A DNA stretch of 64,000 nucleotides from Pseudomonas sp. MAG733B (lineage in GTDB: Bacteria > Pseudomonadota > Gammaproteobacteria > Pseudomonadales > Pseudomonadaceae): contig NZ_CP145732.1 of assembly GCF_036884845.1 (NCBI RefSeq), positions 2,542,001 to 2,606,000 of the forward strand, given 5' to 3'. The position numbers and the translations under genes were made by a program. The first letter of the stretch is position 1; each line of letters opens with the position of its first letter. Below are positions 1 through 64,000 of this stretch, in pieces. The notes under the pieces were generated by a model. It ran no database searches. It had not been told where the DNA came from and saw nothing but the letters and a program-made list of their open reading frames with translations.

Positions 1-1369
1 CCTGGACATCGGTGCGATCGCCTGGCTGGAAGAGGCGCTGAAGGATTTCCAGGGCGCCGTGCTGTTCATCACGCACGACCGTTCCTTCTTGCAAAACCTC
101 GCCACCCGCATCCTCGAACTGGACCGCGGCGGCCTGATCGACTGGAACGGCGACTACGCCAGTTTCCTCGTGCACAAAGAAGCCGAACTGGCTGCTGAAG
201 CCACCGCTAACGCGCTGTTCGACAAGCGTCTGGCTCAGGAAGAAGTGTGGATTCGTCAGGGCATCAAGGCTCGTCGTACCCGTAACGAAGGTCGCGTGCG
301 TGCTCTGAAAGCCCTGCGCGTCGAACGCAGCGAGCGTCGTGAGCGTACCGGCAAGGCCAACATCCAGCTGGAAACCGCCGACAAGTCCGGCAAACAGGTG
401 ATGGTGCTCGATAACGTGAGCTTCGCTCACCCGGGCGGGCCGTTCCTGATCAAGGATTTCTCGATGGTGTTGCAGCGCGGCGACCGCATCGGTCTGCTCG
501 GCGCCAACGGCACCGGCAAGACCACGCTGCTCAAACTGATGCTCAGCGGCCTGCAACCTACCAGCGGCAAGGTGGAAGAGGGCACGAAGATCGACGTCGC
601 TTACTTCGACCAGTTGCGCCATCAGCTGGATCTGGAAAAGACCGTAATCGACAACGTCGCCGAAGGTCGCGACTTCATCGATATCGACGGCCAGAGCCGC
701 CACGTGCTGAGCTACCTCGGCGACTTCCTGTTCAGCCCGCAGCGTGCCCGCACGCCGGTCAAGGCGCTGTCTGGTGGTGAGCGTGCCCGTCTGTTGCTGG
801 CCAAACTGTTCAGCAAGCCGGCGAACCTGCTGGTACTCGACGAACCGACCAACGACCTCGACGTCGAAACCCTCGAACTGCTGGAAGAGGTCTTGCTGAC
901 CTTCAACGGCACCGTGCTGATGGTCAGCCACGACCGGGCATTCCTCGACAACGTGGTCACCAGCACTCTGGTCTTCGAAGGTGAAGGCAAGGTTCGCGAA
1001 TACGTCGGTGGTTATCAGGACTGGCTGCGTCAGGGCGGTTCGCCGCGTCTGTTGGGCGTGACCGAGAGCAAATCCGGCAAGGCCGACTTGAACTCCGCTG
1101 TGGTCAAGGCCGAGCCTGCGCCAGTTGCGGCGGCGGTCGAAGCGCCTGCGAAGAAAAAGCTCAGCTACAAGTTGCAGCGCGAGCTGGAAGCGTTGCCAGG
1201 GCAGATCGAAGCCATGGAGCAGCAGATCGCTGCCGTTGAAGCGCAGATGGCGGATGCCGGTTTCTACCTGCGTCCGGCTGCCGAAACCGCTGCGGTGATC
1301 GCCCAGCTGTCACAGTTGCAGGCTGAACTTGACGTGATGGTCGAGCGTTGGGCTGAACTGGATGCCTGA
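1..1369 (+). CDS. uup: ABC-F family ATPase Uup, 3' part (5' end outside window)
   Basis: The frame is open from base 2, so the gene begins upstream. The visible part starts at the end of the first ABC domain (D-loop region, then H-loop motif FITHDRSF). It continues through the linker and the complete second ABC domain with Walker A GANGTGKTT, signature LSGGERARLLLAKLF, Walker B LLVLDEPTNDLD and H-loop MVSHDRAFLDN. A charged C-terminal region rich in Glu/Gln/Ala (about the last 70 residues) matches the coiled-coil domain that distinguishes Uup from EttA-type ABC-F proteins. ABC-F proteins are soluble, lack membrane domains and act on ribosomes or nucleic acid; Uup is linked to precise excision of transposons and to ribosome function. 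A strong terminator follows 16 bp after the stop. Confidence 0.9.
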   Translation, partial: LDIGAIAWLEEALKDFQGAVLFITHDRSFLQNLATRILELDRGGLIDWNGDYASFLVHKEAELAAEATANALFDKRLAQEEVWIRQGIKARRTRNEGRVRALKALRVERSERRERTGKANIQLETADKSGKQVMVLDNVSFAHPGGPFLIKDFSMVLQRGDRIGLLGANGTGKTTLLKLMLSGLQPTSGKVEEGTKIDVAYFDQLRHQLDLEKTVIDNVAEGRDFIDIDGQSRHVLSYLGDFLFSPQRARTPVKALSGGERARLLLAKLFSKPANLLVLDEPTNDLDVETLELLEEVLLTFNGTVLMVSHDRAFLDNVVTSTLVFEGEGKVREYVGGYQDWLRQGGSPRLLGVTESKSGKADLNSAVVKAEPAPVAAAVEAPAKKKLSYKLQRELEALPGQIEAMEQQIAAVEAQMADAGFYLRPAAETAAVIAQLSQLQAELDVMVERWAELDA

Positions 1370-1384
1370 TTGATCCTGCAATAA

Positions 1385-1420
1385 AAAAGCCCGGCGCTCA
1401 GTGATGAGCGCCGGGCTTTT
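1385..1420 (+). terminator. Rho-independent terminator of uup
   Basis: Perfect 16-bp inverted repeat (arms 1385-1400 and 1405-1420) with a GTGA loop. The GC-rich core is flanked by A and T tracts, so it can terminate on both strands. It lies just after the uup stop and before the convergent stress-protein gene. Confidence 0.9.
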
Positions 1421-1457
1421 CATATGGAATGCAATCTGCGGGTTGCCGCAGATCCAG

Positions 1458-1547
1458 TGTGGGAGCGGGCTTGCTCGCGAAGGCGGTTTAACATTCAACG
1501 AATGGGTCGTCTGTCACACCGCTTTCGCGAGCAAGCCCGCTCCCACA
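1458..1547. repeat. Inverted pair of REP elements (REPIN)
   Basis: Two copies of a roughly 30-base element (1458-1487 and, inverted, 1518-1547) with the core GGGAGCGGGCTTGCTCGCGA, separated by about 30 bp. Intergenic placement between convergent genes and the inverted-pair layout are typical of Pseudomonas REPINs. Confidence 0.85.
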
Positions 1548-1560
1548 ATGGTTTGTGTTA

Positions 1561-2001
1561 TCAGCTTTTGTTTTGCAGGCGCACCGCCAGCACATCGCAA
1601 GGCGCACCGTGCAGGACGTCGTTGGCGGTGGAGCCCAGCAGCAGTGCCAGGCCATGCCGGCCATGGCTGCCCACCACGATCAGGTCGCAGGTCTGTTCCT
1701 TGGCCAGATGGTGAATCTCCTGGCGTGGCTGGCCGTAGGTCAGGTGACTGTATTCCTTGGAGAGCTCCGGATATTTCAGGATCAAGCGGTCGAGTCGCTC
1801 CTTGGCCTGGTCGAACTGCTGTTGTTGCAGTTGTGACAGGTCCATTGGCACATCGCCGCCAAAGGCCATGGCCATCGGTTCGACGATGTGCACCAGGGAA
1901 AGCTTCGCACCGTTGCTCACCGACAGCTCGCGAGCCCGGTGGATTACAGGGTCGCACTCTTCGGTTAGATCTACAGCGACCAGAATATGGTTGTAGGGCA
2001 T
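1561..2001 (-). CDS. Universal stress protein, UspA family
   Basis: 146-residue single-domain Usp protein. It opens with MPYNHILVAVDLTEE, like E. coli UspA, and near the end carries GSHGRHGLALLLGSTA, close to the ATP-binding Gly-rich signature G-x2-G-x(8-9)-G-S of the family. The start at 2001 is chosen because AGGAGG lies just upstream and the beta1 strand follows directly; an upstream in-frame ATG would add 28 unrelated residues. Usp proteins are cytoplasmic and accumulate under starvation and stress; the ligand is not readable here. It is convergent with uup and divergent from the gene at 2106. Confidence 0.9.
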   Translation of the reverse strand: MPYNHILVAVDLTEECDPVIHRARELSVSNGAKLSLVHIVEPMAMAFGGDVPMDLSQLQQQQFDQAKERLDRLILKYPELSKEYSHLTYGQPRQEIHHLAKEQTCDLIVVGSHGRHGLALLLGSTANDVLHGAPCDVLAVRLQNKS

Positions 2002-2105
2002 GAGGTGCTCCTCCTGAGAAATGCAATATTGGTAAGTATGGCTGGTTTCAAGCGCATTGGTTCCAAAGTGACTCAATGCGCTCATTCAAAATCGGGAGTA
2101 CAGAT

Positions 2106-2543
2106 ATGACGGTCTGGATAGTGGTGTCAATCCTGCTGGTGGTTCTCAGTCCGCTGGCATGGTTGCGGCCGTCTCGCCATCAGAGTGGCCGGATGGCCCT
2201 GCGCATGGAGGCGCGACGCATCGGGCTGGCCATGCAGCTTGCGCCTCAGGAATGGCCGCACTGGCTCGGTCAGGAGCCGCCGAACCCCTGCGCGCAGTAC
2301 CATCGGCCACGACGCGGCACGCAGCCTGCCTGCTGGAGTTACTGGCAGAAATCACCGGGTCTGTGGGTCAATCAGTGGCAGGAAACCTGCGAAGATCTGG
2401 CACTGCTCAATCATTTCGAAAAATTGCCGGACAACGTCTACAAGGTCGAGGCCGATAGGCAGATGATCGCCTTGTATTGGGGCGAGAAGGGCGAAGCGGC
2501 GGTTTTGCAGGACATCGATGTGCTGTTGAAAGCATTGGCATGA
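2106..2543 (+). CDS. Conserved hypothetical protein with one N-terminal membrane segment
   Basis: 145 residues starting MTVWIVVSILLVVLSPLAWL, a clear membrane helix of about 20 residues followed by Arg-rich residues. This predicts an inner-membrane anchor with a cytoplasmic tail. The tail is rich in Trp, Pro and Arg (PQEWPHWLGQEPPNPC) and ends in an acidic stretch; no domain was recognised. The start is supported by GGGAG 6 bp upstream. It is divergent from the stress protein with 104 bp between them. The same position relative to uup, usp and fadB is held by an uncharacterised gene in other pseudomonads (recalled, not checked). Confidence 0.75.
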   Translation: MTVWIVVSILLVVLSPLAWLRPSRHQSGRMALRMEARRIGLAMQLAPQEWPHWLGQEPPNPCAQYHRPRRGTQPACWSYWQKSPGLWVNQWQETCEDLALLNHFEKLPDNVYKVEADRQMIALYWGEKGEAAVLQDIDVLLKALA

Positions 2544-2586
2544 CATCAATCGCGTTTCGCACTGCAAGGGTGCGAAACGCCAGGCA

Positions 2587-2614
2587 ATAAAAAGCCCGAC
2601 AACAACATCGGGCG
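2587..2614 (-). terminator. Orphan minus-strand terminator
   Basis: Read on the minus strand: GCCCGA, an 8-nt loop, TCGGGC, then TTTTTATT. The T-tract is only on the minus strand, yet no minus-strand gene lies between this point and 3071, so it may end a non-coding or very short transcript. Confidence 0.55.
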
Positions 2615-2897
2615 GGTTGGCCAGGCAGGCCGGTAAATTCGCTGTGGGCTGATCTTACGCCGGGCATTCGCCAAAAGCGTTCAAATTTTTCCTTCAGGTT
2701 CCGCCAGCGTAGCTCGTTAAACGCGGGCTGCCGTGAATTAGGGCGACTTTTCTAATGATTGATCCTATGAATGGCAGCACATGCACCTGCGTGTTAGAGA
2801 TCTTCGCGTTACGGAAGTGACCGCAAAGTCGCGTTGCAACCCGCATTTTGGGCGATTGACAATTGCCGGAAATTCCGTGAAGGTGGCGTACCCAAAT

Positions 2898-2924
2898 CAA
2901 ACGGGCGTATGAATTGAGCGTTTG
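2898..2924. promoter_or_regulatory. PsrA-like double operator upstream of fadB
   Basis: CAAAC-GGGC-GTATG (2898-2911) is one mismatch from the PsrA palindrome (G/C)AAAC-N4-GTTT(G/C). A second, weaker site (2911-2924) ends in a perfect GTTTG and shares base 2911 with the first. This is the same 27-bp geometry as the double operator at psrA. PsrA is known to repress fadBA in P. aeruginosa and to release DNA when long-chain fatty acids bind. The site is 147 bp upstream of the fadB ATG. Confidence 0.6.
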
Positions 2925-3071
2925 TATTTCAGACCGCTCCTACAGAATCCCGACTATCGCGTTGGCGGGTGTGCCGGGTGGATTGGCGTAGCATTGACGA
3001 TTGACGTCCTGCCAGCCATTCGCCTGCGTCCGACGTGTACTGTTCAGCTTCCATATCGTGGAGATCAGTTG

Positions 3072-5219
3072 ATGATTTACGAAGGTAAAGCCATCACGGT
3101 TAAGGCTCTTGAAAGTGGCATCGTCGAACTGAAGTTCGACCTCAAGGGTGAGTCCGTCAACAAGTTCAACCGTCTAACCCTGAACGAACTGCGTCAGGCC
3201 GTAGACACCATCAAGGCAGATGCTTCGATCAAGGGTGTGATCGTCAGCAGTGGCAAGGACGTTTTCATCGTCGGCGCCGACATCACCGAATTTGTCGACA
3301 ACTTCAAGCTGCCGGATGCAGAGCTTGTTGCTGGCAACCTCGAAGCCAACAAGATTTTCAGCGATTTCGAAGACCTCAACGTCCCGACTGTGGTTGCCAT
3401 CAACGGCATCGCTTTGGGTGGCGGTCTGGAAATGTGCCTGGCGGCGGACTACCGCGTCATGTCTACCAAGGCCAAGATCGGTCTGCCGGAAGTCAAGCTG
3501 GGCATCTACCCGGGCTTCGGCGGTACCGTGCGTCTGCCGCGCCTGATCGGTGCCGACAACGCGATCGAGTGGATTGCCTCCGGCAAGGAAAACCGTCCTG
3601 AAGACGCGCTGAAAGTAGGCGCCGTCGATGCCGTGGTTGCGCCTGAGAAGTTGCAGGAAGCGGCCCTTGAGCTGATCAAGCGCGCCGTCTCCGGCGAGTT
3701 CGACTACAAGGCCAAGCGTCAACCGAAGCTGGAAAAGCTGAAGCTGAACGCCATCGAACAAATGATGGCTTTCGAAACCGCCAAAGGTTTCGTGGCCGGT
3801 CAGGCTGGCCCGAACTACCCGGCGCCGGTTGAAGCGATCAAGACCATCCAGAAAGCCGCGAACTTCGGTCGCGACAAGGCTCTGGAAGTCGAAGCTGCAG
3901 GTTTCGTCAAACTGGCCAAGACCTCTGCCGCGCAGAGCTTGATCGGTCTGTTCCTGAACGATCAGGAACTGAAGAAAAAGGCCAAGGCCTACGACGAAAT
4001 CGCCAAGGACGTGAAGCAGGCTGCCGTACTTGGCGCCGGCATCATGGGTGGCGGTATCGCCTATCAGTCGGCGTCCAAAGGCACGCCGATCCTGATGAAG
4101 GACATCAACGAAGCCGGTATCGAGCAGGGTCTGGCCGAAGCCGCCAAACTGCTGGTTGGCCGCGTTGATAAAGGCCGCATGACCGCCGCGAAAATGGCTG
4201 AAGTGCTCAACGGCATCCGTCCAACCCTGTCCTACGGTGATTTCGGTCACGTGGACCTGGTGGTTGAAGCCGTCGTCGAGAACCCGAAGGTCAAGCAAGC
4301 GGTACTGGCTGAAGTTGAAGACAAGGTCAAAGAGGACACCATCCTCGCGTCCAACACCTCGACCATTTCCATCACCTTGCTGGCCAAAGCCCTCAAGCGT
4401 CCGGAAAACTTCGTCGGTATGCACTTCTTCAACCCGGTGCACATGATGCCGCTGGTGGAAGTGATTCGTGGCGAGAAGTCCAGCGAGCTGGCTGTTGCAA
4501 CTACCGTTGCCTACGCCAAGAAAATGGGCAAGAACCCGATCGTCGTCAACGACTGCCCGGGCTTCCTGGTCAACCGCGTATTGTTCCCGTACTTCGGCGG
4601 TTTCGCCAAGCTGGTCAGCGCCGGTGTGGACTTCGTCCGTATCGACAAGATCATGGAAAAATTCGGCTGGCCGATGGGCCCGGCGTACCTGATGGACGTG
4701 GTCGGCATCGACACCGGCCACCACGGTCGTGACGTGATGGCGGAAGGTTTCCCGGACCGCATGAAGGACGACCGTCGCTCGGCCGTTGACGTGCTCTACG
4801 AAGCCAAGCGCCTGGGTCAGAAGAATGGCAAGGGCTTCTACGCCTACGAGACCGACAAGAAGGGCAAGCAGAAGAAAGTGGCCGATCCTTCGGTACTGGA
4901 AGTGCTCAAGCCAATCGTCTTTGAACAGCGCGAAGTCACTGACGAAGACATCATCAACTGGATGATGATCCCGCTGTGCCTGGAAACCGTCCGTTGCCTG
5001 GAAGACGGCATCGTCGAAACCGCTGCCGAAGCCGACATGGGTCTGGTCTACGGTATTGGTTTCCCTCCATTCCGTGGCGGTGCGCTGCGCTACATCGACT
5101 CGATCGGTGTTGCAGAGTTCGTTGCCCTGGCTGACCAGTACGCTGATTTGGGCGCGCTGTACCACCCGACCGCGAAGCTGCGCGAAATGGCCAAAAACGG
5201 CCAGAGCTTCTTCGGTTAA
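3072..5219 (+). CDS. fadB: Fatty-acid oxidation complex alpha subunit FadB
   Basis: 715 residues, the usual FadB length. The N-terminal enoyl-CoA hydratase/isomerase domain (about 1-190) carries the catalytic pair Glu120 (GGGLE) and Glu140 (GLPE). The 3-hydroxyacyl-CoA dehydrogenase half begins with the NAD-binding turn GAGIMGGG at 321-328 and has catalytic His451 and Glu463 ([14 protein letters not shown]). It hydrates trans-2-enoyl-CoA and oxidises L-3-hydroxyacyl-CoA in an alpha2-beta2 complex with FadA. The start at 3072 is set by GGAG upstream and the family N-terminus MIYEGKAI. It is followed 29 bp later by fadA, forming the fadBA operon; the upstream double site suggests PsrA control. 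Confidence 0.97.
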
Positions 5220-5233
5220 GCGCCCCCAACTAG

Positions 5234-6424
<1,191 letters not shown>

Positions 6425-6442
6425 GCGTTTCGTCGATGGAAG

Positions 6443-6472
6443 CCGGGGCCAAGTGCCCCGGTTTTTGTTTTT
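6443..6472 (+). terminator. Terminator of fadBA
   Basis: CCGGGGC / GCCCCGG stem with a 5-nt loop followed by TTTTTGTTTTT, 18 bp after the fadA stop. Confidence 0.9.
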
Positions 6473-6523
6473 CCGGATTTATTTTTGTTTTTATTTTGAA
6501 AAAATTTGAGTGAGGGCCAAAGC

Positions 6524-6760
6524 ATGCCGATACAACCTGGGCTCTACCAACATTACAAAGGTCCGCAGTACCGCGTATTCAGTGTTGCGCGGCATTCGGA
6601 AACCGAGGAAGAAGTGGTCTTCTACCAAGCCCTGTATGGCGATTACGGCTTTTGGGTACGTCCCTTGAGCATGTTCCTGGAGTCGGTCGAAGTTGACGGC
6701 GAACAGGTGCCACGCTTTGCTTTGGTGCAGGTCGAAGAAAGCCTTTTTACCAAGCCATAA
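6524..6760 (+). CDS. DUF1653 domain protein
   Basis: 78-residue protein of the small DUF1653 type: QPGLYQHYKGPQYRVF near the N-terminus, then E-E-V-V-F-Y-Q and the G-x-x-W-V-R-P motif. The function of the family is not known. The ATG at 6524 (PIQPG start) is preferred over an in-frame TTG 18 bp upstream because GAGGG is placed for it. The gene stands alone between the fadA terminator and the topA promoter. Confidence 0.8.
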   Translation: MPIQPGLYQHYKGPQYRVFSVARHSETEEEVVFYQALYGDYGFWVRPLSMFLESVEVDGEQVPRFALVQVEESLFTKP

Positions 6761-6785
6761 GCTGAGTTCGCGCTAACCCCTGCGC

Positions 6786-6814
6786 TTGACCTCATCTTGT
6801 TGCCACTATATATA
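6786..6814 (+). promoter_or_regulatory. Sigma70 promoter of topA
   Basis: TTGACC (6786-6791), a 17-bp spacer, then TATATA (6809-6814), 61 bp upstream of the topA start. Near-consensus hexamers and ideal spacing make this a strong housekeeping promoter. Confidence 0.75.
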
Positions 6815-6874
6815 GCGGTGCCGCGTCAGGCGCCAACCGCCTTTCACTTCTCGAATTCAGGAATTTTCTGATCC

Positions 6875-9502
6875 ATGGGCAAATCGCTGGTCATTGTGGA
6901 ATCCCCGGCTAAGGCCAAGACCATCAACAAGTATTTGGGCAACGAATACGTGGTGAAGTCGAGTATCGGCCATATCCGAGACCTGCCCACCAGCGGTTCG
7001 GCTAGCGCCAGCAAAGAGCCAGCCGCCAAGCGCGGCAAGGCTGCTGCGGGCGAAGCGCCGGCCTTGTCGCCTAAAGAAAAGGCGCGCAAGCAGCTGGTCG
7101 CGCGCATGGGGGTCGATCCGGATCATGGCTGGAAAGCCAAGTACGAGATCCTCCCGGGCAAGGAAAAGGTCATCGAAGAGCTGCGCAGGCTCGCCAAAGA
7201 TGCTGACACCATCTATCTCGCAACCGACTTGGACCGCGAGGGGGAAGCCATTGCCTGGCACCTGCGCGAAGCCATCGGTGGTGACGACACCCGCTACAAG
7301 CGCGTGGTGTTCAACGAAATCACCAAGAAGGCGATTCAGGAAGCCTTCTCCAAACCAGGCGAGCTGGATATCGATCGCGTCAACGCCCAGCAGGCGCGTC
7401 GTTTCCTCGACCGCGTCGTGGGTTACATGGTTTCGCCGTTGCTGTGGGCCAAGATCGCCCGTGGCTTGTCCGCCGGCCGTGTGCAATCGGTTGCCGTGAA
7501 GCTGGTGGTTGAGCGTGAGCGTGAAATTCGCGCGTTCATCCCGGAAGAGTACTGGGAAGTGCACGCTGATCTGGGCACCGCCAAAGGCGCGACCGTGCGT
7601 TTCGACGTGGCTCGCGAGAAGGGCGAAGCGTTCAAACCGCTCAACGAAGCCCAGGCGATGGCCGCGCTAGAGAAGCTCAAGGCTTCCAGTTACAGCATCG
7701 TCAAGCGTGAAGACAAACCGACCAGCAGCAAGCCGTCGGCACCGTTCATCACTTCCACTCTGCAACAGGCCGCAAGTAACCGCCTGGGCTTCGGTGTGAA
7801 GAAAACCATGATGATGGCCCAGCGTCTGTACGAAGCCGGCTACATCACTTACATGCGTACCGACTCGACCAACCTCTCGGTTGATGCCGTGGCGATGGCT
7901 CGTACTTATATTGAAGGCGAGTTCGGCAAGAAGTACCTGCCGGAAAACCCGAACGTCTACAGCAGCAAGGAAGGCGCACAAGAGGCTCACGAAGCGATTC
8001 GTCCTTCCGACGCCAATACCGAGCCAAGCAAGCTGTCGGGCATGGAGCGTGACGCAGAGCGCCTCTACGAGCTGATCTGGCGCCAGTTCCTCGCTTGCCA
8101 GATGCTACCGGCGCAATACCTGTCGACCACGGTCACTGTCGGTGCCGGCGACTTCGAGCTGCGTGCCAAGGGCCGTATTCTCAAATTCGACGGTTACACC
8201 CGTGTGATGCCGCAAATCGCCAAGCCAGGCGATGACGATGTACTGCCGGACATGGCCCAGGGCGACGCGATGAAGCTGATCAAGCTTGATCCGACCCAGC
8301 ACTTCACCAAGCCGCCGGCGCGTTACTCGGAAGCCAGCCTGGTAAAAGAAATGGAAAAACGCGGCATCGGTCGTCCTTCGACCTACGCGGCAATCATTTC
8401 GACCATCCAGGACCGTGGCTACGTGGCGCTGCACAACCGCCGTTTTTACTCGGAAAAGATGGGCGACATCGTCACCGAGCGTCTGTCCGAAAGCTTCTCC
8501 AACCTGATGGACTACGGCTTCACCGCCGGCATGGAAGAACATCTCGATGACGTGGCCCAGGGCGAACGCGACTGGAAAAACGTGCTCGACGAATTCTACG
8601 GCGACTTCAAGAAGAAGCTCGAAGTAGCCGAAAGTCCGGAAAGTGGCATGCGTGCCAACCAGCCGGTAATGACCGACATTCCGTGCACGACTTGCGGCCG
8701 TCCGATGCAGATTCGTACCGCATCGACTGGCGTGTTCCTCGGTTGCTCAGGCTACAGCCTGCCACCGAAAGAGCGCTGCAAGGCGACCGTCAACCTCGTA
8801 CCAGGCGATGAAATCGCTGCGGATGACGAAGGCGAGTCGGAATCGCTGGTATTGCGTGGCAAGCATCGCTGCCCGATCTGCAGCACGGCGATGGATGCCT
8901 ACCTGCTCGATGAGAAGCGCAAGTTGCACATCTGCGGTAACAACCCGGATTGCGATGGCTACGAAATCGAAGAGGGCACCTATCGCATCAAAGGCTACGA
9001 AGGTCCGAGCCTGGAGTGCGACAAGTGCGGCAGCGAGATGCAACTCAAGACCGGCCGTTTCGGCAAGTTCTTCGGTTGCACCAATCCCACCTGCAAGAAC
9101 ACCCGCAAACTGCTGAAGAGCGGTGATGCGGCGCCGCCGAAGATGGACCCGGTGAAGATGCCTGAGCTGAAATGCGAAAAGGTCAACGACACCTACATCC
9201 TGCGCGACGGTGCGTCCGGCCTGTTCCTGGCGGCCAGCCAGTTCCCGAAAAACCGCGAGACCCGTGCGCCGCTGGTCATGGAAATCATCCCGCACAAGGA
9301 TGAGATCGATCCGAAGTACCACTTCCTCTGTGAAGCACCGAAGAAAGATCCGGACGGCCTCCCGGCTGTGATCCGTTACAGCCGCAAGACCAAAGAGCAA
9401 TACGTGCAGACCGAAGTCGACGGCAAGCCGACTGGCTGGAAAGCGTATTACGACGGCGGCAAGTGGACCGTTGAAGACAAGCGTCCAGCTGCGAAGGCTT
9501 AA
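6875..9502 (+). CDS. topA: DNA topoisomerase I
   Basis: 875-residue type IA topoisomerase. The TOPRIM domain begins [17 protein letters not shown] and includes the acidic metal triad near [13 protein letters not shown]. The active-site tyrosine is Tyr326 in [11 protein letters not shown]. The C-terminus has three four-cysteine zinc ribbons, roughly residues 605-770 ([24 protein letters not shown]), then a further C-terminal domain. It relaxes negative supercoils through a 5'-phosphotyrosine intermediate. CAGGAA precedes the start at a somewhat long spacing. It has its own promoter and terminator, so it is probably monocistronic. Confidence 0.97.
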
Positions 9503-9518
9503 AGCATCGCGGTAACTG

Positions 9519-9562
9519 AAAAGGCCGCATGACAACCCTTGGGGTTTTCATGCGGCCTTTTT
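9519..9562 (+). terminator. Terminator of topA
   Basis: A 14-base left arm (9519-9532) pairs with a right arm ending in TTTTT (9548-9562), with a smaller inner CCC/GGG pairing. It lies 17 bp after the stop codon. Confidence 0.85.
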
Positions 9563-9660
9563 GGTGCTCCTGTAAAAAGGAGGGCTTGCGATCAGATCGG
9601 GTGATCCACGACACTGTCCGACCTGTGTGAAGCAATTATTTCGCTGTGGAGGCTGCCGTC

Positions 9661-10185
9661 ATGGCCCACGAACTCTATACCCGTACCAACCAGAAGATTT
9701 ATTTCGCCGGCCTGTCGCTGGAAGCGCTCGCCAAGGCTGAAGAGGGGCGGGCGATGAATTCCCTGGCGCTGATTCAGGCTAACCGCGAATCGGCGTTGTT
9801 TCACCTGTACGGCGCGCTGCTGGGGCTGTGTCACGAAATCGCCGGATTCTATCGTTTGCCTCAGGCCAATGCGGCCCGGGCAGAATCTCTGCTGACTCGC
9901 GAAGTGCTGGACAGCATCGCCATTCCTGAAATGGCCGAGATGGTCGAGCTCGCCAACAATGCGGAAACCTGGCTGGCCAAGCTGCTGGCGGCTAATGCTG
10001 TGCTGTTTCAGCCACCAAGGGCGCCGCGCAAGCCTAAAGGTGACGTGACACAGCCGCTGATCGTGGCAGTCAACCTGGATGAAGAAGAGGCGCCCCAAGA
10101 GCTGAGTCGTGAGGAGCTGGAGAGCTGGCGTCAGAACCTCAAAAGCCTGGCGATCCGCTTTCGCGAAGGCTTGAACGAGTGCTGA
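9661..10185 (+). CDS. Conserved Pseudomonas hypothetical (DUF6586-like)
   Basis: 174 residues starting MAHELYTRTNQKIYFAGL, mostly alpha-helical and Leu/Ala/Glu-rich, without signal peptide or membrane segment. It resembles the DUF6586 family found between topA and lexA in pseudomonads (family name from memory). The start is supported by GGAGG 9 bp upstream; an in-frame ATG 15 bp earlier has no such site. The function is unknown. The conserved location beside topA and the SOS genes suggests, but does not show, a DNA-related role. Confidence 0.75.
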   Translation: MAHELYTRTNQKIYFAGLSLEALAKAEEGRAMNSLALIQANRESALFHLYGALLGLCHEIAGFYRLPQANAARAESLLTREVLDSIAIPEMAEMVELANNAETWLAKLLAANAVLFQPPRAPRKPKGDVTQPLIVAVNLDEEEAPQELSREELESWRQNLKSLAIRFREGLNEC

Positions 10186-10200
10186 AATAGGGAATGTTTT

Positions 10201-10227
10201 AACGGATGGCCTACAAGGCTATCCGTT
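10201..10227 (+). terminator. Possible weak terminator
   Basis: An imperfect hairpin of 11 bp with one mismatch (AACGGATGGCC against GGCTATCCGTT), 15 bp after the preceding stop. There is no T-tract, so it may be only an RNA stem. Confidence 0.35.
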
Positions 10228-10339
10228 CAGGGAAGAGTGTTGTCAGAAATTTCTCTTCGTGATGGCATCTGGTCAAGATCCCGAGCGAAGCCTGGCTGAT
10301 GCCTATATAATCCCCGCCTTTCGTGGAGAACCAACCTTT

Positions 10340-10573
10340 ATGCCAACGTCCTTTCTAGAAATTGTCGAGTTGCCAGACGGCCGTATCGAGCTGCGTAGGG
10401 CCGAGGACGAGGGTTCTCTGGTTACTTTGGATTTCTCCGAGGACGCCAAAGCATTCCTGCAAGGTCAGCATGTCGAAGTCGCCAAAGCGATGTTGAGTGT
10501 TGGCGTTCAGATGGCCGGACGCTTGGTTGAAGGTGAATTTGAGAAGGAAGAGGGTTCACGGGTTCTTCATTGA
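10340..10573 (+). CDS. Small conserved hypothetical protein
   Basis: 77 residues starting MPTSFLEIVELPDGRIELRR, a two-strand beta hairpin followed by acidic helices ending EFEKEEGSRVLH. There is no signal peptide or known domain. The ATG at 10340 is chosen because a TATAAT hexamer (10306-10311) lies just upstream, which would fall inside the coding region if the in-frame ATG at 10259 were used. Homologues occur next to sulA-lexA in pseudomonads (recalled). It is convergent with sulA. Confidence 0.7.
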   Translation: MPTSFLEIVELPDGRIELRRAEDEGSLVTLDFSEDAKAFLQGQHVEVAKAMLSVGVQMAGRLVEGEFEKEEGSRVLH

Positions 10574-10611
10574 TACCCGTCCGTCGAATTTATCCACTAC
10601 CGCTCCAGATC

Positions 10612-10635
10612 GGCTTCTCTATCCTTTGAGAAGCC
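10612..10635. terminator. Hairpin between convergent genes
   Basis: Perfect 8-bp stem GGCTTCTC / GAGAAGCC with an 8-nt loop between the convergent stops at 10573 and 10657. It has no T-tract on either side. Confidence 0.35.
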
Positions 10636-10656
10636 CTGCGTTGTTCACCGCGCCCC

Positions 10657-11130
10657 CTAACCCAATCGAATGTTCAGGCTTTGTGCGTCCCCGGTCCGGG
10701 CGGCGCTGACTAGCTGTTGCCGCGAAGTAGTGCTCAGCGGATTGAGCCAGCTGACGACCGTGTGACTGCGACCGAGACGAAGGGCTTCGCAGGTCAATTG
10801 CTGGGCACTCTGGGTTCCGCGTGGTTGCAGTATCAGAATGCGTTCGCGATTGAGGCCGGCATCCCGTAACCAGGTCTGGGTCAGGCTGGCAGGTGGGGCG
10901 ATTAGTGTCAGCCAGCGCGCGTCTTGATCGTCGCTCAATTCCCGGAGGATTGGAGCCAGAAGGTTCAGGCAGTTCCCGGCTGCACCACGCAGAGACAATT
11001 CACTGAAAACCTCGGGTTCGGCGCTCCAGGGCGACTCGACCACTTCCTTCAGAATCGGCGCCATTGGCGCCAGGAATGCCTCGAACAGCAGTGGCAGTTG
11101 GGCTTGCTGTGATGTGTGTGGGAACTGCAT
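10657..11130 (-). CDS. sulA: SulA-type cell division inhibitor
   Basis: 157 residues resembling SulA, with the core ARWLTLIAPPASLTQTWL followed by an Asn-Arg-Glu-Arg-Ile-Leu strand, the RecA-like fold used to bind FtsZ. During the SOS response SulA sequesters FtsZ monomers and blocks septation. AAAGGAGGC directly precedes the start. It begins 10 bp after the lexA stop, so it is co-transcribed with lexA and controlled by the LexA boxes at 11760-11794. Confidence 0.88.
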   Translation of the reverse strand: MQFPHTSQQAQLPLLFEAFLAPMAPILKEVVESPWSAEPEVFSELSLRGAAGNCLNLLAPILRELSDDQDARWLTLIAPPASLTQTWLRDAGLNRERILILQPRGTQSAQQLTCEALRLGRSHTVVSWLNPLSTTSRQQLVSAARTGDAQSLNIRLG

Positions 11131-11140
11131 AAAGCCTCCT

Positions 11141-11749
11141 TTAGCGGCGAATCACGCCAACGCTCAAGCCTTCGATCACCAGTTCCTGATCTTTAAGGTT
11201 TACTTCGATAGGGGCGAAATCCGGGTTTTCGGCAATCAGCCAGACCTTGCTGCCGTCACGCTTGAAACGCTTGACGGTCACTTCGTCACCGATCCGCGCA
11301 ACCACGATCTGGCCATTGCGGGCCTCGCGGGTGGTATGGACGGCCAGCAGATCGCCGTCGAAAATACCCACGTCCTTCATGCTCATGCCGTGCACCCGCA
11401 GCAGATAGTCAGCGCGTGGATGGAAGAAAGCAGGATTGATGTTGCAGGACTCTTCAACGTGTTGCTGGGCGAGGATCGGCGCGCCGGCCGCCACTCGACC
11501 AATGATCGGCAAGGTGGAGTCATCGGCCTTGGCTTCGAAGCCCGGGATGCGAATTCCGCGGGATGCGCCCGGGGTCATTTCGATCGCGCCCTTGCGGGCC
11601 AGTGCCTTGAGATGTTCTTCCGCCGCGTTGGGCGATTTGAAACCCAGTTCCTGAGCGATTTCCGCACGGGTCGGAGGGTAGCCGTTGTCTTCCAGGCAGC
11701 GTTTGATGAAGGCCAGAATCTCGGCTTGGCGTGGCGTCAGCTTTAGCAT
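11141..11749 (-). CDS. lexA: LexA repressor
   Basis: 202 residues. The N-terminal winged-helix DNA-binding domain (about 1-70) starts [12 protein letters not shown]. The self-cleavage site is Ala88-Gly89 (VAAGAPIL), and the Ser/Lys dyad is Ser123 (HGMSM) and Lys160 (VKRFKR). LexA represses SOS genes and is cleaved when RecA-ssDNA filaments form. Two LexA boxes just upstream imply autoregulation. It is divergent from psrA and followed by sulA. Confidence 0.97.
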
Positions 11750-11759
11750 ATTGATCGCT

Positions 11760-11794
11760 CTGTTTTTTTATACAGTGACTGGGATTATATACAG
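11760..11794 (-). promoter_or_regulatory. Two tandem LexA boxes upstream of lexA
   Basis: CTG-N10-CAG occurs at 11760-11775 and again at 11779-11794. Both have AT-rich centres, as in the gammaproteobacterial SOS box. They lie 10 to 45 bp upstream of the lexA start, over its expected promoter. Confidence 0.9.
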
Positions 11795-11919
11795 TGAAGC
11801 GGTCTTGGCAATGCCCGTTTTTTTGCCCGCCGCCAGACGGTCGATCAGCCTGCTGATTGAAGCTTTGCGGTTGTATGGTTAAATGTCTGACTGACCATTC
11901 CCAAAACGAACTGCCAGGC

Positions 11920-11948
11920 TTGACAAGGCACAGGCTGAAACGTATGTT
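11920..11948 (+). promoter_or_regulatory. psrA promoter
   Basis: TTGACA (11920-11925), a 17-bp spacer, TATGTT (11943-11948). The -10 hexamer lies inside the first PsrA operator, so PsrA binding should exclude polymerase. Confidence 0.8.
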
Positions 11949-11963
11949 TCAAACAAGTGTTTG
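11937..11963. promoter_or_regulatory. Double PsrA operator (autoregulatory)
   Basis: GAAAC-GTAT-GTTTC (11937-11950) and CAAAC-AAGT-GTTTG (11950-11963) are both perfect matches to the PsrA palindrome and share base 11950. They cover the -10 region and the start of the transcript. Confidence 0.85.
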
Positions 11964-11978
11964 TCAGGCGGAGTAGCC

Positions 11979-12686
11979 ATGGCCCAGTCGGAAACCGTTG
12001 AACGCATTCTTGATGCTGCCGAGCAGTTGTTCGCGGAAAAAGGTTTCGCTGAAACCTCATTGCGTTTGATCACCAGCAAGGCCGGTGTCAATCTGGCGGC
12101 GGTGAACTATCACTTCGGTTCGAAGAAGGCGCTGATCCAGGCGGTTTTCTCACGATTCCTCGGGCCATTCTGCATCAGCCTCGATAAAGAGCTGGAGCGG
12201 CGCCAGGCCAAGCCTGAAATCAAGCCCTCGCTCGAAGAACTGCTGGAGATCCTCGTCGAGCAGGCCCTGGTGGTTCAGCCGCGTAGTGGCAACGATTTGT
12301 CTATCTTCATGCGGTTGCTGGGGCTGGCCTTCAGTCAGAGCCAGGGGCATTTGCGTCGTTATCTGGAAGACATGTACGGCAAGGTATTTCGCCGCTACAT
12401 GATGCTGGTTAACGAAGCCGCACCGCGTATTCCTCCAATCGAATTGTTCTGGCGCGTGCACTTCATGCTCGGTGCGGCGGCGTTCAGCATGTCCGGCATC
12501 AAGGCGCTGCGTGCAATTGCCGAGACCGACTTCGGGGTTAACACCTCCATCGAGCAGGTCATGCGTCTGATGGTGCCGTTCCTCGCGGCCGGCATGCGTG
12601 CAGAGTCCGGTGTTACCGACACGGCCATGGCTACTGCGCAGTTGCGTCCACGTAGCAAATCGACACCGGTTGCCGCCAAGGTTTGA
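11979..12686 (+). CDS. psrA: TetR-family regulator PsrA
   Basis: 235 residues starting MAQSETVERILDAAEQLF. The TetR DNA-binding helix-turn-helix covers about 25-50 (SLRLITSKAGVNLAAVNYHF), followed by a helical ligand-binding domain. In P. aeruginosa PsrA senses long-chain fatty acids, represses itself and fadBA, and activates rpoS. The start has GGAG upstream; an in-frame TTG 18 bp earlier would lie in the operator. It is divergent from lexA. Confidence 0.95.
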   Translation: MAQSETVERILDAAEQLFAEKGFAETSLRLITSKAGVNLAAVNYHFGSKKALIQAVFSRFLGPFCISLDKELERRQAKPEIKPSLEELLEILVEQALVVQPRSGNDLSIFMRLLGLAFSQSQGHLRRYLEDMYGKVFRRYMMLVNEAAPRIPPIELFWRVHFMLGAAAFSMSGIKALRAIAETDFGVNTSIEQVMRLMVPFLAAGMRAESGVTDTAMATAQLRPRSKSTPVAAKV

Positions 12687-12844
12687 CCGCGCACGGGTGG
12701 GCGCGGCAGCTTACATCCGCTAAGCTAGCCGCCCATGCCGACTCTCGTTTTTAATCCGCTCCCAATTTTTATCGCCGACCTGCCGGGCACAGCCCTTGGC
12801 GGCGTATCGGCGCGAGCCGGATTTATCGTTATCAAGGAATCTCT

Positions 12845-13855
12845 ATGACTGCTGGCCTGCAAGGCTCGTTGATGGTGGACGTCGCCGGTACCTGGCTGAC
12901 GGCCGAAGATCGCCAATTGTTGCGCCAGCCCGAAGTGGGCGGCCTGATCATTTTTGCCCGCAACATCGAACACCCGCGTCAGGTCCGCGAGTTGAGCGCA
13001 TCGATTCGCGCCATTCGCCCCGATCTGCTGTTGGCGGTGGACCAGGAAGGCGGGCGGGTTCAGCGTCTGCGTCAGGGTTTTGTCCGGCTGCCGGCCATGC
13101 GTGCGATTGCCGATAACCCAAATGCCGAATATCTGGCCGAGCAGTGTGGCTGGATCATGGCCACCGAAGTGCTCGCTGTTGGCCTGGACCTGAGCTTCGC
13201 CCCGGTCCTTGATCTCGATTATCAGCGCAGCGCTGTGGTCGGCACCCGTTCGTTCGAAGGCGATCCTGAGCGTGCAGCGCTACTGGCGGGTGCGTTCATT
13301 CGCGGCATGAACAGCGCTGGCATGGCCGCTACCGGCAAGCATTTCCCTGGTCACGGCTGGGCCGAGGCGGACTCCCACGTGGCGATCCCGAACGACGAGC
13401 GCAGCCTCGACGAGATCCGTGCCAACGACCTGGTGCCGTTCGCCAAACTCAGCAGGCAACTGGCCGCCGTCATGCCGGCTCACGTTATCTACCCGCAAGT
13501 CGATTCCCAACCCGCCGGTTTCTCCCGTCGCTGGTTGCAGGACATCCTGCGTGGCGAGTTGCAATTCGACGGGGTGATTTTCAGCGACGACCTGTCCATG
13601 GCCGGCGCCCTTGTGGTCGGCGATGCCGCCAGCCGAATTGAAGCGGCCTTGACCGCCGGTTGTGACATGGGGCTGGTGTGCAATGATCGTGCGGCTGCCG
13701 AGCTCGCCCTGAGTGCCGCCCAGCGCCTGAAGGTCAAGCCATCCGAGCGAATCGCGCGGATGCGCGGTCAGTCGTTCGCATCCACTGAATACCGTCAGGA
13801 CCCGCGCTGGCTGGCAGCCGTCGGCGCGCTCAAAGAAGCTCAATTGATTGATTAA
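12845..13855 (+). CDS. nagZ: Beta-N-acetylhexosaminidase NagZ
   Basis: 336-residue GH3 enzyme. The KHFPGHG loop and the Asp176/His178 dyad supply acid-base catalysis; the nucleophile is Asp248 in FSDDLSMAG. This layout fits P. aeruginosa NagZ with a constant four-residue offset. It removes GlcNAc from 1,6-anhydroMurNAc muropeptides in the cytoplasm during peptidoglycan recycling and generates the signals that induce AmpC beta-lactamase. AAGGA precedes the ATG. The gene is coupled to the phosphorylase 12 bp downstream. Confidence 0.96.
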   Translation: MTAGLQGSLMVDVAGTWLTAEDRQLLRQPEVGGLIIFARNIEHPRQVRELSASIRAIRPDLLLAVDQEGGRVQRLRQGFVRLPAMRAIADNPNAEYLAEQCGWIMATEVLAVGLDLSFAPVLDLDYQRSAVVGTRSFEGDPERAALLAGAFIRGMNSAGMAATGKHFPGHGWAEADSHVAIPNDERSLDEIRANDLVPFAKLSRQLAAVMPAHVIYPQVDSQPAGFSRRWLQDILRGELQFDGVIFSDDLSMAGALVVGDAASRIEAALTAGCDMGLVCNDRAAAELALSAAQRLKVKPSERIARMRGQSFASTEYRQDPRWLAAVGALKEAQLID

Positions 13856-14605
<750 letters not shown>

Positions 14606-14630
14606 GCCCGGCTACAGACTGAGTTGGATT

Positions 14631-14699
14631 CATCGCGAGCAGGCTCGCTCCCACAGGATCAGTGAATACCCTGTAGGAGCGAGCCTGCTCGCGATGGCG
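14631..14699. repeat. Inverted REP pair
   Basis: CATCGCGAGCAGGCTCGCTC and, inverted, a copy reading GGAGCGAGCCTGCTCGCGAT, with about 20 bp between. It lies between convergent genes and belongs to the second REP subtype of this window (GCGAGC/GCTCGC core). Confidence 0.8.
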
Positions 14700-14720
14700 A
14701 TCTATCAGACACTACAAGTC

Positions 14721-17414
14721 TCAGCGCTTTTCGAGCTTATCCGGTAACGGCGCAAACAACGCCTCAATGTCATCATTCTGCAATTTCCAGTCCCCAGCCT
14801 GACGCCCATCCAGTACGCCCGCCGCAAGGTCGGATTTCTCTTTCTGCAAGTGCTGAATCTTCTCTTCCACCGTGCCACGCGCGATCAACTTGTAGACGAA
14901 CACCGGCTTCTCTTGGCCAATGCGATAAGCGCGGTCGGTCGCCTGATTTTCAGTTGCCGGGTTCCACCAAGGGTCGTAATGAATCACGGTGTCTGCTTCC
15001 GTCAGGTTCAGGCCGACGCCACCGGCCTTCAGGCTGATGAGAAAAATCTGACGCTTGCCGCTCTGGAAATCCTTCACGGGTGTTCGGCGATCGCGGGTCT
15101 GTCCGGTCAGCAGTGCATAGGCCACACCGCGTTTTTTCAGTTCGTCCTCGATCAATGACAGCATCGAAGTGAATTGCGAGAACAGCAGGATCCGTCGGCC
15201 TTCTTCGAACAACTCTTCGAGCATTTCCATCAGGCTGTCGAGCTTGCCCGAGGTGCTGCCGCGAGCCGGCAGGGCGGCATCGTTGACCAGGCGCAAATCG
15301 CAGCACACCTGACGCAGTTTCAGCAGTGCTTCAAGAATGATGATCTGGCTGCGGGCCACGCCTTTGCGGGTGATCTCGTCGCGGACTTTCTTGTCCATGG
15401 CCAGGCGCATGGTTTCGTATACGTCACGTTGGGCTTCGTTGAGCTCGACCCAGTGGATGATTTCGGTTTTCGGCGGCAGTTCGGTGGCCACCTGTTCCTT
15501 GGTCCGGCGTAGCAGGAAAGGTTTGATCCGACCGTTTAGGTGCTGAAGTCTTACTTCGCTGGTGCGCTTTTCAATCGGTACGCGGTAATCGCGGTTGAAG
15601 CTTTTCACGTCGCCGAGCCAGCCCGGCAGCAGAAAGTGAAACAGCGACCACAACTCGCCCAAGTGGTTTTCCAAAGGTGTGCCGCTCAGGCACAAACGCT
15701 GACGGGCGTTCAACTCACGGGCGGCCTGCGCGGCCTTGCTGTTCGGATTCTTGATGTACTGCGCTTCGTCCAGCACCAGAACGTGCAACGGCTGCGCCGC
15801 CAGGCGTTCGACATCCTTGGGCAGCAACGCATAAGTGGTCAGGATCAGGTCGTAATCCGCCAGGTTATCGAAATGCTTTTTGCGGCTCGCGCCGTACAAC
15901 GCCAATACTTTGAGCTGCGGCGTGAAGTGCGCCGCCTCATCGAGCCAGTTGGGGATCAGACTGGTCGGCATTACCACCATGCACGGGCGGTCGAGGCGAC
16001 CGGCGATTTTCTCGGTGAGCACATGCGCCAGGGTTTGCAAGGTTTTGCCCAGGCCCATGTCATCCGCGAGAATCCCGCCAACCTCCAGTTGCCGAAGCGA
16101 CTGCATCCAGCTCAAACCTTCAAGCTGATACGGGCGCAACGTTGCGTTCAGGCCTTCCGGTGCGACGGCGGTGTAGTCCTTGATGTCGCGCAGACGTTGG
16201 GCAAAGGTGCGGATCTGTTCTCCACCCTCCCAAAGCAGCGGCAAGTCTTCCAGCGGGTTCAGGCGCGTGGCGTCGGCCTTGCTCAAGCGCAGTGCGGTTT
16301 CGCCGGGCCCCTGCAGATAGAAATCGCCGAGTGTTGCCAGTACCGGCTTCAAACGGCCGAAGGGCAGGGCGACTTGCAAGGGGCCGTACTCGGAGTTCGG
16401 GCGGTTGGGAATGTTGACCAGAATCAGCTCGTCGTCGCGACGTCGGGCCAGTCGCTCCGGGTTGAGAATTTCGGTGTGCGAGCGCATCAGGTTCAGCAGG
16501 ATGGGCAACAGGCTGAGCCGCTCACCGTTGACGATGATCCCCAATTCCAGGTCGAACCAGTCACGTTCCGGCGCCTGTTCAACCGTGGCGTACCAGTCGT
16601 CCACCGCCGTCAGGTCGAAACCGAAATCCTCGTTGATCTGCAATTCCCAGCCCTGGGTGCGCAGCTTCGGCAGTTCGTTGAGGGTGAAGGTCAGCCAGGC
16701 GCTGTCATTGAGCATCTCAAATAGCTCGCCGGCGCTTTCCGGCAGAGCCTTGCTTTGTCGAGTGGCGATTTTGAAACCGAGGATTCGTAGCTGTTCCCGG
16801 TAGGATTGTTCCACTTCCGGATGCCGCTTTATCCGTAACGTCTGTGTTTCCTGTCGGATCAGGATGTCGGTGTTTTTCTGTCCGGAAACGTACTCGTCCA
16901 GATAACTGAAGGACAGCGCCGCGCGATGCTGGATGTAACGCTGCATCCGCCCGTTGCGCGGTTCGAAAGCACTGAATTCAATGCTCGCCAGCCACAGGCG
17001 CGGTACCGGTTGCACATTGTCTACCAGCACTTGTGGCGGAGCCTTTGGGCTACGGTTTTCCAATACGGCCTGGAGTTTTTCCAGCAGCTCGGCGTCTTTG
17101 GCGGCGGCGGGGTAGTTGAGTGTTTCCTGCACTTGCAGCAATACCGCCGCGCAATGTTTGCAGTTGCTGTGGACGGGGCAGGAGCATGTGGCATCGACCA
17201 TCAGCAAAGTGCCTTTGGCTGACTCGCGCAAGCGAATGGTCTGACGGTAAACGTTACCGCCAGAGCCCTCGCAAGCGGCGATGATCGTGGCGTCGCCGGC
17301 CTCGACGATCCTGACGCGGTTTTCCAGTGCGTAGCGACGGCCACGCTCCAGGCTCTGTTCCTTGAATCGGCTGACCCAGGAAGGTGCCAGGGGTTTGCTC
17401 AGGGTCGCGGACAT
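14721..17414 (-). CDS. SNF2-family DEAD/DEAH helicase with SWIM zinc finger
   Basis: 897 residues. A SWIM zinc finger lies near the N-terminus (Cys77, Cys79, Cys85, His87). A long middle region of unknown role precedes a SNF2 ATPase: Walker A DDMGLGKTLQ near 450, DEAQ box near 548, motif III LSGTPLENHLGELWSL, and a C-terminal helicase lobe with DRAYRIGQ. Such proteins are SWI2/SNF2 translocases like RapA, which remodel protein-nucleic-acid complexes; the bacterial substrate is unknown. It starts 11 bp after csiV on the same strand, giving an mfd-csiV-SNF2 unit. Pairing with Mfd suggests a link to transcription or repair. Confidence 0.85.
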   Translation of the reverse strand: MSATLSKPLAPSWVSRFKEQSLERGRRYALENRVRIVEAGDATIIAACEGSGGNVYRQTIRLRESAKGTLLMVDATCSCPVHSNCKHCAAVLLQVQETLNYPAAAKDAELLEKLQAVLENRSPKAPPQVLVDNVQPVPRLWLASIEFSAFEPRNGRMQRYIQHRAALSFSYLDEYVSGQKNTDILIRQETQTLRIKRHPEVEQSYREQLRILGFKIATRQSKALPESAGELFEMLNDSAWLTFTLNELPKLRTQGWELQINEDFGFDLTAVDDWYATVEQAPERDWFDLELGIIVNGERLSLLPILLNLMRSHTEILNPERLARRRDDELILVNIPNRPNSEYGPLQVALPFGRLKPVLATLGDFYLQGPGETALRLSKADATRLNPLEDLPLLWEGGEQIRTFAQRLRDIKDYTAVAPEGLNATLRPYQLEGLSWMQSLRQLEVGGILADDMGLGKTLQTLAHVLTEKIAGRLDRPCMVVMPTSLIPNWLDEAAHFTPQLKVLALYGASRKKHFDNLADYDLILTTYALLPKDVERLAAQPLHVLVLDEAQYIKNPNSKAAQAARELNARQRLCLSGTPLENHLGELWSLFHFLLPGWLGDVKSFNRDYRVPIEKRTSEVRLQHLNGRIKPFLLRRTKEQVATELPPKTEIIHWVELNEAQRDVYETMRLAMDKKVRDEITRKGVARSQIIILEALLKLRQVCCDLRLVNDAALPARGSTSGKLDSLMEMLEELFEEGRRILLFSQFTSMLSLIEDELKKRGVAYALLTGQTRDRRTPVKDFQSGKRQIFLISLKAGGVGLNLTEADTVIHYDPWWNPATENQATDRAYRIGQEKPVFVYKLIARGTVEEKIQHLQKEKSDLAAGVLDGRQAGDWKLQNDDIEALFAPLPDKLEKR

Positions 17415-17425
17415 GGAGGCTTCGA

Positions 17426-18004
17426 TCAGTCTGGGACCACTTCAGGGGCTTCCCGGGGAGCAGGCGCCGTCAATGAAGTGATCTTGATCAGCAGGCCGAG
17501 ATGGCCGGCGTCGAGGAAGTTCAGCTGACCGTTTTTGGTGTGGCTTTCCTGTTTCAGGCGTTCGCTGGCGGTCACGAGGCCATCGGAGTTGAACTGGTTG
17601 ACCCAGAAGTCGGCGTCAACATCGGTGAAACGCCCCAGTTTGACACTGAGGGTGCCTTCAATCGGAAACTGGCCGAACTGTTCCTTGCCGTCGCTGATCG
17701 CAACTTTGGTGGCTTCCTCGCCAAGGTTTTGTTGCCAGGCCTTGTGCAGCAACACGGTGTAGTCGTTGCTGGCGGTGAGCTTTTCCACTTCAGGGTTCAG
17801 GCTTGGCGTGCGAAAGCTGTCAGGGTTGATGCGTTGGGCACCGGCATCCCAGTCTTCCGGCGCTGCGCGGCTGTCAATCGCCGGCACGGCATTCTGCCGC
17901 ACCAGAATCATTTCAATCTGATACAGATCATCGGCAAACGCCGTGGGTGCGACCAGCGCTGTGATTAACGTTGTCAGCAAGGTCAGTGAGCGAAACAGGC
18001 GCAT
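17426..18004 (-). CDS. csiV: CsiV-family periplasmic protein
   Basis: 192 residues with a signal peptide (MRLFRSLTLLTTLITALVA, cleavage near AFA/DD), then the family start DLYQIEMILVRQ and FGQFPIEGTLSVKLGRF. CsiV of Vibrio cholerae binds peptidoglycan and supports PBP1A-LpoA function. The homologue next to mfd is widespread in gammaproteobacteria; its function here is inferred only from the family. It begins 10 bp after the mfd stop. Confidence 0.75.
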   Translation of the reverse strand: MRLFRSLTLLTTLITALVAPTAFADDLYQIEMILVRQNAVPAIDSRAAPEDWDAGAQRINPDSFRTPSLNPEVEKLTASNDYTVLLHKAWQQNLGEEATKVAISDGKEQFGQFPIEGTLSVKLGRFTDVDADFWVNQFNSDGLVTASERLKQESHTKNGQLNFLDAGHLGLLIKITSLTAPAPREAPEVVPD

Positions 18005-18014
18005 GCGGCGTCCT

Positions 18015-21000
18015 TCAAGCAGTTTTCGGGATGAGGCGCTCGAACAGCGCCTCTACAGTATTAAAGCGCTCTTCCGGGCGTTCCATCGGGACCTGGAATT
18101 TAAACATCGTCGCGCCTTCGAATTTGTAGCGTTTTGGCTGGCTCTGGATCAGTTTGATCAGGGTCAGCGGGTCGACCGGGGTCTGCGTCGCGAACTCGAT
18201 TCGCCCGCCCTGCGGGCCGCCATCGACTTTCTTGATACCCAACAACTCGGCCTGCAATTTCAGGGCGGTGATGCGCATCAGGTTCTTGGTCGGCTCCGGC
18301 AACAGGCCGAAACGATCGATCATCTCCACCTGCAAATCCTTGAGACCTTCTTCATCGGTGGCCGAGGCGATGCGCTTGTAGAGAATCAGGCGGGCGTGAA
18401 CGTCCGGCAGATAGTCTTCGGGAATCAACGCCGGTACCCGCAGGTTGACTTCCGGACCACCGCCCAACGGTTGATCGAGGTTTGGCTGTTCACCCTTGCG
18501 GATCGACTTCACCGCGCGTTCGAGCATTTCCATGTACAGCGTGAAGCCGACCGCCTGGATCTGCCCGCTCTGGCCGTCGCCGAGCAGTTCGCCGGCGCCA
18601 CGGATTTCCAGGTCGTTGGTGGCGAGCACGAAGCCCGCGCCAAGGTCCTGGGTATTGGCGATCGCCTCCAGACGCTTTTCCGCGTCCGGGGTGATTTGCT
18701 GGCGCGGTGGGGTCAGCAGGTACGCATACGCCTGGTGGTGACTGCGTCCAACACGGCCGCGCAACTGGTGCAGTTGCGCCAGGCCGAACTTGTCGGCACG
18801 CTCGATGATGATGGTATTGGCGCTCGGTACGTCGATGCCGGTCTCGATGATGGTCGAGGCAATCAGCACGTTGAAGCGCTTGTGGTAGAAGTCGCTCATC
18901 ACCTGTTCGAGATCGCGTTCGCGCATCTGCCCGTGGCCGATGCCGATCCGTGCTTCCGGCACCAGCTCGGCGAGGTCAGCGGCGCATTTCTCGATGGTCT
19001 TCACGTCGTTATGCAGGTAGTAGACCTGACCGCCACGTAGCAACTCGCGCAGCAAGGCCTCTTTGACCGTGCTCTTGTTCTGCTCCATGACGAAGGTGCG
19101 AACCGACAGGCGACGGGCTGGCGGCGTGGCGATGATCGACAGGTCGCGCATGCCCGACACTGCCATGTTCAGCGTGCGCGGGATCGGCGTGGCGGTCAGC
19201 GTGAGAATGTCGACTTCACTGCGCAGCGCCTTGAGCTGTTCCTTCTGGCGCACACCGAAACGGTGTTCTTCGTCGATGATGACGAGGCCGAGGTTTTTGA
19301 TTTTTACGTCGTCCTGCAGCAGCTTGTGCGTGCCGATGACGATGTCGATCTTGCCTTCGGCCAGATCCGCGACCGCCGCGTTGACTTCCTTGGTCGACTT
19401 GAAGCGGCTCATCACTTCCACGGTGACCGGCCAATCGGCAAAGCGGTCGCGGAAACTGTTGTAGTGCTGCTGGGCAAGCAGGGTGGTCGGCACCAGAATC
19501 GCCACTTGGCGACCGCCGTGAACCGCGATGAACGCGGCGCGCATCGCCACTTCGGTCTTACCGAAGCCCACGTCACCGCACACCAGTCGATCCATCGGTT
19601 TGGGCGCTAGCATGTCTTCGCGCACGGCTTCGATGGTGGTTTGCTGGTCGGGGGTTTCTTCGAACGGGAAACCGGCACTGAACGTGGCGTAGTCGGCTTT
19701 TGGGTCGGCGAAGGCATAACCTTCGCGGGCGGCGCGGCGGGCATAGATGTCGAGCAGTTCGGCGGCCACATCGCGCACCTGCTCGGCAGCTTTGCGCTTG
19801 GCTTTCTGCCAGGTCTCGGAGCCGAGACGGTGCAGTGGGGCCAGTGCATCGTCGCTGCCGGTGTAGCGGGCGATCAAATGCAGGTTGGCCACCGGCACGT
19901 AAAGTTTGGCGCCTTCGGCATATTCCAGCGCAAGGAACTCGGCGGCCTGGTTGTCGATTTCCAGCGTAGCGAGACCGAGGTAGCGGCCGACACCGTGGTC
20001 GATATGCACCACCGGCGCGCCTTCGCGCAGTTCGGTGAGGTTCTTGATCACTGCATCGTTGTTGGCGTCGGCGCGTTTTTCGCGGCGACGGCGTTGCATC
20101 ACCCGTTGACCGAACAGCGGGCTTTCGGCAACCAGCGCCAGGGCTGGATCGTCAAGCAACAAACCTTCATCCAGCGGCGCGATGGTGATCGCCAGGCGTT
20201 CTTTGCCAGCGACGAAATCCGGCCAACTGTCGACGGTCTTCGGTCGCAGCTTCAGGCGTTCCAACAACTCCAGCAGCACTTCGCGACGGCCCGCGGACTC
20301 GGCGGTAAACAGCACGCGGCCGGGGAACTGATCGAGGAAATCCGCCAGCGCCGCCAACGGCTGCGAGGCCTTGGCTTCAATCGCCAGGTTCGGCAACTCA
20401 CGCGCGGGGAAGCGCTCGCGACCGCCACCGCTGTCCACATCCTGCTGGCTGGCTACCACGCGCGGCCAGTTCTTCAGGCGTGCGAAGCAGTCTTCCACCG
20501 GCAGGAACAGCTCGGCGGGTGGTAATAAAGGACGGGACGGATCGACGCGGCGCTCTTCATAGCGGTTGCGCACGTCGTTCCAGAAGTTTTCCGCCGCCTG
20601 TTCGATGCCGGGCAACGAGAACACTTGAGTGTCCTGGGGCAGGTAATCGAACAGCGTGGAGGTTTCCTCGAAGAACAGCGGCAAGTAGTACTCGATACCG
20701 GCCGGGGTAATCCCGCTGCTCAAATCCTGGAAAATCGGGCAGCGGCGGAAATCCACGTCGAAGCGCTCGCGGAACCGCGCCTTGAAGCGAGTGACCGCTT
20801 CTTTTTGCAGCGGAAACTCCTTCGCCGGTAGCAGCTTGACCGAGTCGACCTTGTCGATGGAACGCTGGTTTTCCGGATCGAAGGTGCGCAGGGTTTCGAT
20901 TTCGTCGTCGAACAGGTCGATGCGATACGGCAGTTTGCTGCCCATCGGGAAGAGGTCGATCAGCGACCCGCGCACGGTGAATTCGCCGTGTTCGTAAACG

Positions 21001-21464
21001 GTATCGACATAGCGGTAACCGGTGGCTTCAAGCCGCGTGCGCATTTGCTCGACGTCGAGCTTCTGGCCGACATCCAGCACCAGGCTGCTGCCGAGCAGGA
21101 ATTTGGTCGGTGCGAGGCGATGCAGGGCGGTGGTGATCGGTACCACCAACACGCCATGGCTCAGTTCCGGCAGCCGATACAGGCTGGCGATGCGCTGGGA
21201 AATGATGTCCTGGTGCGGCGAGAACAGATCGTAGGGCAGGGTTTCCCAGTCGGGGAAATGCAGCACCGGCAAATCCGGGGCGAAGAAACTCAGCTCCTGT
21301 TCCAGCCGTTCGGCACTTTGGCTGTCGGCTGTAAGCAGCAGGGTAAAGCGCTTGGCAGCGCTGGCGGCCTCGGCGATGGCGAGGCTCAGGGCGGCACCGG
21401 GCAGGTTGCCCCAATGCTGTTTACCTGCCGCGGCAGGGAGATGCGGTAGACGCAGAACAGGCAC
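18015..21464 (-). CDS. mfd: Transcription-repair coupling factor Mfd
   Basis: 1149 residues in usual Mfd order: UvrB-like N-terminal region, RNA polymerase interaction domain, RecG-like translocase with Walker A GDVGFGKTE (about 628) and IIDEEHRFG (about 730), then the TRCF C-terminal domain. It displaces stalled RNA polymerase and recruits UvrA. The start is GTG at 21464 with GGAG upstream; no ATG fits the family N-terminus better. It is the first gene of the mfd-csiV-SNF2 run and divergent from gap. Confidence 0.96.
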   Translation of the reverse strand: MPVLRLPHLPAAAGKQHWGNLPGAALSLAIAEAASAAKRFTLLLTADSQSAERLEQELSFFAPDLPVLHFPDWETLPYDLFSPHQDIISQRIASLYRLPELSHGVLVVPITTALHRLAPTKFLLGSSLVLDVGQKLDVEQMRTRLEATGYRYVDTVYEHGEFTVRGSLIDLFPMGSKLPYRIDLFDDEIETLRTFDPENQRSIDKVDSVKLLPAKEFPLQKEAVTRFKARFRERFDVDFRRCPIFQDLSSGITPAGIEYYLPLFFEETSTLFDYLPQDTQVFSLPGIEQAAENFWNDVRNRYEERRVDPSRPLLPPAELFLPVEDCFARLKNWPRVVASQQDVDSGGGRERFPARELPNLAIEAKASQPLAALADFLDQFPGRVLFTAESAGRREVLLELLERLKLRPKTVDSWPDFVAGKERLAITIAPLDEGLLLDDPALALVAESPLFGQRVMQRRRREKRADANNDAVIKNLTELREGAPVVHIDHGVGRYLGLATLEIDNQAAEFLALEYAEGAKLYVPVANLHLIARYTGSDDALAPLHRLGSETWQKAKRKAAEQVRDVAAELLDIYARRAAREGYAFADPKADYATFSAGFPFEETPDQQTTIEAVREDMLAPKPMDRLVCGDVGFGKTEVAMRAAFIAVHGGRQVAILVPTTLLAQQHYNSFRDRFADWPVTVEVMSRFKSTKEVNAAVADLAEGKIDIVIGTHKLLQDDVKIKNLGLVIIDEEHRFGVRQKEQLKALRSEVDILTLTATPIPRTLNMAVSGMRDLSIIATPPARRLSVRTFVMEQNKSTVKEALLRELLRGGQVYYLHNDVKTIEKCAADLAELVPEARIGIGHGQMRERDLEQVMSDFYHKRFNVLIASTIIETGIDVPSANTIIIERADKFGLAQLHQLRGRVGRSHHQAYAYLLTPPRQQITPDAEKRLEAIANTQDLGAGFVLATNDLEIRGAGELLGDGQSGQIQAVGFTLYMEMLERAVKSIRKGEQPNLDQPLGGGPEVNLRVPALIPEDYLPDVHARLILYKRIASATDEEGLKDLQVEMIDRFGLLPEPTKNLMRITALKLQAELLGIKKVDGGPQGGRIEFATQTPVDPLTLIKLIQSQPKRYKFEGATMFKFQVPMERPEERFNTVEALFERLIPKTA

Positions 21465-21842
21465 GGAAGGTTGAGCTCCAAGCGTTGCGACAAAGTCGGT
21501 AATTGTAGCGGCCCCGGGTGCCGCCTGTCAGTTGCTGACTGCGTCTATTACGCAGGTTTGGCGAAATGTAGTGGTAAAGACAAAAAACCGCGGTTTTTTA
21601 CTGATAAATACCGAATATGTAGTGGTAAAACCAGCGAGTGTTACGGAGGGTTACGGACAAGGTAGCGTTGTCTCCAAAAAATTGACTGTGCTGAAAGCCC
21701 CGGTTTTACTGGGCTTTAGCGCAGCGTAAATTTTTTGAACAGGAATTTGTTACGGATCGCACGACAGGCGCGCATTGCTACAAGAGGAACAGAGCGGCAT
21801 AATGTAGCCCCTTTTTTCTGCCCCTACATGTGGAAGGTTCCC
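21465..21842. other. mfd-gap divergent intergenic region with repeated motif
   Basis: 378 bp. It contains two direct copies of ATGTAGTGGTAAA (21566-21578 and 21617-21629, 51 bp apart) and, between them, an 18-bp perfect palindrome AAAAAACCGCGGTTTTTT (21582-21599). No protein gene is convincing here; the arrangement looks like an operator region for gap. Confidence 0.65.
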
Positions 21843-23291
21843 GTGACTCAGAAGCCCGACCAGTGTCTTGGTGAATGGATCGACCGTGAAGCACTCGCAG
21901 AAGCGATGATTCCGCTTATCGGTCAGCTCTACCGCAATAACAACGTGGTGAGCTCGATCTATGGCCGCAGCCTGATCAATCGTTCAGTCATTGCGATTCT
22001 CAAAGCTCACCGCTTTGCTCGTCATCGTCAGTCCGACGAAAGCGAGCTGTCCGTCCACGAAACATTCCCGCTGATCAAGGCGATGAGCGAACTCAAGCTC
22101 GGCGCCGCTTCGGTGGACCTGGGCAAGCTGGCGGCCAAATTCAAGGCCGAAGGCAATGGCCGTACTGCCGAGCAGTTCGTCCGTGAAGAACTGGCCGACG
22201 TGGTTGGCCAGCAGAACGCTTCCGCCCGCAAAGGCACCGACGTTGTCCTCTACGGCTTCGGTCGTATCGGCCGTCTGCTGGCGCGCATCCTGATCGAGAA
22301 AACCGGTGGTGGCGACGGCCTGCGTCTGCGCGCCATCGTCGTCCGCAAGGGCGCCGAGAACGACCTGGTCAAGCGTGCCAGCCTGCTGCGCCGTGACTCG
22401 GTTCATGGTCCGTTCGATGGCACCATCACCATTGATGAAGCCAACAACACCATCAGCGCCAACGGCAACCTGATCCAGGTTATCTACGCCAAGAGCCCGG
22501 CCGAAGTCGACTACACCCAGTACGGCATCGAAAACGCTCTGATCGTCGACAACACCGGTGTGTGGCGTGACGCCGACGGCCTGGGCCAGCACCTGGCCTG
22601 CCCGGGCGCTGCCCGCGTGATCCTCACCGCACCTGGCAAGGGCGCGCTGAAGAACATCGTGCATGGCATCAACCATGGCGACATCACCCCTGACGACAAG
22701 ATCATCTCGGCGGCTTCCTGCACCACCAACGCCATCGTGCCGGTGCTCAAGGCAGTCAACGACAAGTACGGCATCGTCAACGGCCACGTCGAAACCGTTC
22801 ACTCGTTCACCAACGACCAGAACCTGATCGACAACTTCCACAAGGGCAGCCGTCGTGGCCGCGCCGCGCCACTGAACATGGTAATCACCGAGACCGGTGC
22901 CGCCACCGCAGCCGCCAAGGCGCTGCCAGTGCTCAAGGGCAAGCTGACCGGTAACGCGATTCGTGTTCCTACACCGAACGTGTCGATGGCCATCCTGAAC
23001 CTGAACCTGGAAAAGGCCACCACTCGCGAAGAGATCAACGAGTACCTGCGCCAGATGGCCATGCACTCGGATCTGCACAAGCAGATCGACTACGTGAGCT
23101 CCCAGGAAGTGGTTTCCACCGACTTCGTTGGCTCGCGCCACGCAGGCGTCGTGGACGCTGAAGCGACCATCACCCAGGATAACCGCGTTGTTCTGTACGT
23201 CTGGTACGACAACGAGTTCGGTTACAGCTGCCAGGTGGTTCGCGTGATGGAAGACATGGCCGGTGTAAACCCGCCAGCATTCCCGCGCTAA
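21843..23291 (+). CDS. gap: Glyceraldehyde-3-phosphate dehydrogenase, long N-terminal type
   Basis: 482 residues, much longer than the usual ~330. About 130 N-terminal residues precede the Rossmann turn GFGRIG (138-143). Catalytic Cys293 is in SAASCTTN, with the family motifs RVPTPNVS and WYDNEFGYS. GTG at 21843 is chosen as start because GGAAGG sits 6 bp upstream; the in-frame ATG at 21828 has no ribosome-binding site. Long-form GAPDHs of pseudomonads are thought to serve gluconeogenesis, distinct from the gap gene next to edd. The upstream repeats probably bind a carbon-metabolism regulator. Confidence 0.92.
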   Translation: MTQKPDQCLGEWIDREALAEAMIPLIGQLYRNNNVVSSIYGRSLINRSVIAILKAHRFARHRQSDESELSVHETFPLIKAMSELKLGAASVDLGKLAAKFKAEGNGRTAEQFVREELADVVGQQNASARKGTDVVLYGFGRIGRLLARILIEKTGGGDGLRLRAIVVRKGAENDLVKRASLLRRDSVHGPFDGTITIDEANNTISANGNLIQVIYAKSPAEVDYTQYGIENALIVDNTGVWRDADGLGQHLACPGAARVILTAPGKGALKNIVHGINHGDITPDDKIISAASCTTNAIVPVLKAVNDKYGIVNGHVETVHSFTNDQNLIDNFHKGSRRGRAAPLNMVITETGAATAAAKALPVLKGKLTGNAIRVPTPNVSMAILNLNLEKATTREEINEYLRQMAMHSDLHKQIDYVSSQEVVSTDFVGSRHAGVVDAEATITQDNRVVLYVWYDNEFGYSCQVVRVMEDMAGVNPPAFPR

Positions 23292-23307
23292 GCCTTAGCT
23301 GCACATG

Positions 23308-23339
23308 AAAGCGCCCCGACTTTGGTCGGGGCGTTTTTG
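23308..23339 (+). terminator. Terminator of gap
   Basis: CGCCCCGAC / GTCGGGGCG stem with a TTTG loop, followed by TTTTTGTTTG, 20 bp after the stop. Confidence 0.9.
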
Positions 23340-23345
23340 TTTGTG

Positions 23346-23499
23346 CTGGCCTCTTCGCGCGCAAGCCTGTTCCCACAGGGATTGTGGCAGTCACTGAAGA
23401 TCAAAATTGTGGGAGCGGGCTTGCTCGCGAAAGCGTTGGATCAGTCGACATCTCTGTTGAATGTGCCGGCCTCTTCGCGAGCAAGCCCGCTCCCACAGT
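23346..23499. repeat. Cluster of three REP elements
   Basis: Copies at about 23347-23378 (slightly diverged), 23408-23435 (inverted orientation) and 23466-23498, all of the GGGAGCGGGCTTGCTCGCGA subtype. The last two form an inverted pair. Confidence 0.8.
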
Positions 23500-23551
23500 T
23501 TCTATCGCATAATGGCGAACCTTCATGGTGTGTCAGGGTGTTCTTCAGGGG

Positions 23552-24574
23552 ATGCAGGATTTGTTGATCTGGCGGATAGGGTGCTTTGTGTTGTTCGGCC
23601 TGGTGTCCGGTTGCGGCAACGAAGACGCCCTCGAAAGCTTCGGCGGCCCGACCATGGGCAGCACTTATTCGATCAAGTATGTGCGCCATGCCGGCCTTCC
23701 GATGCCGGACGATGTTCGTGTCAAGGTCGAGCAGATCCTCGCCGACATTGACCGGCGAATGTCGACCTACCGCAGCGACTCGGACATCGAGCGCTTCAAC
23801 CAGTTACCCGCCAACCACTGTCAGAAAATGCCCGCGTCGGTCCTCGAACTGGTCCGCGTGGGCGAGCAACTGTCAGTGCAAAGCGACGGTTCCTACGATT
23901 TGACGGTGGAGCCGCTGCTCAATCTTTGGGGCTTCGGCCCTCAGGCTCGAGAAGAAAAAGTCCCGACAGCCGAGGCGATCGCCAAGGTGCGCCAACGAGT
24001 CGGTCATGATCACTTGCACATCAACGGTGACCAGTTGTGCAAGGACGCTGCGGTCGAAGTTGATTTCAACAGCATTGCTGCCGGCTACGCGGTGGACACG
24101 ATTGCCGCGAAGCTCGAAGCGCTCGGGATTCATGACTTTCTTGTCGAAGTGACCGGCGAACTCAAGGCCTACGGCAAGAAACTCGACGGTTCACCGTGGC
24201 GCATTGCCCTGGAAGAACCCCGCGATGATCAACAATTGGCCGAACGCATCGTCGCCATCGACGGCTACGGGCTCTCCACGTCTGGCGACTACCGCAATTA
24301 TTTCTCACAGGGCGGCCAGCGTTATTCCCACACCTTCGATGCCCGCACGGGTGCGCCGGTCTCACACACACTGGCGTCCGTCACGGTAATTCATCCTTCT
24401 GCGTTGATGGCCGATGGCTTATCGACGCTGTTGTTGATTCTCGGCCCGGAGCGCGGTTGGGACTACGCAGAAAAACACGATATCGGCGCATTTTTTGTGA
24501 TTCGTGCCGATACAGGTTTCGTCACACGCAGCAGTCACGCTTTTGAGCGCCTCAATGGCAAAAAAACCGAATGA
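23552..24574 (+). CDS. apbE: FAD:protein FMN transferase ApbE, lipoprotein
   Basis: 340 residues from the chosen start. The signal sequence ends in a lipobox VSGC. ApbE features follow: GPTMGSTYSIKY, then RMSTYRSDSDIERFN, the Gly/Asp-rich segment VDFNSIAAGYAVD, and a C-terminal HTFDARTGAP and ADGLSTLL. It transfers FMN from FAD to threonine of flavoproteins such as NqrB/NqrC or RnfG in the periplasm. The start is uncertain: an in-frame ATG at 23525 adds nine residues, and neither has a good ribosome-binding site. It lies between a REP cluster and sthA. Confidence 0.88.
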   Translation: MQDLLIWRIGCFVLFGLVSGCGNEDALESFGGPTMGSTYSIKYVRHAGLPMPDDVRVKVEQILADIDRRMSTYRSDSDIERFNQLPANHCQKMPASVLELVRVGEQLSVQSDGSYDLTVEPLLNLWGFGPQAREEKVPTAEAIAKVRQRVGHDHLHINGDQLCKDAAVEVDFNSIAAGYAVDTIAAKLEALGIHDFLVEVTGELKAYGKKLDGSPWRIALEEPRDDQQLAERIVAIDGYGLSTSGDYRNYFSQGGQRYSHTFDARTGAPVSHTLASVTVIHPSALMADGLSTLLLILGPERGWDYAEKHDIGAFFVIRADTGFVTRSSHAFERLNGKKTE

Positions 24575-24781
24575 TTTCGGCGATTTGAGCATTGAAAACT
24601 GGCGTTGTAGCGCAGGCAAAAGTAGCCTACGACGCGACCAAGGGTTAATGTGCGCGGCGTTGACGCTTCTATAGACTGTGTCCGGGTTCTGCACTGGCCC
24701 CAAATTGTTCCTTCACGCCACAGATTGGCGTGATTTAGCCGCAGGCGCCGATGGCGTCACGGCCTGTTCTGAGGAGTACGC

Positions 24782-26176
24782 ATGGCTGTCTACAACTACG
24801 ACGTGGTGGTGTTGGGTTCCGGCCCGGCAGGGGAAGGTGCGGCAATGAACGCCGCCAAGGCAGGGCGCAAGGTGGCGATGGTCGATAGCCGTCGCCAGGT
24901 CGGCGGCAACTGCACTCACTTGGGCACCATCCCGTCCAAGGCACTGCGTCACTCGGTCCGGCAGATCATGCAGTTCAACACCAACCCGATGTTCCGGGCC
25001 ATTGGTGAGCCGCGCTGGTTCTCGTTCCCGGACGTGTTGAAAAGCGCTGAAAAAGTCATCTCCAAACAAGTCGCCTCGCGTACCGGCTACTACGCCCGTA
25101 ACCGCGTCGACGTGTTCTTCGGCACCGGCAGCTTCGCCGACGAGCAAACCGTCGAAGTGGTCTGCGCCAACGGCGTGGTCGAAAAACTGGTGGCCAAACA
25201 CATCATCATCGCCACCGGTTCGCGCCCGTATCGCCCGGCCGATATCGATTTCCATCACCCGCGTATCTACGATAGCGACACCATCCTCAGCCTCGGCCAC
25301 ACCCCGCGCAAACTCATCGTTTACGGCGCCGGCGTGATCGGTTGCGAATACGCCTCGATCTTCAGCGGTCTGGGTGTATTGGTTGAACTGGTGGATAACC
25401 GTGGTCAGTTGCTGAGCTTCCTCGACTCGGAAATTTCCCAGGCGCTGAGTTATCACTTCAGCAACAACAACATCACGGTTCGCCACAACGAAGACTACGA
25501 CCGCGTCGAAGGCGTGGACAACGGCGTGATCCTGCACCTCAAGTCCGGTAAGAAGATCAAGGCCGACGCCTTGCTCTGGTGTAACGGCCGTACCGGCAAC
25601 ACCGATCAGTTGGGTCTGGAAAACATCGGCGTGAAGGTCAACGGCCGTGGCCAGATCGAAGTCGACGAAAACTATCGCACCGGCATCCAGAACATTTATG
25701 GCGCCGGCGACGTGATCGGCTGGCCAAGCCTGGCCAGTGCCGCGCACGACCAGGGTCGTTCGGCTGCGGGCAGCATCGTCGACAATGGCAGCTGGCGTTT
25801 CGTGAATGACGTGCCGACCGGCATCTACACCATTCCGGAGATCAGTTCGATCGGCAAGAACGAGCAGGAACTGACCCAGGCCAAAGTGCCGTACGAAGTG
25901 GGCAAGGCGTTCTTCAAGAGCATGGCGCGTGCGCAGATCGCCGGTGAGCCGCAAGGCATGCTGAAGATCCTGTTCCACCGTGAAACCCTGGAAGTGCTGG
26001 GCGTTCACTGCTTCGGTTATCAGGCGTCGGAGATCGTGCACATCGGTCAGGCGATCATGAACCAGCCGGGTGAACTCAACACCCTGAAGTACTTCGTCAA
26101 CACCACGTTCAACTACCCGACCATGGCCGAAGCCTATCGGGTAGCGGCTTACGACGGCCTCAACCGGCTTTTTTGA
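24782..26176 (+). CDS. sthA: Soluble pyridine nucleotide transhydrogenase
   Basis: 464 residues, the standard SthA length. FAD-binding [10 protein letters not shown] is near the N-terminus. [13 protein letters not shown] occupies the position of the redox disulfide in related flavoproteins; the second Cys is Thr, as expected for SthA, which lacks a disulfide. The NAD(P) site [12 protein letters not shown] follows. It interconverts NADPH + NAD and NADP + NADH, mainly reoxidising NADPH. GAGGAG precedes the ATG. It is convergent with the glycerophosphodiesterase gene. Confidence 0.96.
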
Positions 26177-26182
26177 GCGGCT

Positions 26183-26207
26183 CCGGCCGGTGGCCTGAGC
26201 CGGCCGG
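26183..26207. terminator. GC-rich hairpin between convergent genes
   Basis: CCGGCCGG at 26183-26190 is repeated as its own complement at 26200-26207, just after the sthA stop. No T-tract is present, so its role as terminator is uncertain. Confidence 0.35.
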
Positions 26208-26218
26208 GGAGACCGATT

Positions 26219-26941
26219 TCAGCAATTCTCGAGCGTGGCAGTGGCCAAACCGGGAAAGTCTGTAATCAGGCTGTCAACGCCGAAGTCGGCGAGTCTGCGC
26301 ATCAGCGCGGGCTCGTTGACTGTCCATACCGACACATGCAGCCCCTGACGCTGCGCCTTCTGCAGGCGTTCCGGCGTACACAGGGTCCAGTTCAGCGCCA
26401 GAATCTCACAGCCATAGCTTGCCGCGACCTTCAGCGGGTCGAGCCAGGCGTACTCGGCCACCAGTCCACGAGAGACGTCCGGCACCAGATCCAGCGCGGC
26501 TTTCAGCACTTCCCGGGAACTGGAGGTGATCGTCACTTTGTCCAGCAGGCCATGCCGTTGCGCCATTTCGCGGATCGCCAGCACGGTGGTCGCAGCGCGG
26601 GTGCGTGAGGCGCTCTTGACTTCCAGTTGCCAGTGGTCGAAGTCGCATTTCTCGAACAGCTCTTCCAGAGTCGGAATCGGGCAGGGTTTGATCCAGCCCG
26701 GTCCGCCTTTGCGCGCGTCGTAGGTCACCAGCTCTGCCGCCGTATGTTCGACCACTTTGCCGCGCCGGTCGGTGGTGCGCTTGAGTGTCGGGTCGTGGAT
26801 GACCATCAACTCGCCATCCATGGACAGGTGCAGGTCCAGTTCGCAACGGCGTACGCCGTGCTTGAGACATTCCTGAAAACTGGTCAGGGTATTTTCCGGT
26901 GCTTCGCCCTTGGCGCCGCGATGGCCGTAGATGAGGGTCAC
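26219..26941 (-). CDS. Glycerophosphodiester phosphodiesterase family protein
   Basis: 240 residues, TIM-barrel GDPD domain. HRGAKGEAPENT supplies the catalytic His and metal-binding Glu, followed by ELDLHLSMDGELMVIHD with the second His. There is no signal peptide, so it is cytoplasmic, like UgpQ. It hydrolyses glycerophosphodiesters to glycerol 3-phosphate and an alcohol. The start is GTG with AGGAAG upstream. It begins 14 bp after the PilZ gene, so the two are co-transcribed. Confidence 0.9.
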   Translation of the reverse strand: MTLIYGHRGAKGEAPENTLTSFQECLKHGVRRCELDLHLSMDGELMVIHDPTLKRTTDRRGKVVEHTAAELVTYDARKGGPGWIKPCPIPTLEELFEKCDFDHWQLEVKSASRTRAATTVLAIREMAQRHGLLDKVTITSSSREVLKAALDLVPDVSRGLVAEYAWLDPLKVAASYGCEILALNWTLCTPERLQKAQRQGLHVSVWTVNEPALMRRLADFGVDSLITDFPGLATATLENC

Positions 26942-26955
26942 GGTTCTTCCTTAAA

Positions 26956-27537
26956 TTAATTGCCGGATTCGAGTTGTTCGCGGGCCAGACGTCGTTCCTG
27001 GGCCTGCTTCTGCAAGATGTGGCGGGCCAGCAGCTGTCGCTGGGCGTCGGTCAGGTGTTCGAACTCGGTGCCGACGTCGTAGCCGTCGCCCTTGCGGTCG
27101 CAATGGGTGACGCGAGCGCGCAGCAACAGGCCCAGGGCTTGCGGCATCAGCACCAGTTTGACCGACAGGCGTGCGTCGGTGGCGATAGGCGTTGGATGCT
27201 GAAAGTCGATGCCGCCTTCGGAAATGATCACCGGCTGCGGCTCGCCGATCTGCCCCAGCACCGTCAGCGCGACGACCTGGCTCAGCAAATCGATGCGCTT
27301 GTTCTGCGACTTGAGGAAGGCAGCGGTCGTGCGGTCGCGTTCGCTGATCTGGCGCAACAGGTGCTGCGACTCGAATTCGCTCAGGTGCAATTCGCTGAGC
27401 AGGTTGAAGAGTGGGGAAGCATCCTGCAACACTTCCTGGCCTGCGGCTTCGGGAGCGGACAGGGGCCGAATTTCCAGTGCGATCGTGTCCTCGATACGGT
27501 AGTATTCGCGGCGATCTTCTTCATCTAATGTCGACAT
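26956..27537 (-). CDS. PilZ domain protein
   Basis: 193 residues. The N-terminal RREYYRIEDTIALEIRPL resembles the Arg-rich c-di-GMP-binding stretch, and a later ISEGGIDF resembles the (D/N)-x-S-x-x-G motif, with Asp/Asn replaced (I-I-S-E-G-G). A helical insertion (about 40-95) separates the two. PilZ proteins usually respond to c-di-GMP. The altered motif makes binding possible but not certain. It is the first gene of a two-gene unit with the phosphodiesterase and divergent from lolC. Confidence 0.8.
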   Translation of the reverse strand: MSTLDEEDRREYYRIEDTIALEIRPLSAPEAAGQEVLQDASPLFNLLSELHLSEFESQHLLRQISERDRTTAAFLKSQNKRIDLLSQVVALTVLGQIGEPQPVIISEGGIDFQHPTPIATDARLSVKLVLMPQALGLLLRARVTHCDRKGDGYDVGTEFEHLTDAQRQLLARHILQKQAQERRLAREQLESGN

Positions 27538-27631
27538 GGCGAACCCATGGTAGCGGCGGTGGTCTGAGTGTAAAGCTGGTTATCGACCCCCGCCACAAGG
27601 ACGTTCCTTTTCCCTCCGAACAAGCCCCGAC

Positions 27632-28882
27632 ATGTTCAGACCTCTCTTCGTATTTATCGGCACGCGTTATACCCGTGCAAAGCGTCGCAATCATTTTGTG
27701 TCATTCATTTCCCTGACTTCGATGATCGGGCTCGCCCTTGGCGTGGTCGTGATGATTGTAGTGCTGTCGGTCATGAACGGCTTCGATCATGAGATGCGCA
27801 CCCGCGTGCTGGGCATGGTGCCCCACGCGACCATCGAATCCGGCGAGCCGATCAGCGATTGGCAAAGCCTGGCCGCCAAGGTCAAGCAGAACCCGCAGGT
27901 GACGGCCGTGGCGCCGTTCACGCAAATGCAGGGTTTGCTGACCAACAACGGCAAAGTCTCGAAAGTCCTGCTCAATGCCATCGACCCGGCGCTGGAGCGC
28001 CAGGTGTCGATCATTGATCACTTCATGCAGCAGGGCAAACTCGACGACCTGAAGCCCGGCGAGTTCGGCATCGTCATCGGCGACAAGGCAGCGGCCAAGC
28101 TCGGTGCGGCGGTCGGCGACAAGCTGACCTTCGTGGCGCCGGAAGTCACCGTGACCCCGGCCGGGATGTTCCCGCGCATGAAGCGCTTCACCGTGGTCGG
28201 CATCTTCCACGTCGGCGCCGGCGAGATCGACGGCTACCTGGGCATCACCAATCTTCAGGACCTGGCGCGGTTGCATCGCTGGAAACCGGATCAGGTCCAG
28301 GGTATCCGCCTGAAGTTCGACGATCTGTTCCAGGCACCGCGTACCGCGTGGAACATCGCTCGCGAGCTCGGCGAAGATCATTTCTACGCCCGCGACTGGA
28401 CCCGCACCCACGGCAACCTGTATCAGGCGATCCGTATGGAAAAAGCCATGATCGGCCTGCTGTTGCTGCTGATCGTTGCGGTCGCCGCGTTCAACATCAT
28501 TTCCACGCTGGTGATGGTGGTGAATGACAAGAAGGGCGATATCGCGATCCTGCGCACCCTCGGCGCCACGCCGGGCACGATCATGCGCACGTTCATGGTG
28601 CAAGGCACGGTCATTGGCGTGGTCGGTACGGCGATCGGCGCTGTGGTCGGGATCTTCGCCGCGTTGAATGTCAGTGCCGCGATCTCGGCACTCGAAGGCC
28701 TGATCGGGCACAAGTTCCTCAACGCCGACGTGTACTTCATCGATTACCTGCCGTCGCAAGTGCAGAGCCAGGACGTGGTGATGGTCTGTTCTGCGGCGTT
28801 GGTCCTGAGTTTCCTCGCCACCCTGTATCCAGCCTGGCGTGCCGCGCGCACCCAGCCTGCGGAGGCGCTACGTTATGAGTGA
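27632..28882 (+). CDS. lolC: Lipoprotein-releasing ABC transporter permease LolC
   Basis: 416 residues. [19 protein letters not shown] precedes the first membrane helix (about 25-48). A large periplasmic domain follows, then three C-terminal helices of the FtsX type starting near 270 ([18 protein letters not shown]). With LolD and LolE it extracts lipoproteins from the inner membrane and passes them to LolA. It is closely similar to the product at 29640, and the two probably arose by duplication. The lolC stop overlaps the lolD start. Confidence 0.93.
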
Positions 28883-29573
28883 GTCGGGCATGACTGATAA
28901 AGCAATCTTGAGCTGCCGCAACCTGGGCAAATCCTACGAGGAAGGTCCTGAGTCGGTAGAGGTTCTGGCCGGTCTGCAACTGGAGCTGCATCCAGGTGAG
29001 CGTGTGGCGATTGTCGGCACCTCGGGTTCGGGCAAAAGTACTTTGCTCAACCTGCTGGGCGGTCTTGATACGCCAACCAAGGGCAGTGTCTGGCTCGACG
29101 GTGAAGAACTGTCGGCGCTGAGTGAGAAGAAGCGCGGCCTGCTGCGTAACCGCTCGTTGGGTTTCGTGTACCAGTTCCACCACCTGCTGCCGGAATTCAC
29201 CGCGCTGGAAAACGTCTGCATGCCACTGTTGATTGGCAAGACGCCGATCCCGGAAGCCCGTCATCGCGCAACGGCGTTGCTGGAGCGAGTAGGGCTGGGC
29301 CATCGCCTGGAACACAAGCCGTCGGAACTGTCCGGCGGCGAGCGTCAGCGTGTGGCCATTGCCCGAGCCTTGGTGAACAAACCGGGTCTGGTGATGCTCG
29401 ATGAGCCTACCGGCAACCTCGACTCCCACACCGCCCAGGGCATTCAGGACTTGATGCTGGAGCTCAGCACCTCGATGCGCACGGCGTTCCTGGTGGTGAC
29501 CCACGACATGAACCTGGCCCGCCAGATGGACCGTGTCCTGCACTTGCAGGAAGGTTGCCTGACTCCCATCTAA
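28875..29573 (+). CDS. lolD: Lipoprotein-releasing ABC transporter ATPase LolD
   Basis: 232 residues with Walker [10 protein letters not shown], signature [15 protein letters not shown], Walker [13 protein letters not shown] and H-loop VVTHDM. The start at 28875 overlaps lolC by 8 bp and has GGAGG 9 bp upstream; ATG 28890 is an alternative. It powers lipoprotein release by LolCE. Its 3' end is followed at once by an intrinsic-terminator-like hairpin. Confidence 0.94.
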
Positions 29574-29582
29574 CGGATTGAA

Positions 29583-29622
29583 ACCCGACGCGGCTGAAAG
29601 GTGCGTCGGGTCTTTTATTTTT
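29583..29622 (+). terminator. Intrinsic-terminator-like hairpin between lolD and lolE
   Basis: ACCCGACGC (29583-29591) pairs perfectly with GCGTCGGGT (29603-29611), followed by CTTTTATTTTTA. It lies 9 bp after the lolD stop and 18 bp before the lolE start, so it could attenuate lolE transcription. Confidence 0.75.
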
Positions 29623-29639
29623 ACACGGTGCCCCAGCGA

Positions 29640-30884
29640 ATGTTCAGACCGTTATCGATCTTTATCGGCACGCGCTATACCCGCGCCAAGCGCCGCAATC
29701 GCTTTGTTTCCTTCATCTCGATGACCTCGATGATCGGCCTCGCCCTGGGCGTGCTGGCGATGATCGTGGTGCTGTCGGTGATGAACGGCTTCCAGCGTGA
29801 AATGAGCTCGCGCATCCTTGGCATGGTGCCGCACGCGACCATCGTCGGCGTTAACCCGATTGATGATTGGCAACCCGTTGCAGCGGCCGCCATGAAGAAC
29901 CCGGAGGTCACCGCCGCCGTGCCGTTCACCGAGATGGAAGGCATGCTGTCCTACAAGGGCACGATGCAACCGATCCAGGTCAGCGGCGTCGATCCGGCGC
30001 TGGAAGGCCAGGTATCGATCGTCGCCAAACACATCGTCCAGGGGCGCCTGGATGCCTTGAAACCCGGCGAGTTTGGCGTGGTGATCGGCGAGATCACGGC
30101 GCGGCGCTTCCGCTTGAACGTCGGCGACAAGATCACCCTGATCGTGCCGGAAGTCAGCAATGCACCGGGCGGCATTACCCCGCGCATGCAGCGCTTGAAC
30201 GTGGTGGGTGTGTTCAAGGTCGGCGCCGAACTTGACGGGTCGATGGCCCTGATCCACGTTGCCGACGCCGCGCAGATGCAGCATTGGGAGCCGAATCAGG
30301 TACAGAGCGTGCGCTTGGCGGTGAAGGATCTGTACGCCGCGCCGCAAGTGTCGAGCACCATCGCCACAGGGCTGGGCGCCGCTTACAAGGCTGACGACTG
30401 GACCCACACCCAGGGCAGCCTGTTCAGCGCGATGAAGATGGAAAAAACCATGATCGGCCTGCTGTTGTTGATGATCGTCGCGGTGGCGGCGTTCAACATC
30501 ATCGCGACCCTGATCATGGTGGTGAACGACAAGGGCGCGGACATCGCGATCCTGCGCACCATCGGCGCGACACCGCGACAGATCATGGCGATCTTCATGG
30601 TCCAGGGCACCGTGATCGGCATCGTCGGCACCTTGATTGGCGGCGTGCTCGGCGTGATCGCGGCGTTGAATGTCAGCGAGATGGTGGGCTGGGTGGAGCG
30701 GGTCACCGGGCAGCACATCTTCAGTTCAGACGTGTATTTCGTCAGCAATTTGCCGTCTGAGTTGCAGGGCGGGGATGTCGCGTTGATCTGCACGGCTGGG
30801 TTTGTGTTGAGCTTCCTGGCGACTATTTACCCGGCTTGGCGTGCGGCGAAGATCGAACCGGCTCACGCGTTGCGGTACTCCTGA
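29640..30884 (+). CDS. lolE: Lipoprotein-releasing ABC transporter permease LolE
   Basis: 414 residues starting [19 protein letters not shown], nearly the same N-terminus as LolC, with one N-terminal and three C-terminal membrane helices around a periplasmic domain. A start at 29601 would place the terminator hairpin inside the gene and lacks support. The ATG at 29640 has only a weak ribosome-binding site. Which paralogue is LolC and which LolE is assigned from gene order. Confidence 0.92.
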   Translation: MFRPLSIFIGTRYTRAKRRNRFVSFISMTSMIGLALGVLAMIVVLSVMNGFQREMSSRILGMVPHATIVGVNPIDDWQPVAAAAMKNPEVTAAVPFTEMEGMLSYKGTMQPIQVSGVDPALEGQVSIVAKHIVQGRLDALKPGEFGVVIGEITARRFRLNVGDKITLIVPEVSNAPGGITPRMQRLNVVGVFKVGAELDGSMALIHVADAAQMQHWEPNQVQSVRLAVKDLYAAPQVSSTIATGLGAAYKADDWTHTQGSLFSAMKMEKTMIGLLLLMIVAVAAFNIIATLIMVVNDKGADIAILRTIGATPRQIMAIFMVQGTVIGIVGTLIGGVLGVIAALNVSEMVGWVERVTGQHIFSSDVYFVSNLPSELQGGDVALICTAGFVLSFLATIYPAWRAAKIEPAHALRYS

Positions 30885-30895
30885 GGATTACCTGT

Positions 30896-30927
30896 GCGAG
30901 CTCCGTTCCGGCAGGAGCGGAGCTCGC
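30896..30927. repeat. Long hairpin after lolE
   Basis: 14-bp arms (30896-30909 and 30914-30927) with one mismatch and a GGCA loop, between convergent genes. No T-tract follows; it may be a diverged REP-type element or a terminator. Confidence 0.5.
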
Positions 30928-30945
30928 CGCAAAGATGTTGCTCAA

Positions 30946-31389
30946 TCAGATTGCTGTTGGCCACTCGCTAAAATGAACATCCATGTTGGCAACACCCTCA
31001 ATTGATTCGTTGTTGTTTTTAACAGTGAACGAACATGTCGCTTTAAAACGTTTACGCGTTTGATCCAGTTCCAGCGTCAATGAACCATTTATGGCACCGA
31101 ACGCCGTCCACTGACTTTCCTTTCTTTCTTGATAGACCAGGCTTTTTATCATCGGGCCAGGAATCGTGTGGGTGCCACTACGAATGTTTGGATTCAAACC
31201 GAAATAAAACAATTGGGCATGCGGGGACGAGGTGTTGTTTTGCGCGGCGGTCAGTATCAGCGCGCCACCAGCAATGGTCGTGATGCGAGGGCTGTCGTCT
31301 GCGAAAGCACCCCGGTTGCCAAGTTGTGCGTTAAAGGTACTGGCGAGCATTGTCGGCGCTGCCGGTGTTGCGATTGTTTTTTCTTCCAT
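30946..31389 (-). CDS. Hypothetical protein
   Basis: 147 residues, not recognised. There is no signal peptide or membrane segment. The sequence is polar, with alternating hydrophobic residues suggesting beta structure (SLTLELDQTRKRFKATC) and Asn-rich turns. Base composition is AT-richer than lolE and copS on either side, hinting at acquisition or relaxed selection. The ribosome-binding site is weak (GAGAA). It lies between convergent lolE and same-strand copS and looks monocistronic. Confidence 0.6.
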   Translation of the reverse strand: MEEKTIATPAAPTMLASTFNAQLGNRGAFADDSPRITTIAGGALILTAAQNNTSSPHAQLFYFGLNPNIRSGTHTIPGPMIKSLVYQERKESQWTAFGAINGSLTLELDQTRKRFKATCSFTVKNNNESIEGVANMDVHFSEWPTAI

Positions 31390-31522
31390 GATTTTATTCT
31401 CGCAATAGGTATTAGTGAACTCTTGGTGAAGAGTGAAACAACTATATAGCGAGGATGATTTAATGAGGAACTATCATGTGGAGTTGTTTGTAATGAACTA
31501 TGTGGTTGGCTATGCGCAGGAT

Positions 31523-32872
31523 CTATGCACGCTTGTTGAACTGAATTATGAATGAAGTCGATTGTTGGCTGGATGTGCAGGAAATTTCACCACCGTGCGC
31601 ATGGACAATTGACCGGGTAATTGCCAGACCCAGTCCTGCGTGCTCACTGTCGCCTTTTCGCCGCGCTGGATCCGCACGATAGAAACGATCGAACAAGCGT
31701 GGAAGCAGGGTATCGGGAATACGATCACCGGTGTTTTCAAAACGTAGAATCGAACTGTCAGCCGAGTCGATGATAACCACTCGGATCAGGCCGTCTGGCG
31801 GTGTAAAACGTAGCGCATTGTCCAGTAGGTTGGAGAATGCCCTGCGCAGCATATTGCGATCCCCCTTTATGAGGCCGCTGCCTTCGCGACTTAATCCGAT
31901 CTGCGCGTCTTCGGCCAACGGTGCAAAAAATTCCAGCAAGAAATCGACTTCGTCGGCCAACTCCAACGGTTTGCACTGGGGCATCAGCAGCCCATGATCT
32001 GCCTTGGCCAGGTACAACATGTCGTTGACCAGTTGTGCCATCCACTGGAGTTCTTCGAGATTACTGTGCAGCGCTTCGCGATAGTCCTCTAGGGCGCGCG
32101 GGCGGGTGAGGGTGACCTGGGTGTGGGTCAGCAGGTTCGACAGCGGCGTGCGCAGTTCATGGGCAATGTCGGCGGAGAACGCCGACAGCCGTTGAAATGA
32201 GTCGTCGAGACGTTCGAGCATGGCGTTGAAGTGGTGGGCCATTTCCGCCAGTTCCGGCGGCATGTTTTCTTCTGGAAGGCGCGCATTGAGCGATTGTGCC
32301 GACACGCCGCTGGCGACGGCACTGATGCGCCGCAATGGCCGCAACCCGCTGCGCGCCGCCCAGGCACCGAGCAGGGCAGTGGCCAGGGCAGACAGGCCAA
32401 CGGTTAGCCAGATCAAGTGCTGCATGCGTTGCAGGAAATGTTGGTGATGGGTGATGTCCAGCAAAAGCGTCAGTTGCGGGGAGTCGGGTTTGTCTACGAA
32501 CAGCGGCGCATTGAGCACACGGTAGTCGGTGCCGTCGTCGTTGAGGGTCGACAGGCCCGGTGTTTGTGGGAGTTTGTCCGGCAGTAGCGTCGAGCTGTCG
32601 TACCAGCGTCGACCGTCGCTGCCGGTGATCCGCAACGAGAGATCTGCTTGCCGGCTCAACTCATCGGCCAGTTTGATTCCGCTGTCATTCGATTGAATGT
32701 CGTGCAGCGCGCGGCGCAAGCCAATCAGCTTGCCATCCAGTAGTTGCTGGTCGAGTTCAATGAAGTGCGTCTCGCTGGCGCGGCTGAACAACACTCCGGC
32801 AAACAGCGACACAACGGCGGTGCATGCCGCAAACAGTAGCGCCAGGCGGTTGCTCAAGGACAATCGGCGCAT
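31523..32872 (-). CDS. copS: Heavy-metal sensor histidine kinase, CopS/CusS type
   Basis: 449 residues: membrane helix about 8-30, periplasmic sensor about 31-150, second helix about 152-172, HAMP, H-box with phospho-acceptor His238 (ADIAHELRTPLSN), N-box NLLDNALRF and GLGLAI G-box. It belongs to the copper/heavy-metal kinase group by layout and neighbours. It overlaps copR by one base (TGATG). Position next to a copper-type cupredoxin matches copRS of P. aeruginosa. Confidence 0.85.
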   Translation of the reverse strand: MRRLSLSNRLALLFAACTAVVSLFAGVLFSRASETHFIELDQQLLDGKLIGLRRALHDIQSNDSGIKLADELSRQADLSLRITGSDGRRWYDSSTLLPDKLPQTPGLSTLNDDGTDYRVLNAPLFVDKPDSPQLTLLLDITHHQHFLQRMQHLIWLTVGLSALATALLGAWAARSGLRPLRRISAVASGVSAQSLNARLPEENMPPELAEMAHHFNAMLERLDDSFQRLSAFSADIAHELRTPLSNLLTHTQVTLTRPRALEDYREALHSNLEELQWMAQLVNDMLYLAKADHGLLMPQCKPLELADEVDFLLEFFAPLAEDAQIGLSREGSGLIKGDRNMLRRAFSNLLDNALRFTPPDGLIRVVIIDSADSSILRFENTGDRIPDTLLPRLFDRFYRADPARRKGDSEHAGLGLAITRSIVHAHGGEISCTSSQQSTSFIIQFNKRA

Positions 32873-33552
32873 CAGGCAGGACGCTCTTCAAGCACGTAAC
32901 CCATGCCGCGCACGGTGTGGATCAGTTTGTTGGGGAACTCATCGTCGATCTTAAGGCGCAATCGACGGATCGCGACTTCGATGACATTGGTATCGCTGTC
33001 GAAATTCATGTCCCAGACCTGGGAGGCGATCAATGATTTGGGCAGGACTTCGCCCTGGCGACGCAGAAGCATTTCCAGCAGGGCAAATTCCTTGGCTGTC
33101 AGGTCGATGCGCTGGCCGCCGCGTTCCACTCGGCGACGGATCAGGTCCAGGCGCAGATCGGCCAGTTGCAGGCTGGTGTCCTGGGTAGCGCTGCTGCCAC
33201 GGCGCAACAGGCTGCGCACCCGGGCCAGCAATTCGGAGAAAGCGAAAGGCTTGACCAGATAGTCGTCGGCGCCGAGTTCGAGGCCGTGAACCCGATCCTC
33301 CACAGCGTCGCGTGCGGTGAGAAACAGCACCGGCGTGTCCAGACCCGCGCTGCGCACCGCTTGCAGAATCTGCCAGCCATCGCGACCGGGTAGCATCACA
33401 TCGAGAATCAGCAGCGCGTACTCACCGCTCAACGCCATTTGCTGGCCGGTGATGCCATCGGCCACCAGTTCGGTGTTGAAACCTGCCTCGGCCAGGCCCT
33501 GGCGCAGGTAGTGGCCGGTTTTCGGTTGGTCTTCGACGATCAGCAGTTTCAT
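32872..33552 (-). CDS. copR: OmpR-family response regulator, CopR/CusR type
   Basis: 226 residues. The receiver domain has Asp51 (ILDVMLPG), Thr79 and Lys101 (LVKPF). The C-terminal winged helix ends [12 protein letters not shown]. The ATG at 33552 gives the family start MKLLIVEDQ; a TTG 6 bp upstream is less likely. It is divergent from the cupredoxin gene, with a cop-box-like inverted repeat between them that it probably binds. Confidence 0.87.
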
Positions 33553-33612
33553 GGGCAACTCAGGCTAAATGGAACCAACGCTTTATACCGCGGGCGACGG
33601 TGGTGCAGGCCA

Positions 33613-33643
33613 ACCTGACAAAGTTGTAATCTGGCTGTCAGGT
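33613..33643. promoter_or_regulatory. Cop-box-like operator
   Basis: TGACA-AAG-TTGTAAT (33616-33630) resembles the CopR box of pseudomonads. It lies within a perfect inverted repeat ACCTGACA (33613-33620) / TGTCAGGT (33636-33643). It is placed between divergent copR and the cupredoxin gene, so one site could serve both. Confidence 0.6.
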
Positions 33644-33707
33644 TGCGGGCAGCGGTGGAAGTTTAGAGTTTTCCACAGGCTGAACCTTATTTTGTTGGAG
33701 TACGACG

Positions 33708-34256
33708 ATGTTTCTGCGCAAATCTGTGCTGCTGGTCACCTGTGTGTTGGCATTGAATTCGCCGGTGTGGGCGTCGCCGGCGCATACCTATGACTTCGGT
33801 CAGCCGGCCCCGGCGTCCAAGGCGAGCCGCAGTGTCGAGGTGGTGATGGGCGACATGACCTTCACGCCCAAGGCCATCGACATCAAGGCTGGGGAAACCG
33901 TGCGCTTCGTGCTGGTGAATAAAGGTCAGTTGCTGCACGAATTCAACCTCGGTGATGCGGCGATGCACGCTAAACATCAACAGGAAATGTTGCAGATGCA
34001 GCAAAGCGGCATGCTGACGCCTACAGGCGTGAAGGAAATGGATCACGGCAGCATGGCCGGTATGGATCACGGTGCCATGGGACATGACACGAAGAGCGGC
34101 ATGAAACACGACGACCCCAACAGCGTGCTGGTGGAACCGGGCAAAACCGCCGAACTGACCTGGACTTTCAGCAAGGCCACCAACCTGGAATTTGCTTGTA
34201 ACATTCCCGGCCACTATCAGGCCGGCATGGTCGGCAAATTGACTGTCAGTCAGTAA
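33708..34256 (+). CDS. Periplasmic cupredoxin, copper-responsive
   Basis: 182 residues with a signal peptide (cleavage near VWA/SPA). The type 1 copper ligands are visible: His77 (LLHEFNLG), Cys164, His169 and Met174 (CNIPGHYQAGM). A Met/His/Asp-rich insert at about 111-134 (MDHGSMAGMDHGAMGHD) could bind extra Cu(I). It corresponds by content and position to the copper-induced cupredoxin beside queF in P. aeruginosa. TTGGAG precedes the ATG. It probably binds copper in the periplasm under CopR control. Confidence 0.88.
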   Translation: MFLRKSVLLVTCVLALNSPVWASPAHTYDFGQPAPASKASRSVEVVMGDMTFTPKAIDIKAGETVRFVLVNKGQLLHEFNLGDAAMHAKHQQEMLQMQQSGMLTPTGVKEMDHGSMAGMDHGAMGHDTKSGMKHDDPNSVLVEPGKTAELTWTFSKATNLEFACNIPGHYQAGMVGKLTVSQ

Positions 34257-34317
34257 GCACTCAAAGGTGGGAGCAAAGGCTGATAGAATCCGCTGATTCT
34301 TCAGTCAGGTTTCCGCC

Positions 34318-35148
34318 ATGCATCCCGCAGCCGAACACTCGCCGCTGGGCAAATCCAGCGAATACATCGCCACTTACACACCGTCCCTGCTGTTCCCGAT
34401 CCCGCGCACCGCGAAGTGGGCCGAACTGGGCCTGACGGCGCAAACCCTGCCGTACAAGGGTGTGGATTTCTGGAACTGCTTCGAACTGTCGTGGTTGTTG
34501 CCGTCGGGCAAACCGGTGGTGGCGATCGGCGGGTTCAGCATCCCGGCGGACTCGCCGAACATCATCGAGTCGAAGTCGTTCAAGCTGTACCTCAACTCCC
34601 TGAACCAGACGCCGTTTGCCGATACCGCCACCCTGGAAGCGACGCTGGTCAAAGACCTGTCGGCCGCTGCCGGTAAAACGGTCGGCGTGCGCGTCCGTAG
34701 CCTGAAAGAGGTCGAGGCAGAAGGCGTCGTTGCGTTGCCGGGTGTGTGCATCGATGAACTGGATATCAGCGTCAGCAACTACGAACATCCGCGTCCGGAG
34801 CTGTTGCGTTGCGATGATTCGCGCATTGTCGAAGAGAGCGTGCACAGCCACTTGCTCAAGTCCAATTGCCCGGTCACCAGTCAACCGGACTGGGGCAGCG
34901 TGGTGGTGGAGTACCGTGGTTCGGCGCTGGATCACGCCAGTCTGCTGGAGTACATCGTCAGCTTCCGCCAGCACTCGGACTTCCATGAGCAGTGCGTGGA
35001 GCGGATTTTCCTCGATCTGCAACGGTTGCTGAAGCCGGAGAAATTGACGGTGTATGCGCGCTATGTGCGACGTGGCGGGTTGGATATCAATCCGTATCGC
35101 AGCACTGAAACCGTACAGCTGCCGAACCATCGTCTGGTCCGCCAGTAA
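34318..35148 (+). CDS. queF: NADPH-dependent 7-cyano-7-deazaguanine reductase QueF
   Basis: 276 residues, the long tandem T-fold form. Catalytic Cys184 and Asp191 lie in [13 protein letters not shown], and the NADPH-site motif [11 protein letters not shown] is at 84-94. It reduces preQ0 to preQ1 in queuosine synthesis. Only 61 bp separate it from the cupredoxin stop, so readthrough from the copper gene is possible. No riboswitch was seen. Confidence 0.96.
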
Positions 35149-35155
35149 CGAAACC

Positions 35156-35247
35156 CTGTAGGAGTGAGCCTGCTCGCGATAGCGGTCTGTCAGACACCAT
35201 TGATGTCGACTGCCATACCGTCATCGCGAGCAGGCTCGCTCCTACAG
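35156..35247. repeat. Inverted REP pair
   Basis: TGTAGGAGTGAGCCTGCTCG at 35157 onward and an inverted copy at 35221-35247 ending CTCGCTCCTACAG. It is the GCGAGC/GCTCGC subtype, with one base-pair mismatch in the first copy. Confidence 0.8.
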
Positions 35248-35274
35248 TGGATTGCATTTCAGACAGCAGACATA

Positions 35275-35306
35275 AAAAAGCCCCGCTATCGCTAGCGGGG
35301 CTTTTT
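35275..35306. terminator. Bidirectional terminator between queF and the DUF4404 gene
   Basis: Perfect 14-bp stem AAAAAGCCCCGCTA / TAGCGGGGCTTTTT with a TCGC loop, between convergent genes. Confidence 0.9.
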
Positions 35307-35319
35307 GCGTTTGGCGGGT

Positions 35320-35583
35320 TCAGATTCCCATGTTGACCAGGGCTTGCCCGATGTTGCGCAGGGTGCCGGCAAGGGTAGGGTGTTCGAGTTCGAAGCGTTC
35401 AACGGCCAGGTTTACGTTGTCGGCAATGCTGGAGTCTTGGGTTTTGGTTTCGAGCTCAAGCTCCAGTTCGATCTGTTGCATCAGAGTACGCAGGTCTTCG
35501 CGCTCGACTTCAGTCAGCGGAGGATTCTGTTCCAATTGCTCGCGCAGGGCATTGAGCTGTTCTTGCAGTTCGCGGGCAGGCAT
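35320..35583 (-). CDS. DUF4404 family protein
   Basis: 87 residues starting MPARELQEQLNALREQLEQ, strongly helical and Glu/Leu-rich with heptad-like spacing, so probably a small coiled-coil protein. The ATG at 35583 has AAGGA upstream, better than an in-frame ATG 33 bp earlier. Family assignment is from the overall pattern; the function is unknown. Confidence 0.75.
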   Translation of the reverse strand: MPARELQEQLNALREQLEQNPPLTEVEREDLRTLMQQIELELELETKTQDSSIADNVNLAVERFELEHPTLAGTLRNIGQALVNMGI

Positions 35584-35707
35584 GGCGTTCTTCCTTCTCT
35601 CGATTGGCACTGGCATAGACCGCAGCGTCAGGCCAAAGGTCTATGGCTGACCTTTAGATTAATCCACTCCCGCGTAACCTGCATGCTTCATAGGTGTTAG
35701 GCCGCGA

Positions 35708-36328
35708 TCAGGGCTTTTCGCCCTTGAGCCGACGCAGGCTGATATCCGCCAGGCAGGTGTCGAGTTCACCAAGATGATCGATCACCGAATGCACACCGAG
35801 ACCAAACAATTGCATCGTTGCCTTCCCTCGCTTGATGTCCCGTTCCTGCGGCGACAATGCCTGCCATTGCATGGGCGAAAGTCCGCAAAGCGAGCCGCAG
35901 GATGCCAGGCCGATGGTCCACAGACCTGCATTGAGCCCTGATTGCAGCAGGCGTGGCTCGCCGCTGACCAGCACGCAACCATCGAGTCGTTCGACATTCA
36001 GCTCCATCAGTGCCTGCCAGCACGCATTGGGCGCCGGCCAAGGTTTGATTGTTGCAAGGTGTTGCGAAGGTTTGACCCATTCCGGCAGGGCGATTGCCAG
36101 AGAATGGCTGAGGGCAGGGGGCAGTTCATCGAGCCAGGCGCAAGGTATTTGCTGGCGCTGCAAGCTGCGCAGGCTGTCGAGCGCGCCGGGGGTCGCCTCG
36201 GCGTGTTCGGCCAAATGGCCGCTGTTCAGACGCGTGTGAGCGCCGAAATCCACCAGGCAACCACTGAGGCCGAACAGCACGGCAGTCAGGTTCGGCGCGG
36301 TTTGAGGCTTGGTTTCGGCGTGCGGCAT
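35708..36328 (-). CDS. HAD-like protein lacking the catalytic aspartates
   Basis: 206 residues resembling phosphonatase-type HAD proteins. The N-terminal motif I reads LFGLSGCLVDFG where active members have L-F-D-x-D-G-T-x-x-D-x-G, so both the nucleophile and the acid/base Asp are replaced (Gly, Ser). A later region CVLVSGEPRLLQSGLNAG matches the motif IV area with Gly/Glu in place of paired Asp. Catalysis by the usual route looks impossible; it may be a binding or structural protein. A good ribosome-binding site (CAGGGA) argues that it is expressed. Confidence 0.7.
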   Translation of the reverse strand: MPHAETKPQTAPNLTAVLFGLSGCLVDFGAHTRLNSGHLAEHAEATPGALDSLRSLQRQQIPCAWLDELPPALSHSLAIALPEWVKPSQHLATIKPWPAPNACWQALMELNVERLDGCVLVSGEPRLLQSGLNAGLWTIGLASCGSLCGLSPMQWQALSPQERDIKRGKATMQLFGLGVHSVIDHLGELDTCLADISLRRLKGEKP

Positions 36329-36528
36329 GTCAACGTCCCTGAAATAGCCTCAAGGCTAAGGTCCGTCGGTGACAGTTGAGTGACATGGATGTGAATCGCT
36401 CACAATCGACAGGAACTACCCGCAGGCGTCCGGCTGCGATGCTGCCTAAAGTGGCGTTTCCGTCTTATACTAGCGGTCTTTGCGTCGAGCCCAGCGCTCG
36501 GCGACGGTACAGTCCAAGGAGTTTTTCT

Positions 36529-37218
36529 ATGCGCTGGAGCAATCATCTAGCTCAGTTTTGTGTGTGCGCCAGCGCGATGCTGGTTCCGTTCGTTGCCCAG
36601 GCAGCGTCGGAAGATGACCCTTGGGAAAGCATCAACCGCCCGATCTATAAATTCAACGACGTGCTCGATACCTATGCTCTGAAGCCTTTGGCTCAGGGCT
36701 ACCAGTTCGTGACGCCGCAGTTCCTTGAAGATGGCATCCACAACATGTTCCGCAACGTCGGCGATGTGACCAACCTCGCCAACGATATCCTGCAGGCCAA
36801 ACCGGCAGCGGCTGGTGTCGACACTGCACGCTTGATCTTCAACACCACCTTCGGCCTGCTGGGTTTCTTCGACGTCGGCACCAAAATGGGTCTGCAACGC
36901 AATGACGAAGACTTCGGCCAGACCCTCGGTTATTGGGGCGTAGGCAGCGGTCCATACGTGATGCTGCCGCTGCTCGGCCCAAGCACCTTGCGTGATGCAC
37001 CTTCGAAACTCGTCGACAGCTACACCGGCCCGTATCGCTATATCAACGATGTGCCGGTGCGCAATTCGGTCTTCGGCCTGAACATTGTCGATACCCGGGC
37101 GAACCTGCTGTCCTCCGAGAAACTGATCACTGGCGACAAGTACACCTTCATCCGTAACGCGTACTTGCAGAACCGTGAATTCAAGGTGAAAGACGGCCAG
37201 GTCGAAGACGATTTCTGA
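36529..37218 (+). CDS. mlaA: MlaA (VacJ) phospholipid-asymmetry protein
   Basis: 229 residues: signal peptide, mature start near EDDPWESINRPIYKFND, and the MlaA core GYWGVGSGPYVMLPLLGPS. It removes phospholipids from the outer leaflet of the outer membrane with porins and hands them to MlaC. CAAGGAG precedes the ATG at 36529; an in-frame ATG at 36376 lacks one. The signal looks cleaved by signal peptidase I after AQA rather than a lipobox, unlike E. coli MlaA. Confidence 0.92.
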   Translation: MRWSNHLAQFCVCASAMLVPFVAQAASEDDPWESINRPIYKFNDVLDTYALKPLAQGYQFVTPQFLEDGIHNMFRNVGDVTNLANDILQAKPAAAGVDTARLIFNTTFGLLGFFDVGTKMGLQRNDEDFGQTLGYWGVGSGPYVMLPLLGPSTLRDAPSKLVDSYTGPYRYINDVPVRNSVFGLNIVDTRANLLSSEKLITGDKYTFIRNAYLQNREFKVKDGQVEDDF

Positions 37219-37234
37219 TTTCTACCGGTAAAAA

Positions 37235-37260
37235 AGAAGGCGGCCATTGTGCCGCCTTCT
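37235..37260 (+). terminator. Terminator of mlaA
   Basis: AGAAGGCGGC / GCCGCCTTCT stem with a CATTGT loop, 16 bp after the stop, then GCATTTCTT. The T-tract is weak. Confidence 0.7.
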
Positions 37261-37548
37261 GCATTTCTTGACCGCGAACGTCCTTACTTTGAGTTTCGGT
37301 TTTGGCTGTTCTTATAACTCCCGGTGATTTGACACAAGTGGATGTCAAGCGACCATCGGCGTGAGCTTGAAACGCCTCGCGGATGGGAGTACCGTCTGCG
37401 CCTTAGAAGGGCACCTCTGGTGAACCTGTGTGTAGGGCAAGTGCTCGAAAACAGTGCGACAGAGAGGCTAGAAAGCGAATCCAGTAGTTTGAGCCGGGCC
37501 AAAATCCCGAGCCGCTACGCCAACCTAATTCTGGCGCCGTTTGCCCAC
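37261..37548. other. Upstream region of rssB with an operator-like palindrome
   Basis: 288 bp. It contains a possible promoter TTGAGT (37289-37294), 18 bp, TATAAC (37313-37318), and an inverted repeat TTGACA-N8-TGTCAA (37329-37348) just downstream. The frame of rssB stays open here, but no ribosome-binding site or domain supports coding. Confidence 0.5.
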
Positions 37549-38730
37549 ATGCCAAAAACCAGTGCCACGCTGCTGATAATCGATGATGACGAAGTAGTGC
37601 GCGCGAGCCTCGCCGCCTATTTGGAAGACAGTGGTTTCAGCGTCTTGCAGGCCAGCAATGGTCAGCAGGGTCTTCAGGTATTCGAGCAAGACAAGCCCGA
37701 CTTGGTCATCTGCGATCTGCGCATGCCGCAGATGGGCGGGCTCGAACTCATTCGCCAGGTCACCGAACTTTCACCGCAAACCCCTGTGATCGTGGTGTCG
37801 GGTGCCGGCGTGATGAACGACGCGGTCGAGGCATTGCGCCTGGGCGCGGCGGATTACCTGATCAAGCCTCTCGAAGATCTGGCTGTGCTTGAGCACTCTG
37901 TGCGTCGGGCCCTGGATCGCGCGCGCCTGCTGCTGGAAAACCAGCGTTACCGCGAGAAGCTGGAAAAGGCCAACCGCGAGCTCGCCGCCAGCCTGAACCT
38001 GCTCCAGGAAGACCAGAACGCCGGTCGCCAGGTGCAGATGAACATGCTGCCGGTCAGCCCCTGGGCCATCGACGAGTTCAAGTTCGCTCACCAGATCATC
38101 CCGTCGCTGTACCTGTCGGGTGATTTTGTCGACTACTTCCGGGTCGATGAGCGTCGTGTCGCGTTCTATCTCGCGGACGTTTCCGGTCATGGCGCCTCTT
38201 CAGCCTTCGTCACCGTGCTGCTGAAGTTCATGACCACGCGCTTGCTGTTCGAGTCCAAGCGCAGCGGCACATTGCCGGAATTCAAGCCTTCAGAGGTTCT
38301 TGGTCATATCAACCGGGGCCTGATCAGTTGTAAGCTGGGTAAACACGTCACAATGGTCGGTGGAGTCATCGACGAGGAGACAGGTTTGTTGACCTATAGC
38401 ATCGGTGGTCATTTGCCGTTGCCTGTGTTGTACACACCCGACAGTGTTCGTTATCTGGAAGGGCGTGGCTTGCCGGTGGGCCTCTTCAATGAAGCCACCT
38501 ACGAAGACCACGTGCTGGAGCTGCCGCCGACGTTCAGCCTGACGCTGATGTCTGATGGCATTCTGGACCTTTTGCCAGAACCCACACTCAAAGAAAAAGA
38601 AGCTGCGTTGCCCCAACGGGTCAAGGCAGCGGGCGGCAGCCTGGATGGTCTGCGGCAGGTTTTTGGATTGGCCACGCTAGGGGAGATGCCGGATGATATC
38701 GCCCTGTTGGTGTTGAGCAGGAATCTTTAA
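37549..38730 (+). CDS. rssB: Response regulator with PP2C phosphatase domain, RssB type
   Basis: 393 residues. The receiver domain has Asp56 (VICDLRMPQMGG), a connecting helix about 125-165 carries a coiled-coil-like stretch, and a SpoIIE/PP2C domain about 190-390 includes FYLADVSGHGASSAF and LMSDGILDLLPE with metal-binding Asp residues kept. In Pseudomonas, RssB controls RpoS together with an STAS antagonist, unlike E. coli RssB whose phosphatase domain is degenerate. The ATG at 37549 fits the family length. It overlaps the STAS gene by one base. Confidence 0.88.
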   Translation: MPKTSATLLIIDDDEVVRASLAAYLEDSGFSVLQASNGQQGLQVFEQDKPDLVICDLRMPQMGGLELIRQVTELSPQTPVIVVSGAGVMNDAVEALRLGAADYLIKPLEDLAVLEHSVRRALDRARLLLENQRYREKLEKANRELAASLNLLQEDQNAGRQVQMNMLPVSPWAIDEFKFAHQIIPSLYLSGDFVDYFRVDERRVAFYLADVSGHGASSAFVTVLLKFMTTRLLFESKRSGTLPEFKPSEVLGHINRGLISCKLGKHVTMVGGVIDEETGLLTYSIGGHLPLPVLYTPDSVRYLEGRGLPVGLFNEATYEDHVLELPPTFSLTLMSDGILDLLPEPTLKEKEAALPQRVKAAGGSLDGLRQVFGLATLGEMPDDIALLVLSRNL

Positions 38731-39212
38731 TGAGTACCGGTAGAATCCAGTTCGCCGAGCAGGACGGCACCTTCGTCCTGAAATTCGTCGGTGAAGTTCG
38801 CCTGACCCTGTGTTCGGCGTTGGATGCGACTATTGAGAAAATCTTCACCGCGATGAATTTCAACGCGATCGTGATCGATTTGACCGAAACCCGCAGCATC
38901 GACAGCACCACCCTTGGGCTGCTGGCCAAACTGTCGATCCTGTCGCGGCAGAAAGTCGGCTTGCTGCCGACGGTCGTCACCACCCACGAAGACATTACCC
39001 GTCTGTTGCAATCCATGGGCTTCGAGCAGGTATTCAACATCGTTGACAAGCCTGTGCCATGCCCGGAATGCCTGGACGACCTGCCAGACCAGGATCAGTC
39101 CGAAGAAGTGGTGCGGATCAAGGTGCTTGAAGCGCACAAGATCCTCATGGGCCTGAACGACTCCAATCGTGAAGCTTTCCATGATCTGGTGAATGCGCTG
39201 GAGCGGCACTGA
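38730..39212 (+). CDS. rssC: STAS-domain anti-sigma factor antagonist, RssC type
   Basis: 160 residues. The STAS domain (about 1-100) carries the phospho-acceptor region DLTETRSIDSTTLGLLAK with candidate Ser59, followed by a C-terminal tail containing CPECLDDLP and acidic residues. It overlaps the rssB stop (TAATG) and has CAGGAA upstream, so translation is coupled. It probably is the substrate of the RssB phosphatase domain in a partner-switch affecting stress sigma-factor output. Confidence 0.85.
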   Translation: MSTGRIQFAEQDGTFVLKFVGEVRLTLCSALDATIEKIFTAMNFNAIVIDLTETRSIDSTTLGLLAKLSILSRQKVGLLPTVVTTHEDITRLLQSMGFEQVFNIVDKPVPCPECLDDLPDQDQSEEVVRIKVLEAHKILMGLNDSNREAFHDLVNALERH

Positions 39213-39223
39213 TCGCTTGGCCT

Positions 39224-39290
39224 CATCGCCAGCAGGCTGGCTCCCACAGTTAAGACGCTATCCCTTGTGGGAGCTAGCCTGCTAGCGATG
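39224..39290. repeat. Inverted REP pair, variant core
   Basis: Left copy has the core GCCAGCAGGCTGGC, the right copy GCTAGCCTGCTAGC. Both keep perfect hairpins although the bases differ, a third REP subtype in this window. Confidence 0.75.
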
Positions 39291-39326
39291 GCGTCGGCAA
39301 TGACAGCACATTACCCGGCAGCCACA

Positions 39327-39360
39327 AAAAAGGGCGAACCCACCAAGGTTCGCCCTTTTT
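39327..39360. terminator. Bidirectional terminator between rssC and tal
   Basis: 14-bp perfect stem with core AGGGCGAACC / GGTTCGCCCT, 6-nt loop, A and T tracts on both flanks, between convergent genes. Confidence 0.9.
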
Positions 39361-39375
39361 GCATACCAACTCAGA

Positions 39376-40302
39376 TCACAGCTTGGCCTGCAGCAACGCC
39401 TCCAACTTCTCCTGGTCGCGAGCGAACTGGCGAATACCTTCAGCCAGTTTCTCGGTCGCCATGGCGTCTTCGTTGGACAGCCAGCGGAACTGCACTTCAT
39501 TGAGGTTCAGGCGCGCTTCACCGGCATGACCTGGTGCCAGTTTGCGCTCCAGTTTGCCGGTATCTGCCGCCAGCTTGTCGATCAGGTCCGGGCTGATGGT
39601 CAAGCGGTCGCAGCCGGCCAGTTGCTCGATCTGGCTCAGGTTGCGGAAACTCGCGCCCATGACCACGGTTTTGTAATCGTTGGCCTTGTAGTAGTTGTAG
39701 ATGCGCGTCACCGACTGCACACCAGGGTCGTCCGCACCGGTGTACTCGTTTCCGGTGGCTTTCTTGTGCCAGTCATAGATACGACCCACGAACGGCGATA
39801 TCAGGAACACCCCGGCGTCAGCGCAGGCGGCTGCCTGAGCGAAGGAGAACAGCAGGGTCAGATTGGTCTGGATGCCTTCCTTCTCCAGAATCTCGGCCGC
39901 GCGGATGCCTTCCCAGGTGGACGCGATCTTGATCAGTACGCGGTCGCGGCCAATACCGGCCTTTTCGTACAACTCGATCAGACGATGCGCACGCTTGAGC
40001 ACGGCATCGGTGTCGAACGAGAGGCGCGCATCCACTTCGGTGGAGATACGGCCCGGGATCACTTTCAGAATTTCCTGACCCACTGCAACGCCAAAACGGT
40101 CACTGGCCAGGCCCACATCGCCCTTGCAGTCGCTGACGCTGGCGTTCAACAACTCGGCATAGGCGGGAATGGCCGCGGCTTTGAGCAGCAGGGAAGGGTT
40201 GGTGGTTGCGTCTACCGGTTTAACGCGAGCGATCGCTTCGAAGTCGCCGGTGTCGGCAACCACGGTGGTCATTTGTTTGAGTTGTTCCAGCTTGGAAGTC
40301 AT
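39376..40302 (-). CDS. tal: Transaldolase
   Basis: 308 residues of the TalB type. The Schiff-base lysine is Lys125 in [18 protein letters not shown] and [10 protein letters not shown] are also present. It transfers dihydroxyacetone units in the non-oxidative pentose phosphate pathway. The ATG at 40302 ([10 protein letters not shown]) matches the family N-terminus; an upstream in-frame start would add 19 residues. It is the last core gene before the polysaccharide island. Confidence 0.96.
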
Positions 40303-40685
40303 GGGCGTGCTCTGTCCTATGGGTCTGATGACATTACCCGAGCGCTGACAGCCACTCAAGGGCGCGTACGTGTATCAATGGCCCCGATGGCGACAACCTG
40401 AAAACGGTTGTTTGAATGGTGGGGGCGAAGTACCGGTAAATACGATGCCAAAACGGCGCGCAGGTTCAAAGCAAATGACCGGTGACGCCGCTGCGGCAAC
40501 TTTCTCTCACATGGGTCAAGTCGGTGACTCAGCGCCATTTGCCGTTCCAGGCGATATTGGGGCATGCGTAGTGGCATTAACCAACGCACTCAGTCGATGC
40601 AAGTTATAACGTTAAAATATGTCAAATAGTCAGGTTCAAATGCCATGTAATGTGAAGCTGATATGTATTTGTACTGGATGGGGTT
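40303..40685. other. Intergenic region at the start of the accessory island
   Basis: 383 bp between tal and the next supported gene. Composition shifts to AT-rich after about 40600. No gene, repeat or clear promoter is supported; a short open frame at 40370-40609 lacks a ribosome-binding site. Confidence 0.5.
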
Positions 40686-41084
40686 ATGACTTCACAGGGT
40701 AAGCGGGTGGCTGGCATTGTGGAGGCCTTCGATGATCTCGTTCTTGGTTATACCTTAAAGAAACTGACTGAGGTTTTTGAGCAGCTGATGGCTGTTTCGA
40801 GATGCAATCATCCGGACAATATGGCTGGAATACTTGGAATGGGCCAAGTCAAGGCCGCAAGGAAGATTCCCGTCTGGCTAAAACGTGTGGGATGTAACAC
40901 GCCCCTCCATGTTACCCATGTGTTGATCAGGCAAATGAACGACTCGCGTAACTTCAAGCAAGATCAGCGCCTTGAGGCGCAAACGGTATTATTGGAAGCC
41001 TTGGTCGAGGCAGCATTGGCCATGGATGAGGCGAGTTATACGCAGGCCACTAACAAAGTTAGCGGCCCGTCAGCGGAAATTTGA
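40686..41084 (+). CDS. Hypothetical protein
   Basis: 132 residues, not recognised. It is helical and lacks signal peptide or membrane segments. It begins MTSQGKRVAGIVEAFDDLVLG, contains a Cys/His pair (SRCNHPDNM) and basic middle region (KAARKIPVWLKRVGC), and ends in an Ala/Glu-rich helix. A weak G-rich sequence precedes the ATG. It is convergent with the secreted hydrolase gene with only 4 bp between stops. A DNA-binding or regulatory role is possible from charge but not supported by a motif. Confidence 0.55.
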   Translation: MTSQGKRVAGIVEAFDDLVLGYTLKKLTEVFEQLMAVSRCNHPDNMAGILGMGQVKAARKIPVWLKRVGCNTPLHVTHVLIRQMNDSRNFKQDQRLEAQTVLLEALVEAALAMDEASYTQATNKVSGPSAEI

Positions 41085-41088
41085 TTGG

Positions 41089-42060
41089 TTACTGGGGATT
41101 CAATATCGCTTGTACGGCAATTGCTGCAGGCTTGGGTTTACCATCCGACGTTACCAAACCAAAATTTCTCTCTCCATCGTTACTCCCTGAGTCGTTATTT
41201 TTCCATTCGTAGATTGAAAACAACGGTACGTTCAGCTTTTTAATCTCTGTAATGAAATTTGTGATTTTTGATGCTTGGCCGGCTGTTCCTCCGGTGCCGC
41301 TGACTGACGGCACTCCCCACTCGGAAGCGACACCCGGTAACTTGAAGGTGTCCAATATGAAAGTCTGGGTGCGGCTGATTTCTGCGGTCGACATTCCATA
41401 GGGGTGATACGAAATCGCGTTCAGGCATTTTGGGTGGTCAGTGAGAATCCTGGTCAGGGCAATCGTGCTCTTGGAGTCTTTGGTTGGTGCCTTTGCGAAC
41501 CCGAAACCGATGACCGGGGTTGAGGCGGCGCGTTTGTTTAATGAGGTACAGACTGCGCTCATGAAAGGAACAAATGTGGTCTCGAAGTTGCCGGTTGGCC
41601 AGTAGGTCGGCAGGTCCGGTTCGTTCCAGATTTCAATAGCCAAAAGCTGAGAGTGATAGGTTTTCTCCAAATCAATGACTGACTGGGCGAAGGATTCTCC
41701 TGCAGTCGCGAGGTCGTGGCTGCCGTCGGTGGTGTTGCTGGTCAATGCTTTTAACGAGCGAACCGTCATCAGCACCGGCAAATTCGCGGAGCTTGCAGCG
41801 GTAAAGGCATTTTTTAGCTGGGTTTGATATGCAGTGCTTCCCAGGCTGTTGGACCATACATCAAGGCGCACAAACGCAAAGCCGGCGGCCTTGATCTGTT
41901 GAGCGTCGGAAGTGGTGAAATTTTGAATCTTTACTTGAATGCCGATCGTTTTGTTGTCTTGTGTAAGTGCGGGAAAGGTTTCACTGGCGAAGGCAGTGCA
42001 AACTGCGTTGAGCAAGACAAAGCTTGAGGTTGCGAGCAATCTGGATTTTGTCCATTTCAT
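41089..42060 (-). CDS. Secreted glycoside hydrolase, clan GH-A type
   Basis: 323 residues with a signal peptide (cleavage near AFA/SE). The TIM-barrel carries acid/base Glu147 in EIWNEPDLP and nucleophile Glu247 in GVASEWGVPS, the retaining arrangement of clan GH-A (GH5, GH39 and relatives). AGGAGAG precedes the ATG at 42060. Its place at the head of the island, divergent from wzb-wzc, suggests that it trims or releases the island's own polysaccharide, as PslG does for Psl; the exact substrate is not readable. Confidence 0.78.
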   Translation of the reverse strand: MKWTKSRLLATSSFVLLNAVCTAFASETFPALTQDNKTIGIQVKIQNFTTSDAQQIKAAGFAFVRLDVWSNSLGSTAYQTQLKNAFTAASSANLPVLMTVRSLKALTSNTTDGSHDLATAGESFAQSVIDLEKTYHSQLLAIEIWNEPDLPTYWPTGNFETTFVPFMSAVCTSLNKRAASTPVIGFGFAKAPTKDSKSTIALTRILTDHPKCLNAISYHPYGMSTAEISRTQTFILDTFKLPGVASEWGVPSVSGTGGTAGQASKITNFITEIKKLNVPLFSIYEWKNNDSGSNDGERNFGLVTSDGKPKPAAIAVQAILNPQ

Positions 42061-42385
42061 GTCTGACTCTCCTGGCAAATATATAAGCTTCTCTTTCATA
42101 TGGGGTGGTAGGAGGATGTTTGCTGTTCGGTTCCCCATATCACTGATTGATTACGGCTAAAAGTAAAAGTTCTTCAATGTTATTTTTTGTCGGGTTTTTT
42201 GCTTTTGGGGCGTTCTGGTTATTTTTGGTCCAGATATTCTCTTTGGGCGTTTTTTATAGGTCGTGGTATTTAATGCACCAGCATTGGCAATATTGAGCCA
42301 TCTCTGAATGCGGGACCGACTGTGTCGGTTCACTCATGTCCCCGAAATACATTGGCCGAATCGACACAGCACGGGAAGAGTAGCC
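42061..42385. other. AT-rich divergent promoter region of the polysaccharide island
   Basis: 325 bp between the divergent hydrolase gene and wzb, with T-rich runs (TTATTTTTTG, GGGTTTTTTGC). The wzb frame is open back to 42308. No JUMPstart/ops element or confident promoter hexamers were found. Confidence 0.5.
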
Positions 42386-42826
42386 TTGTTCAGAAATATT
42401 CTTATTGTTTGCGTTGGCAACATTTGTCGAAGCCCTACTGCCGAACTGTTGCTTCGCGACGCGCTGGAATCTTCAGATATCGTAGTGAGTTCCGCAGGTC
42501 TGGCCGCGCGGGTGGGCGAGCCTATGGAGCCCGACGCTCGGCGCGTTCTTGAAGAGAAGGAAGTCGTTGTTGACGGTTTTAAAGCGCGGCAGATTACTCC
42601 GGACATTATTGATGAGTCAGACCTCATTCTGGTGATGGAGAACAAGCATGTAAAAGACGTGCTAGGTATCGCATCGCACGCGAGAGGTAAAGTGTTTCTT
42701 CTGGGGAAGTGGCAGAGTGAACGCGAAATAAAGGACCCGTATCGTCAAGGAAAAGCTGCTTTTGTCCATGCCCATGCATTGATTGAAGATGCTGTTTGCG
42801 CATGGGCGCAGCGCCTTGGACGTTGA
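42386..42826 (+). CDS. wzb: Low-molecular-weight protein tyrosine phosphatase Wzb
   Basis: 146 residues. The P-loop C-x5-R-S is Cys9 to Ser16 (CVGNICRS) and the general acid Asp117 is in KDPYRQG. TTG at 42386 is chosen as start because GGGAAGAG lies 5 bp upstream and the length then equals typical Wzb; an ATG at 42308 would add 26 residues before the first beta strand. It dephosphorylates the Wzc kinase encoded next and permits polymer export cycles. Confidence 0.92.
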   Translation: MFRNILIVCVGNICRSPTAELLLRDALESSDIVVSSAGLAARVGEPMEPDARRVLEEKEVVVDGFKARQITPDIIDESDLILVMENKHVKDVLGIASHARGKVFLLGKWQSEREIKDPYRQGKAAFVHAHALIEDAVCAWAQRLGR

Positions 42827-42870
42827 TGGATGATTTTTCAGATTAGCATTAATGGTAAAGAATATAACTT

Positions 42871-45099
42871 ATGCAGTTACCGTCAGTAGTCAGCGACCGA
42901 GATAAAGATAGAGACGAGATTGATCTTCTTGGTTTGCTTGGCACATTGATTGATCATAAGTGGTTAATAGGTGCCATTACCGGAGCATTCATGGTAACCG
43001 GTGCCGCCTACTCGATATTGTCGTCACCCGTGTATCTGGCAAACGCCTTGGTACAGGTCGAGCCGAAAAAGAACGACATGTTGGGCTTCTCGGATATCAG
43101 CAGCATGCTCGGTGGGCAATCCCCGGCGGCGACCGAGATTGGAATCATCAAGTCCCGTGCGGTCATTGGTAAAACCGTCGATGATCTGCGCCTGGATATT
43201 GTGACAACGCCCAAGACCTTTCCCATCGTGGGTGGTTTTATTGCCCGGCGCTATAAAAGTACCCCTGCGCAAAGTGTTTCGCCTCCGCTCTTCGGCATGA
43301 ACAGCTTTGCCTGGGGTGGCGAGCGTCTTGAAATCGAAAAGCTCAAACTGCCTGATGAACTGTTGGGCGAAAAATTGACCCTGATTGCCGGAGAGCAGAA
43401 CCGCTTCCAGCTCTACGATGACGATGGCGCTTTGTTGGCCGATGGCACCGCAGGCGCTACCGTCGTAGAGAACGGGGTCGAGGTGCTTGTCGCGCACATG
43501 GACGCTAATCCTGGCGCCAAGTTCGAAGTCGTTCGCAATCCACGAATTGTCACCATCCAGAATTACCAGGACATTCTTGAAGTGTCCGAGCAAGGCAAGG
43601 AGTCGGGCATTATCAGCCTGGCGCTGGCCAGCACTGACTACGCCCTGGCGGTAAAGATTCTGAACAAAATCTCGTCGCTTTATGTAGAGCAGAATGTGCA
43701 ACGCACGTCTGCCGAGGCGGCCCAGAGTCTGGATTTCCTGCAGGCACAGCTGCCTCAAGTCAAAGAGGATCTGGCCAAAGCCAGCAATGCGCTAAACAGC
43801 TATCAAACCCACGGCAACACAGTAAATATCTCACTCGAAACCAAGTCTGTTCTTGAGCAGATGGTGGTTTTGGATACGCGTATTTCCGATTTGAAACTGC
43901 AGCAAGCGGACCTGGATCGCAAGTTCACCCGAGAGCATCCGGCCTACCGCGCCTTGATGGCCCAGCTGGGGGATTTGAACAAACAGCGCCACGGTTTGGA
44001 GAAGAAGGTCCAGGATCTTCCTGCAACACAACAGGAGCTTCTGAACCTCACTCGTGATGTGGAAGTGGCGACGCAGATATATACCCAACTACTGAATAAA
44101 TCCCAGGAACTGGACATCGTCAGGGCAGGGGCGGTGGGCAATGCGCGATTGATCGATACGGCCGATGTCGACATTACCTCGCCGGTAAAACCACGCAAAG
44201 CCTTGATCATTCTTGCTGCAACTCTCCTGGGTGGATTTGTCGGTGTTGCCTTGGTGTTGGTGCGTAAATCGTTGGGTCGGGGTATCGAAGGGCCGGATGC
44301 TATCGAGAAACTCGGGCTGCCCGTCTATGCCTCCATTCCATACAGCGTCCTGCAGCAGGAAGAAGACAGTAAAAAACTTCGGTTGGCCAATGGCGTCAAC
44401 AGTCAGTCTTTCCTGCTGGCGCAGCGTAATCCCACTGACCTCTCCATCGAATCGATACGCAGCTTGCGCACCTGTTTGCATTTTGCGGGGCTGGATGCGA
44501 CCAATAACCGGATCATGATTTCCGGTCCTAGCCCGCAAGTGGGCAAGACGTTTGTTTCCTCTAACCTGGCCGCAGTCATTGCTCAAAGCGGGCAGAGGGT
44601 TGTATTGATCGATGCCGATATGCGCAAAGGTCATCTGCACAAGTCCCTCGCTACTCCAATCAGCCACGGTTTATCAGACCTTCTAACCAAGCGCTGCAGT
44701 ATTGAGCAGGCAATCAATAAACTCGAGGTTGATAACCTGCATTTCATTAGCCGTGGACAGGTACCGCCTAATCCATCAGAACTGTTGATGCATGCCAACT
44801 TCAGAGAACTCCTGGCAGAGCTGAGTAAGCTCTACGATGTAGTCATCATCGATACGCCACCGCTCCTGGCAGTTACAGATGCTGCAATCGTTGGGCGTGA
44901 AGCTGCCATTAATTTGATAGTGACTCGCTTTGGTGTGAACCCCGCCAAAGAGATCGAATTGACAATTCGTCGGTTTGCGCAGAACGGTATCGAGTTGAAG
45001 GGCGCTATTTTTAATGGTGTCGAAAAGCGGGCGTCCAGCTACTACGGCAATGGCAGCTATGCCTATTACAACTATGAGTACGCCTCTGACAAGTCCTGA
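42871..45099 (+). CDS. wzc: Polysaccharide co-polymerase / BY-kinase Wzc
   Basis: 742 residues. The Wzz domain has membrane helices at about 30-50 and 445-465 around a periplasmic coiled-coil region. The cytoplasmic BY-kinase has Walker A GPSPQVGKT (552-560), Walker A' LIDADM (Asp581) and Walker B VVIIDTPP (Asp661). The tail SSYYGNGSYAYYNYEYASDK has seven tyrosines for autophosphorylation. It governs chain length and export with Wza. It follows wzb by 44 bp. The ribosome-binding site is weak. Confidence 0.95.
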   Translation: MQLPSVVSDRDKDRDEIDLLGLLGTLIDHKWLIGAITGAFMVTGAAYSILSSPVYLANALVQVEPKKNDMLGFSDISSMLGGQSPAATEIGIIKSRAVIGKTVDDLRLDIVTTPKTFPIVGGFIARRYKSTPAQSVSPPLFGMNSFAWGGERLEIEKLKLPDELLGEKLTLIAGEQNRFQLYDDDGALLADGTAGATVVENGVEVLVAHMDANPGAKFEVVRNPRIVTIQNYQDILEVSEQGKESGIISLALASTDYALAVKILNKISSLYVEQNVQRTSAEAAQSLDFLQAQLPQVKEDLAKASNALNSYQTHGNTVNISLETKSVLEQMVVLDTRISDLKLQQADLDRKFTREHPAYRALMAQLGDLNKQRHGLEKKVQDLPATQQELLNLTRDVEVATQIYTQLLNKSQELDIVRAGAVGNARLIDTADVDITSPVKPRKALIILAATLLGGFVGVALVLVRKSLGRGIEGPDAIEKLGLPVYASIPYSVLQQEEDSKKLRLANGVNSQSFLLAQRNPTDLSIESIRSLRTCLHFAGLDATNNRIMISGPSPQVGKTFVSSNLAAVIAQSGQRVVLIDADMRKGHLHKSLATPISHGLSDLLTKRCSIEQAINKLEVDNLHFISRGQVPPNPSELLMHANFRELLAELSKLYDVVIIDTPPLLAVTDAAIVGREAAINLIVTRFGVNPAKEIELTIRRFAQNGIELKGAIFNGVEKRASSYYGNGSYAYYNYEYASDKS

Positions 45100-45129
45100 T
45101 GTGAGCTCTATTTGCCAGTCAGTTTGATT

Positions 45130-45160
45130 GAGAGTGGGTTAGCGATAACTGCCCGCTCTC
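45130..45160 (+). terminator. Possible attenuator between wzc and the glycosyltransferase gene
   Basis: GAGAGTGGG (45130-45138) pairs with CCCGCTCTC (45152-45160) with one G-T type mismatch; AGCGCTGTTTT follows. The stem is decent but the T-tract is short. Confidence 0.4.
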
Positions 45161-45203
45161 AGCGCTGTTTTGCCTGCGACTAAGTTCATGGAAAAGGTGG
45201 ATT

Positions 45204-46277
45204 ATGAAAAAAATACTACACGTGGCGGAAACCATTAAAGGTGGCGTTGCAACGGTCATTCGTACGATATCGAGATCCCCTCAAGATGACGCTTCGCAAT
45301 ACGAGTTAGTTTATCTGGTGCCGCTCGACCAGAAGAAAGAACTGCACGGCATTAATGAAGAAAACATCAGAACCTTCTCAAGAAAAAAACGGGATGTGAT
45401 GTCCCTGTTGCGGTTTGCCTGGCAACTGACCCGTGTGATCTTCAAGGAAAAACCGGATGTCGTGCATCTGCACAGCACCTTTTCCGGTGTCATTGGCCGG
45501 TGCGTCTGTCTGGTCATGCGTCCTTGGCGGTCACCGAAAATTGTGTACTGCCCGCACGCTTTTTCTTTCTTGATGGAAGGTTCTCCAGTCAAGCAGAAAG
45601 TGTATTCGCTGGTTGAGCGGCTTTTGCAGAAAGTGACGGATGTCATTATTTGTGTCAGTCAGTACGAGCTGGATAAAGCAGCGTCATTTGGCATCGATCG
45701 TCACCGAATGAAGCTGATCTACAACGGCATTCATTACAAAAGTGACGAGGCCACATCAAGTGAGGGCGCGAATATTCAGCTCCTGTTTGTGGGGCGACTG
45801 GACTACCAGAAGGGCTTCGATGTGTTGCTGAAGGCATTCACGGAAGTCGAGCGAACTGACTTGAAACTCACTGTCGTCGGCAGTGCGGTCAATGATGACT
45901 CCGTCGAATGCCCTGATATTGACGCCGTGGAGTACTTGCCTTGGGTGACTCCCGCTGAAGTAAATGAATTGTACAAAACGGCGGATGCCCTGATTGTTCC
46001 AAGTCGGTGGGAGGGTTTTGCCATGGTTCCCCTCGAAGGGATGGCCATGGGCGTGCCGGTGATTGCAAGTGACTGCACATCGCTTCCCGAATTGGTGACG
46101 AACGACATCACCGGCTACCTGTTTTCGACGGGTGACTATCAGGCGCTTGCCAGCATATTACTGAGTCTCAGGAAACAAAGGTTGTTGGAACTCGGTACCG
46201 AAAGCCGCAATAAGGTGCGCGAACGCTTTAGCGCAACGTTGATGATTCGGCAAACCTATGACGCGTATTCTGTTTGA
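45204..46277 (+). CDS. GT4-family glycosyltransferase
   Basis: 357 residues of GT-B fold. It begins MKKILHVAETIKGGVATVI with the Gly-rich acceptor-domain loop; VVHLHSTFSG and the nucleotide-sugar domain LLFVGRLDYQKGFD follow, and the EX7E motif lies in WEGFAMVPLEGMAMG. It is the only ordinary glycosyltransferase in the island, so it should add the second sugar to the WcaJ-primed lipid. The donor sugar cannot be read. AAGGTGG precedes the ATG. Confidence 0.88.
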   Translation: MKKILHVAETIKGGVATVIRTISRSPQDDASQYELVYLVPLDQKKELHGINEENIRTFSRKKRDVMSLLRFAWQLTRVIFKEKPDVVHLHSTFSGVIGRCVCLVMRPWRSPKIVYCPHAFSFLMEGSPVKQKVYSLVERLLQKVTDVIICVSQYELDKAASFGIDRHRMKLIYNGIHYKSDEATSSEGANIQLLFVGRLDYQKGFDVLLKAFTEVERTDLKLTVVGSAVNDDSVECPDIDAVEYLPWVTPAEVNELYKTADALIVPSRWEGFAMVPLEGMAMGVPVIASDCTSLPELVTNDITGYLFSTGDYQALASILLSLRKQRLLELGTESRNKVRERFSATLMIRQTYDAYSV

Positions 46278-46300
46278 ACTTGTTAAGTAGAAGCTCCGAT

Positions 46301-46456
46301 ATGAACGTAACTATTGTGCATGGCTACAGTGCGGCCGACTCGGGGGATGGTCTACTCGTGGATTTGGCAATAGACACGGTGCTGCGCAATTTTGGTGCTG
46401 CCTTCGATCACATTTTTCTGTCGAATGAAAATATCATCAAAGGGGTTGTTCGATGA
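46301..46456 (+). pseudogene. Remnant of a polysaccharide pyruvyltransferase gene
   Basis: 51 codons. The first about 33 residues (MNVTIVHGYSAADSGDGLLV and the following D-L-A-I-D-T-V-L) match the N-terminal nucleotide-like loop of polysaccharide pyruvyl transferases, which are normally over 300 residues. The frame then ends, and its TGA overlaps the flippase ATG as ATGA. The rest of the enzyme is missing, so it looks like an internal deletion that left the start region. It may survive because its translation is coupled to the flippase. Confidence 0.6.
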
Positions 46457-47673
46457 TATTTCGATTGTTGTTAAGAGGAACTGCACTAGGCGCAAAGTTT
46501 TTACTGGTGTTGGCCATCACTCATTATTTGGGTTATGAGGCATTGGGCTTCTACGGCGTCGTGATGGTCGCCCCTATACTGGCTTCAAAGTTTTATAGCG
46601 TCGGGTTCAGCTCTGAAATCAATCGGCTGATCAGTATCGGGGGTAGCTCCCGGGTCGTCGTTGATAAAGTATTGTCCTTGTACCTGGCCGTAGGCTTGTT
46701 GTTTTCGGTGGTGACGGTCGCACTTTACTCACACTTCAGCGATGTAGAGGCGAGTGCTGGATTGATCGCCTGCGTCATGTTGCTCCTGATTACGGAGCAT
46801 CTGTCCTTCGAATTGAACTCGTTTGTTTTTTCGGCACAAAAAGCCAACTGGGGAGCGTTGCTGTTCTTTATAAAAACCGGGCTCTGGGCGCTCATTGCTG
46901 TTGGAGGGCTGATGACTGGCGTGGTGTCCAGCGTCGCCAGTGTTCTTTGGTTGTGGGTGATCAGCAACCTTCTGGTGATGGTGGCCGGGTACTTTATCGT
47001 GGTTGACGTGCATAAGGGGCGGGAGGTCAGGGTCGTTAACACGGCTTCAGTCTGGAGAGCCGGGCTGCCTTTTTATCTGGGTGACGGTTTGATCGCATTG
47101 TGTCAGTTCGCCGAGCGTTTTCTCATTGTGAAGCTTGAGCCCTACGACAGTCTTGGCAAGTATGTTTATTCCTGGTCCGCGGCTAACACCTTGCAAGCGC
47201 TGTCGTTTGCAGTGGTTGCCGTCATTGGCATTCCCGTTCTCGCCAAGCGTTACAAGAATCACCAACAGGCACTTACGGTTCGGGAGCTATTCTTCAATCA
47301 ATGGGTGTTGCGATCCCTGGTAGTTTCCTTTGCGGTCGCTGTGCTGATTTATACCTTCTTCAATGTCGTGCTCGATTATGTGGACGTGGCGGTGCCGCGG
47401 CCGGATAACGGGATCTTGAGCATTCTGATTTTCTCGTTTGCCCTTCGAGCAGTCGGTGACATTGTCTGGGGAGGTCTTATCGCCTCTAAGAACAATCGGG
47501 TATCACTGGCCAGTGCGGTGATATGCCTGATGATTTCAATGCCTGTCAGCTATGTCCTGATTAAACATTATTCAATTTATGGGGCCGCCTGGGGGAATGT
47601 TTTCTCGATTGTGGTGCAGCTCCTCGTTATTGCTTTGCTGGCCAGGTTCGCCCGGGCGAAGGGGGCCTTGTAA
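46453..47673 (+). CDS. wzx: Wzx-type polysaccharide flippase
   Basis: 406 residues, almost wholly hydrophobic with about 12 membrane helices. It starts MIFRLLLRGTALGAKFLLVL, like MATE/Wzx exporters. It should move undecaprenyl-linked repeat units across the inner membrane. The start overlaps the upstream remnant (ATGA), and its stop overlaps the next gene (TAATG). AT-rich codons distinguish it from core genes. Confidence 0.82.
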   Translation: MIFRLLLRGTALGAKFLLVLAITHYLGYEALGFYGVVMVAPILASKFYSVGFSSEINRLISIGGSSRVVVDKVLSLYLAVGLLFSVVTVALYSHFSDVEASAGLIACVMLLLITEHLSFELNSFVFSAQKANWGALLFFIKTGLWALIAVGGLMTGVVSSVASVLWLWVISNLLVMVAGYFIVVDVHKGREVRVVNTASVWRAGLPFYLGDGLIALCQFAERFLIVKLEPYDSLGKYVYSWSAANTLQALSFAVVAVIGIPVLAKRYKNHQQALTVRELFFNQWVLRSLVVSFAVAVLIYTFFNVVLDYVDVAVPRPDNGILSILIFSFALRAVGDIVWGGLIASKNNRVSLASAVICLMISMPVSYVLIKHYSIYGAAWGNVFSIVVQLLVIALLARFARAKGAL

Positions 47674-48776
47674 TGGCTTTATCTCTGCCATCCATAGAGT
47701 TTCGCGGAAGAAAACTGGATTCGTCGCTTTCATTCCTGATTTTGGCATGCGGTCTATTTCTGTCCGTAGCCATGCCGCTGCTGGTTCACCGAGAACCCGG
47801 CCCGGATGCGATGACACTGTGGGGTTCATACGCTCGTGCAGACTACTGCAATTTCTGGAATCCCTTTTCGCCAGACCGGTCTTCCTACGATTGCACCGCT
47901 TATGTGCTGCGTCCCACCGGCATTAACCTGGACAATGCGTGGGCTTACGGGATGCTGTGCAATTTTTTTCTCACGTCTATCCCGATTTTCATCTTCAGAA
48001 GAATTCCGCTGACGATTTTTCTGAGCTTGTGCCTGTGGGGCGTGGTCAGGTCGTTCTTTCTCGATAACCTGACCAAGGAAATCATTGTCTCGGTGGCGAT
48101 GATTACGATCCTGCTGTCTTCATTTTCGAAAGGGTACAGAGCGGGCTTTTTTCTTTCGGCGCTGTTTTATGGCGTATTGGTTCGACCCTATTGGATATTG
48201 TTTTCACTGGTCTGGGTCGGCGTGTGCGTCATTAAAAAGCATGTGTCGCGTTTCAGCTTTTTCCTGATGTTGTTCATGTTCTATCTGGCGATTGCGACGG
48301 CGATTCAGTTAGTGGCTGGCTATTCGGTTTCGTCCATTCGAGCCAATAGCAATGAAGAGCGCACGTTGGGCGAGGAGGGCTCAAGGTCACTGATCATCTC
48401 TTGGATCAACGGCGGTGATTTCGTTTCGCAGGCCGTGGATTCGATGAGCATATTTTTCAGGTTGTCTTTCCCTGCTGAGTTGATTCTTCTTTCCGGCTTG
48501 GGGCAGATCATCTTTGTGGTCCTGATGATAATGACCTCTTTGCTGATGTTCAAAATGATGACGTCGAGTCACTACAAGGGCGCAATCATCGAGCACAAAG
48601 TCAAAGAGCTTGTCGCTATCCCGCTGTCCTTTTTGATGGTCCAGGGTTTGTTCGAGCCCGACTTCGGCTCGTTTGCCCGACATTTCTCCATGGTGGTGCC
48701 GGTTCTGTTTGTAGGGCTGGGGTTACAGCTGCGCTCAAAAAAACCTGAGTTGGTTGAATCACGTGTCTTGAACTGA
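47673..48776 (+). CDS. Candidate Wzy-type polysaccharide polymerase
   Basis: 367 residues, an integral membrane protein with about 9-10 helices and a periplasmic loop near 220-245 containing SSIRANSNEERTLGEEGSR. Wzy proteins are recognised mainly by topology and locus, both of which fit. It overlaps wzx by one base and has AAGGGGG upstream. An alternative is another membrane-bound polysaccharide modifier. Confidence 0.65.
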   Translation: MALSLPSIEFRGRKLDSSLSFLILACGLFLSVAMPLLVHREPGPDAMTLWGSYARADYCNFWNPFSPDRSSYDCTAYVLRPTGINLDNAWAYGMLCNFFLTSIPIFIFRRIPLTIFLSLCLWGVVRSFFLDNLTKEIIVSVAMITILLSSFSKGYRAGFFLSALFYGVLVRPYWILFSLVWVGVCVIKKHVSRFSFFLMLFMFYLAIATAIQLVAGYSVSSIRANSNEERTLGEEGSRSLIISWINGGDFVSQAVDSMSIFFRLSFPAELILLSGLGQIIFVVLMIMTSLLMFKMMTSSHYKGAIIEHKVKELVAIPLSFLMVQGLFEPDFGSFARHFSMVVPVLFVGLGLQLRSKKPELVESRVLN

Positions 48777-48788
48777 GGTTTGTGGTCT

Positions 48789-49826
48789 ATGCAAAGCAAG
48801 AACAAGTCGTTGGAAATAGAAACGCTCAGAGGTCTGGCATGTCTTCTGCTGGTGCTCTACCACGTGATAGGGCCACTGGGCGGTGGATTGAAAATCGACC
48901 TGGGCTCGCCTTATCGAGTCCTAGCCGACTCGATGGTGTACGTCAGGATGCCGTTGTTCACCTTTATATCCGGCTATATCTATTCCATTTACAAAATCAG
49001 GGGCAATGACTTTTCGGCTTACTGTGTCGGCAAGGTAAGAAGGTTGATCGTGCCGCTGTTTTTTGTCGGCATTCCCTTTTCGGTGCTGCAGGCCTTCGCG
49101 CCGGGCGTTAACAAGGATCTGAGTTTGATCGATGCCTTGTTGTCGTTTTATGTGCCGGTCAACCATTTCTGGTTTTTGCAGGCTGTTTTCATCATTTTCA
49201 TGTTTGTCGGCTTTCTCCAGTGGCGCGGTCTGTTGCGCACACCCCTGCACCTGTATCTGCTGTTTTTGTTTTCGGCAGTCGTGTTTTTATTGCCGGAATT
49301 TCCCGTCGATGCGTTTGGCATCAATGGGGCCATCTATCTGCTGCCTTTCTTTGTCACGGGAATGATTTGCCAGGAGAACGTTGGCGCATTGAAACGAGCA
49401 CTCGGAGTGATCGGGCCTGTCGTGTTCATCGTGATATCGATTGCCTTGCTCTACATCGCCACGGTGGATCGCGAACTCATCGTCGATCGCAGAAGCCTCG
49501 TCGGATTGATCGTCGGTTGTGTGTCGTGCATCGCATTGTTATCGAGTGACATGCGCTCAAGATTTCTGATCTGGCTTGGGGCGTATTCCTACGCAATATT
49601 CCTTTTCCACGTACTGTTTGCCGTCACGTGGCGGTTTGCCTTGGGCCGACTGGGGGTTACGGATCAAAGTGTCCTGGTCTTTGGCGGGCTGTTGTGCGGA
49701 TTGTTGGGGCCGGTAGTGCTGGCGAATGTTTTCAGCCGCTTCACGGTGACGTCTGTCTTGTTTTTGGGCGAGCGTGCAGTTCGCAAGCCCATCGCACAAC
49801 CGGTGTTGAAGGCCTCTCAATCCTGA
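48789..49826 (+). CDS. Acyltransferase 3 family membrane protein
   Basis: 345 residues, about 10 membrane helices. The N-terminal signature includes IETLRGLACLLLVLYHVIGP with Arg14 and His25, conserved in OafA/WecH-type O-acyltransferases. It probably moves acetyl groups to the growing or lipid-linked sugar. The ATG at 48789 is preferred, with GAGG about 10 bp upstream. It precedes an SGNH-domain gene; OAT and SGNH proteins commonly act in pairs on extracellular sugars. Confidence 0.85.
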   Translation: MQSKNKSLEIETLRGLACLLLVLYHVIGPLGGGLKIDLGSPYRVLADSMVYVRMPLFTFISGYIYSIYKIRGNDFSAYCVGKVRRLIVPLFFVGIPFSVLQAFAPGVNKDLSLIDALLSFYVPVNHFWFLQAVFIIFMFVGFLQWRGLLRTPLHLYLLFLFSAVVFLLPEFPVDAFGINGAIYLLPFFVTGMICQENVGALKRALGVIGPVVFIVISIALLYIATVDRELIVDRRSLVGLIVGCVSCIALLSSDMRSRFLIWLGAYSYAIFLFHVLFAVTWRFALGRLGVTDQSVLVFGGLLCGLLGPVVLANVFSRFTVTSVLFLGERAVRKPIAQPVLKASQS

Positions 49827-49848
49827 GTTGCGTCTAGCGGGGAAAGCC

Positions 49849-50991
49849 ATGGTGTCTGTCGATGAGGTACGTCCCGCTCCGATTCCGGTGATCGAAGTCA
49901 AAAGTGCGCGCCAACGGCTCGCACAATGGGATGAACACAAAGGCCAGGTATTGGCGATTTCGGTGATCGGCGACAGCTACAGCGCCGGCCAGGATTTTTA
50001 TCTCAATCGGCTCACTCAGCGGTTGGCGAAAAATTTCGGCTTCGCCGGGCCGGGCTACATTGGTTTCAACCACGGTGCGGCACTGGGCAGTACCAACTAC
50101 AAATACACCCGCAGCAGTGAAAAGTACTTCGGCGGAGATTGGGCCGTTTCCGCGCTCGGGCAAGCAAGTCCGGACAGTCGCACCCTTACCGGCAAAGCGG
50201 GGGCCTATCTTGAGGTCGATGCCAGCGCAACGCCTGCCATCAACACGTCCGTCGCCCAGGCCAGATTACTTTACCTGGGCAATGGAGAGGTCAATGAGCT
50301 GCGGTATCGGTGGACCGCGTCAGGTCCATGGCATGCGTTGGCGCTTACCGGTTCTGGCGTTCGAGCGGTGAACCTGAGCGACGTGCCGGCCAGCACTGAT
50401 TGGGCGTTGAGATTCGAGGTCGTAAAAGGTGCGCCCACGTTGTTCGGCTTGTGGATGGCCAGCGATGGGGGCGGCGTCAGGGTCTCCAAGCTCGCCGCGT
50501 CCGGCGCTGCTTCCGCCGATTTTTTTCAGCGTGACAGCCAATGGCAGGTCCAGTGGAAAACGGCAGTTTCAAAGATTCCCGCGGACGTTTACCTGATTAT
50601 GTTGGGTGGCAATGATCAGGGGTTCGGGGTGAGGCCCGAGGACTATCTGGAGAACATGAAAGGGTTGGTGCGGATGATTCGCGAGGTTCATCCGGTGGCC
50701 AGCATCAATGTCATCCTGCGTCAGGACACGACGCGATCCAGCGCCTATCCGATGTCGGACTATGCTCGCAAACTTGAACCCTGGGCACGCTCGCAGAGCA
50801 TCGGGTACTGGAATCTGCAATGTGCGTTCGGCCCTGACTTCAAGCGCTATGCCAGCGATGGGCCGACACCAATGATCCGCCCCGATAAAATCCACCCCGT
50901 CCCAGGAACGGGAGGTCGGCTTATCGCGGATTTTTTCTATGACTTGATTGTGGGCGAGATCAAGGAGGGTTGCCCTGCAGCGATCCAGTGA
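49849..50991 (+). CDS. SGNH-family hydrolase/acyl esterase
   Basis: 380 residues. SGNH blocks are visible: Ser43 in VIGDSYSAG, an Asn block in MLGGNDQGFG, and Asp346/His349 in DKIHPVPG. A beta-rich segment lies between blocks I and III. It likely transfers or removes O-acetyl groups on the island's polysaccharide together with the acyltransferase upstream. GGGGAAAG precedes the ATG. No signal peptide is visible from this start, odd for an enzyme acting on exported polymer. Confidence 0.78.
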   Translation: MVSVDEVRPAPIPVIEVKSARQRLAQWDEHKGQVLAISVIGDSYSAGQDFYLNRLTQRLAKNFGFAGPGYIGFNHGAALGSTNYKYTRSSEKYFGGDWAVSALGQASPDSRTLTGKAGAYLEVDASATPAINTSVAQARLLYLGNGEVNELRYRWTASGPWHALALTGSGVRAVNLSDVPASTDWALRFEVVKGAPTLFGLWMASDGGGVRVSKLAASGAASADFFQRDSQWQVQWKTAVSKIPADVYLIMLGGNDQGFGVRPEDYLENMKGLVRMIREVHPVASINVILRQDTTRSSAYPMSDYARKLEPWARSQSIGYWNLQCAFGPDFKRYASDGPTPMIRPDKIHPVPGTGGRLIADFFYDLIVGEIKEGCPAAIQ

Positions 50992-50995
50992 TTTT

Positions 50996-51424
50996 TCACC
51001 GTCGAAGCAGCGTCATGCCGTTCTCGAAGTGTTGCAAATGGCTCAGCAATTCCGCCGTTTTCAGCGGCATCAGATCGGGATCGCGACGTGTCTCGACATT
51101 GATGACGATCGCCGCGCCGCTACGGGGAAGGTGCACCCGGAATCGCCAATCATTGAAGATCACTTTGAGGCCGTCACGTTCGTCCACATCCAGGGATTGA
51201 TGGGCGTACAGGTTTTTCAGGTAGGCCAGAAGCAGTCGCGGGTGGTTGATCCGGCAATGGATGTCGCCCGATGAAGGAAACACCCCGATACGTTCTACCA
51301 GCAGGGTCGTGCCTGCGCTGTCGGCAGCTTCGCAGGAAAGCGACGGACTTTTTGACCGCCACGCCATCACCCCGAAGTTGTTCGCTTTCAGTTCTATCTC
51401 TACCGAGCTTTTGACTGTGTTCAT
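50996..51424 (-). CDS. Stand-alone phosphomannomutase C-terminal-like domain
   Basis: 142 residues resembling only domain 4 of CpsG/ManB-type phosphomannomutases. Shared landmarks are SSGDIHCRINHP (family: SGEIN-x-x-V), LDVDERDGLKVIFNDWRFRV (family: DGIS-x-EFADWRFN) and INVETRRD-x-x-LM-x-x-KTAELL. The phosphosugar loop R-S-S-N-T-E-P is replaced by H-L-P-R-S-G-A, and the catalytic domains 1-3 are absent. It cannot be a mutase; it may be a relic or a binding/regulatory domain. It lies 72 bp after galU on the same strand. No good ribosome-binding site is seen. Confidence 0.6.
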   Translation of the reverse strand: MNTVKSSVEIELKANNFGVMAWRSKSPSLSCEAADSAGTTLLVERIGVFPSSGDIHCRINHPRLLLAYLKNLYAHQSLDVDERDGLKVIFNDWRFRVHLPRSGAAIVINVETRRDPDLMPLKTAELLSHLQHFENGMTLLRR

Positions 51425-51496
51425 AGTGGTGGCCTGGATGAAAGAATTGGACGAAGGCTCCGGAGCGGGAGCGGGGAGTGCGTTGCACCGTTTAGG

Positions 51497-52330
51497 TTAA
51501 AGGCCCTTGAGATACAGCTGTTCATAACAAAAGTTGGTCGCGTCGATGTAGCCTTCGGCGCTACCGCAATCAAAGCGCAGGCCATTGAATTTGTAGGCCA
51601 GCACGCAGCCGTTTTTCGCCTGCTTCAGGAGCGCATCGGTGATCTGGATTTCTCCGCCTTTGCCGGGTTGCGTGTCTGCGATCAGATCAAAGATGTCGGG
51701 GGTCAGGATGTATCGACCGATGATCGCCATGTTGGACGGTGCGTCTTCGGGAGCAGGTTTTTCAACCATGTTGTTGACCCGGTAGATGCCTTCGGAAATC
51801 AAGTCGCCGGCAATCACACCGTACTTGTGCGTCTGATCTCGGGGGACTTCCTGGATGGCCACGATCGAGCAGCGGAATTTTTTGTAGAGCTGGATCATCT
51901 GCGCCAGCACGCCGTCGCCTTGCAGGTTCAGGCACAGGTCGTCGGCCAGTACCACGGCAAACGGTTCGTCACCGATCAAGGGACGGCCACTGAGAATGGC
52001 ATGCCCCAGGCCTTTCATTTCGACCTGGCGGGTGTAGGCAAAGGTGCAGGTTTCGATCAGCTCCCGGGTGCTGGCGAGAAATTTTTCCTTCTCGGTACCG
52101 CGAATCTGATGCTCCAGTTCATAACTGATGTCGAAATGGTCTTCCAGTGCACGCTTGCCCCGACCGGTAACGATCGCCATATGCTGGAGGCCGGCGTCCC
52201 GTGCCTCTTCAACGCCATATTGAATCAAGGGTTTGTTGACGATCGGCAGCATTTCCTTGGGCATGGCTTTTGTCGCCGGCAGGAAACGCGTGCCGTAGCC
52301 AGCGGCAGGGAACAAACATTTACGAATCAT
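51497..52330 (-). CDS. galU: UTP-glucose-1-phosphate uridylyltransferase GalU
   Basis: 277 residues. The nucleotide-binding start MIRKCLFPAAGYGTRFLPAT, EMLPIVNKPLIQY, VVLADDLC and the lysine region EKPAPEDAPSN are typical of GalU. It makes UDP-glucose, the likely donor for WcaJ and precursor for GalE. AGGA sits 8 bp before the ATG at 52330; an in-frame ATG at 52363 has no support. It is divergent from galE. Confidence 0.94.
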   Translation of the reverse strand: MIRKCLFPAAGYGTRFLPATKAMPKEMLPIVNKPLIQYGVEEARDAGLQHMAIVTGRGKRALEDHFDISYELEHQIRGTEKEKFLASTRELIETCTFAYTRQVEMKGLGHAILSGRPLIGDEPFAVVLADDLCLNLQGDGVLAQMIQLYKKFRCSIVAIQEVPRDQTHKYGVIAGDLISEGIYRVNNMVEKPAPEDAPSNMAIIGRYILTPDIFDLIADTQPGKGGEIQITDALLKQAKNGCVLAYKFNGLRFDCGSAEGYIDATNFCYEQLYLKGL

Positions 52331-52650
52331 GGATATATCCTGAAAGTTATTATTCACAGTCACGAATAGTCGCTGGGGACAGTGGTTGTGAATGTCGGGG
52401 GTATTACAGTGCTTGTGCTTTAATACATTAAATGTTTGTGTGGTCGCAATTGTTGGTTGTGCTAATGGGGGTGAATGTTATTAGTTGTCTGGATCTATAT
52501 TGATTGGTTAGTTTTGGTCGGTGTCTGTTCGTAGTTTGGTGTTGGGTAAAGTGTTAATAAGTGCAAAGTTTCGGCGCGCTGATTGTAAGTTTAAGTAAGG
52601 CGTCTGATACACGTTATTTAACACTCCAAATACCTTGTATGGACCACTCT
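52331..52650. other. galU-galE divergent region with strong G/T strand skew
   Basis: 320 bp. From about 52418 to 52560 the plus strand is nearly all G and T with scattered A (GGTTGTGCTAATGGGGGTGA). No promoter hexamers could be assigned with confidence. Confidence 0.5.
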
Positions 52651-53667
52651 ATGAAAATTCTGGTAACGGGTGGAACCGGTTATATCGGTTCGCACACAAC
52701 GCTTGCACTGCTTGAAGCAGGTTATGAAGTGGTTGTGCTGGATAACCTCAGCAACAGTTCGGACGCCTCATTGCATGCGGTGGAGGCCATCTGCGGGAAA
52801 ACCGCGCTGATGATCCATGGCGATGTCTGTGATCGAGCATTGCTGGACCGGATTTTTCAAGAGCATGCCATTGGTGCGGTCCTGCATTTCGCCGGACTCA
52901 AGGCCGTTGGCGAAAGCGTGCGCAAGCCGCTCGAGTATTACCAGGCGAATGTCAGCGGGAGCATTACGTTGTGCCAGGCGATGGCCGCGGCTGGAGTCTT
53001 TCGACTGGTGTTCAGCTCATCGGCGACGGTGTACGGCGCGCCTGAGCAGATGCCGATCCGTGAAGACTTCCCTACGGGTACGCCCACCAATCCTTATGGG
53101 CAATCCAAGCTGATCATTGAGAATGTCTTGCAAGACCTGTGTGCAGCAGAACCGCGCTGGAGCATTGCGCTGTTGCGCTATTTCAACCCGATCGGGGCTC
53201 ATCCCAGCGGGCTGATGGGGGAGGATCCCCGCGGTATTCCGAACAACCTTGTGCCTTATATCAGCCAGGTGGCCGTTGGCAGCCTGCAAGAACTGTCGAT
53301 TTTTGGTGACGATTACCCAACGGTCGATGGCACCGGCGTGCGCGATTACATCCATGTTGTGGACTTGGCTGACGGACATCTCAAAGCATTGCAGGCGATC
53401 TCCGGACGTACCGGGATCAATACCTGGAATCTGGGCACGGGAGATGGTTACAGCGTTTTGCAGGTGCTGCGGGCGTTTGAACAGGCGTCGGGTCGCCCGG
53501 TGCCTTATCGCGTGATGCCGCGACGTTCGGGCGATATTGCGGAGTGTTGGGCCGATCCATCCAAGGCTGCGCAGGAGTTGGGCTGGAAGGCTTCGCGGGA
53601 TCTGCAGCAGATGATGATCGATACCTGGCGTTGGCAATCGAGTCATCCGGCGGGATATCAGGGCTAA
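52651..53667 (+). CDS. galE: UDP-glucose 4-epimerase GalE
   Basis: 338 residues, identical in length to E. coli GalE. NAD-binding GGTGYIGSH (7-15) and the catalytic Ser124/Tyr149/Lys153 (SSSATVYG, NPYGQSK) are present. It interconverts UDP-glucose and UDP-galactose, supplying a second sugar for the polymer. The ATG at 52651 gives the standard N-terminus; an ATG 12 bp upstream is possible. Confidence 0.94.
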   Translation: MKILVTGGTGYIGSHTTLALLEAGYEVVVLDNLSNSSDASLHAVEAICGKTALMIHGDVCDRALLDRIFQEHAIGAVLHFAGLKAVGESVRKPLEYYQANVSGSITLCQAMAAAGVFRLVFSSSATVYGAPEQMPIREDFPTGTPTNPYGQSKLIIENVLQDLCAAEPRWSIALLRYFNPIGAHPSGLMGEDPRGIPNNLVPYISQVAVGSLQELSIFGDDYPTVDGTGVRDYIHVVDLADGHLKALQAISGRTGINTWNLGTGDGYSVLQVLRAFEQASGRPVPYRVMPRRSGDIAECWADPSKAAQELGWKASRDLQQMMIDTWRWQSSHPAGYQG

Positions 53668-53929
53668 GACTTCTTCAGCAACGATTCACACGTAGTTTTC
53701 GCCTCAATTGTTATATCCGAAGGCGATGTTAAAGAACGTCGGGAAAATTGACTGGTCATGCGTTGGACAAGTCCGTAGATATAAACACTGCCGTTCGACG
53801 TGTGTCAGTCATGCGGTGTTGGCGACGAATAACGGATTCGATTCGACACCCTGCGGCTTGATCATGTTCTGCAATTAACTGAGCACCTGGTATCAATCCA
53901 AAGAATCGAGCACCAGGGAGGAATTTGAT

Positions 53930-54172
53930 ATGAAAAGAATGATGGTAATAGCCTTATTGTCCATGATCAGCAGCTGGACATTCGCCGCAGAAGAACCACT
54001 CACGATGGATACCGCAGTGGTGGGTAGCGTGACTGCCACGGAGGCCGTCCTGGCGGGTACAGCGTTGGTTGCGGCTGCAGTTGCAGCATCCAACAGTGGC
54101 GGAAGTTCCAATGGTGGCACCGGAACTACCGGAACCACTGGCACTACCGGGACCACCGGTACAAGTAACTGA
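53930..54172 (+). CDS. gfcA: Small secreted Gly/Thr-repeat protein, GfcA/YjbE type
   Basis: 80 residues: a signal peptide (cleavage near FAA/EE), an Ala/Val-rich stretch AVLAGTALVAAAVAASNSGG, and a C-terminal tail of four exact GTT repeats ending GTSN. E. coli YjbE and GfcA are likewise about 80 residues, secreted and Thr/Ser/Gly-rich, and are first genes of the yjbEFGH and gfc operons. GGGAGGAA gives it the strongest ribosome-binding site of the island. Its role is unknown. A hairpin follows before wza. Confidence 0.78.
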   Translation: MKRMMVIALLSMISSWTFAAEEPLTMDTAVVGSVTATEAVLAGTALVAAAVAASNSGGSSNGGTGTTGTTGTTGTTGTSN

Positions 54173-54200
54173 TAAATCCCGCAGGTTTAATTCAAGGTTG

Positions 54201-54216
54201 CCCGGTCAAAGCCGGG
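54201..54216 (+). terminator. Possible attenuator between gfcA and wza
   Basis: CCCGG, 6-nt loop, CCGGG, then TGATCTTGTTTT. A short stem that could lower transcription of the export genes relative to gfcA. Confidence 0.35.
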
Positions 54217-54257
54217 TGATCTTGTTTTGGTTTGCCCTTGACTAGCGTAGTGCCATT

Positions 54258-55367
54258 ATGAATCGCAGTTTTCCTTTTTTAATGCTGGCAAGTATTGCTT
54301 TGCAAGGTTGCATGTTTTCTCCAGGTCAACATCTGAGCACGAGTGATATTACTCGCGAGGGCTCCAGTGAAAGCAGCCGGGTTGAACTGATCCCGATTAC
54401 CCCGAAACTCATCGCCATGGAAAGAGCCATCCCCAAGCGTGAGTCATTGCCCGCGGAACTGTTGAAGGCTCCCGGCGAGTACCTCATCGGTAACAACGAT
54501 GTGTTGTACATCACGGTGTGGGATCACCCCGAACTCACGGCCCCTTCCGGAGCGCAGCAGCAGATCGACGCGAACGGCCGTCTGGTGCGTTCCGATGGCA
54601 CGTTGTATTACCCGTATATCAAAGAAATCCAGGCCGCCGGCAAGACCATCCAGCAACTGCGTTCCGATATCGCCGGAAGGTTGTCGACGTTCATTTCCGA
54701 CCCTCAAGTGGATGTTGCCGTGCTGCGCTTCGCCAGCCAGAAAGTCGTGGTGTCGGGCGCCGTATTGAAGGCCGGTCCGCAACCCATTTCCACCAATCCA
54801 CTTACGGTGGTCGAAGCCTTGGGTTCCGCCGGCATTGACCCGCTCAACGCCGATCTGTCCGGGTTGCTGTTAACGCGCAACGGGCGGGTCTATACGCTCG
54901 ATCTCGACGCGCTCAACCAACCGGACTCCGAGTTGCAGAAGGTCTACCTCCGGGGTGGTGACCAGTTGTACCTGCCGTACAACGACAACAAAAAGATTTA
55001 TGTGATGGGGGAGGTCAACCAGCCGCGTGCGTTGACGTTCAAGACCCGGACCATGAATTTGTCCGATGTCATCGGCTCGGTGGGTGGACTGAATCAGACC
55101 ACTTCGAACGGCAATGCGGTGTATGTCATCAGGGGTGTGGAAAACCTCGATGTCGAACCGGCGAAAATCTTTCAGCTGCAAGCTGAATCTCCTTCCGCGA
55201 TGGCCCTCGCCACGCACTTCGATGTTCATCCCAAGGACATTGTTTACGTTGGGCCTGCCAACGTCACTCGCTGGAATCGCTTCATCAGTCAATTGGTGCC
55301 ATCGGCTTCGATTCTCGGCATTGGCGCAGCCGCGCAAAACAACATGAGCGAAGCCAACAACCGATAA
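54258..55367 (+). CDS. wza: Outer-membrane polysaccharide export lipoprotein Wza
   Basis: 369 residues. Signal peptidase II signal with lipobox LQGC (Cys18). The polysaccharide export domain (YLIGNNDVLYITVWDHPELT) and two SLBB domains (VVVSGAVLKAGPQPIS; IYVMGEVNQPRALTF) follow. A C-terminal amphipathic segment WNRFISQLVPSASILGIG would form the outer-membrane helical pore. It forms the octameric export channel with Wzc. The ribosome-binding site is poor. Confidence 0.94.
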   Translation: MNRSFPFLMLASIALQGCMFSPGQHLSTSDITREGSSESSRVELIPITPKLIAMERAIPKRESLPAELLKAPGEYLIGNNDVLYITVWDHPELTAPSGAQQQIDANGRLVRSDGTLYYPYIKEIQAAGKTIQQLRSDIAGRLSTFISDPQVDVAVLRFASQKVVVSGAVLKAGPQPISTNPLTVVEALGSAGIDPLNADLSGLLLTRNGRVYTLDLDALNQPDSELQKVYLRGGDQLYLPYNDNKKIYVMGEVNQPRALTFKTRTMNLSDVIGSVGGLNQTTSNGNAVYVIRGVENLDVEPAKIFQLQAESPSAMALATHFDVHPKDIVYVGPANVTRWNRFISQLVPSASILGIGAAAQNNMSEANNR

Positions 55368-55381
55368 GGTCTGGTCCAACT

Positions 55382-56047
55382 GTGAGAACGTTGAATGTTA
55401 GCGTCTGCTTGATGGCGGCGTTGCTGTTGTGCGGATGCAATCCCCTGATGACGGCCACGCTGACCAACCTGAAAGGGGCGGTCAGCGGGCCCGACGAACT
55501 GGACGTGACACCAGACCAGGTGGCTGCGATCCGGTATCCCCAGATCAAGTTGAGCACCCCTTCCGGCGAAGGGGTGTTGGCAATGGTGCGCCAAAGAGGC
55601 GATTTGCAGTATTGGGTCGCCTCCGGCAAGCAGGTGCTGTTGTTGCGCGACGGGCTTGCGGTGCGCAGCGTCGGCCTTGGCTTGGGCGGCGACCTGGACG
55701 GCACTCGTTTTGCCGCCGTTTCCCCCTTCAAGCAAGGGCTCCACCGGTTGCCCGATGGCTACAGCAGCCAGCGCTTTATCGATCTGTATCAAGGCTATGA
55801 AACGGGTGTGGTGTTGAACAGTCGCTTTACGCGCCAGCCCATGGAAACCATCAGGATTCTGGACAAGGAATACGCTTTGCTGCGTGTCGATGAGCATATT
55901 GATGCACCGGCTATAGGCCTGCACGCGACCAATCATTACTGGGTCAATCCGGACAACGGTTTCATCCTGCAGAGTGAGCAACAGTTGACGAAGCAGCTGC
56001 GGGTGAAGATCGTTCGGTTAACCGCTGAGCGTGAGGTTGTCCGTTGA
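55382..56047 (+). CDS. gfcB: GfcB/YjbF-type lipoprotein
   Basis: 221 residues starting at GTG 55382 (RTLNVSVCLMAALLLCGC) with lipobox Cys19. A beta-rich body YWVASGKQVLLLRDGLAVRS is characteristic of the YjbF/GfcB family. GfcB is needed for group 4 capsule formation in E. coli; its biochemical role is unresolved. It lies 14 bp after wza and overlaps gfcC. Confidence 0.85.
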   Translation: MRTLNVSVCLMAALLLCGCNPLMTATLTNLKGAVSGPDELDVTPDQVAAIRYPQIKLSTPSGEGVLAMVRQRGDLQYWVASGKQVLLLRDGLAVRSVGLGLGGDLDGTRFAAVSPFKQGLHRLPDGYSSQRFIDLYQGYETGVVLNSRFTRQPMETIRILDKEYALLRVDEHIDAPAIGLHATNHYWVNPDNGFILQSEQQLTKQLRVKIVRLTAEREVVR

Positions 56048-56808
56048 AGTTTTCCGCCGTGTTATGGACGAGCCTGCTGTTGATTAGCAGCAGTGTGAGT
56101 GCGGCAGCGGTGTCCGTCAGTGGTGATGTGCGCAACCCGGGGGCGGTCGACCTGCCATCCGGGGCGCGCGTGCTGGATGTGATCCGTTCCGCGCAACCCA
56201 ATCCTGAAAGCTACTGGCTGGCCGCCGCCTGGCTACGCCAGCCATTGCTCGACGAGCAGACTCGGCTCAAGGCCGGTGTCCTGTTCGATTTGAAGGTACT
56301 GCAACGAACCGCTTTGCTCTTCGAACAAACCCAACGGGCTGCATTGGCGTTGAAGTTGTACGAGCAAGTCAGCCACATGCCGGTCACGGGACGCCAGGTT
56401 GCCATTCTGGACCCGGTCGCAATCGAGGTCGGGTTCGCGCGCAACTTCCGCCTCGATGACGGCGACAGCCTGATCTATCCGTCGCGACCCAGTGTGGTCG
56501 AGGTATTGGGCGCCGTGGCAGAACCGTGCCGGCTCGAACATCGCGCCATGCAACAGGCGCGGGAATACCTGCAGTCGTGTGCACCGCTGGCCGACGCGGA
56601 TACCGATTACCTCTGGCTCATTCAGCCCGATGGCGTCACCCGACGTGTCGGCATTGCTCCTTGGAATCGCGAGAGCGGCCAGGTGCCTGCCGCCGGCAGC
56701 AAAATCCTGGTTCCCGTCAGAACCGATGATCTAAATCCGCCCATACCTGAACTGAATCAGCAGTTGGCTGAATTTCTTGCCACACAACTGGCTGAGGTGG
56801 TTCCTTGA
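56044..56808 (+). CDS. gfcC: GfcC/YjbG-type periplasmic protein
   Basis: 254 residues with a signal peptide (MKFSAVLWTSLLLISSSVSA). SVSGDVRNPGAVDLPSGARV resembles an SLBB-like strand pair, and a second similar fold at about 130-220 includes PSVVEVLGAVAEPCRL. The start is TTG at 56044, overlapping the gfcB stop as TTGA, with GTGAGG 8 bp upstream; no ATG would keep the signal. GfcC of E. coli has tandem ubiquitin-like folds related to Wza. Confidence 0.83.
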   Translation: MKFSAVLWTSLLLISSSVSAAAVSVSGDVRNPGAVDLPSGARVLDVIRSAQPNPESYWLAAAWLRQPLLDEQTRLKAGVLFDLKVLQRTALLFEQTQRAALALKLYEQVSHMPVTGRQVAILDPVAIEVGFARNFRLDDGDSLIYPSRPSVVEVLGAVAEPCRLEHRAMQQAREYLQSCAPLADADTDYLWLIQPDGVTRRVGIAPWNRESGQVPAAGSKILVPVRTDDLNPPIPELNQQLAEFLATQLAEVVP

Positions 56809-58883
56809 GTTTACGTTTTGCAGCCGTGTTGTTATTGCCCTGTGGTCTGGCGCATGCCGAGCCACGCTTCACTCAAAATGATTTCGGCGGAGTGGGCCTG
56901 TTGCAGACGCCGACGGCGCGGATGGCCCCTGCGGGCGAGTTGAGCGTGAATGCCAGTCGCACAGACCCGTACAGTCGCTACAGCATTTCTCTGCAGCCAT
57001 TCGATTGGCTCGAAGGCTCGTTTCGTTACACCGCGATCACCAATCGCAAGTACGGCCCCGAGTCGCTCAGTGGCGACCAGAGCTATAAAGACAAGGCCGT
57101 GGACGTCAAGGTACGCCTGTGGCAAGAAAGCCACTGGGCTCCCGAGCTGGCGTTGGGTTTCCGCGACGTGGGGGGGACCGGTCTGTTCTCCAGCGAATTC
57201 CTGGTTGCCAACAAACGCTATGACGACTTCGATTTCAGCGCCGGCGTGGCCTGGGGTTACCTGGGCAACCGGGGAGATTTCGATAACCCGGCCGGTTGGG
57301 TCGACGATCGTTTCAAGACCCGGCCAGACAGCGACGGAACCGGTGACGTCAATACCAATGCCTATTTTCGCGGACGACCTTCACTGTTTGGCGGCGTGAG
57401 CTACCAGACGCCGTGGGACCCGCTCAGCCTCAAACTCGAATATGAAGGCAACGATTACAAGAATGAGCCGAAGGATAATCAGATCAAGCAGGACTCGCCG
57501 ATCAACATCGGCGCGGTTTTCAAGCTGACTGATTCGGTGGACCTCAGCGCAGGTTGGGAGCGCGGCAACACCGCGATGTTCGGCATCACGTTGCACACCA
57601 ACTTCGTCAGCCGCAAGGCGCCGGCCAAGACCTACGACCCACCGGCAGAACGCCTTCCCGCACAGGCTCCCGCTACCGCGCCGGACCAGGTCAACTGGGC
57701 CGATGTATCCCGTCGCTTGCAGAAAAATGCCGGCTACAAAGTCGAGCGCATTACCCAGCGTGGCCCGGAGTTGTTTGTATATGGCGAGCAGACGAATTAT
57801 TTCCACTCGGCAAAAGCCGTCGGTCGCGCCAGCCGGATTCTGGACAACAGCGTCAACGACGACATCGACTGGTTCACTTTGGTGAACAAGCGCTACGACA
57901 TGCCTTTGGAAGAAACCAGCGTACCGCGCCAGACATTTCGCGAAGTGGTCAACAATGAGGAACCACTGCAAAGTCTGCACCGCACGACGGAGGTCAATGC
58001 CGCGATGCCGCACACGGAAACGACGCTATACACGCAGGCGCGCGATCCGTTCAACTATGGCATCGGGTTGGGCTACAAACAGAATATCGGTGGTCCTGAC
58101 GGGTTGCTGTATCAATTGACTGCCGATGCGGATGCCGAGTATCGCTTCACGCGCAATACCTGGTGGAGCGGCCTGCTCAGTGTCAATCTGGTGAACAACT
58201 ACGACCACTTTACCTACGACGCACCCAGTGGTTTGCCGCGAGTGCGCACTGACCTGCGCGAGTATCTGACGACGTCCGACGTGACCATGCCGACCTTCCA
58301 GTTAAACCATGCCAAACAGTTGGATAAGGATTTGTATGGGATGGTTTACGGCGGTTATCTGGAATCGATGTTTGCCGGTGTCGGTGGTGAAGTGTTGTTC
58401 CGTCCGGCGGGGCAGCGTTGGTCTGTCGGTGCGGACCTGAACTTTGTTCGCCAGCGCAATTTTGATCAGGGTTTCGGCCTGCGTGACTACTCGACCGTTA
58501 CCGGCCACGTCACAGGCTATACCGACTTGCCTTTCGATACCCAAGCGGCTGTGAGCGTCGGGCGTTACCTGGCGCGGGACTGGGGAGGCACGGTCGACCT
58601 GTCACGGGAATTCGCCAATGGTGTGCGATTTGGCGCCTGGGTCACACTGACCACCGCGACCAGTGCGGAGTACGGCGAAGGCAGTTTCGACAAGGGTATT
58701 TACATGTCCATTCCGTTCGACGAGATGATGAGCATGTCGACCATGCGCCGCGCCAACATCGTCTGGTCGCCATTGACCCGCGATGGTGGTGCGAGACTCA
58801 ATCGCAGTTACTCGTTGCAGGCGATGACCGACAGCCGTGACAGTGATCTGTTCTATCGCAACTTCGAGAAAATCACTGAGTGA
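56805..58883 (+). CDS. gfcD: GfcD/YjbH-type outer-membrane beta-barrel protein
   Basis: 692 residues with a short signal peptide (SLRFAAVLLLPCGLAHA). QNDFGGVGLLQTPTARM is the YjbH family hallmark. Repeated aromatic-ended beta strands run through the mature part to a C-terminal strand block. The start is TTG at 56805, overlapping the gfcC stop as TTGA, with GAGGTGG 5 bp upstream. It probably forms an outer-membrane barrel for polysaccharide secretion or modification. A run of seven G at 57170-57176 lies in the coding region. Confidence 0.85.
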   Translation: MSLRFAAVLLLPCGLAHAEPRFTQNDFGGVGLLQTPTARMAPAGELSVNASRTDPYSRYSISLQPFDWLEGSFRYTAITNRKYGPESLSGDQSYKDKAVDVKVRLWQESHWAPELALGFRDVGGTGLFSSEFLVANKRYDDFDFSAGVAWGYLGNRGDFDNPAGWVDDRFKTRPDSDGTGDVNTNAYFRGRPSLFGGVSYQTPWDPLSLKLEYEGNDYKNEPKDNQIKQDSPINIGAVFKLTDSVDLSAGWERGNTAMFGITLHTNFVSRKAPAKTYDPPAERLPAQAPATAPDQVNWADVSRRLQKNAGYKVERITQRGPELFVYGEQTNYFHSAKAVGRASRILDNSVNDDIDWFTLVNKRYDMPLEETSVPRQTFREVVNNEEPLQSLHRTTEVNAAMPHTETTLYTQARDPFNYGIGLGYKQNIGGPDGLLYQLTADADAEYRFTRNTWWSGLLSVNLVNNYDHFTYDAPSGLPRVRTDLREYLTTSDVTMPTFQLNHAKQLDKDLYGMVYGGYLESMFAGVGGEVLFRPAGQRWSVGADLNFVRQRNFDQGFGLRDYSTVTGHVTGYTDLPFDTQAAVSVGRYLARDWGGTVDLSREFANGVRFGAWVTLTTATSAEYGEGSFDKGIYMSIPFDEMMSMSTMRRANIVWSPLTRDGGARLNRSYSLQAMTDSRDSDLFYRNFEKITE

Positions 58884-59031
58884 CCACAGGCGATCTGCAG
58901 GGCGACAAGCGCTGTAGATCGCTTCACGTTCTACCGCAAGCGAACGTGTGTTAGTGGTTGTACCGTGAGCAGCAAACATCGCAGCGTTCGTTGCGATTCC
59001 CACCCCTTGGAACACCCCTCGACCGACCGTG

Positions 59032-59062
59032 CCCGGAGCTGAAATGAGCTCCGGGGTGTTTT
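59032..59062 (+). terminator. Terminator of the gfc operon
   Basis: CCGGAGCT / AGCTCCGG stem with a GAAATG loop followed by GGTGTTTT. Outer bases AACACCCC upstream could extend pairing with GGGGTGTT. Confidence 0.75.
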
Positions 59063-59105
59063 GACGCGACAGGTTGATGAGGGGCAGAACCCGAATCTTG
59101 CCCAC

Positions 59106-59129
59106 GAAAAAGGGGACTTGCGTCCCCTT
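59106..59129 (-). terminator. Terminator of wcaJ
   Basis: On the minus strand AAGGGGAC, loop GCAA, GTCCCCTT, then TTTT, 30 bp past the wcaJ stop. Confidence 0.8.
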
Positions 59130-59159
59130 GATGTTTGCCTGCGCCTGACTATCCAGCCA

Positions 59160-60554
59160 TCAATAGATGTCTTTAGACAGCAAGGTGAAGGGCGTCTTTA
59201 CCAGGATCTTCAGATCCAGCCACAGCGACCAGTTGTTGATGTACTTGAGGTCGATCTCGACGCGTTTCTGCATCTTGTCGATGGTGTCGGTTTCGCCGCG
59301 GCAACCGTTGATTTGAGCCAGCCCGGTGATGCCCGGTTTGATTCGGTGGCGGGCCATATAGGCGAGAATTTTGCCGGAGTAGTAGTCATTGTGCGCAATG
59401 GCGTGCGGACGTGGCCCGACGAGGGCCATATGGCCTTGCAACACATTGAACAGTTGCGGCAACTCATCGATTGAGGTTCGACGGATAAAGCGCCCTACGG
59501 CTGTTATCCGTGAGTCATTTCGACTGGCCTGTTTGACTTCCGCATCATCGTGAACGCGCATCGAACGGAACTTCCAGACCTGGATAACCTTGCCGTTCCA
59601 GCCATGCCGATCCTGTTTGAAAAATACCGGCCCGTGAGAGGTGAGCTTGACGGCCAGACCGATGGCCAACAGTAGCGGGCTTAGAACGACAATCGCCATC
59701 AACGCCACGCATTTATCGAGCAGGCTTTTACTCAGTGCGGCGGTGGGTTGGCTGGTCAGCGGGCTTTCATTCAGATGTATTGCCGGAAGACCGTCCACAT
59801 CGCTGACCGAGTGATTGAGCAGGGTCAGGCTGTTCAAGTCCGGGACCCACACCACATCTACGTGGGCATCCAGCAAATCGCCATACATGGCTTCGATTTG
59901 TACCGCTTCACTCAAGGGCAGTGTGATGTACAGGCGTCGAATGTCATGGGTTTTGATCAGCTCCAACAATTCCTCTTGCGGGCCTACGATGGGGGGGGCA
60001 CCAACTTCCAATCGGGAAGTGGCATCGGAGCTCACCAGGCCGACCAGTGGGAAATGCTCAAGGGTACGAAGCTTGTTAGCCAGTCCCAGGGCAAGTTCAC
60101 CCGTCCCGACGATCAACGTTCTGCGCTCTCGTTGAAGTGATCGTTGGTAGTACTTCGAAAAGCCCTGTAGGGGAACATACAACAGCGCTTGGCCAACATA
60201 ACTGCCGATCGCCCAAACCAGAATGATCTGGCGGGAAAACAGTTCATTGGCCTTACAGAGGAAAGCAACAATAGCCAGTGCCGCCAACGTCATTGACCAA
60301 CCCATCAACAGCCTGATCAGCCCCTCCAGGTAATTGTCTTTCTTTGCATAGACACCACACCATGTATAAGCGGGAACCGATGCAAGTACGGTCAGTGTTG
60401 CGCATACTCGATAATAAAATTCTACCGCTCCTGTTTGGTAATAAACCAATGAAAGTAACAGGGCAACAGCAAAGCCCTGGCCAACTACCCACTGTCCCCA
60501 GAAGGTCAATCCTTTGAGAGTGGTATTTCGATTGATACGAAGACTGTTAACCAT
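59160..60554 (-). CDS. wcaJ: Undecaprenyl-phosphate glucose phosphotransferase, WcaJ type
   Basis: 464 residues, the same length as E. coli WcaJ. Four to five membrane helices (about 15-140), a Rossmann-like cytoplasmic domain ([17 protein letters not shown]), a further helix near 285, and the catalytic sugar transferase domain with [25 protein letters not shown] and VGPRPH are visible. It starts the lipid-linked repeat unit by loading glucose-1-phosphate. GGGGA precedes the ATG at 60554. An 8-base C run on the coding strand (59991-59998, near residue 187) could cause slippage. Confidence 0.93.
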
Positions 60555-60901
60555 GCGATATCCCCAAAATACGTCCATTTGCGTGTCGACAGACAAGAGC
60601 CAAGTTGATCTGGCAGCGTTATTATTCTTATAAGAGGGCCATGCGTTGACGAGCTGAAACGCCAAGGGGCGGCGCTGTCGTCAGTCAATAGATTAAGTTA
60701 TCGATGCGAGGGCTGTCTGACGACTTCTAACGACGCGTTAGTGTCGAAGTCCAATATGGCGGGGAGGCAGGGTGTGTTAGAAAAGGTCGATAATTGTGAT
60801 GGGTGGGGCGTGTCTTAAGGGAGGGAATGGTAGGTAACAAAGTTGGAGGGTGTGCTTTTTTTATTTTTATAGCGCACTGTCGTTGTGACCATGTTAATTG
60901 T
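60555..60901. other. wcaJ upstream region
   Basis: 347 bp between wcaJ and the regulator gene upstream on the same strand. It is AT-rich (TGCTTTTTTTATTTTTATAGCG near 60855 on the plus strand). It probably carries the wcaJ promoter, but no reliable hexamer pair was found and no gene is supported. Confidence 0.5.
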
Positions 60902-61588
60902 TCAGGTCAGGCTTCTCCCGCGTACAATTTTTTGTATCAGGCAATACCCACGGTTTCTGACTGCACGGAAAAGCCGTTCGCCATTTGTGGCGCTTTTGAA
61001 TTTCTCCTGTAGTCGGCTCAGACACATTTCGAGACCGCGATAGCTTTCCGGCTCTCTTCCGATACTGCGGATAAGATCGTCTTTGCTGACCACGCGATCA
61101 TCATGGTGCAGCATCTTCTTGAGTAATGTGGCCTCCAGGCCAGTCAAGACAATCTCTATGTCATCCTTGATCAACGCGCCACTGCCATTACTAAATCGCC
61201 AGGTTTCAGCCAGAGGAATGCGCGGCTCGACCAGGTTGGAGGGGAATTCCCTGGTGGCGTCCTTGGGTTCAATTGCGATAGAGGTGATGTTGTTAATTAG
61301 AGGGCTGGGTTGAGCCGCTTGCCACTCGGACTTGAATGTCGAAAGAATGCGCTGTGTATCATGCTTGATAACAGGCGAGATCATTCTGTCCACGTGCGGG
61401 AAAATAAACTCCATAAGCTTAGGGGCGGAGGATGGTGGGGCCACGCCTTCTACAAACATCTTGGCTTGTGACGTACCGAACGAGTTATATCGCTTGCTGG
61501 AGAGTAGCGTCTCCAGTTCCAACTGTAGCGCGGGGCTATGAGTGACTACTACAAAGTATTTTCTCGGGAGGTTTGTACCGCTTTCCAT
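60902..61588 (-). CDS. Winged-helix transcriptional regulator with atypical N-terminal domain
   Basis: 228 residues. The C-terminal OmpR/PhoB-type winged helix (about 135-228) includes LTGLEATLLKKMLHHDDRVV, DDLIRSIG, and the wing ending FRAVRNRGYCLIQK. The N-terminal half (KYFVVVTHSPALQLELETLL) resembles a receiver only loosely and lacks the acidic pocket and phospho-Asp. It therefore probably responds to a partner or ligand rather than a kinase. AGGAGAG precedes the ATG at 61588. It lies 34 bp after the EAL-like gene and upstream of wcaJ, its most obvious target. Confidence 0.78.
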   Translation of the reverse strand: MESGTNLPRKYFVVVTHSPALQLELETLLSSKRYNSFGTSQAKMFVEGVAPPSSAPKLMEFIFPHVDRMISPVIKHDTQRILSTFKSEWQAAQPSPLINNITSIAIEPKDATREFPSNLVEPRIPLAETWRFSNGSGALIKDDIEIVLTGLEATLLKKMLHHDDRVVSKDDLIRSIGREPESYRGLEMCLSRLQEKFKSATNGERLFRAVRNRGYCLIQKIVRGRSLT

Positions 61589-61622
61589 GTCTCTCTCCTG
61601 AATTGCACGCCTGGGTATTGGT

Positions 61623-62378
61623 TTAAAGGTTGTCGGCAGGGGAGTAATGGCTCCCTTGGAAATAATCGAAGGGCAAGGCTCGCGCCAATACATGGCTTGC
61701 AGCATGCTCTACTCTGTCCGCTATAAAGCTGACTTTGGTATTGTGAGCCTGCAGGGTCATACGCTCGTAGAGTCGATTGAATAGTTCTGGGTTGCCCGTG
61801 AGTTTGAGGCTCAAGTCTAAGGTGGAAACAGAGATCTTTATATAGTCGAATAGATTCAGGGTTGTAAAGATCTCGATACTTTCGTCGTGAATGTTGAAAC
61901 CGTCGAATGCGATTTCGATACCGTGATCTTTCAATAGATACACGTTATGGATGATTTTCTTTTTGTCGGTAAAGTTGACCGCTGGAAAAGGTAGCTCATT
62001 GAGTGCGACCACCAGTGTCTGACCAAAGCCGCGCAGGGCCTCGTTGCACTGGATCAGCTCTTCGGTGAGGGCAGCATTGATGAGCGCTGACTGTTCGATA
62101 CAAACAAATCGGCGACTCAAATACTTGTTTTCGCTAGAGGCGTTGCGCTCTTTTAATGAGAAGGCAATCAGCCGAGTCTGCATCAGTGCTTCACTGTAGA
62201 TGCTGCTCATCTGATGCGTTGCTGGTGCGTAAGATGCAAGAGTGGACAGGAACTGGCTGTCGTCGGTTTTTACTCTGATCTCGCTGCCAAATGGGCGGTC
62301 ATCGCGTGTAAGAATCAGTTGTCGAGACAAATACTGATTCGCACGGTCGAAGCGAGGCACGCATTCGGTTGCGTTCAT
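61623..62378 (-). CDS. Degenerate EAL-domain protein
   Basis: 251 residues that follow the EAL fold without its catalytic set. The E-A-L motif region is replaced (GSEIRVKTDDS), DDFGTG becomes DGFNIHD, K-I-D becomes KISVS, and E-G-V-E becomes DRVEHA; the late motif DYFQGSHYSP keeps the Gln. Such proteins usually do not cleave c-di-GMP but can act as sensors or protein-binding partners. It is placed between two winged-helix regulators on one strand with gaps of 27 and 34 bp, so it is very likely co-transcribed with them. ATG 62378 is favoured by CGGAG upstream. Confidence 0.7.
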   Translation of the reverse strand: MNATECVPRFDRANQYLSRQLILTRDDRPFGSEIRVKTDDSQFLSTLASYAPATHQMSSIYSEALMQTRLIAFSLKERNASSENKYLSRRFVCIEQSALINAALTEELIQCNEALRGFGQTLVVALNELPFPAVNFTDKKKIIHNVYLLKDHGIEIAFDGFNIHDESIEIFTTLNLFDYIKISVSTLDLSLKLTGNPELFNRLYERMTLQAHNTKVSFIADRVEHAASHVLARALPFDYFQGSHYSPADNL

Positions 62379-62405
62379 AATGCAATAACTCCGTTGCATA
62401 AATAA

Positions 62406-63146
62406 TCAGGTGGAAGAAATCAAACCCCTGATTAAGCGATATCCATACCCGCGAATACTTTGAATGGCGTTGGTGCCATACATGCCTTTTATTTTGCCGC
62501 GAAGGCGGCTGATCGATTTTTCCAAGGCTCTCGGGTCATAAAAATTAATATTGAGGCCCATGGCTCTGGCGATTTCGTCATGGCTCAATATATGGTTTTT
62601 CGTTTCAGAAAAAGCTTCAAGAATTTTCATTTCTGCAAACGATACATCAAGTTTTTTATCATCTCCGATGAGGCACATACGCGTGGGGTCGAGAAGCAGG
62701 TTGTCCTTTGACTGCCATTCCTGACTACCAAAAAAATCGGAAAATACCTGGACGTTATCGTCAGGAGCGCTGCTGAATTTTACGCAGTAATCCGCACCGG
62801 CAAGATAGTACTTCATCTTGTTGTAAGTGCCTGATCCGGTGATCGCTGCAAAAATTATTGACGCCATATTGTTGGCGCGCAGGCCTTCGATCAATGCAAT
62901 GCTTTCAATGAACGCCTGAGGGTTGTCAACGACGATAAAGACCGCTCGATACAACTCCGGGTGGATATTCCTATTGAATGAGTTGCTGTAGCACGTTGCA
63001 TCGACGGGTACTTCATTGCCTGCGTGACTGGCGACTAACTCACGGAAATCCTCAGCTAACATATGGGTCCGCCCAATGGTGAGAATCCCTGTCTGCTCCC
63101 TTGCATGGTTGTGGTTTGAGGTGGTTTTGTTACCTGTAAGCATCAT
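62406..63146 (-). CDS. Winged-helix transcriptional regulator with pseudo-receiver
   Basis: 246 residues. The N-terminal about 130 residues have a receiver-like order of strands (ILTIGRTHMLAEDFREL; AVFIVVDNPQAFIES; MASIIFAAI; GADYCVKFSSA), but the phosphorylation strand has VVDNP without the usual acidic pair. The C-terminal winged helix (about 155-246) ends IQSIRGYGYRLIRG. It is the first gene of a three-gene minus-strand unit with the EAL-like protein and the second regulator. Two adjacent ATGs (63146, 63143) are equally possible. Confidence 0.77.
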   Translation of the reverse strand: MMLTGNKTTSNHNHAREQTGILTIGRTHMLAEDFRELVASHAGNEVPVDATCYSNSFNRNIHPELYRAVFIVVDNPQAFIESIALIEGLRANNMASIIFAAITGSGTYNKMKYYLAGADYCVKFSSAPDDNVQVFSDFFGSQEWQSKDNLLLDPTRMCLIGDDKKLDVSFAEMKILEAFSETKNHILSHDEIARAMGLNINFYDPRALEKSISRLRGKIKGMYGTNAIQSIRGYGYRLIRGLISST

Positions 63147-63679
63147 GCTTTGACTCGGCTGGGTGCTGACGTTTGGATGTTAAAGCACCGATTCTCATTT
63201 GTGACTGACAATTGGTAACATTTCACCGGAATTTGAAGTGGTCGACACGGTTTTTCTAACATTGTTGATGAATCTGACGTGATCGTTTGCTCTCCAGAGG
63301 AATGGAGCGGTCAATCATCTGAGACACTCCGGACGATATGATGGCATAGCATTATGCCATCTTTTTTCTCGATATCCCGGATTCACGAACCCATAAGCTG
63401 TACGTGTGGCTAGCGCTTCTATCGGTTTTTGTTTTCTGTCGAAAGTTCACCAGGCCTTGAAAATCTCATGTCGATGGAGGGGGCTCATGCAGTTTCGGAG
63501 AGCGATATACCCTTTAATAACTTGTATATAACTTCGTGATTACAGCTGCGGAGGCTGGACATTTAATAACAAGCGGTTCTAATGCGCGGCTTGATGCGTT
63601 TTACTATTTCTTTCGCCTAATGTTCGAATGGTCAACAGACCTTGCACGCGAGAGTCGCGAGGGTCTACACGGGGGGTTA
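63147..63679. other. Island-uppP intergenic region with orphan terminator
   Basis: 533 bp. AT-rich sequence, a strong plus-strand terminator at 63340-63367 with no plus-strand gene before it, then the uppP leader. A possible weak promoter TTGAAG-N16-TCTAAC lies at 63233-63260. The first part must also hold the promoter of the regulator gene on the minus strand. Confidence 0.55.
63340..63367 (+). terminator. Orphan intrinsic terminator, possible sRNA end
   Basis: GATGGCATA, loop GCAT, TATGCCATC, then TTTTTT. It is a perfect 9-bp stem with a six-T tract. The T-tract is on the plus strand only, and no plus-strand gene precedes it within the island end. Confidence 0.8.
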
Positions 63680-64000
63680 ATGGATTTTTGGACTACGGTA
63701 ACGGTTTTGATTTTAGGGGCAGTCGAGGGACTCACGGAGTTTCTTCCCATATCAAGTACCGGGCACCAGATTATTGTCGCGGACTTTCTCGATTTCGGTG
63801 GTGAGCGAGCAATGGCGTTTAACATCATTATCCAACTAGGGGCGATCCTGGCCGTCGTCTGGGAGTTCCGGCGCAAGATCCTCGAAATCGTCAGTGGATT
63901 GCCGACCCAGCGGAATGCGCAACGTTTTACCTTGAATCTATTGATTGGATTTATGCCTGCCGTTGTTCTCGGGGTACTGTTCGCCGATAAAATTCACGAA
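63680..64000 (+). CDS. uppP: Undecaprenyl-diphosphatase UppP, 5' part (runs off window)
   Basis: 107 codons are visible. The protein starts [20 protein letters not shown] and carries the family motif [14 protein letters not shown], with Glu and His of the active site, then hydrophobic helices. UppP/BacA dephosphorylates undecaprenyl diphosphate, recycling the lipid carrier used by wall and polysaccharide synthesis, and gives bacitracin tolerance. GGGGGG lies 3 bp upstream of the ATG. The gene is truncated by the window end. Confidence 0.93.

What the first reader, a model, noticed from the sequence alone, without database searches (positions are those of the whole stretch)
60902..63146. Three-gene regulatory cassette: winged-helix regulator, degenerate EAL protein, winged-helix regulator
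Seen: three minus-strand genes with 27- and 34-bp gaps. The outer two end in OmpR-type winged helices but have receiver-like N-termini lacking the phosphorylation pocket. The middle one keeps the EAL fold but has lost its catalytic motifs. The unit lies next to wcaJ. Known: degenerate EAL proteins can work as ligand or protein sensors. Inferred: a kinase-independent switch in which the EAL-like protein conveys a c-di-GMP or other signal to two paralogous regulators of the polysaccharide island.
Basis: partly seen in the sequence, partly recalled or inferred. Interest (0 to 1): 0.72.

Follow-up and report, generated by a model that had tools for sequence, protein, structure and literature searches.

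The report
Capsule switch operon with fading sensors
Three neighbouring Pseudomonas genes look like a self-reinforcing switch for a sugar capsule, in which the DNA-binding parts and their likely docking site are kept across many species while the sensing parts, including a dead c-di-GMP enzyme, wear away and in one lineage are lost.

Summary
The trio is real and its gaps (27 and 34 bp) are right. REGC and REGA carry OmpR-type winged helices; EALB keeps an EAL fold but lacks several catalytic residues. Of 298 Pseudomonas genomes 78 have REGC: 35 with a linked full EAL gene, 1 with a frameshifted one, 34 with a remnant, 8 with none. An operator-like element lies in the trio promoter and the wcaJ promoter; its 18-bp form occurs only there in the 6.65-Mb genome, and the core GTTA-N6-GTCA is at both promoters in 83 of 91 loci (all of clades 1-5, none of the 8 distant ones). 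In P. fluorescens SBW25 this position is held by pflu3655-3657, published regulators of a bistable capsule. The regulatory reading is thus supported; the c-di-GMP reading is not: one loss explains 34 EAL-less genomes whose regulators and elements stay intact. Where present, EAL is under purifying selection, so I read it as an optional protein partner, like YdiV. In the EAL-less clade the broken 3' end of the EAL gene is still strongly conserved as DNA, hinting at a cis role. New variant of a known kind.

The parts
62406..63146 (-). REGC: atypical OmpR-family regulator, 246 aa; degenerate receiver (acid pair replaced by R26-T27; D74, T103, K123 kept) plus winged helix
61623..62378 (-). EALB: stand-alone EAL-domain protein without the full catalytic set, 251 aa
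60902..61588 (-). REGA: winged-helix regulator, 228 aa; N-terminus a receiver remnant in this clade
63202..63219 (-). Operator-like element GTTACCAATTGTCAGTCA in the trio promoter, about 73 bp before the REGC start in clades 1-3
60714..60731 (-). Operator-like element GTTAGAAGTCGTCAGACA in the wcaJ promoter
63252..63261 (-). Second shared motif TGTTAGAAAA in the trio promoter
60775..60784 (+). Second shared motif TGTTAGAAAA, opposite orientation, in the wcaJ promoter
59160..60665 (-). wcaJ-like sugar transferase (longest ORF; true start probably inside), presumed target

Best explanation
The unit is the local switch of a colanic-acid-like capsule. REGC and REGA are kinase-independent OmpR-type activators that bind a repeat (GTTA-N6-GTCA) in their own promoter and in the wcaJ promoter, so that a little regulator makes more regulator and turns on the capsule: a positive feedback loop. 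The EAL protein is not an enzyme; it is a protein partner that tunes one or both regulators, as YdiV tunes FlhDC in Salmonella, and it can be dispensed with. Shown here: gene anatomy, conservation, the shared element, loss of catalytic and receiver residues, purifying selection, EAL lost in one clade. Shown by others in SBW25 for the genes in the same position: they are needed for full capsulation, and self-activation is reported. Inferred: DNA binding by these proteins at the element, contact between EAL and the regulators, and that SBW25 pflu3655-3657 are the orthologues.
For: Trio plus wcaJ conserved; the 74 best wcaJ hits in 298 genomes are all in REGC-bearing genomes. 18-bp element only twice in the genome, at the two promoters. 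In loci outside the alignment that gave the pattern, it is found with at most 1 mismatch before wcaJ in 25 of 25 loci of the divergent clades 4 and 5, and before REGC in 6 of 6 of clade 4. Core at both promoters in 83 of 83 loci of clades 1-5. SBW25: insertions in pflu3655, 3656, 3657 remove or reduce capsule; nonpolar ones in 3656 and 3657 reduce it; pflu3655 mRNA is 572-fold higher in capsulated 6B4 than in 6A4 and 19-fold higher than in non-capsulated 6B4; self-activation against RsmA/E is reported. dN/dS 0.155, 0.128, 0.128 for REGC, EALB, REGA in clade 1; 0.111 and 0.103 for REGC and REGA in the EAL-less clade.
Against: The element was read from alignments after the fact. In clade 5 the trio site does not match the 18-bp form at 1 mismatch (0 of 19); the core was shortened after these sites were seen. 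A 15-bp form beginning TGTTA occurs 3 times in the genome, only one of them here, against 6 for the backward control, so the core alone is not specific. The 8 distant REGC loci lack the core. No binding data. SBW25 genes could not be fetched, so orthology rests on position. If SBW25 has only an EAL remnant, the pflu3656 phenotype says nothing about an EAL protein. REGA is not REGC's nearest relative in the genome. The REGC model is weak (pLDDT 62.4).
Confidence: 0.6

Rival explanations
1. The EAL protein is a c-di-GMP receptor: it binds the nucleotide without cutting it and passes the state to REGC and REGA, so the unit ties the capsule to c-di-GMP.
For: P. [quoted passage not shown] E33, D159, K181, Q241 and the fold are kept.
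Against: The LLR arginine position holds H, K, Q and others; Glu at 125 is missing in 40 of 40; both Asp of DDFG are lost in the L070 clade; a 34-genome clade lost the protein while the switch genes stayed.
Confidence: 0.15
2. EALB is a bystander on its way out: a once useful sensor whose gene persists mainly to couple translation of REGA to REGC.
For: One clade-wide loss and a separate frameshifted copy (L075) beside it; faster change in the nearest full copies (dN/dS 0.320 against 0.048 and 0.092, one pair only); 3-prime DNA conserved after the loss.
Against: In clade 1 EALB dN/dS is 0.128, as low as for the regulators; 11 invariant columns over 40 diverse sequences.
Confidence: 0.2
3. REGC is still phosphorylated, by a distant kinase or a small phosphodonor, and the unit is an ordinary two-component output.
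For: D74 31 of 31, T103 29 of 31, K123 27 of 31; NCBIfam matches to ordinary response regulators extend into the receiver, residues 71-238, though far below cut-off.
Against: Acid pair replaced by R26-T27; D74 is E in 6 of 51 of the wider set, T103 is T in 43 and K123 K in 40 of 51; Pfam finds no receiver in any of 31 relatives.
Confidence: 0.1

Closest known systems
pflu3655-pflu3657 capsule (CAP) regulators of P. fluorescens SBW25
   Same: Genes directly upstream of wcaJ; needed for full capsulation; a fusion to the promoter region is on in capsulated cells; positive feedback and Gac/Rsm control reported (PMC6519391 and PMC4357382, passages read)
   Different: 'EAL' does not occur in the main text of PMC6519391, and PMC4357382 says most of the region has no significant database matches.
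YdiV of Salmonella
   Same: Non-catalytic EAL protein that acts on a transcription factor within a bistable circuit and is under CsrA (PMC4173784, passages; that it is a degenerate EAL protein is recalled)
   Different: YdiV inhibits FlhDC, not OmpR-type proteins; no contact shown for EALB; no sequence comparison made
ToxR/PA0707 of P. aeruginosa
   Same: Stand-alone degenerate EAL regulator (PMC9388670, passages)
   Different: Binds c-di-GMP; not compared by sequence or context here
Atypical OmpR-family regulators with a degenerate receiver (such as NblR)
   Same: REGC matches the NblR model over residues 64-238 (E 3.6e-4); that NblR is atypical is recalled
   Different: Score 20 against a cut-off of 300; here two such genes flank an EAL gene

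Membership tests
OmpR/PhoB response regulators | C-terminal winged helix (Trans_reg_C) | tested here: met
OmpR/PhoB response regulators | Receiver with acid pair, Asp, Thr and Lys | tested here: not met
   REGC lacks the acid pair but keeps D74, T103, K123; no receiver call by Pfam for REGC relatives or for REGA
EAL phosphodiesterase | EAL domain fold | tested here: met
EAL phosphodiesterase | Full set of metal and catalytic residues | tested here: not met
   C93, A125, G160, D221 at the motif positions; which residues are catalytic is recalled
SBW25 pflu3655-3657 capsule regulators | Genes directly upstream of wcaJ | tested here: met
   position in SBW25
SBW25 pflu3655-3657 capsule regulators | Sequence orthology | not testable with these tools
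SBW25 pflu3655-3657 capsule regulators | Needed for capsule, self-activating | not testable with these tools
   Only the operator-like element at both promoters was tested here
YdiV-like stand-alone EAL regulators | Single EAL domain without the catalytic set | tested here: met
YdiV-like stand-alone EAL regulators | Binds a transcription factor | not testable with these tools

The most novel reading that the evidence does not exclude
In the 34-genome clade the broken EAL gene has been turned from a protein partner into a cis element: the shifted 3' end of the old gene, just upstream of REGA, is now held by selection at the nucleotide level, so the switch kept a control step while changing its substance from protein to leader DNA or RNA.
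Probability: 0.25. Interest if true: 0.72.

Novelty: new variant of a known kind. Interest (0 to 1): 0.52.

Why it matters
It gives a published bistable capsule switch a candidate operator, a protein make-up and an evolutionary series: intact EAL, decaying EAL, natural deletion. That makes it directly testable what a dead EAL protein adds to a positive-feedback switch, and shows input domains eroding while DNA-binding parts and the element stay fixed. Natural EAL-less species are ready-made controls.

Tried and rejected
RNA structure in the EAL-less leader: RNAalifold on 12 of the 34 leaders gave 46 pairs, only 2 with a change on both sides, covariation term -0.7. Single folds around the REGA start were no more stable than shuffles (median z 0.24 over 64 sequences in which a Shine-Dalgarno motif was found; the rest, mostly the L070 clade, dropped). 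So a structured leader and Shine-Dalgarno sequestration are not supported.

A cis element already present in intact EAL genes: fourfold sites of the last codons are slightly more conserved in clade 1 (0.782; bootstrap fraction 0.013) but not in clade 5 (fraction 0.56), and the REGC control behaves similarly (0.07). Not convincing.

A C-terminal EAL microprotein in the EAL-less clade: the remnant frame is broken by shifts in several genomes (for example L125, L127, L128, L150) while the DNA stays alike, so nucleotide-level constraint fits better. A 30-31 codon ORF from the old start is present in 26 of 34.

Trio outside the genus: 13 of 148 family genomes match the EAL profile, 9 of them in other genera; in the six of these nine that were given loci (L196-L201, about 1.5 kb each side) no convincing REGC or REGA was found; three were not examined. 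The list of fold matches for REGC was filled by winged helices, so its N-terminus was barely tested. The sigma-70 scan found 2 sites against 4.2 expected, none on the trio's strand.

Full report
What is there. Three minus-strand genes lie at 62406-63146 (REGC), 61623-62378 (EALB) and 60902-61588 (REGA), with gaps of 27 and 34 bp, followed by a wcaJ-like sugar transferase at 59160-60665. The 15 named relatives of EALB found in one scan are all Pseudomonas. Gene names other than those given by Pfam (gfcA-D, wza, galE, galU, uppP, wzc) are my reading of the sequences, not tool results.

Distribution. In 298 genus genomes EALB matches (E 1e-5) in 43 and REGC (E 1e-15) in 78. After fetching and reading the places, the 78 fall into 35 with a linked full EAL gene, 1 with a frameshifted one (L075), 34 with a remnant and 8 without. 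The remnant is seen by tblastn in 26 of the 34 and by DNA alignment in the rest. Of the 43 EAL matches, 35 are the linked full genes, 1 the frameshifted copy, 6 remnants, and 1 (L067; P. benzenivorans by its contig length) stands alone without the trio. In the 35 the order REGC-EALB-REGA-wcaJ is constant; three REGC copies look disturbed (L058 split by about 1.4 kb, G233 with an internal stop, L077 in two frames). REGA matches in 101 of 398 genomes. The 74 best wcaJ hits (E up to 5e-194) are all in REGC genomes; the next 6, 63-65% identical, are not; 217 of 298 genomes have some wcaJ relative at E 1e-60.

Clades used below: 1, window-like with full EAL (21 loci); 2, L061, L062, L075 (3); 3, remnant (34); 4, L063-type (6); 5, L070-type (19); 6, distant without EAL (8).

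Shared element. Aligning promoters of the window and 17 relatives showed near-invariant blocks before REGC and before wcaJ. GTTANNANNNGTCAGNCA occurs twice in the whole 6.65-Mb genome, both on the gene strand, at these two promoters; the pattern came from these sites, so this shows rarity, not independent discovery. The fair test is, made before clades 4 and 5 had been looked at: in 91 loci with REGC (92 given; L067 has none), with at most 1 mismatch, it lies before REGC in 64, between REGA and wcaJ in 84, and 13 times elsewhere in 1.04 Mb. Of the divergent clades, all 25 loci of clades 4 and 5 have it before wcaJ and 6 of 6 of clade 4 before REGC, but 0 of 19 of clade 5 before REGC. There the same place holds GTTAAAATTTGTCAC, which shares only the core. 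The core GTTANNANNNGTCA, shortened after that look, is on the gene strand at both promoters in 83 of 83 loci of clades 1-5; on the reverse strand in 0 and 4; read backwards in 0 and 0; in clade 6 in 0 of 8 and 0 of 4. Two genomes are in the set twice (L015 = L056, L018 = L057), and the loci are related, so these are not independent events. Against specificity of the core alone: TGTTANNANNNGTCA occurs 3 times in the genome, only one of them here, with 6 for the backward control. A second motif, TGTTAGAAAA, occurs exactly twice in the window, at the same two promoters (0 of 100 shuffles had two). In six loci where a wzc-type gene lies next, a match (one exact, five with one mismatch; L018 and L057 are one genome) lies 0.85 kb or so before it (L011, L018, L020, L021, L023, L057).

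Loss of EAL. On a wcaJ tree of 77 rows the 34 remnant genomes form one side of a branch (support 99/95; 98% of 200 bootstrap trees), next to L061, L062 and L075; so one loss suffices for them, with L075 a separate break and clade 6 unresolved. Median dN/dS over sampled pairs for REGC, EALB, REGA: clade 1 0.155, 0.128, 0.128; clade 5 0.101, 0.191, 0.137; one pair of clade 2 0.048, 0.320, 0.092. In the remnant clade REGC is open over the matched stretch in 34 of 34 and REGA in 33 of 34, dN/dS 0.111 and 0.103. So EAL is useful where present, dispensable in one lineage, and the regulators stay under selection without it.

The remnant. Between REGC and REGA 269-296 nt remain: in 26 of 34 a 30-31 codon ORF at the old start, then the old EAL C-terminus, broken by shifts in several genomes. 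Pairwise this stretch is more alike than fourfold sites of the flanking genes (0.670 against 0.547 in the 0.5-0.6 bin, gaps counted as differences). By column, the EAL C-terminal remnant (97 columns) has a major-base frequency of 0.916 against 0.68 at 93 fourfold columns, reached by none of 10000 draws. This points to constraint on nucleic acid. RNA folding gave no support for a structure, and an older constraint inside intact EAL genes is not convincing.

Literature. In SBW25 the CAP locus wcaJ-wzb is pflu3658-3678, and pflu3654-3657 lies directly upstream; insertions there abolish or reduce capsule (PMC4357382, passages). PMC6519391 (passages) lists pflu3655, 3656 and 3657 as regulators, shows that nonpolar insertions in 3656 and 3657 reduce capsulation, gives pflu3655 mRNA as 572-fold higher in capsulated 6B4 than in 6A4 and 19-fold higher than in non-capsulated 6B4, and describes self-activation against RsmA/E, citing Remigi 2019, which is not held and which I know only through this. 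'EAL' does not occur in its main text. Searches by gene name in the held library found three papers that mention these genes; the third only places pflu3655 at a duplication end (passages). I recall, without a call, that the outer two SBW25 genes were described as having DNA-binding domains.

Mechanism. Most likely REGC and REGA activate their own operon and wcaJ through the shared element, giving feedback and bistability as reported for SBW25; EALB tunes them by contact. YdiV is a precedent for an EAL-type protein in a bistable circuit (PMC4173784, passages); ToxR/PA0707 warns that a dead EAL can still bind c-di-GMP (PMC9388670, passages). That second reading cannot be excluded but is the weaker one here.

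Noticed in passing
L058 (G005), REGC pieces at 6788-7084 and 8497-8949: REGC is split near residue 150 by about 1.4 kb of extra sequence (residues 147-151 matched on both sides), while EALB, REGA and wcaJ look intact: a natural REGC disruption.
   Followed up: no
L063-L089, REGA N-terminus: The REGA input domain is receiver-like in one clade, a remnant in the window's clade and unrelated low-complexity sequence in another, with the winged helix constant.
   Followed up: partly
L196 (G516), 391-1182 and 1495-2277: Two neighbouring stand-alone EAL-like genes in another genus of the family, without the trio.
   Followed up: no
G000:C1:4155998-4157377: A second wcaJ-like gene in the same genome, 53% identical.
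   Followed up: no
window 63340-63361: Terminator-like hairpin followed by a T-run between the trio promoter and the divergent uppP-like gene; GATGGCA is alike in many of the aligned relatives.
   Followed up: no
L157, L158, L159: Distant REGC-REGA pairs without EAL, wcaJ or the element, in other neighbourhoods; in L157 the gene before them looks by eye like a mannose-phosphate guanylyltransferase.
   Followed up: partly
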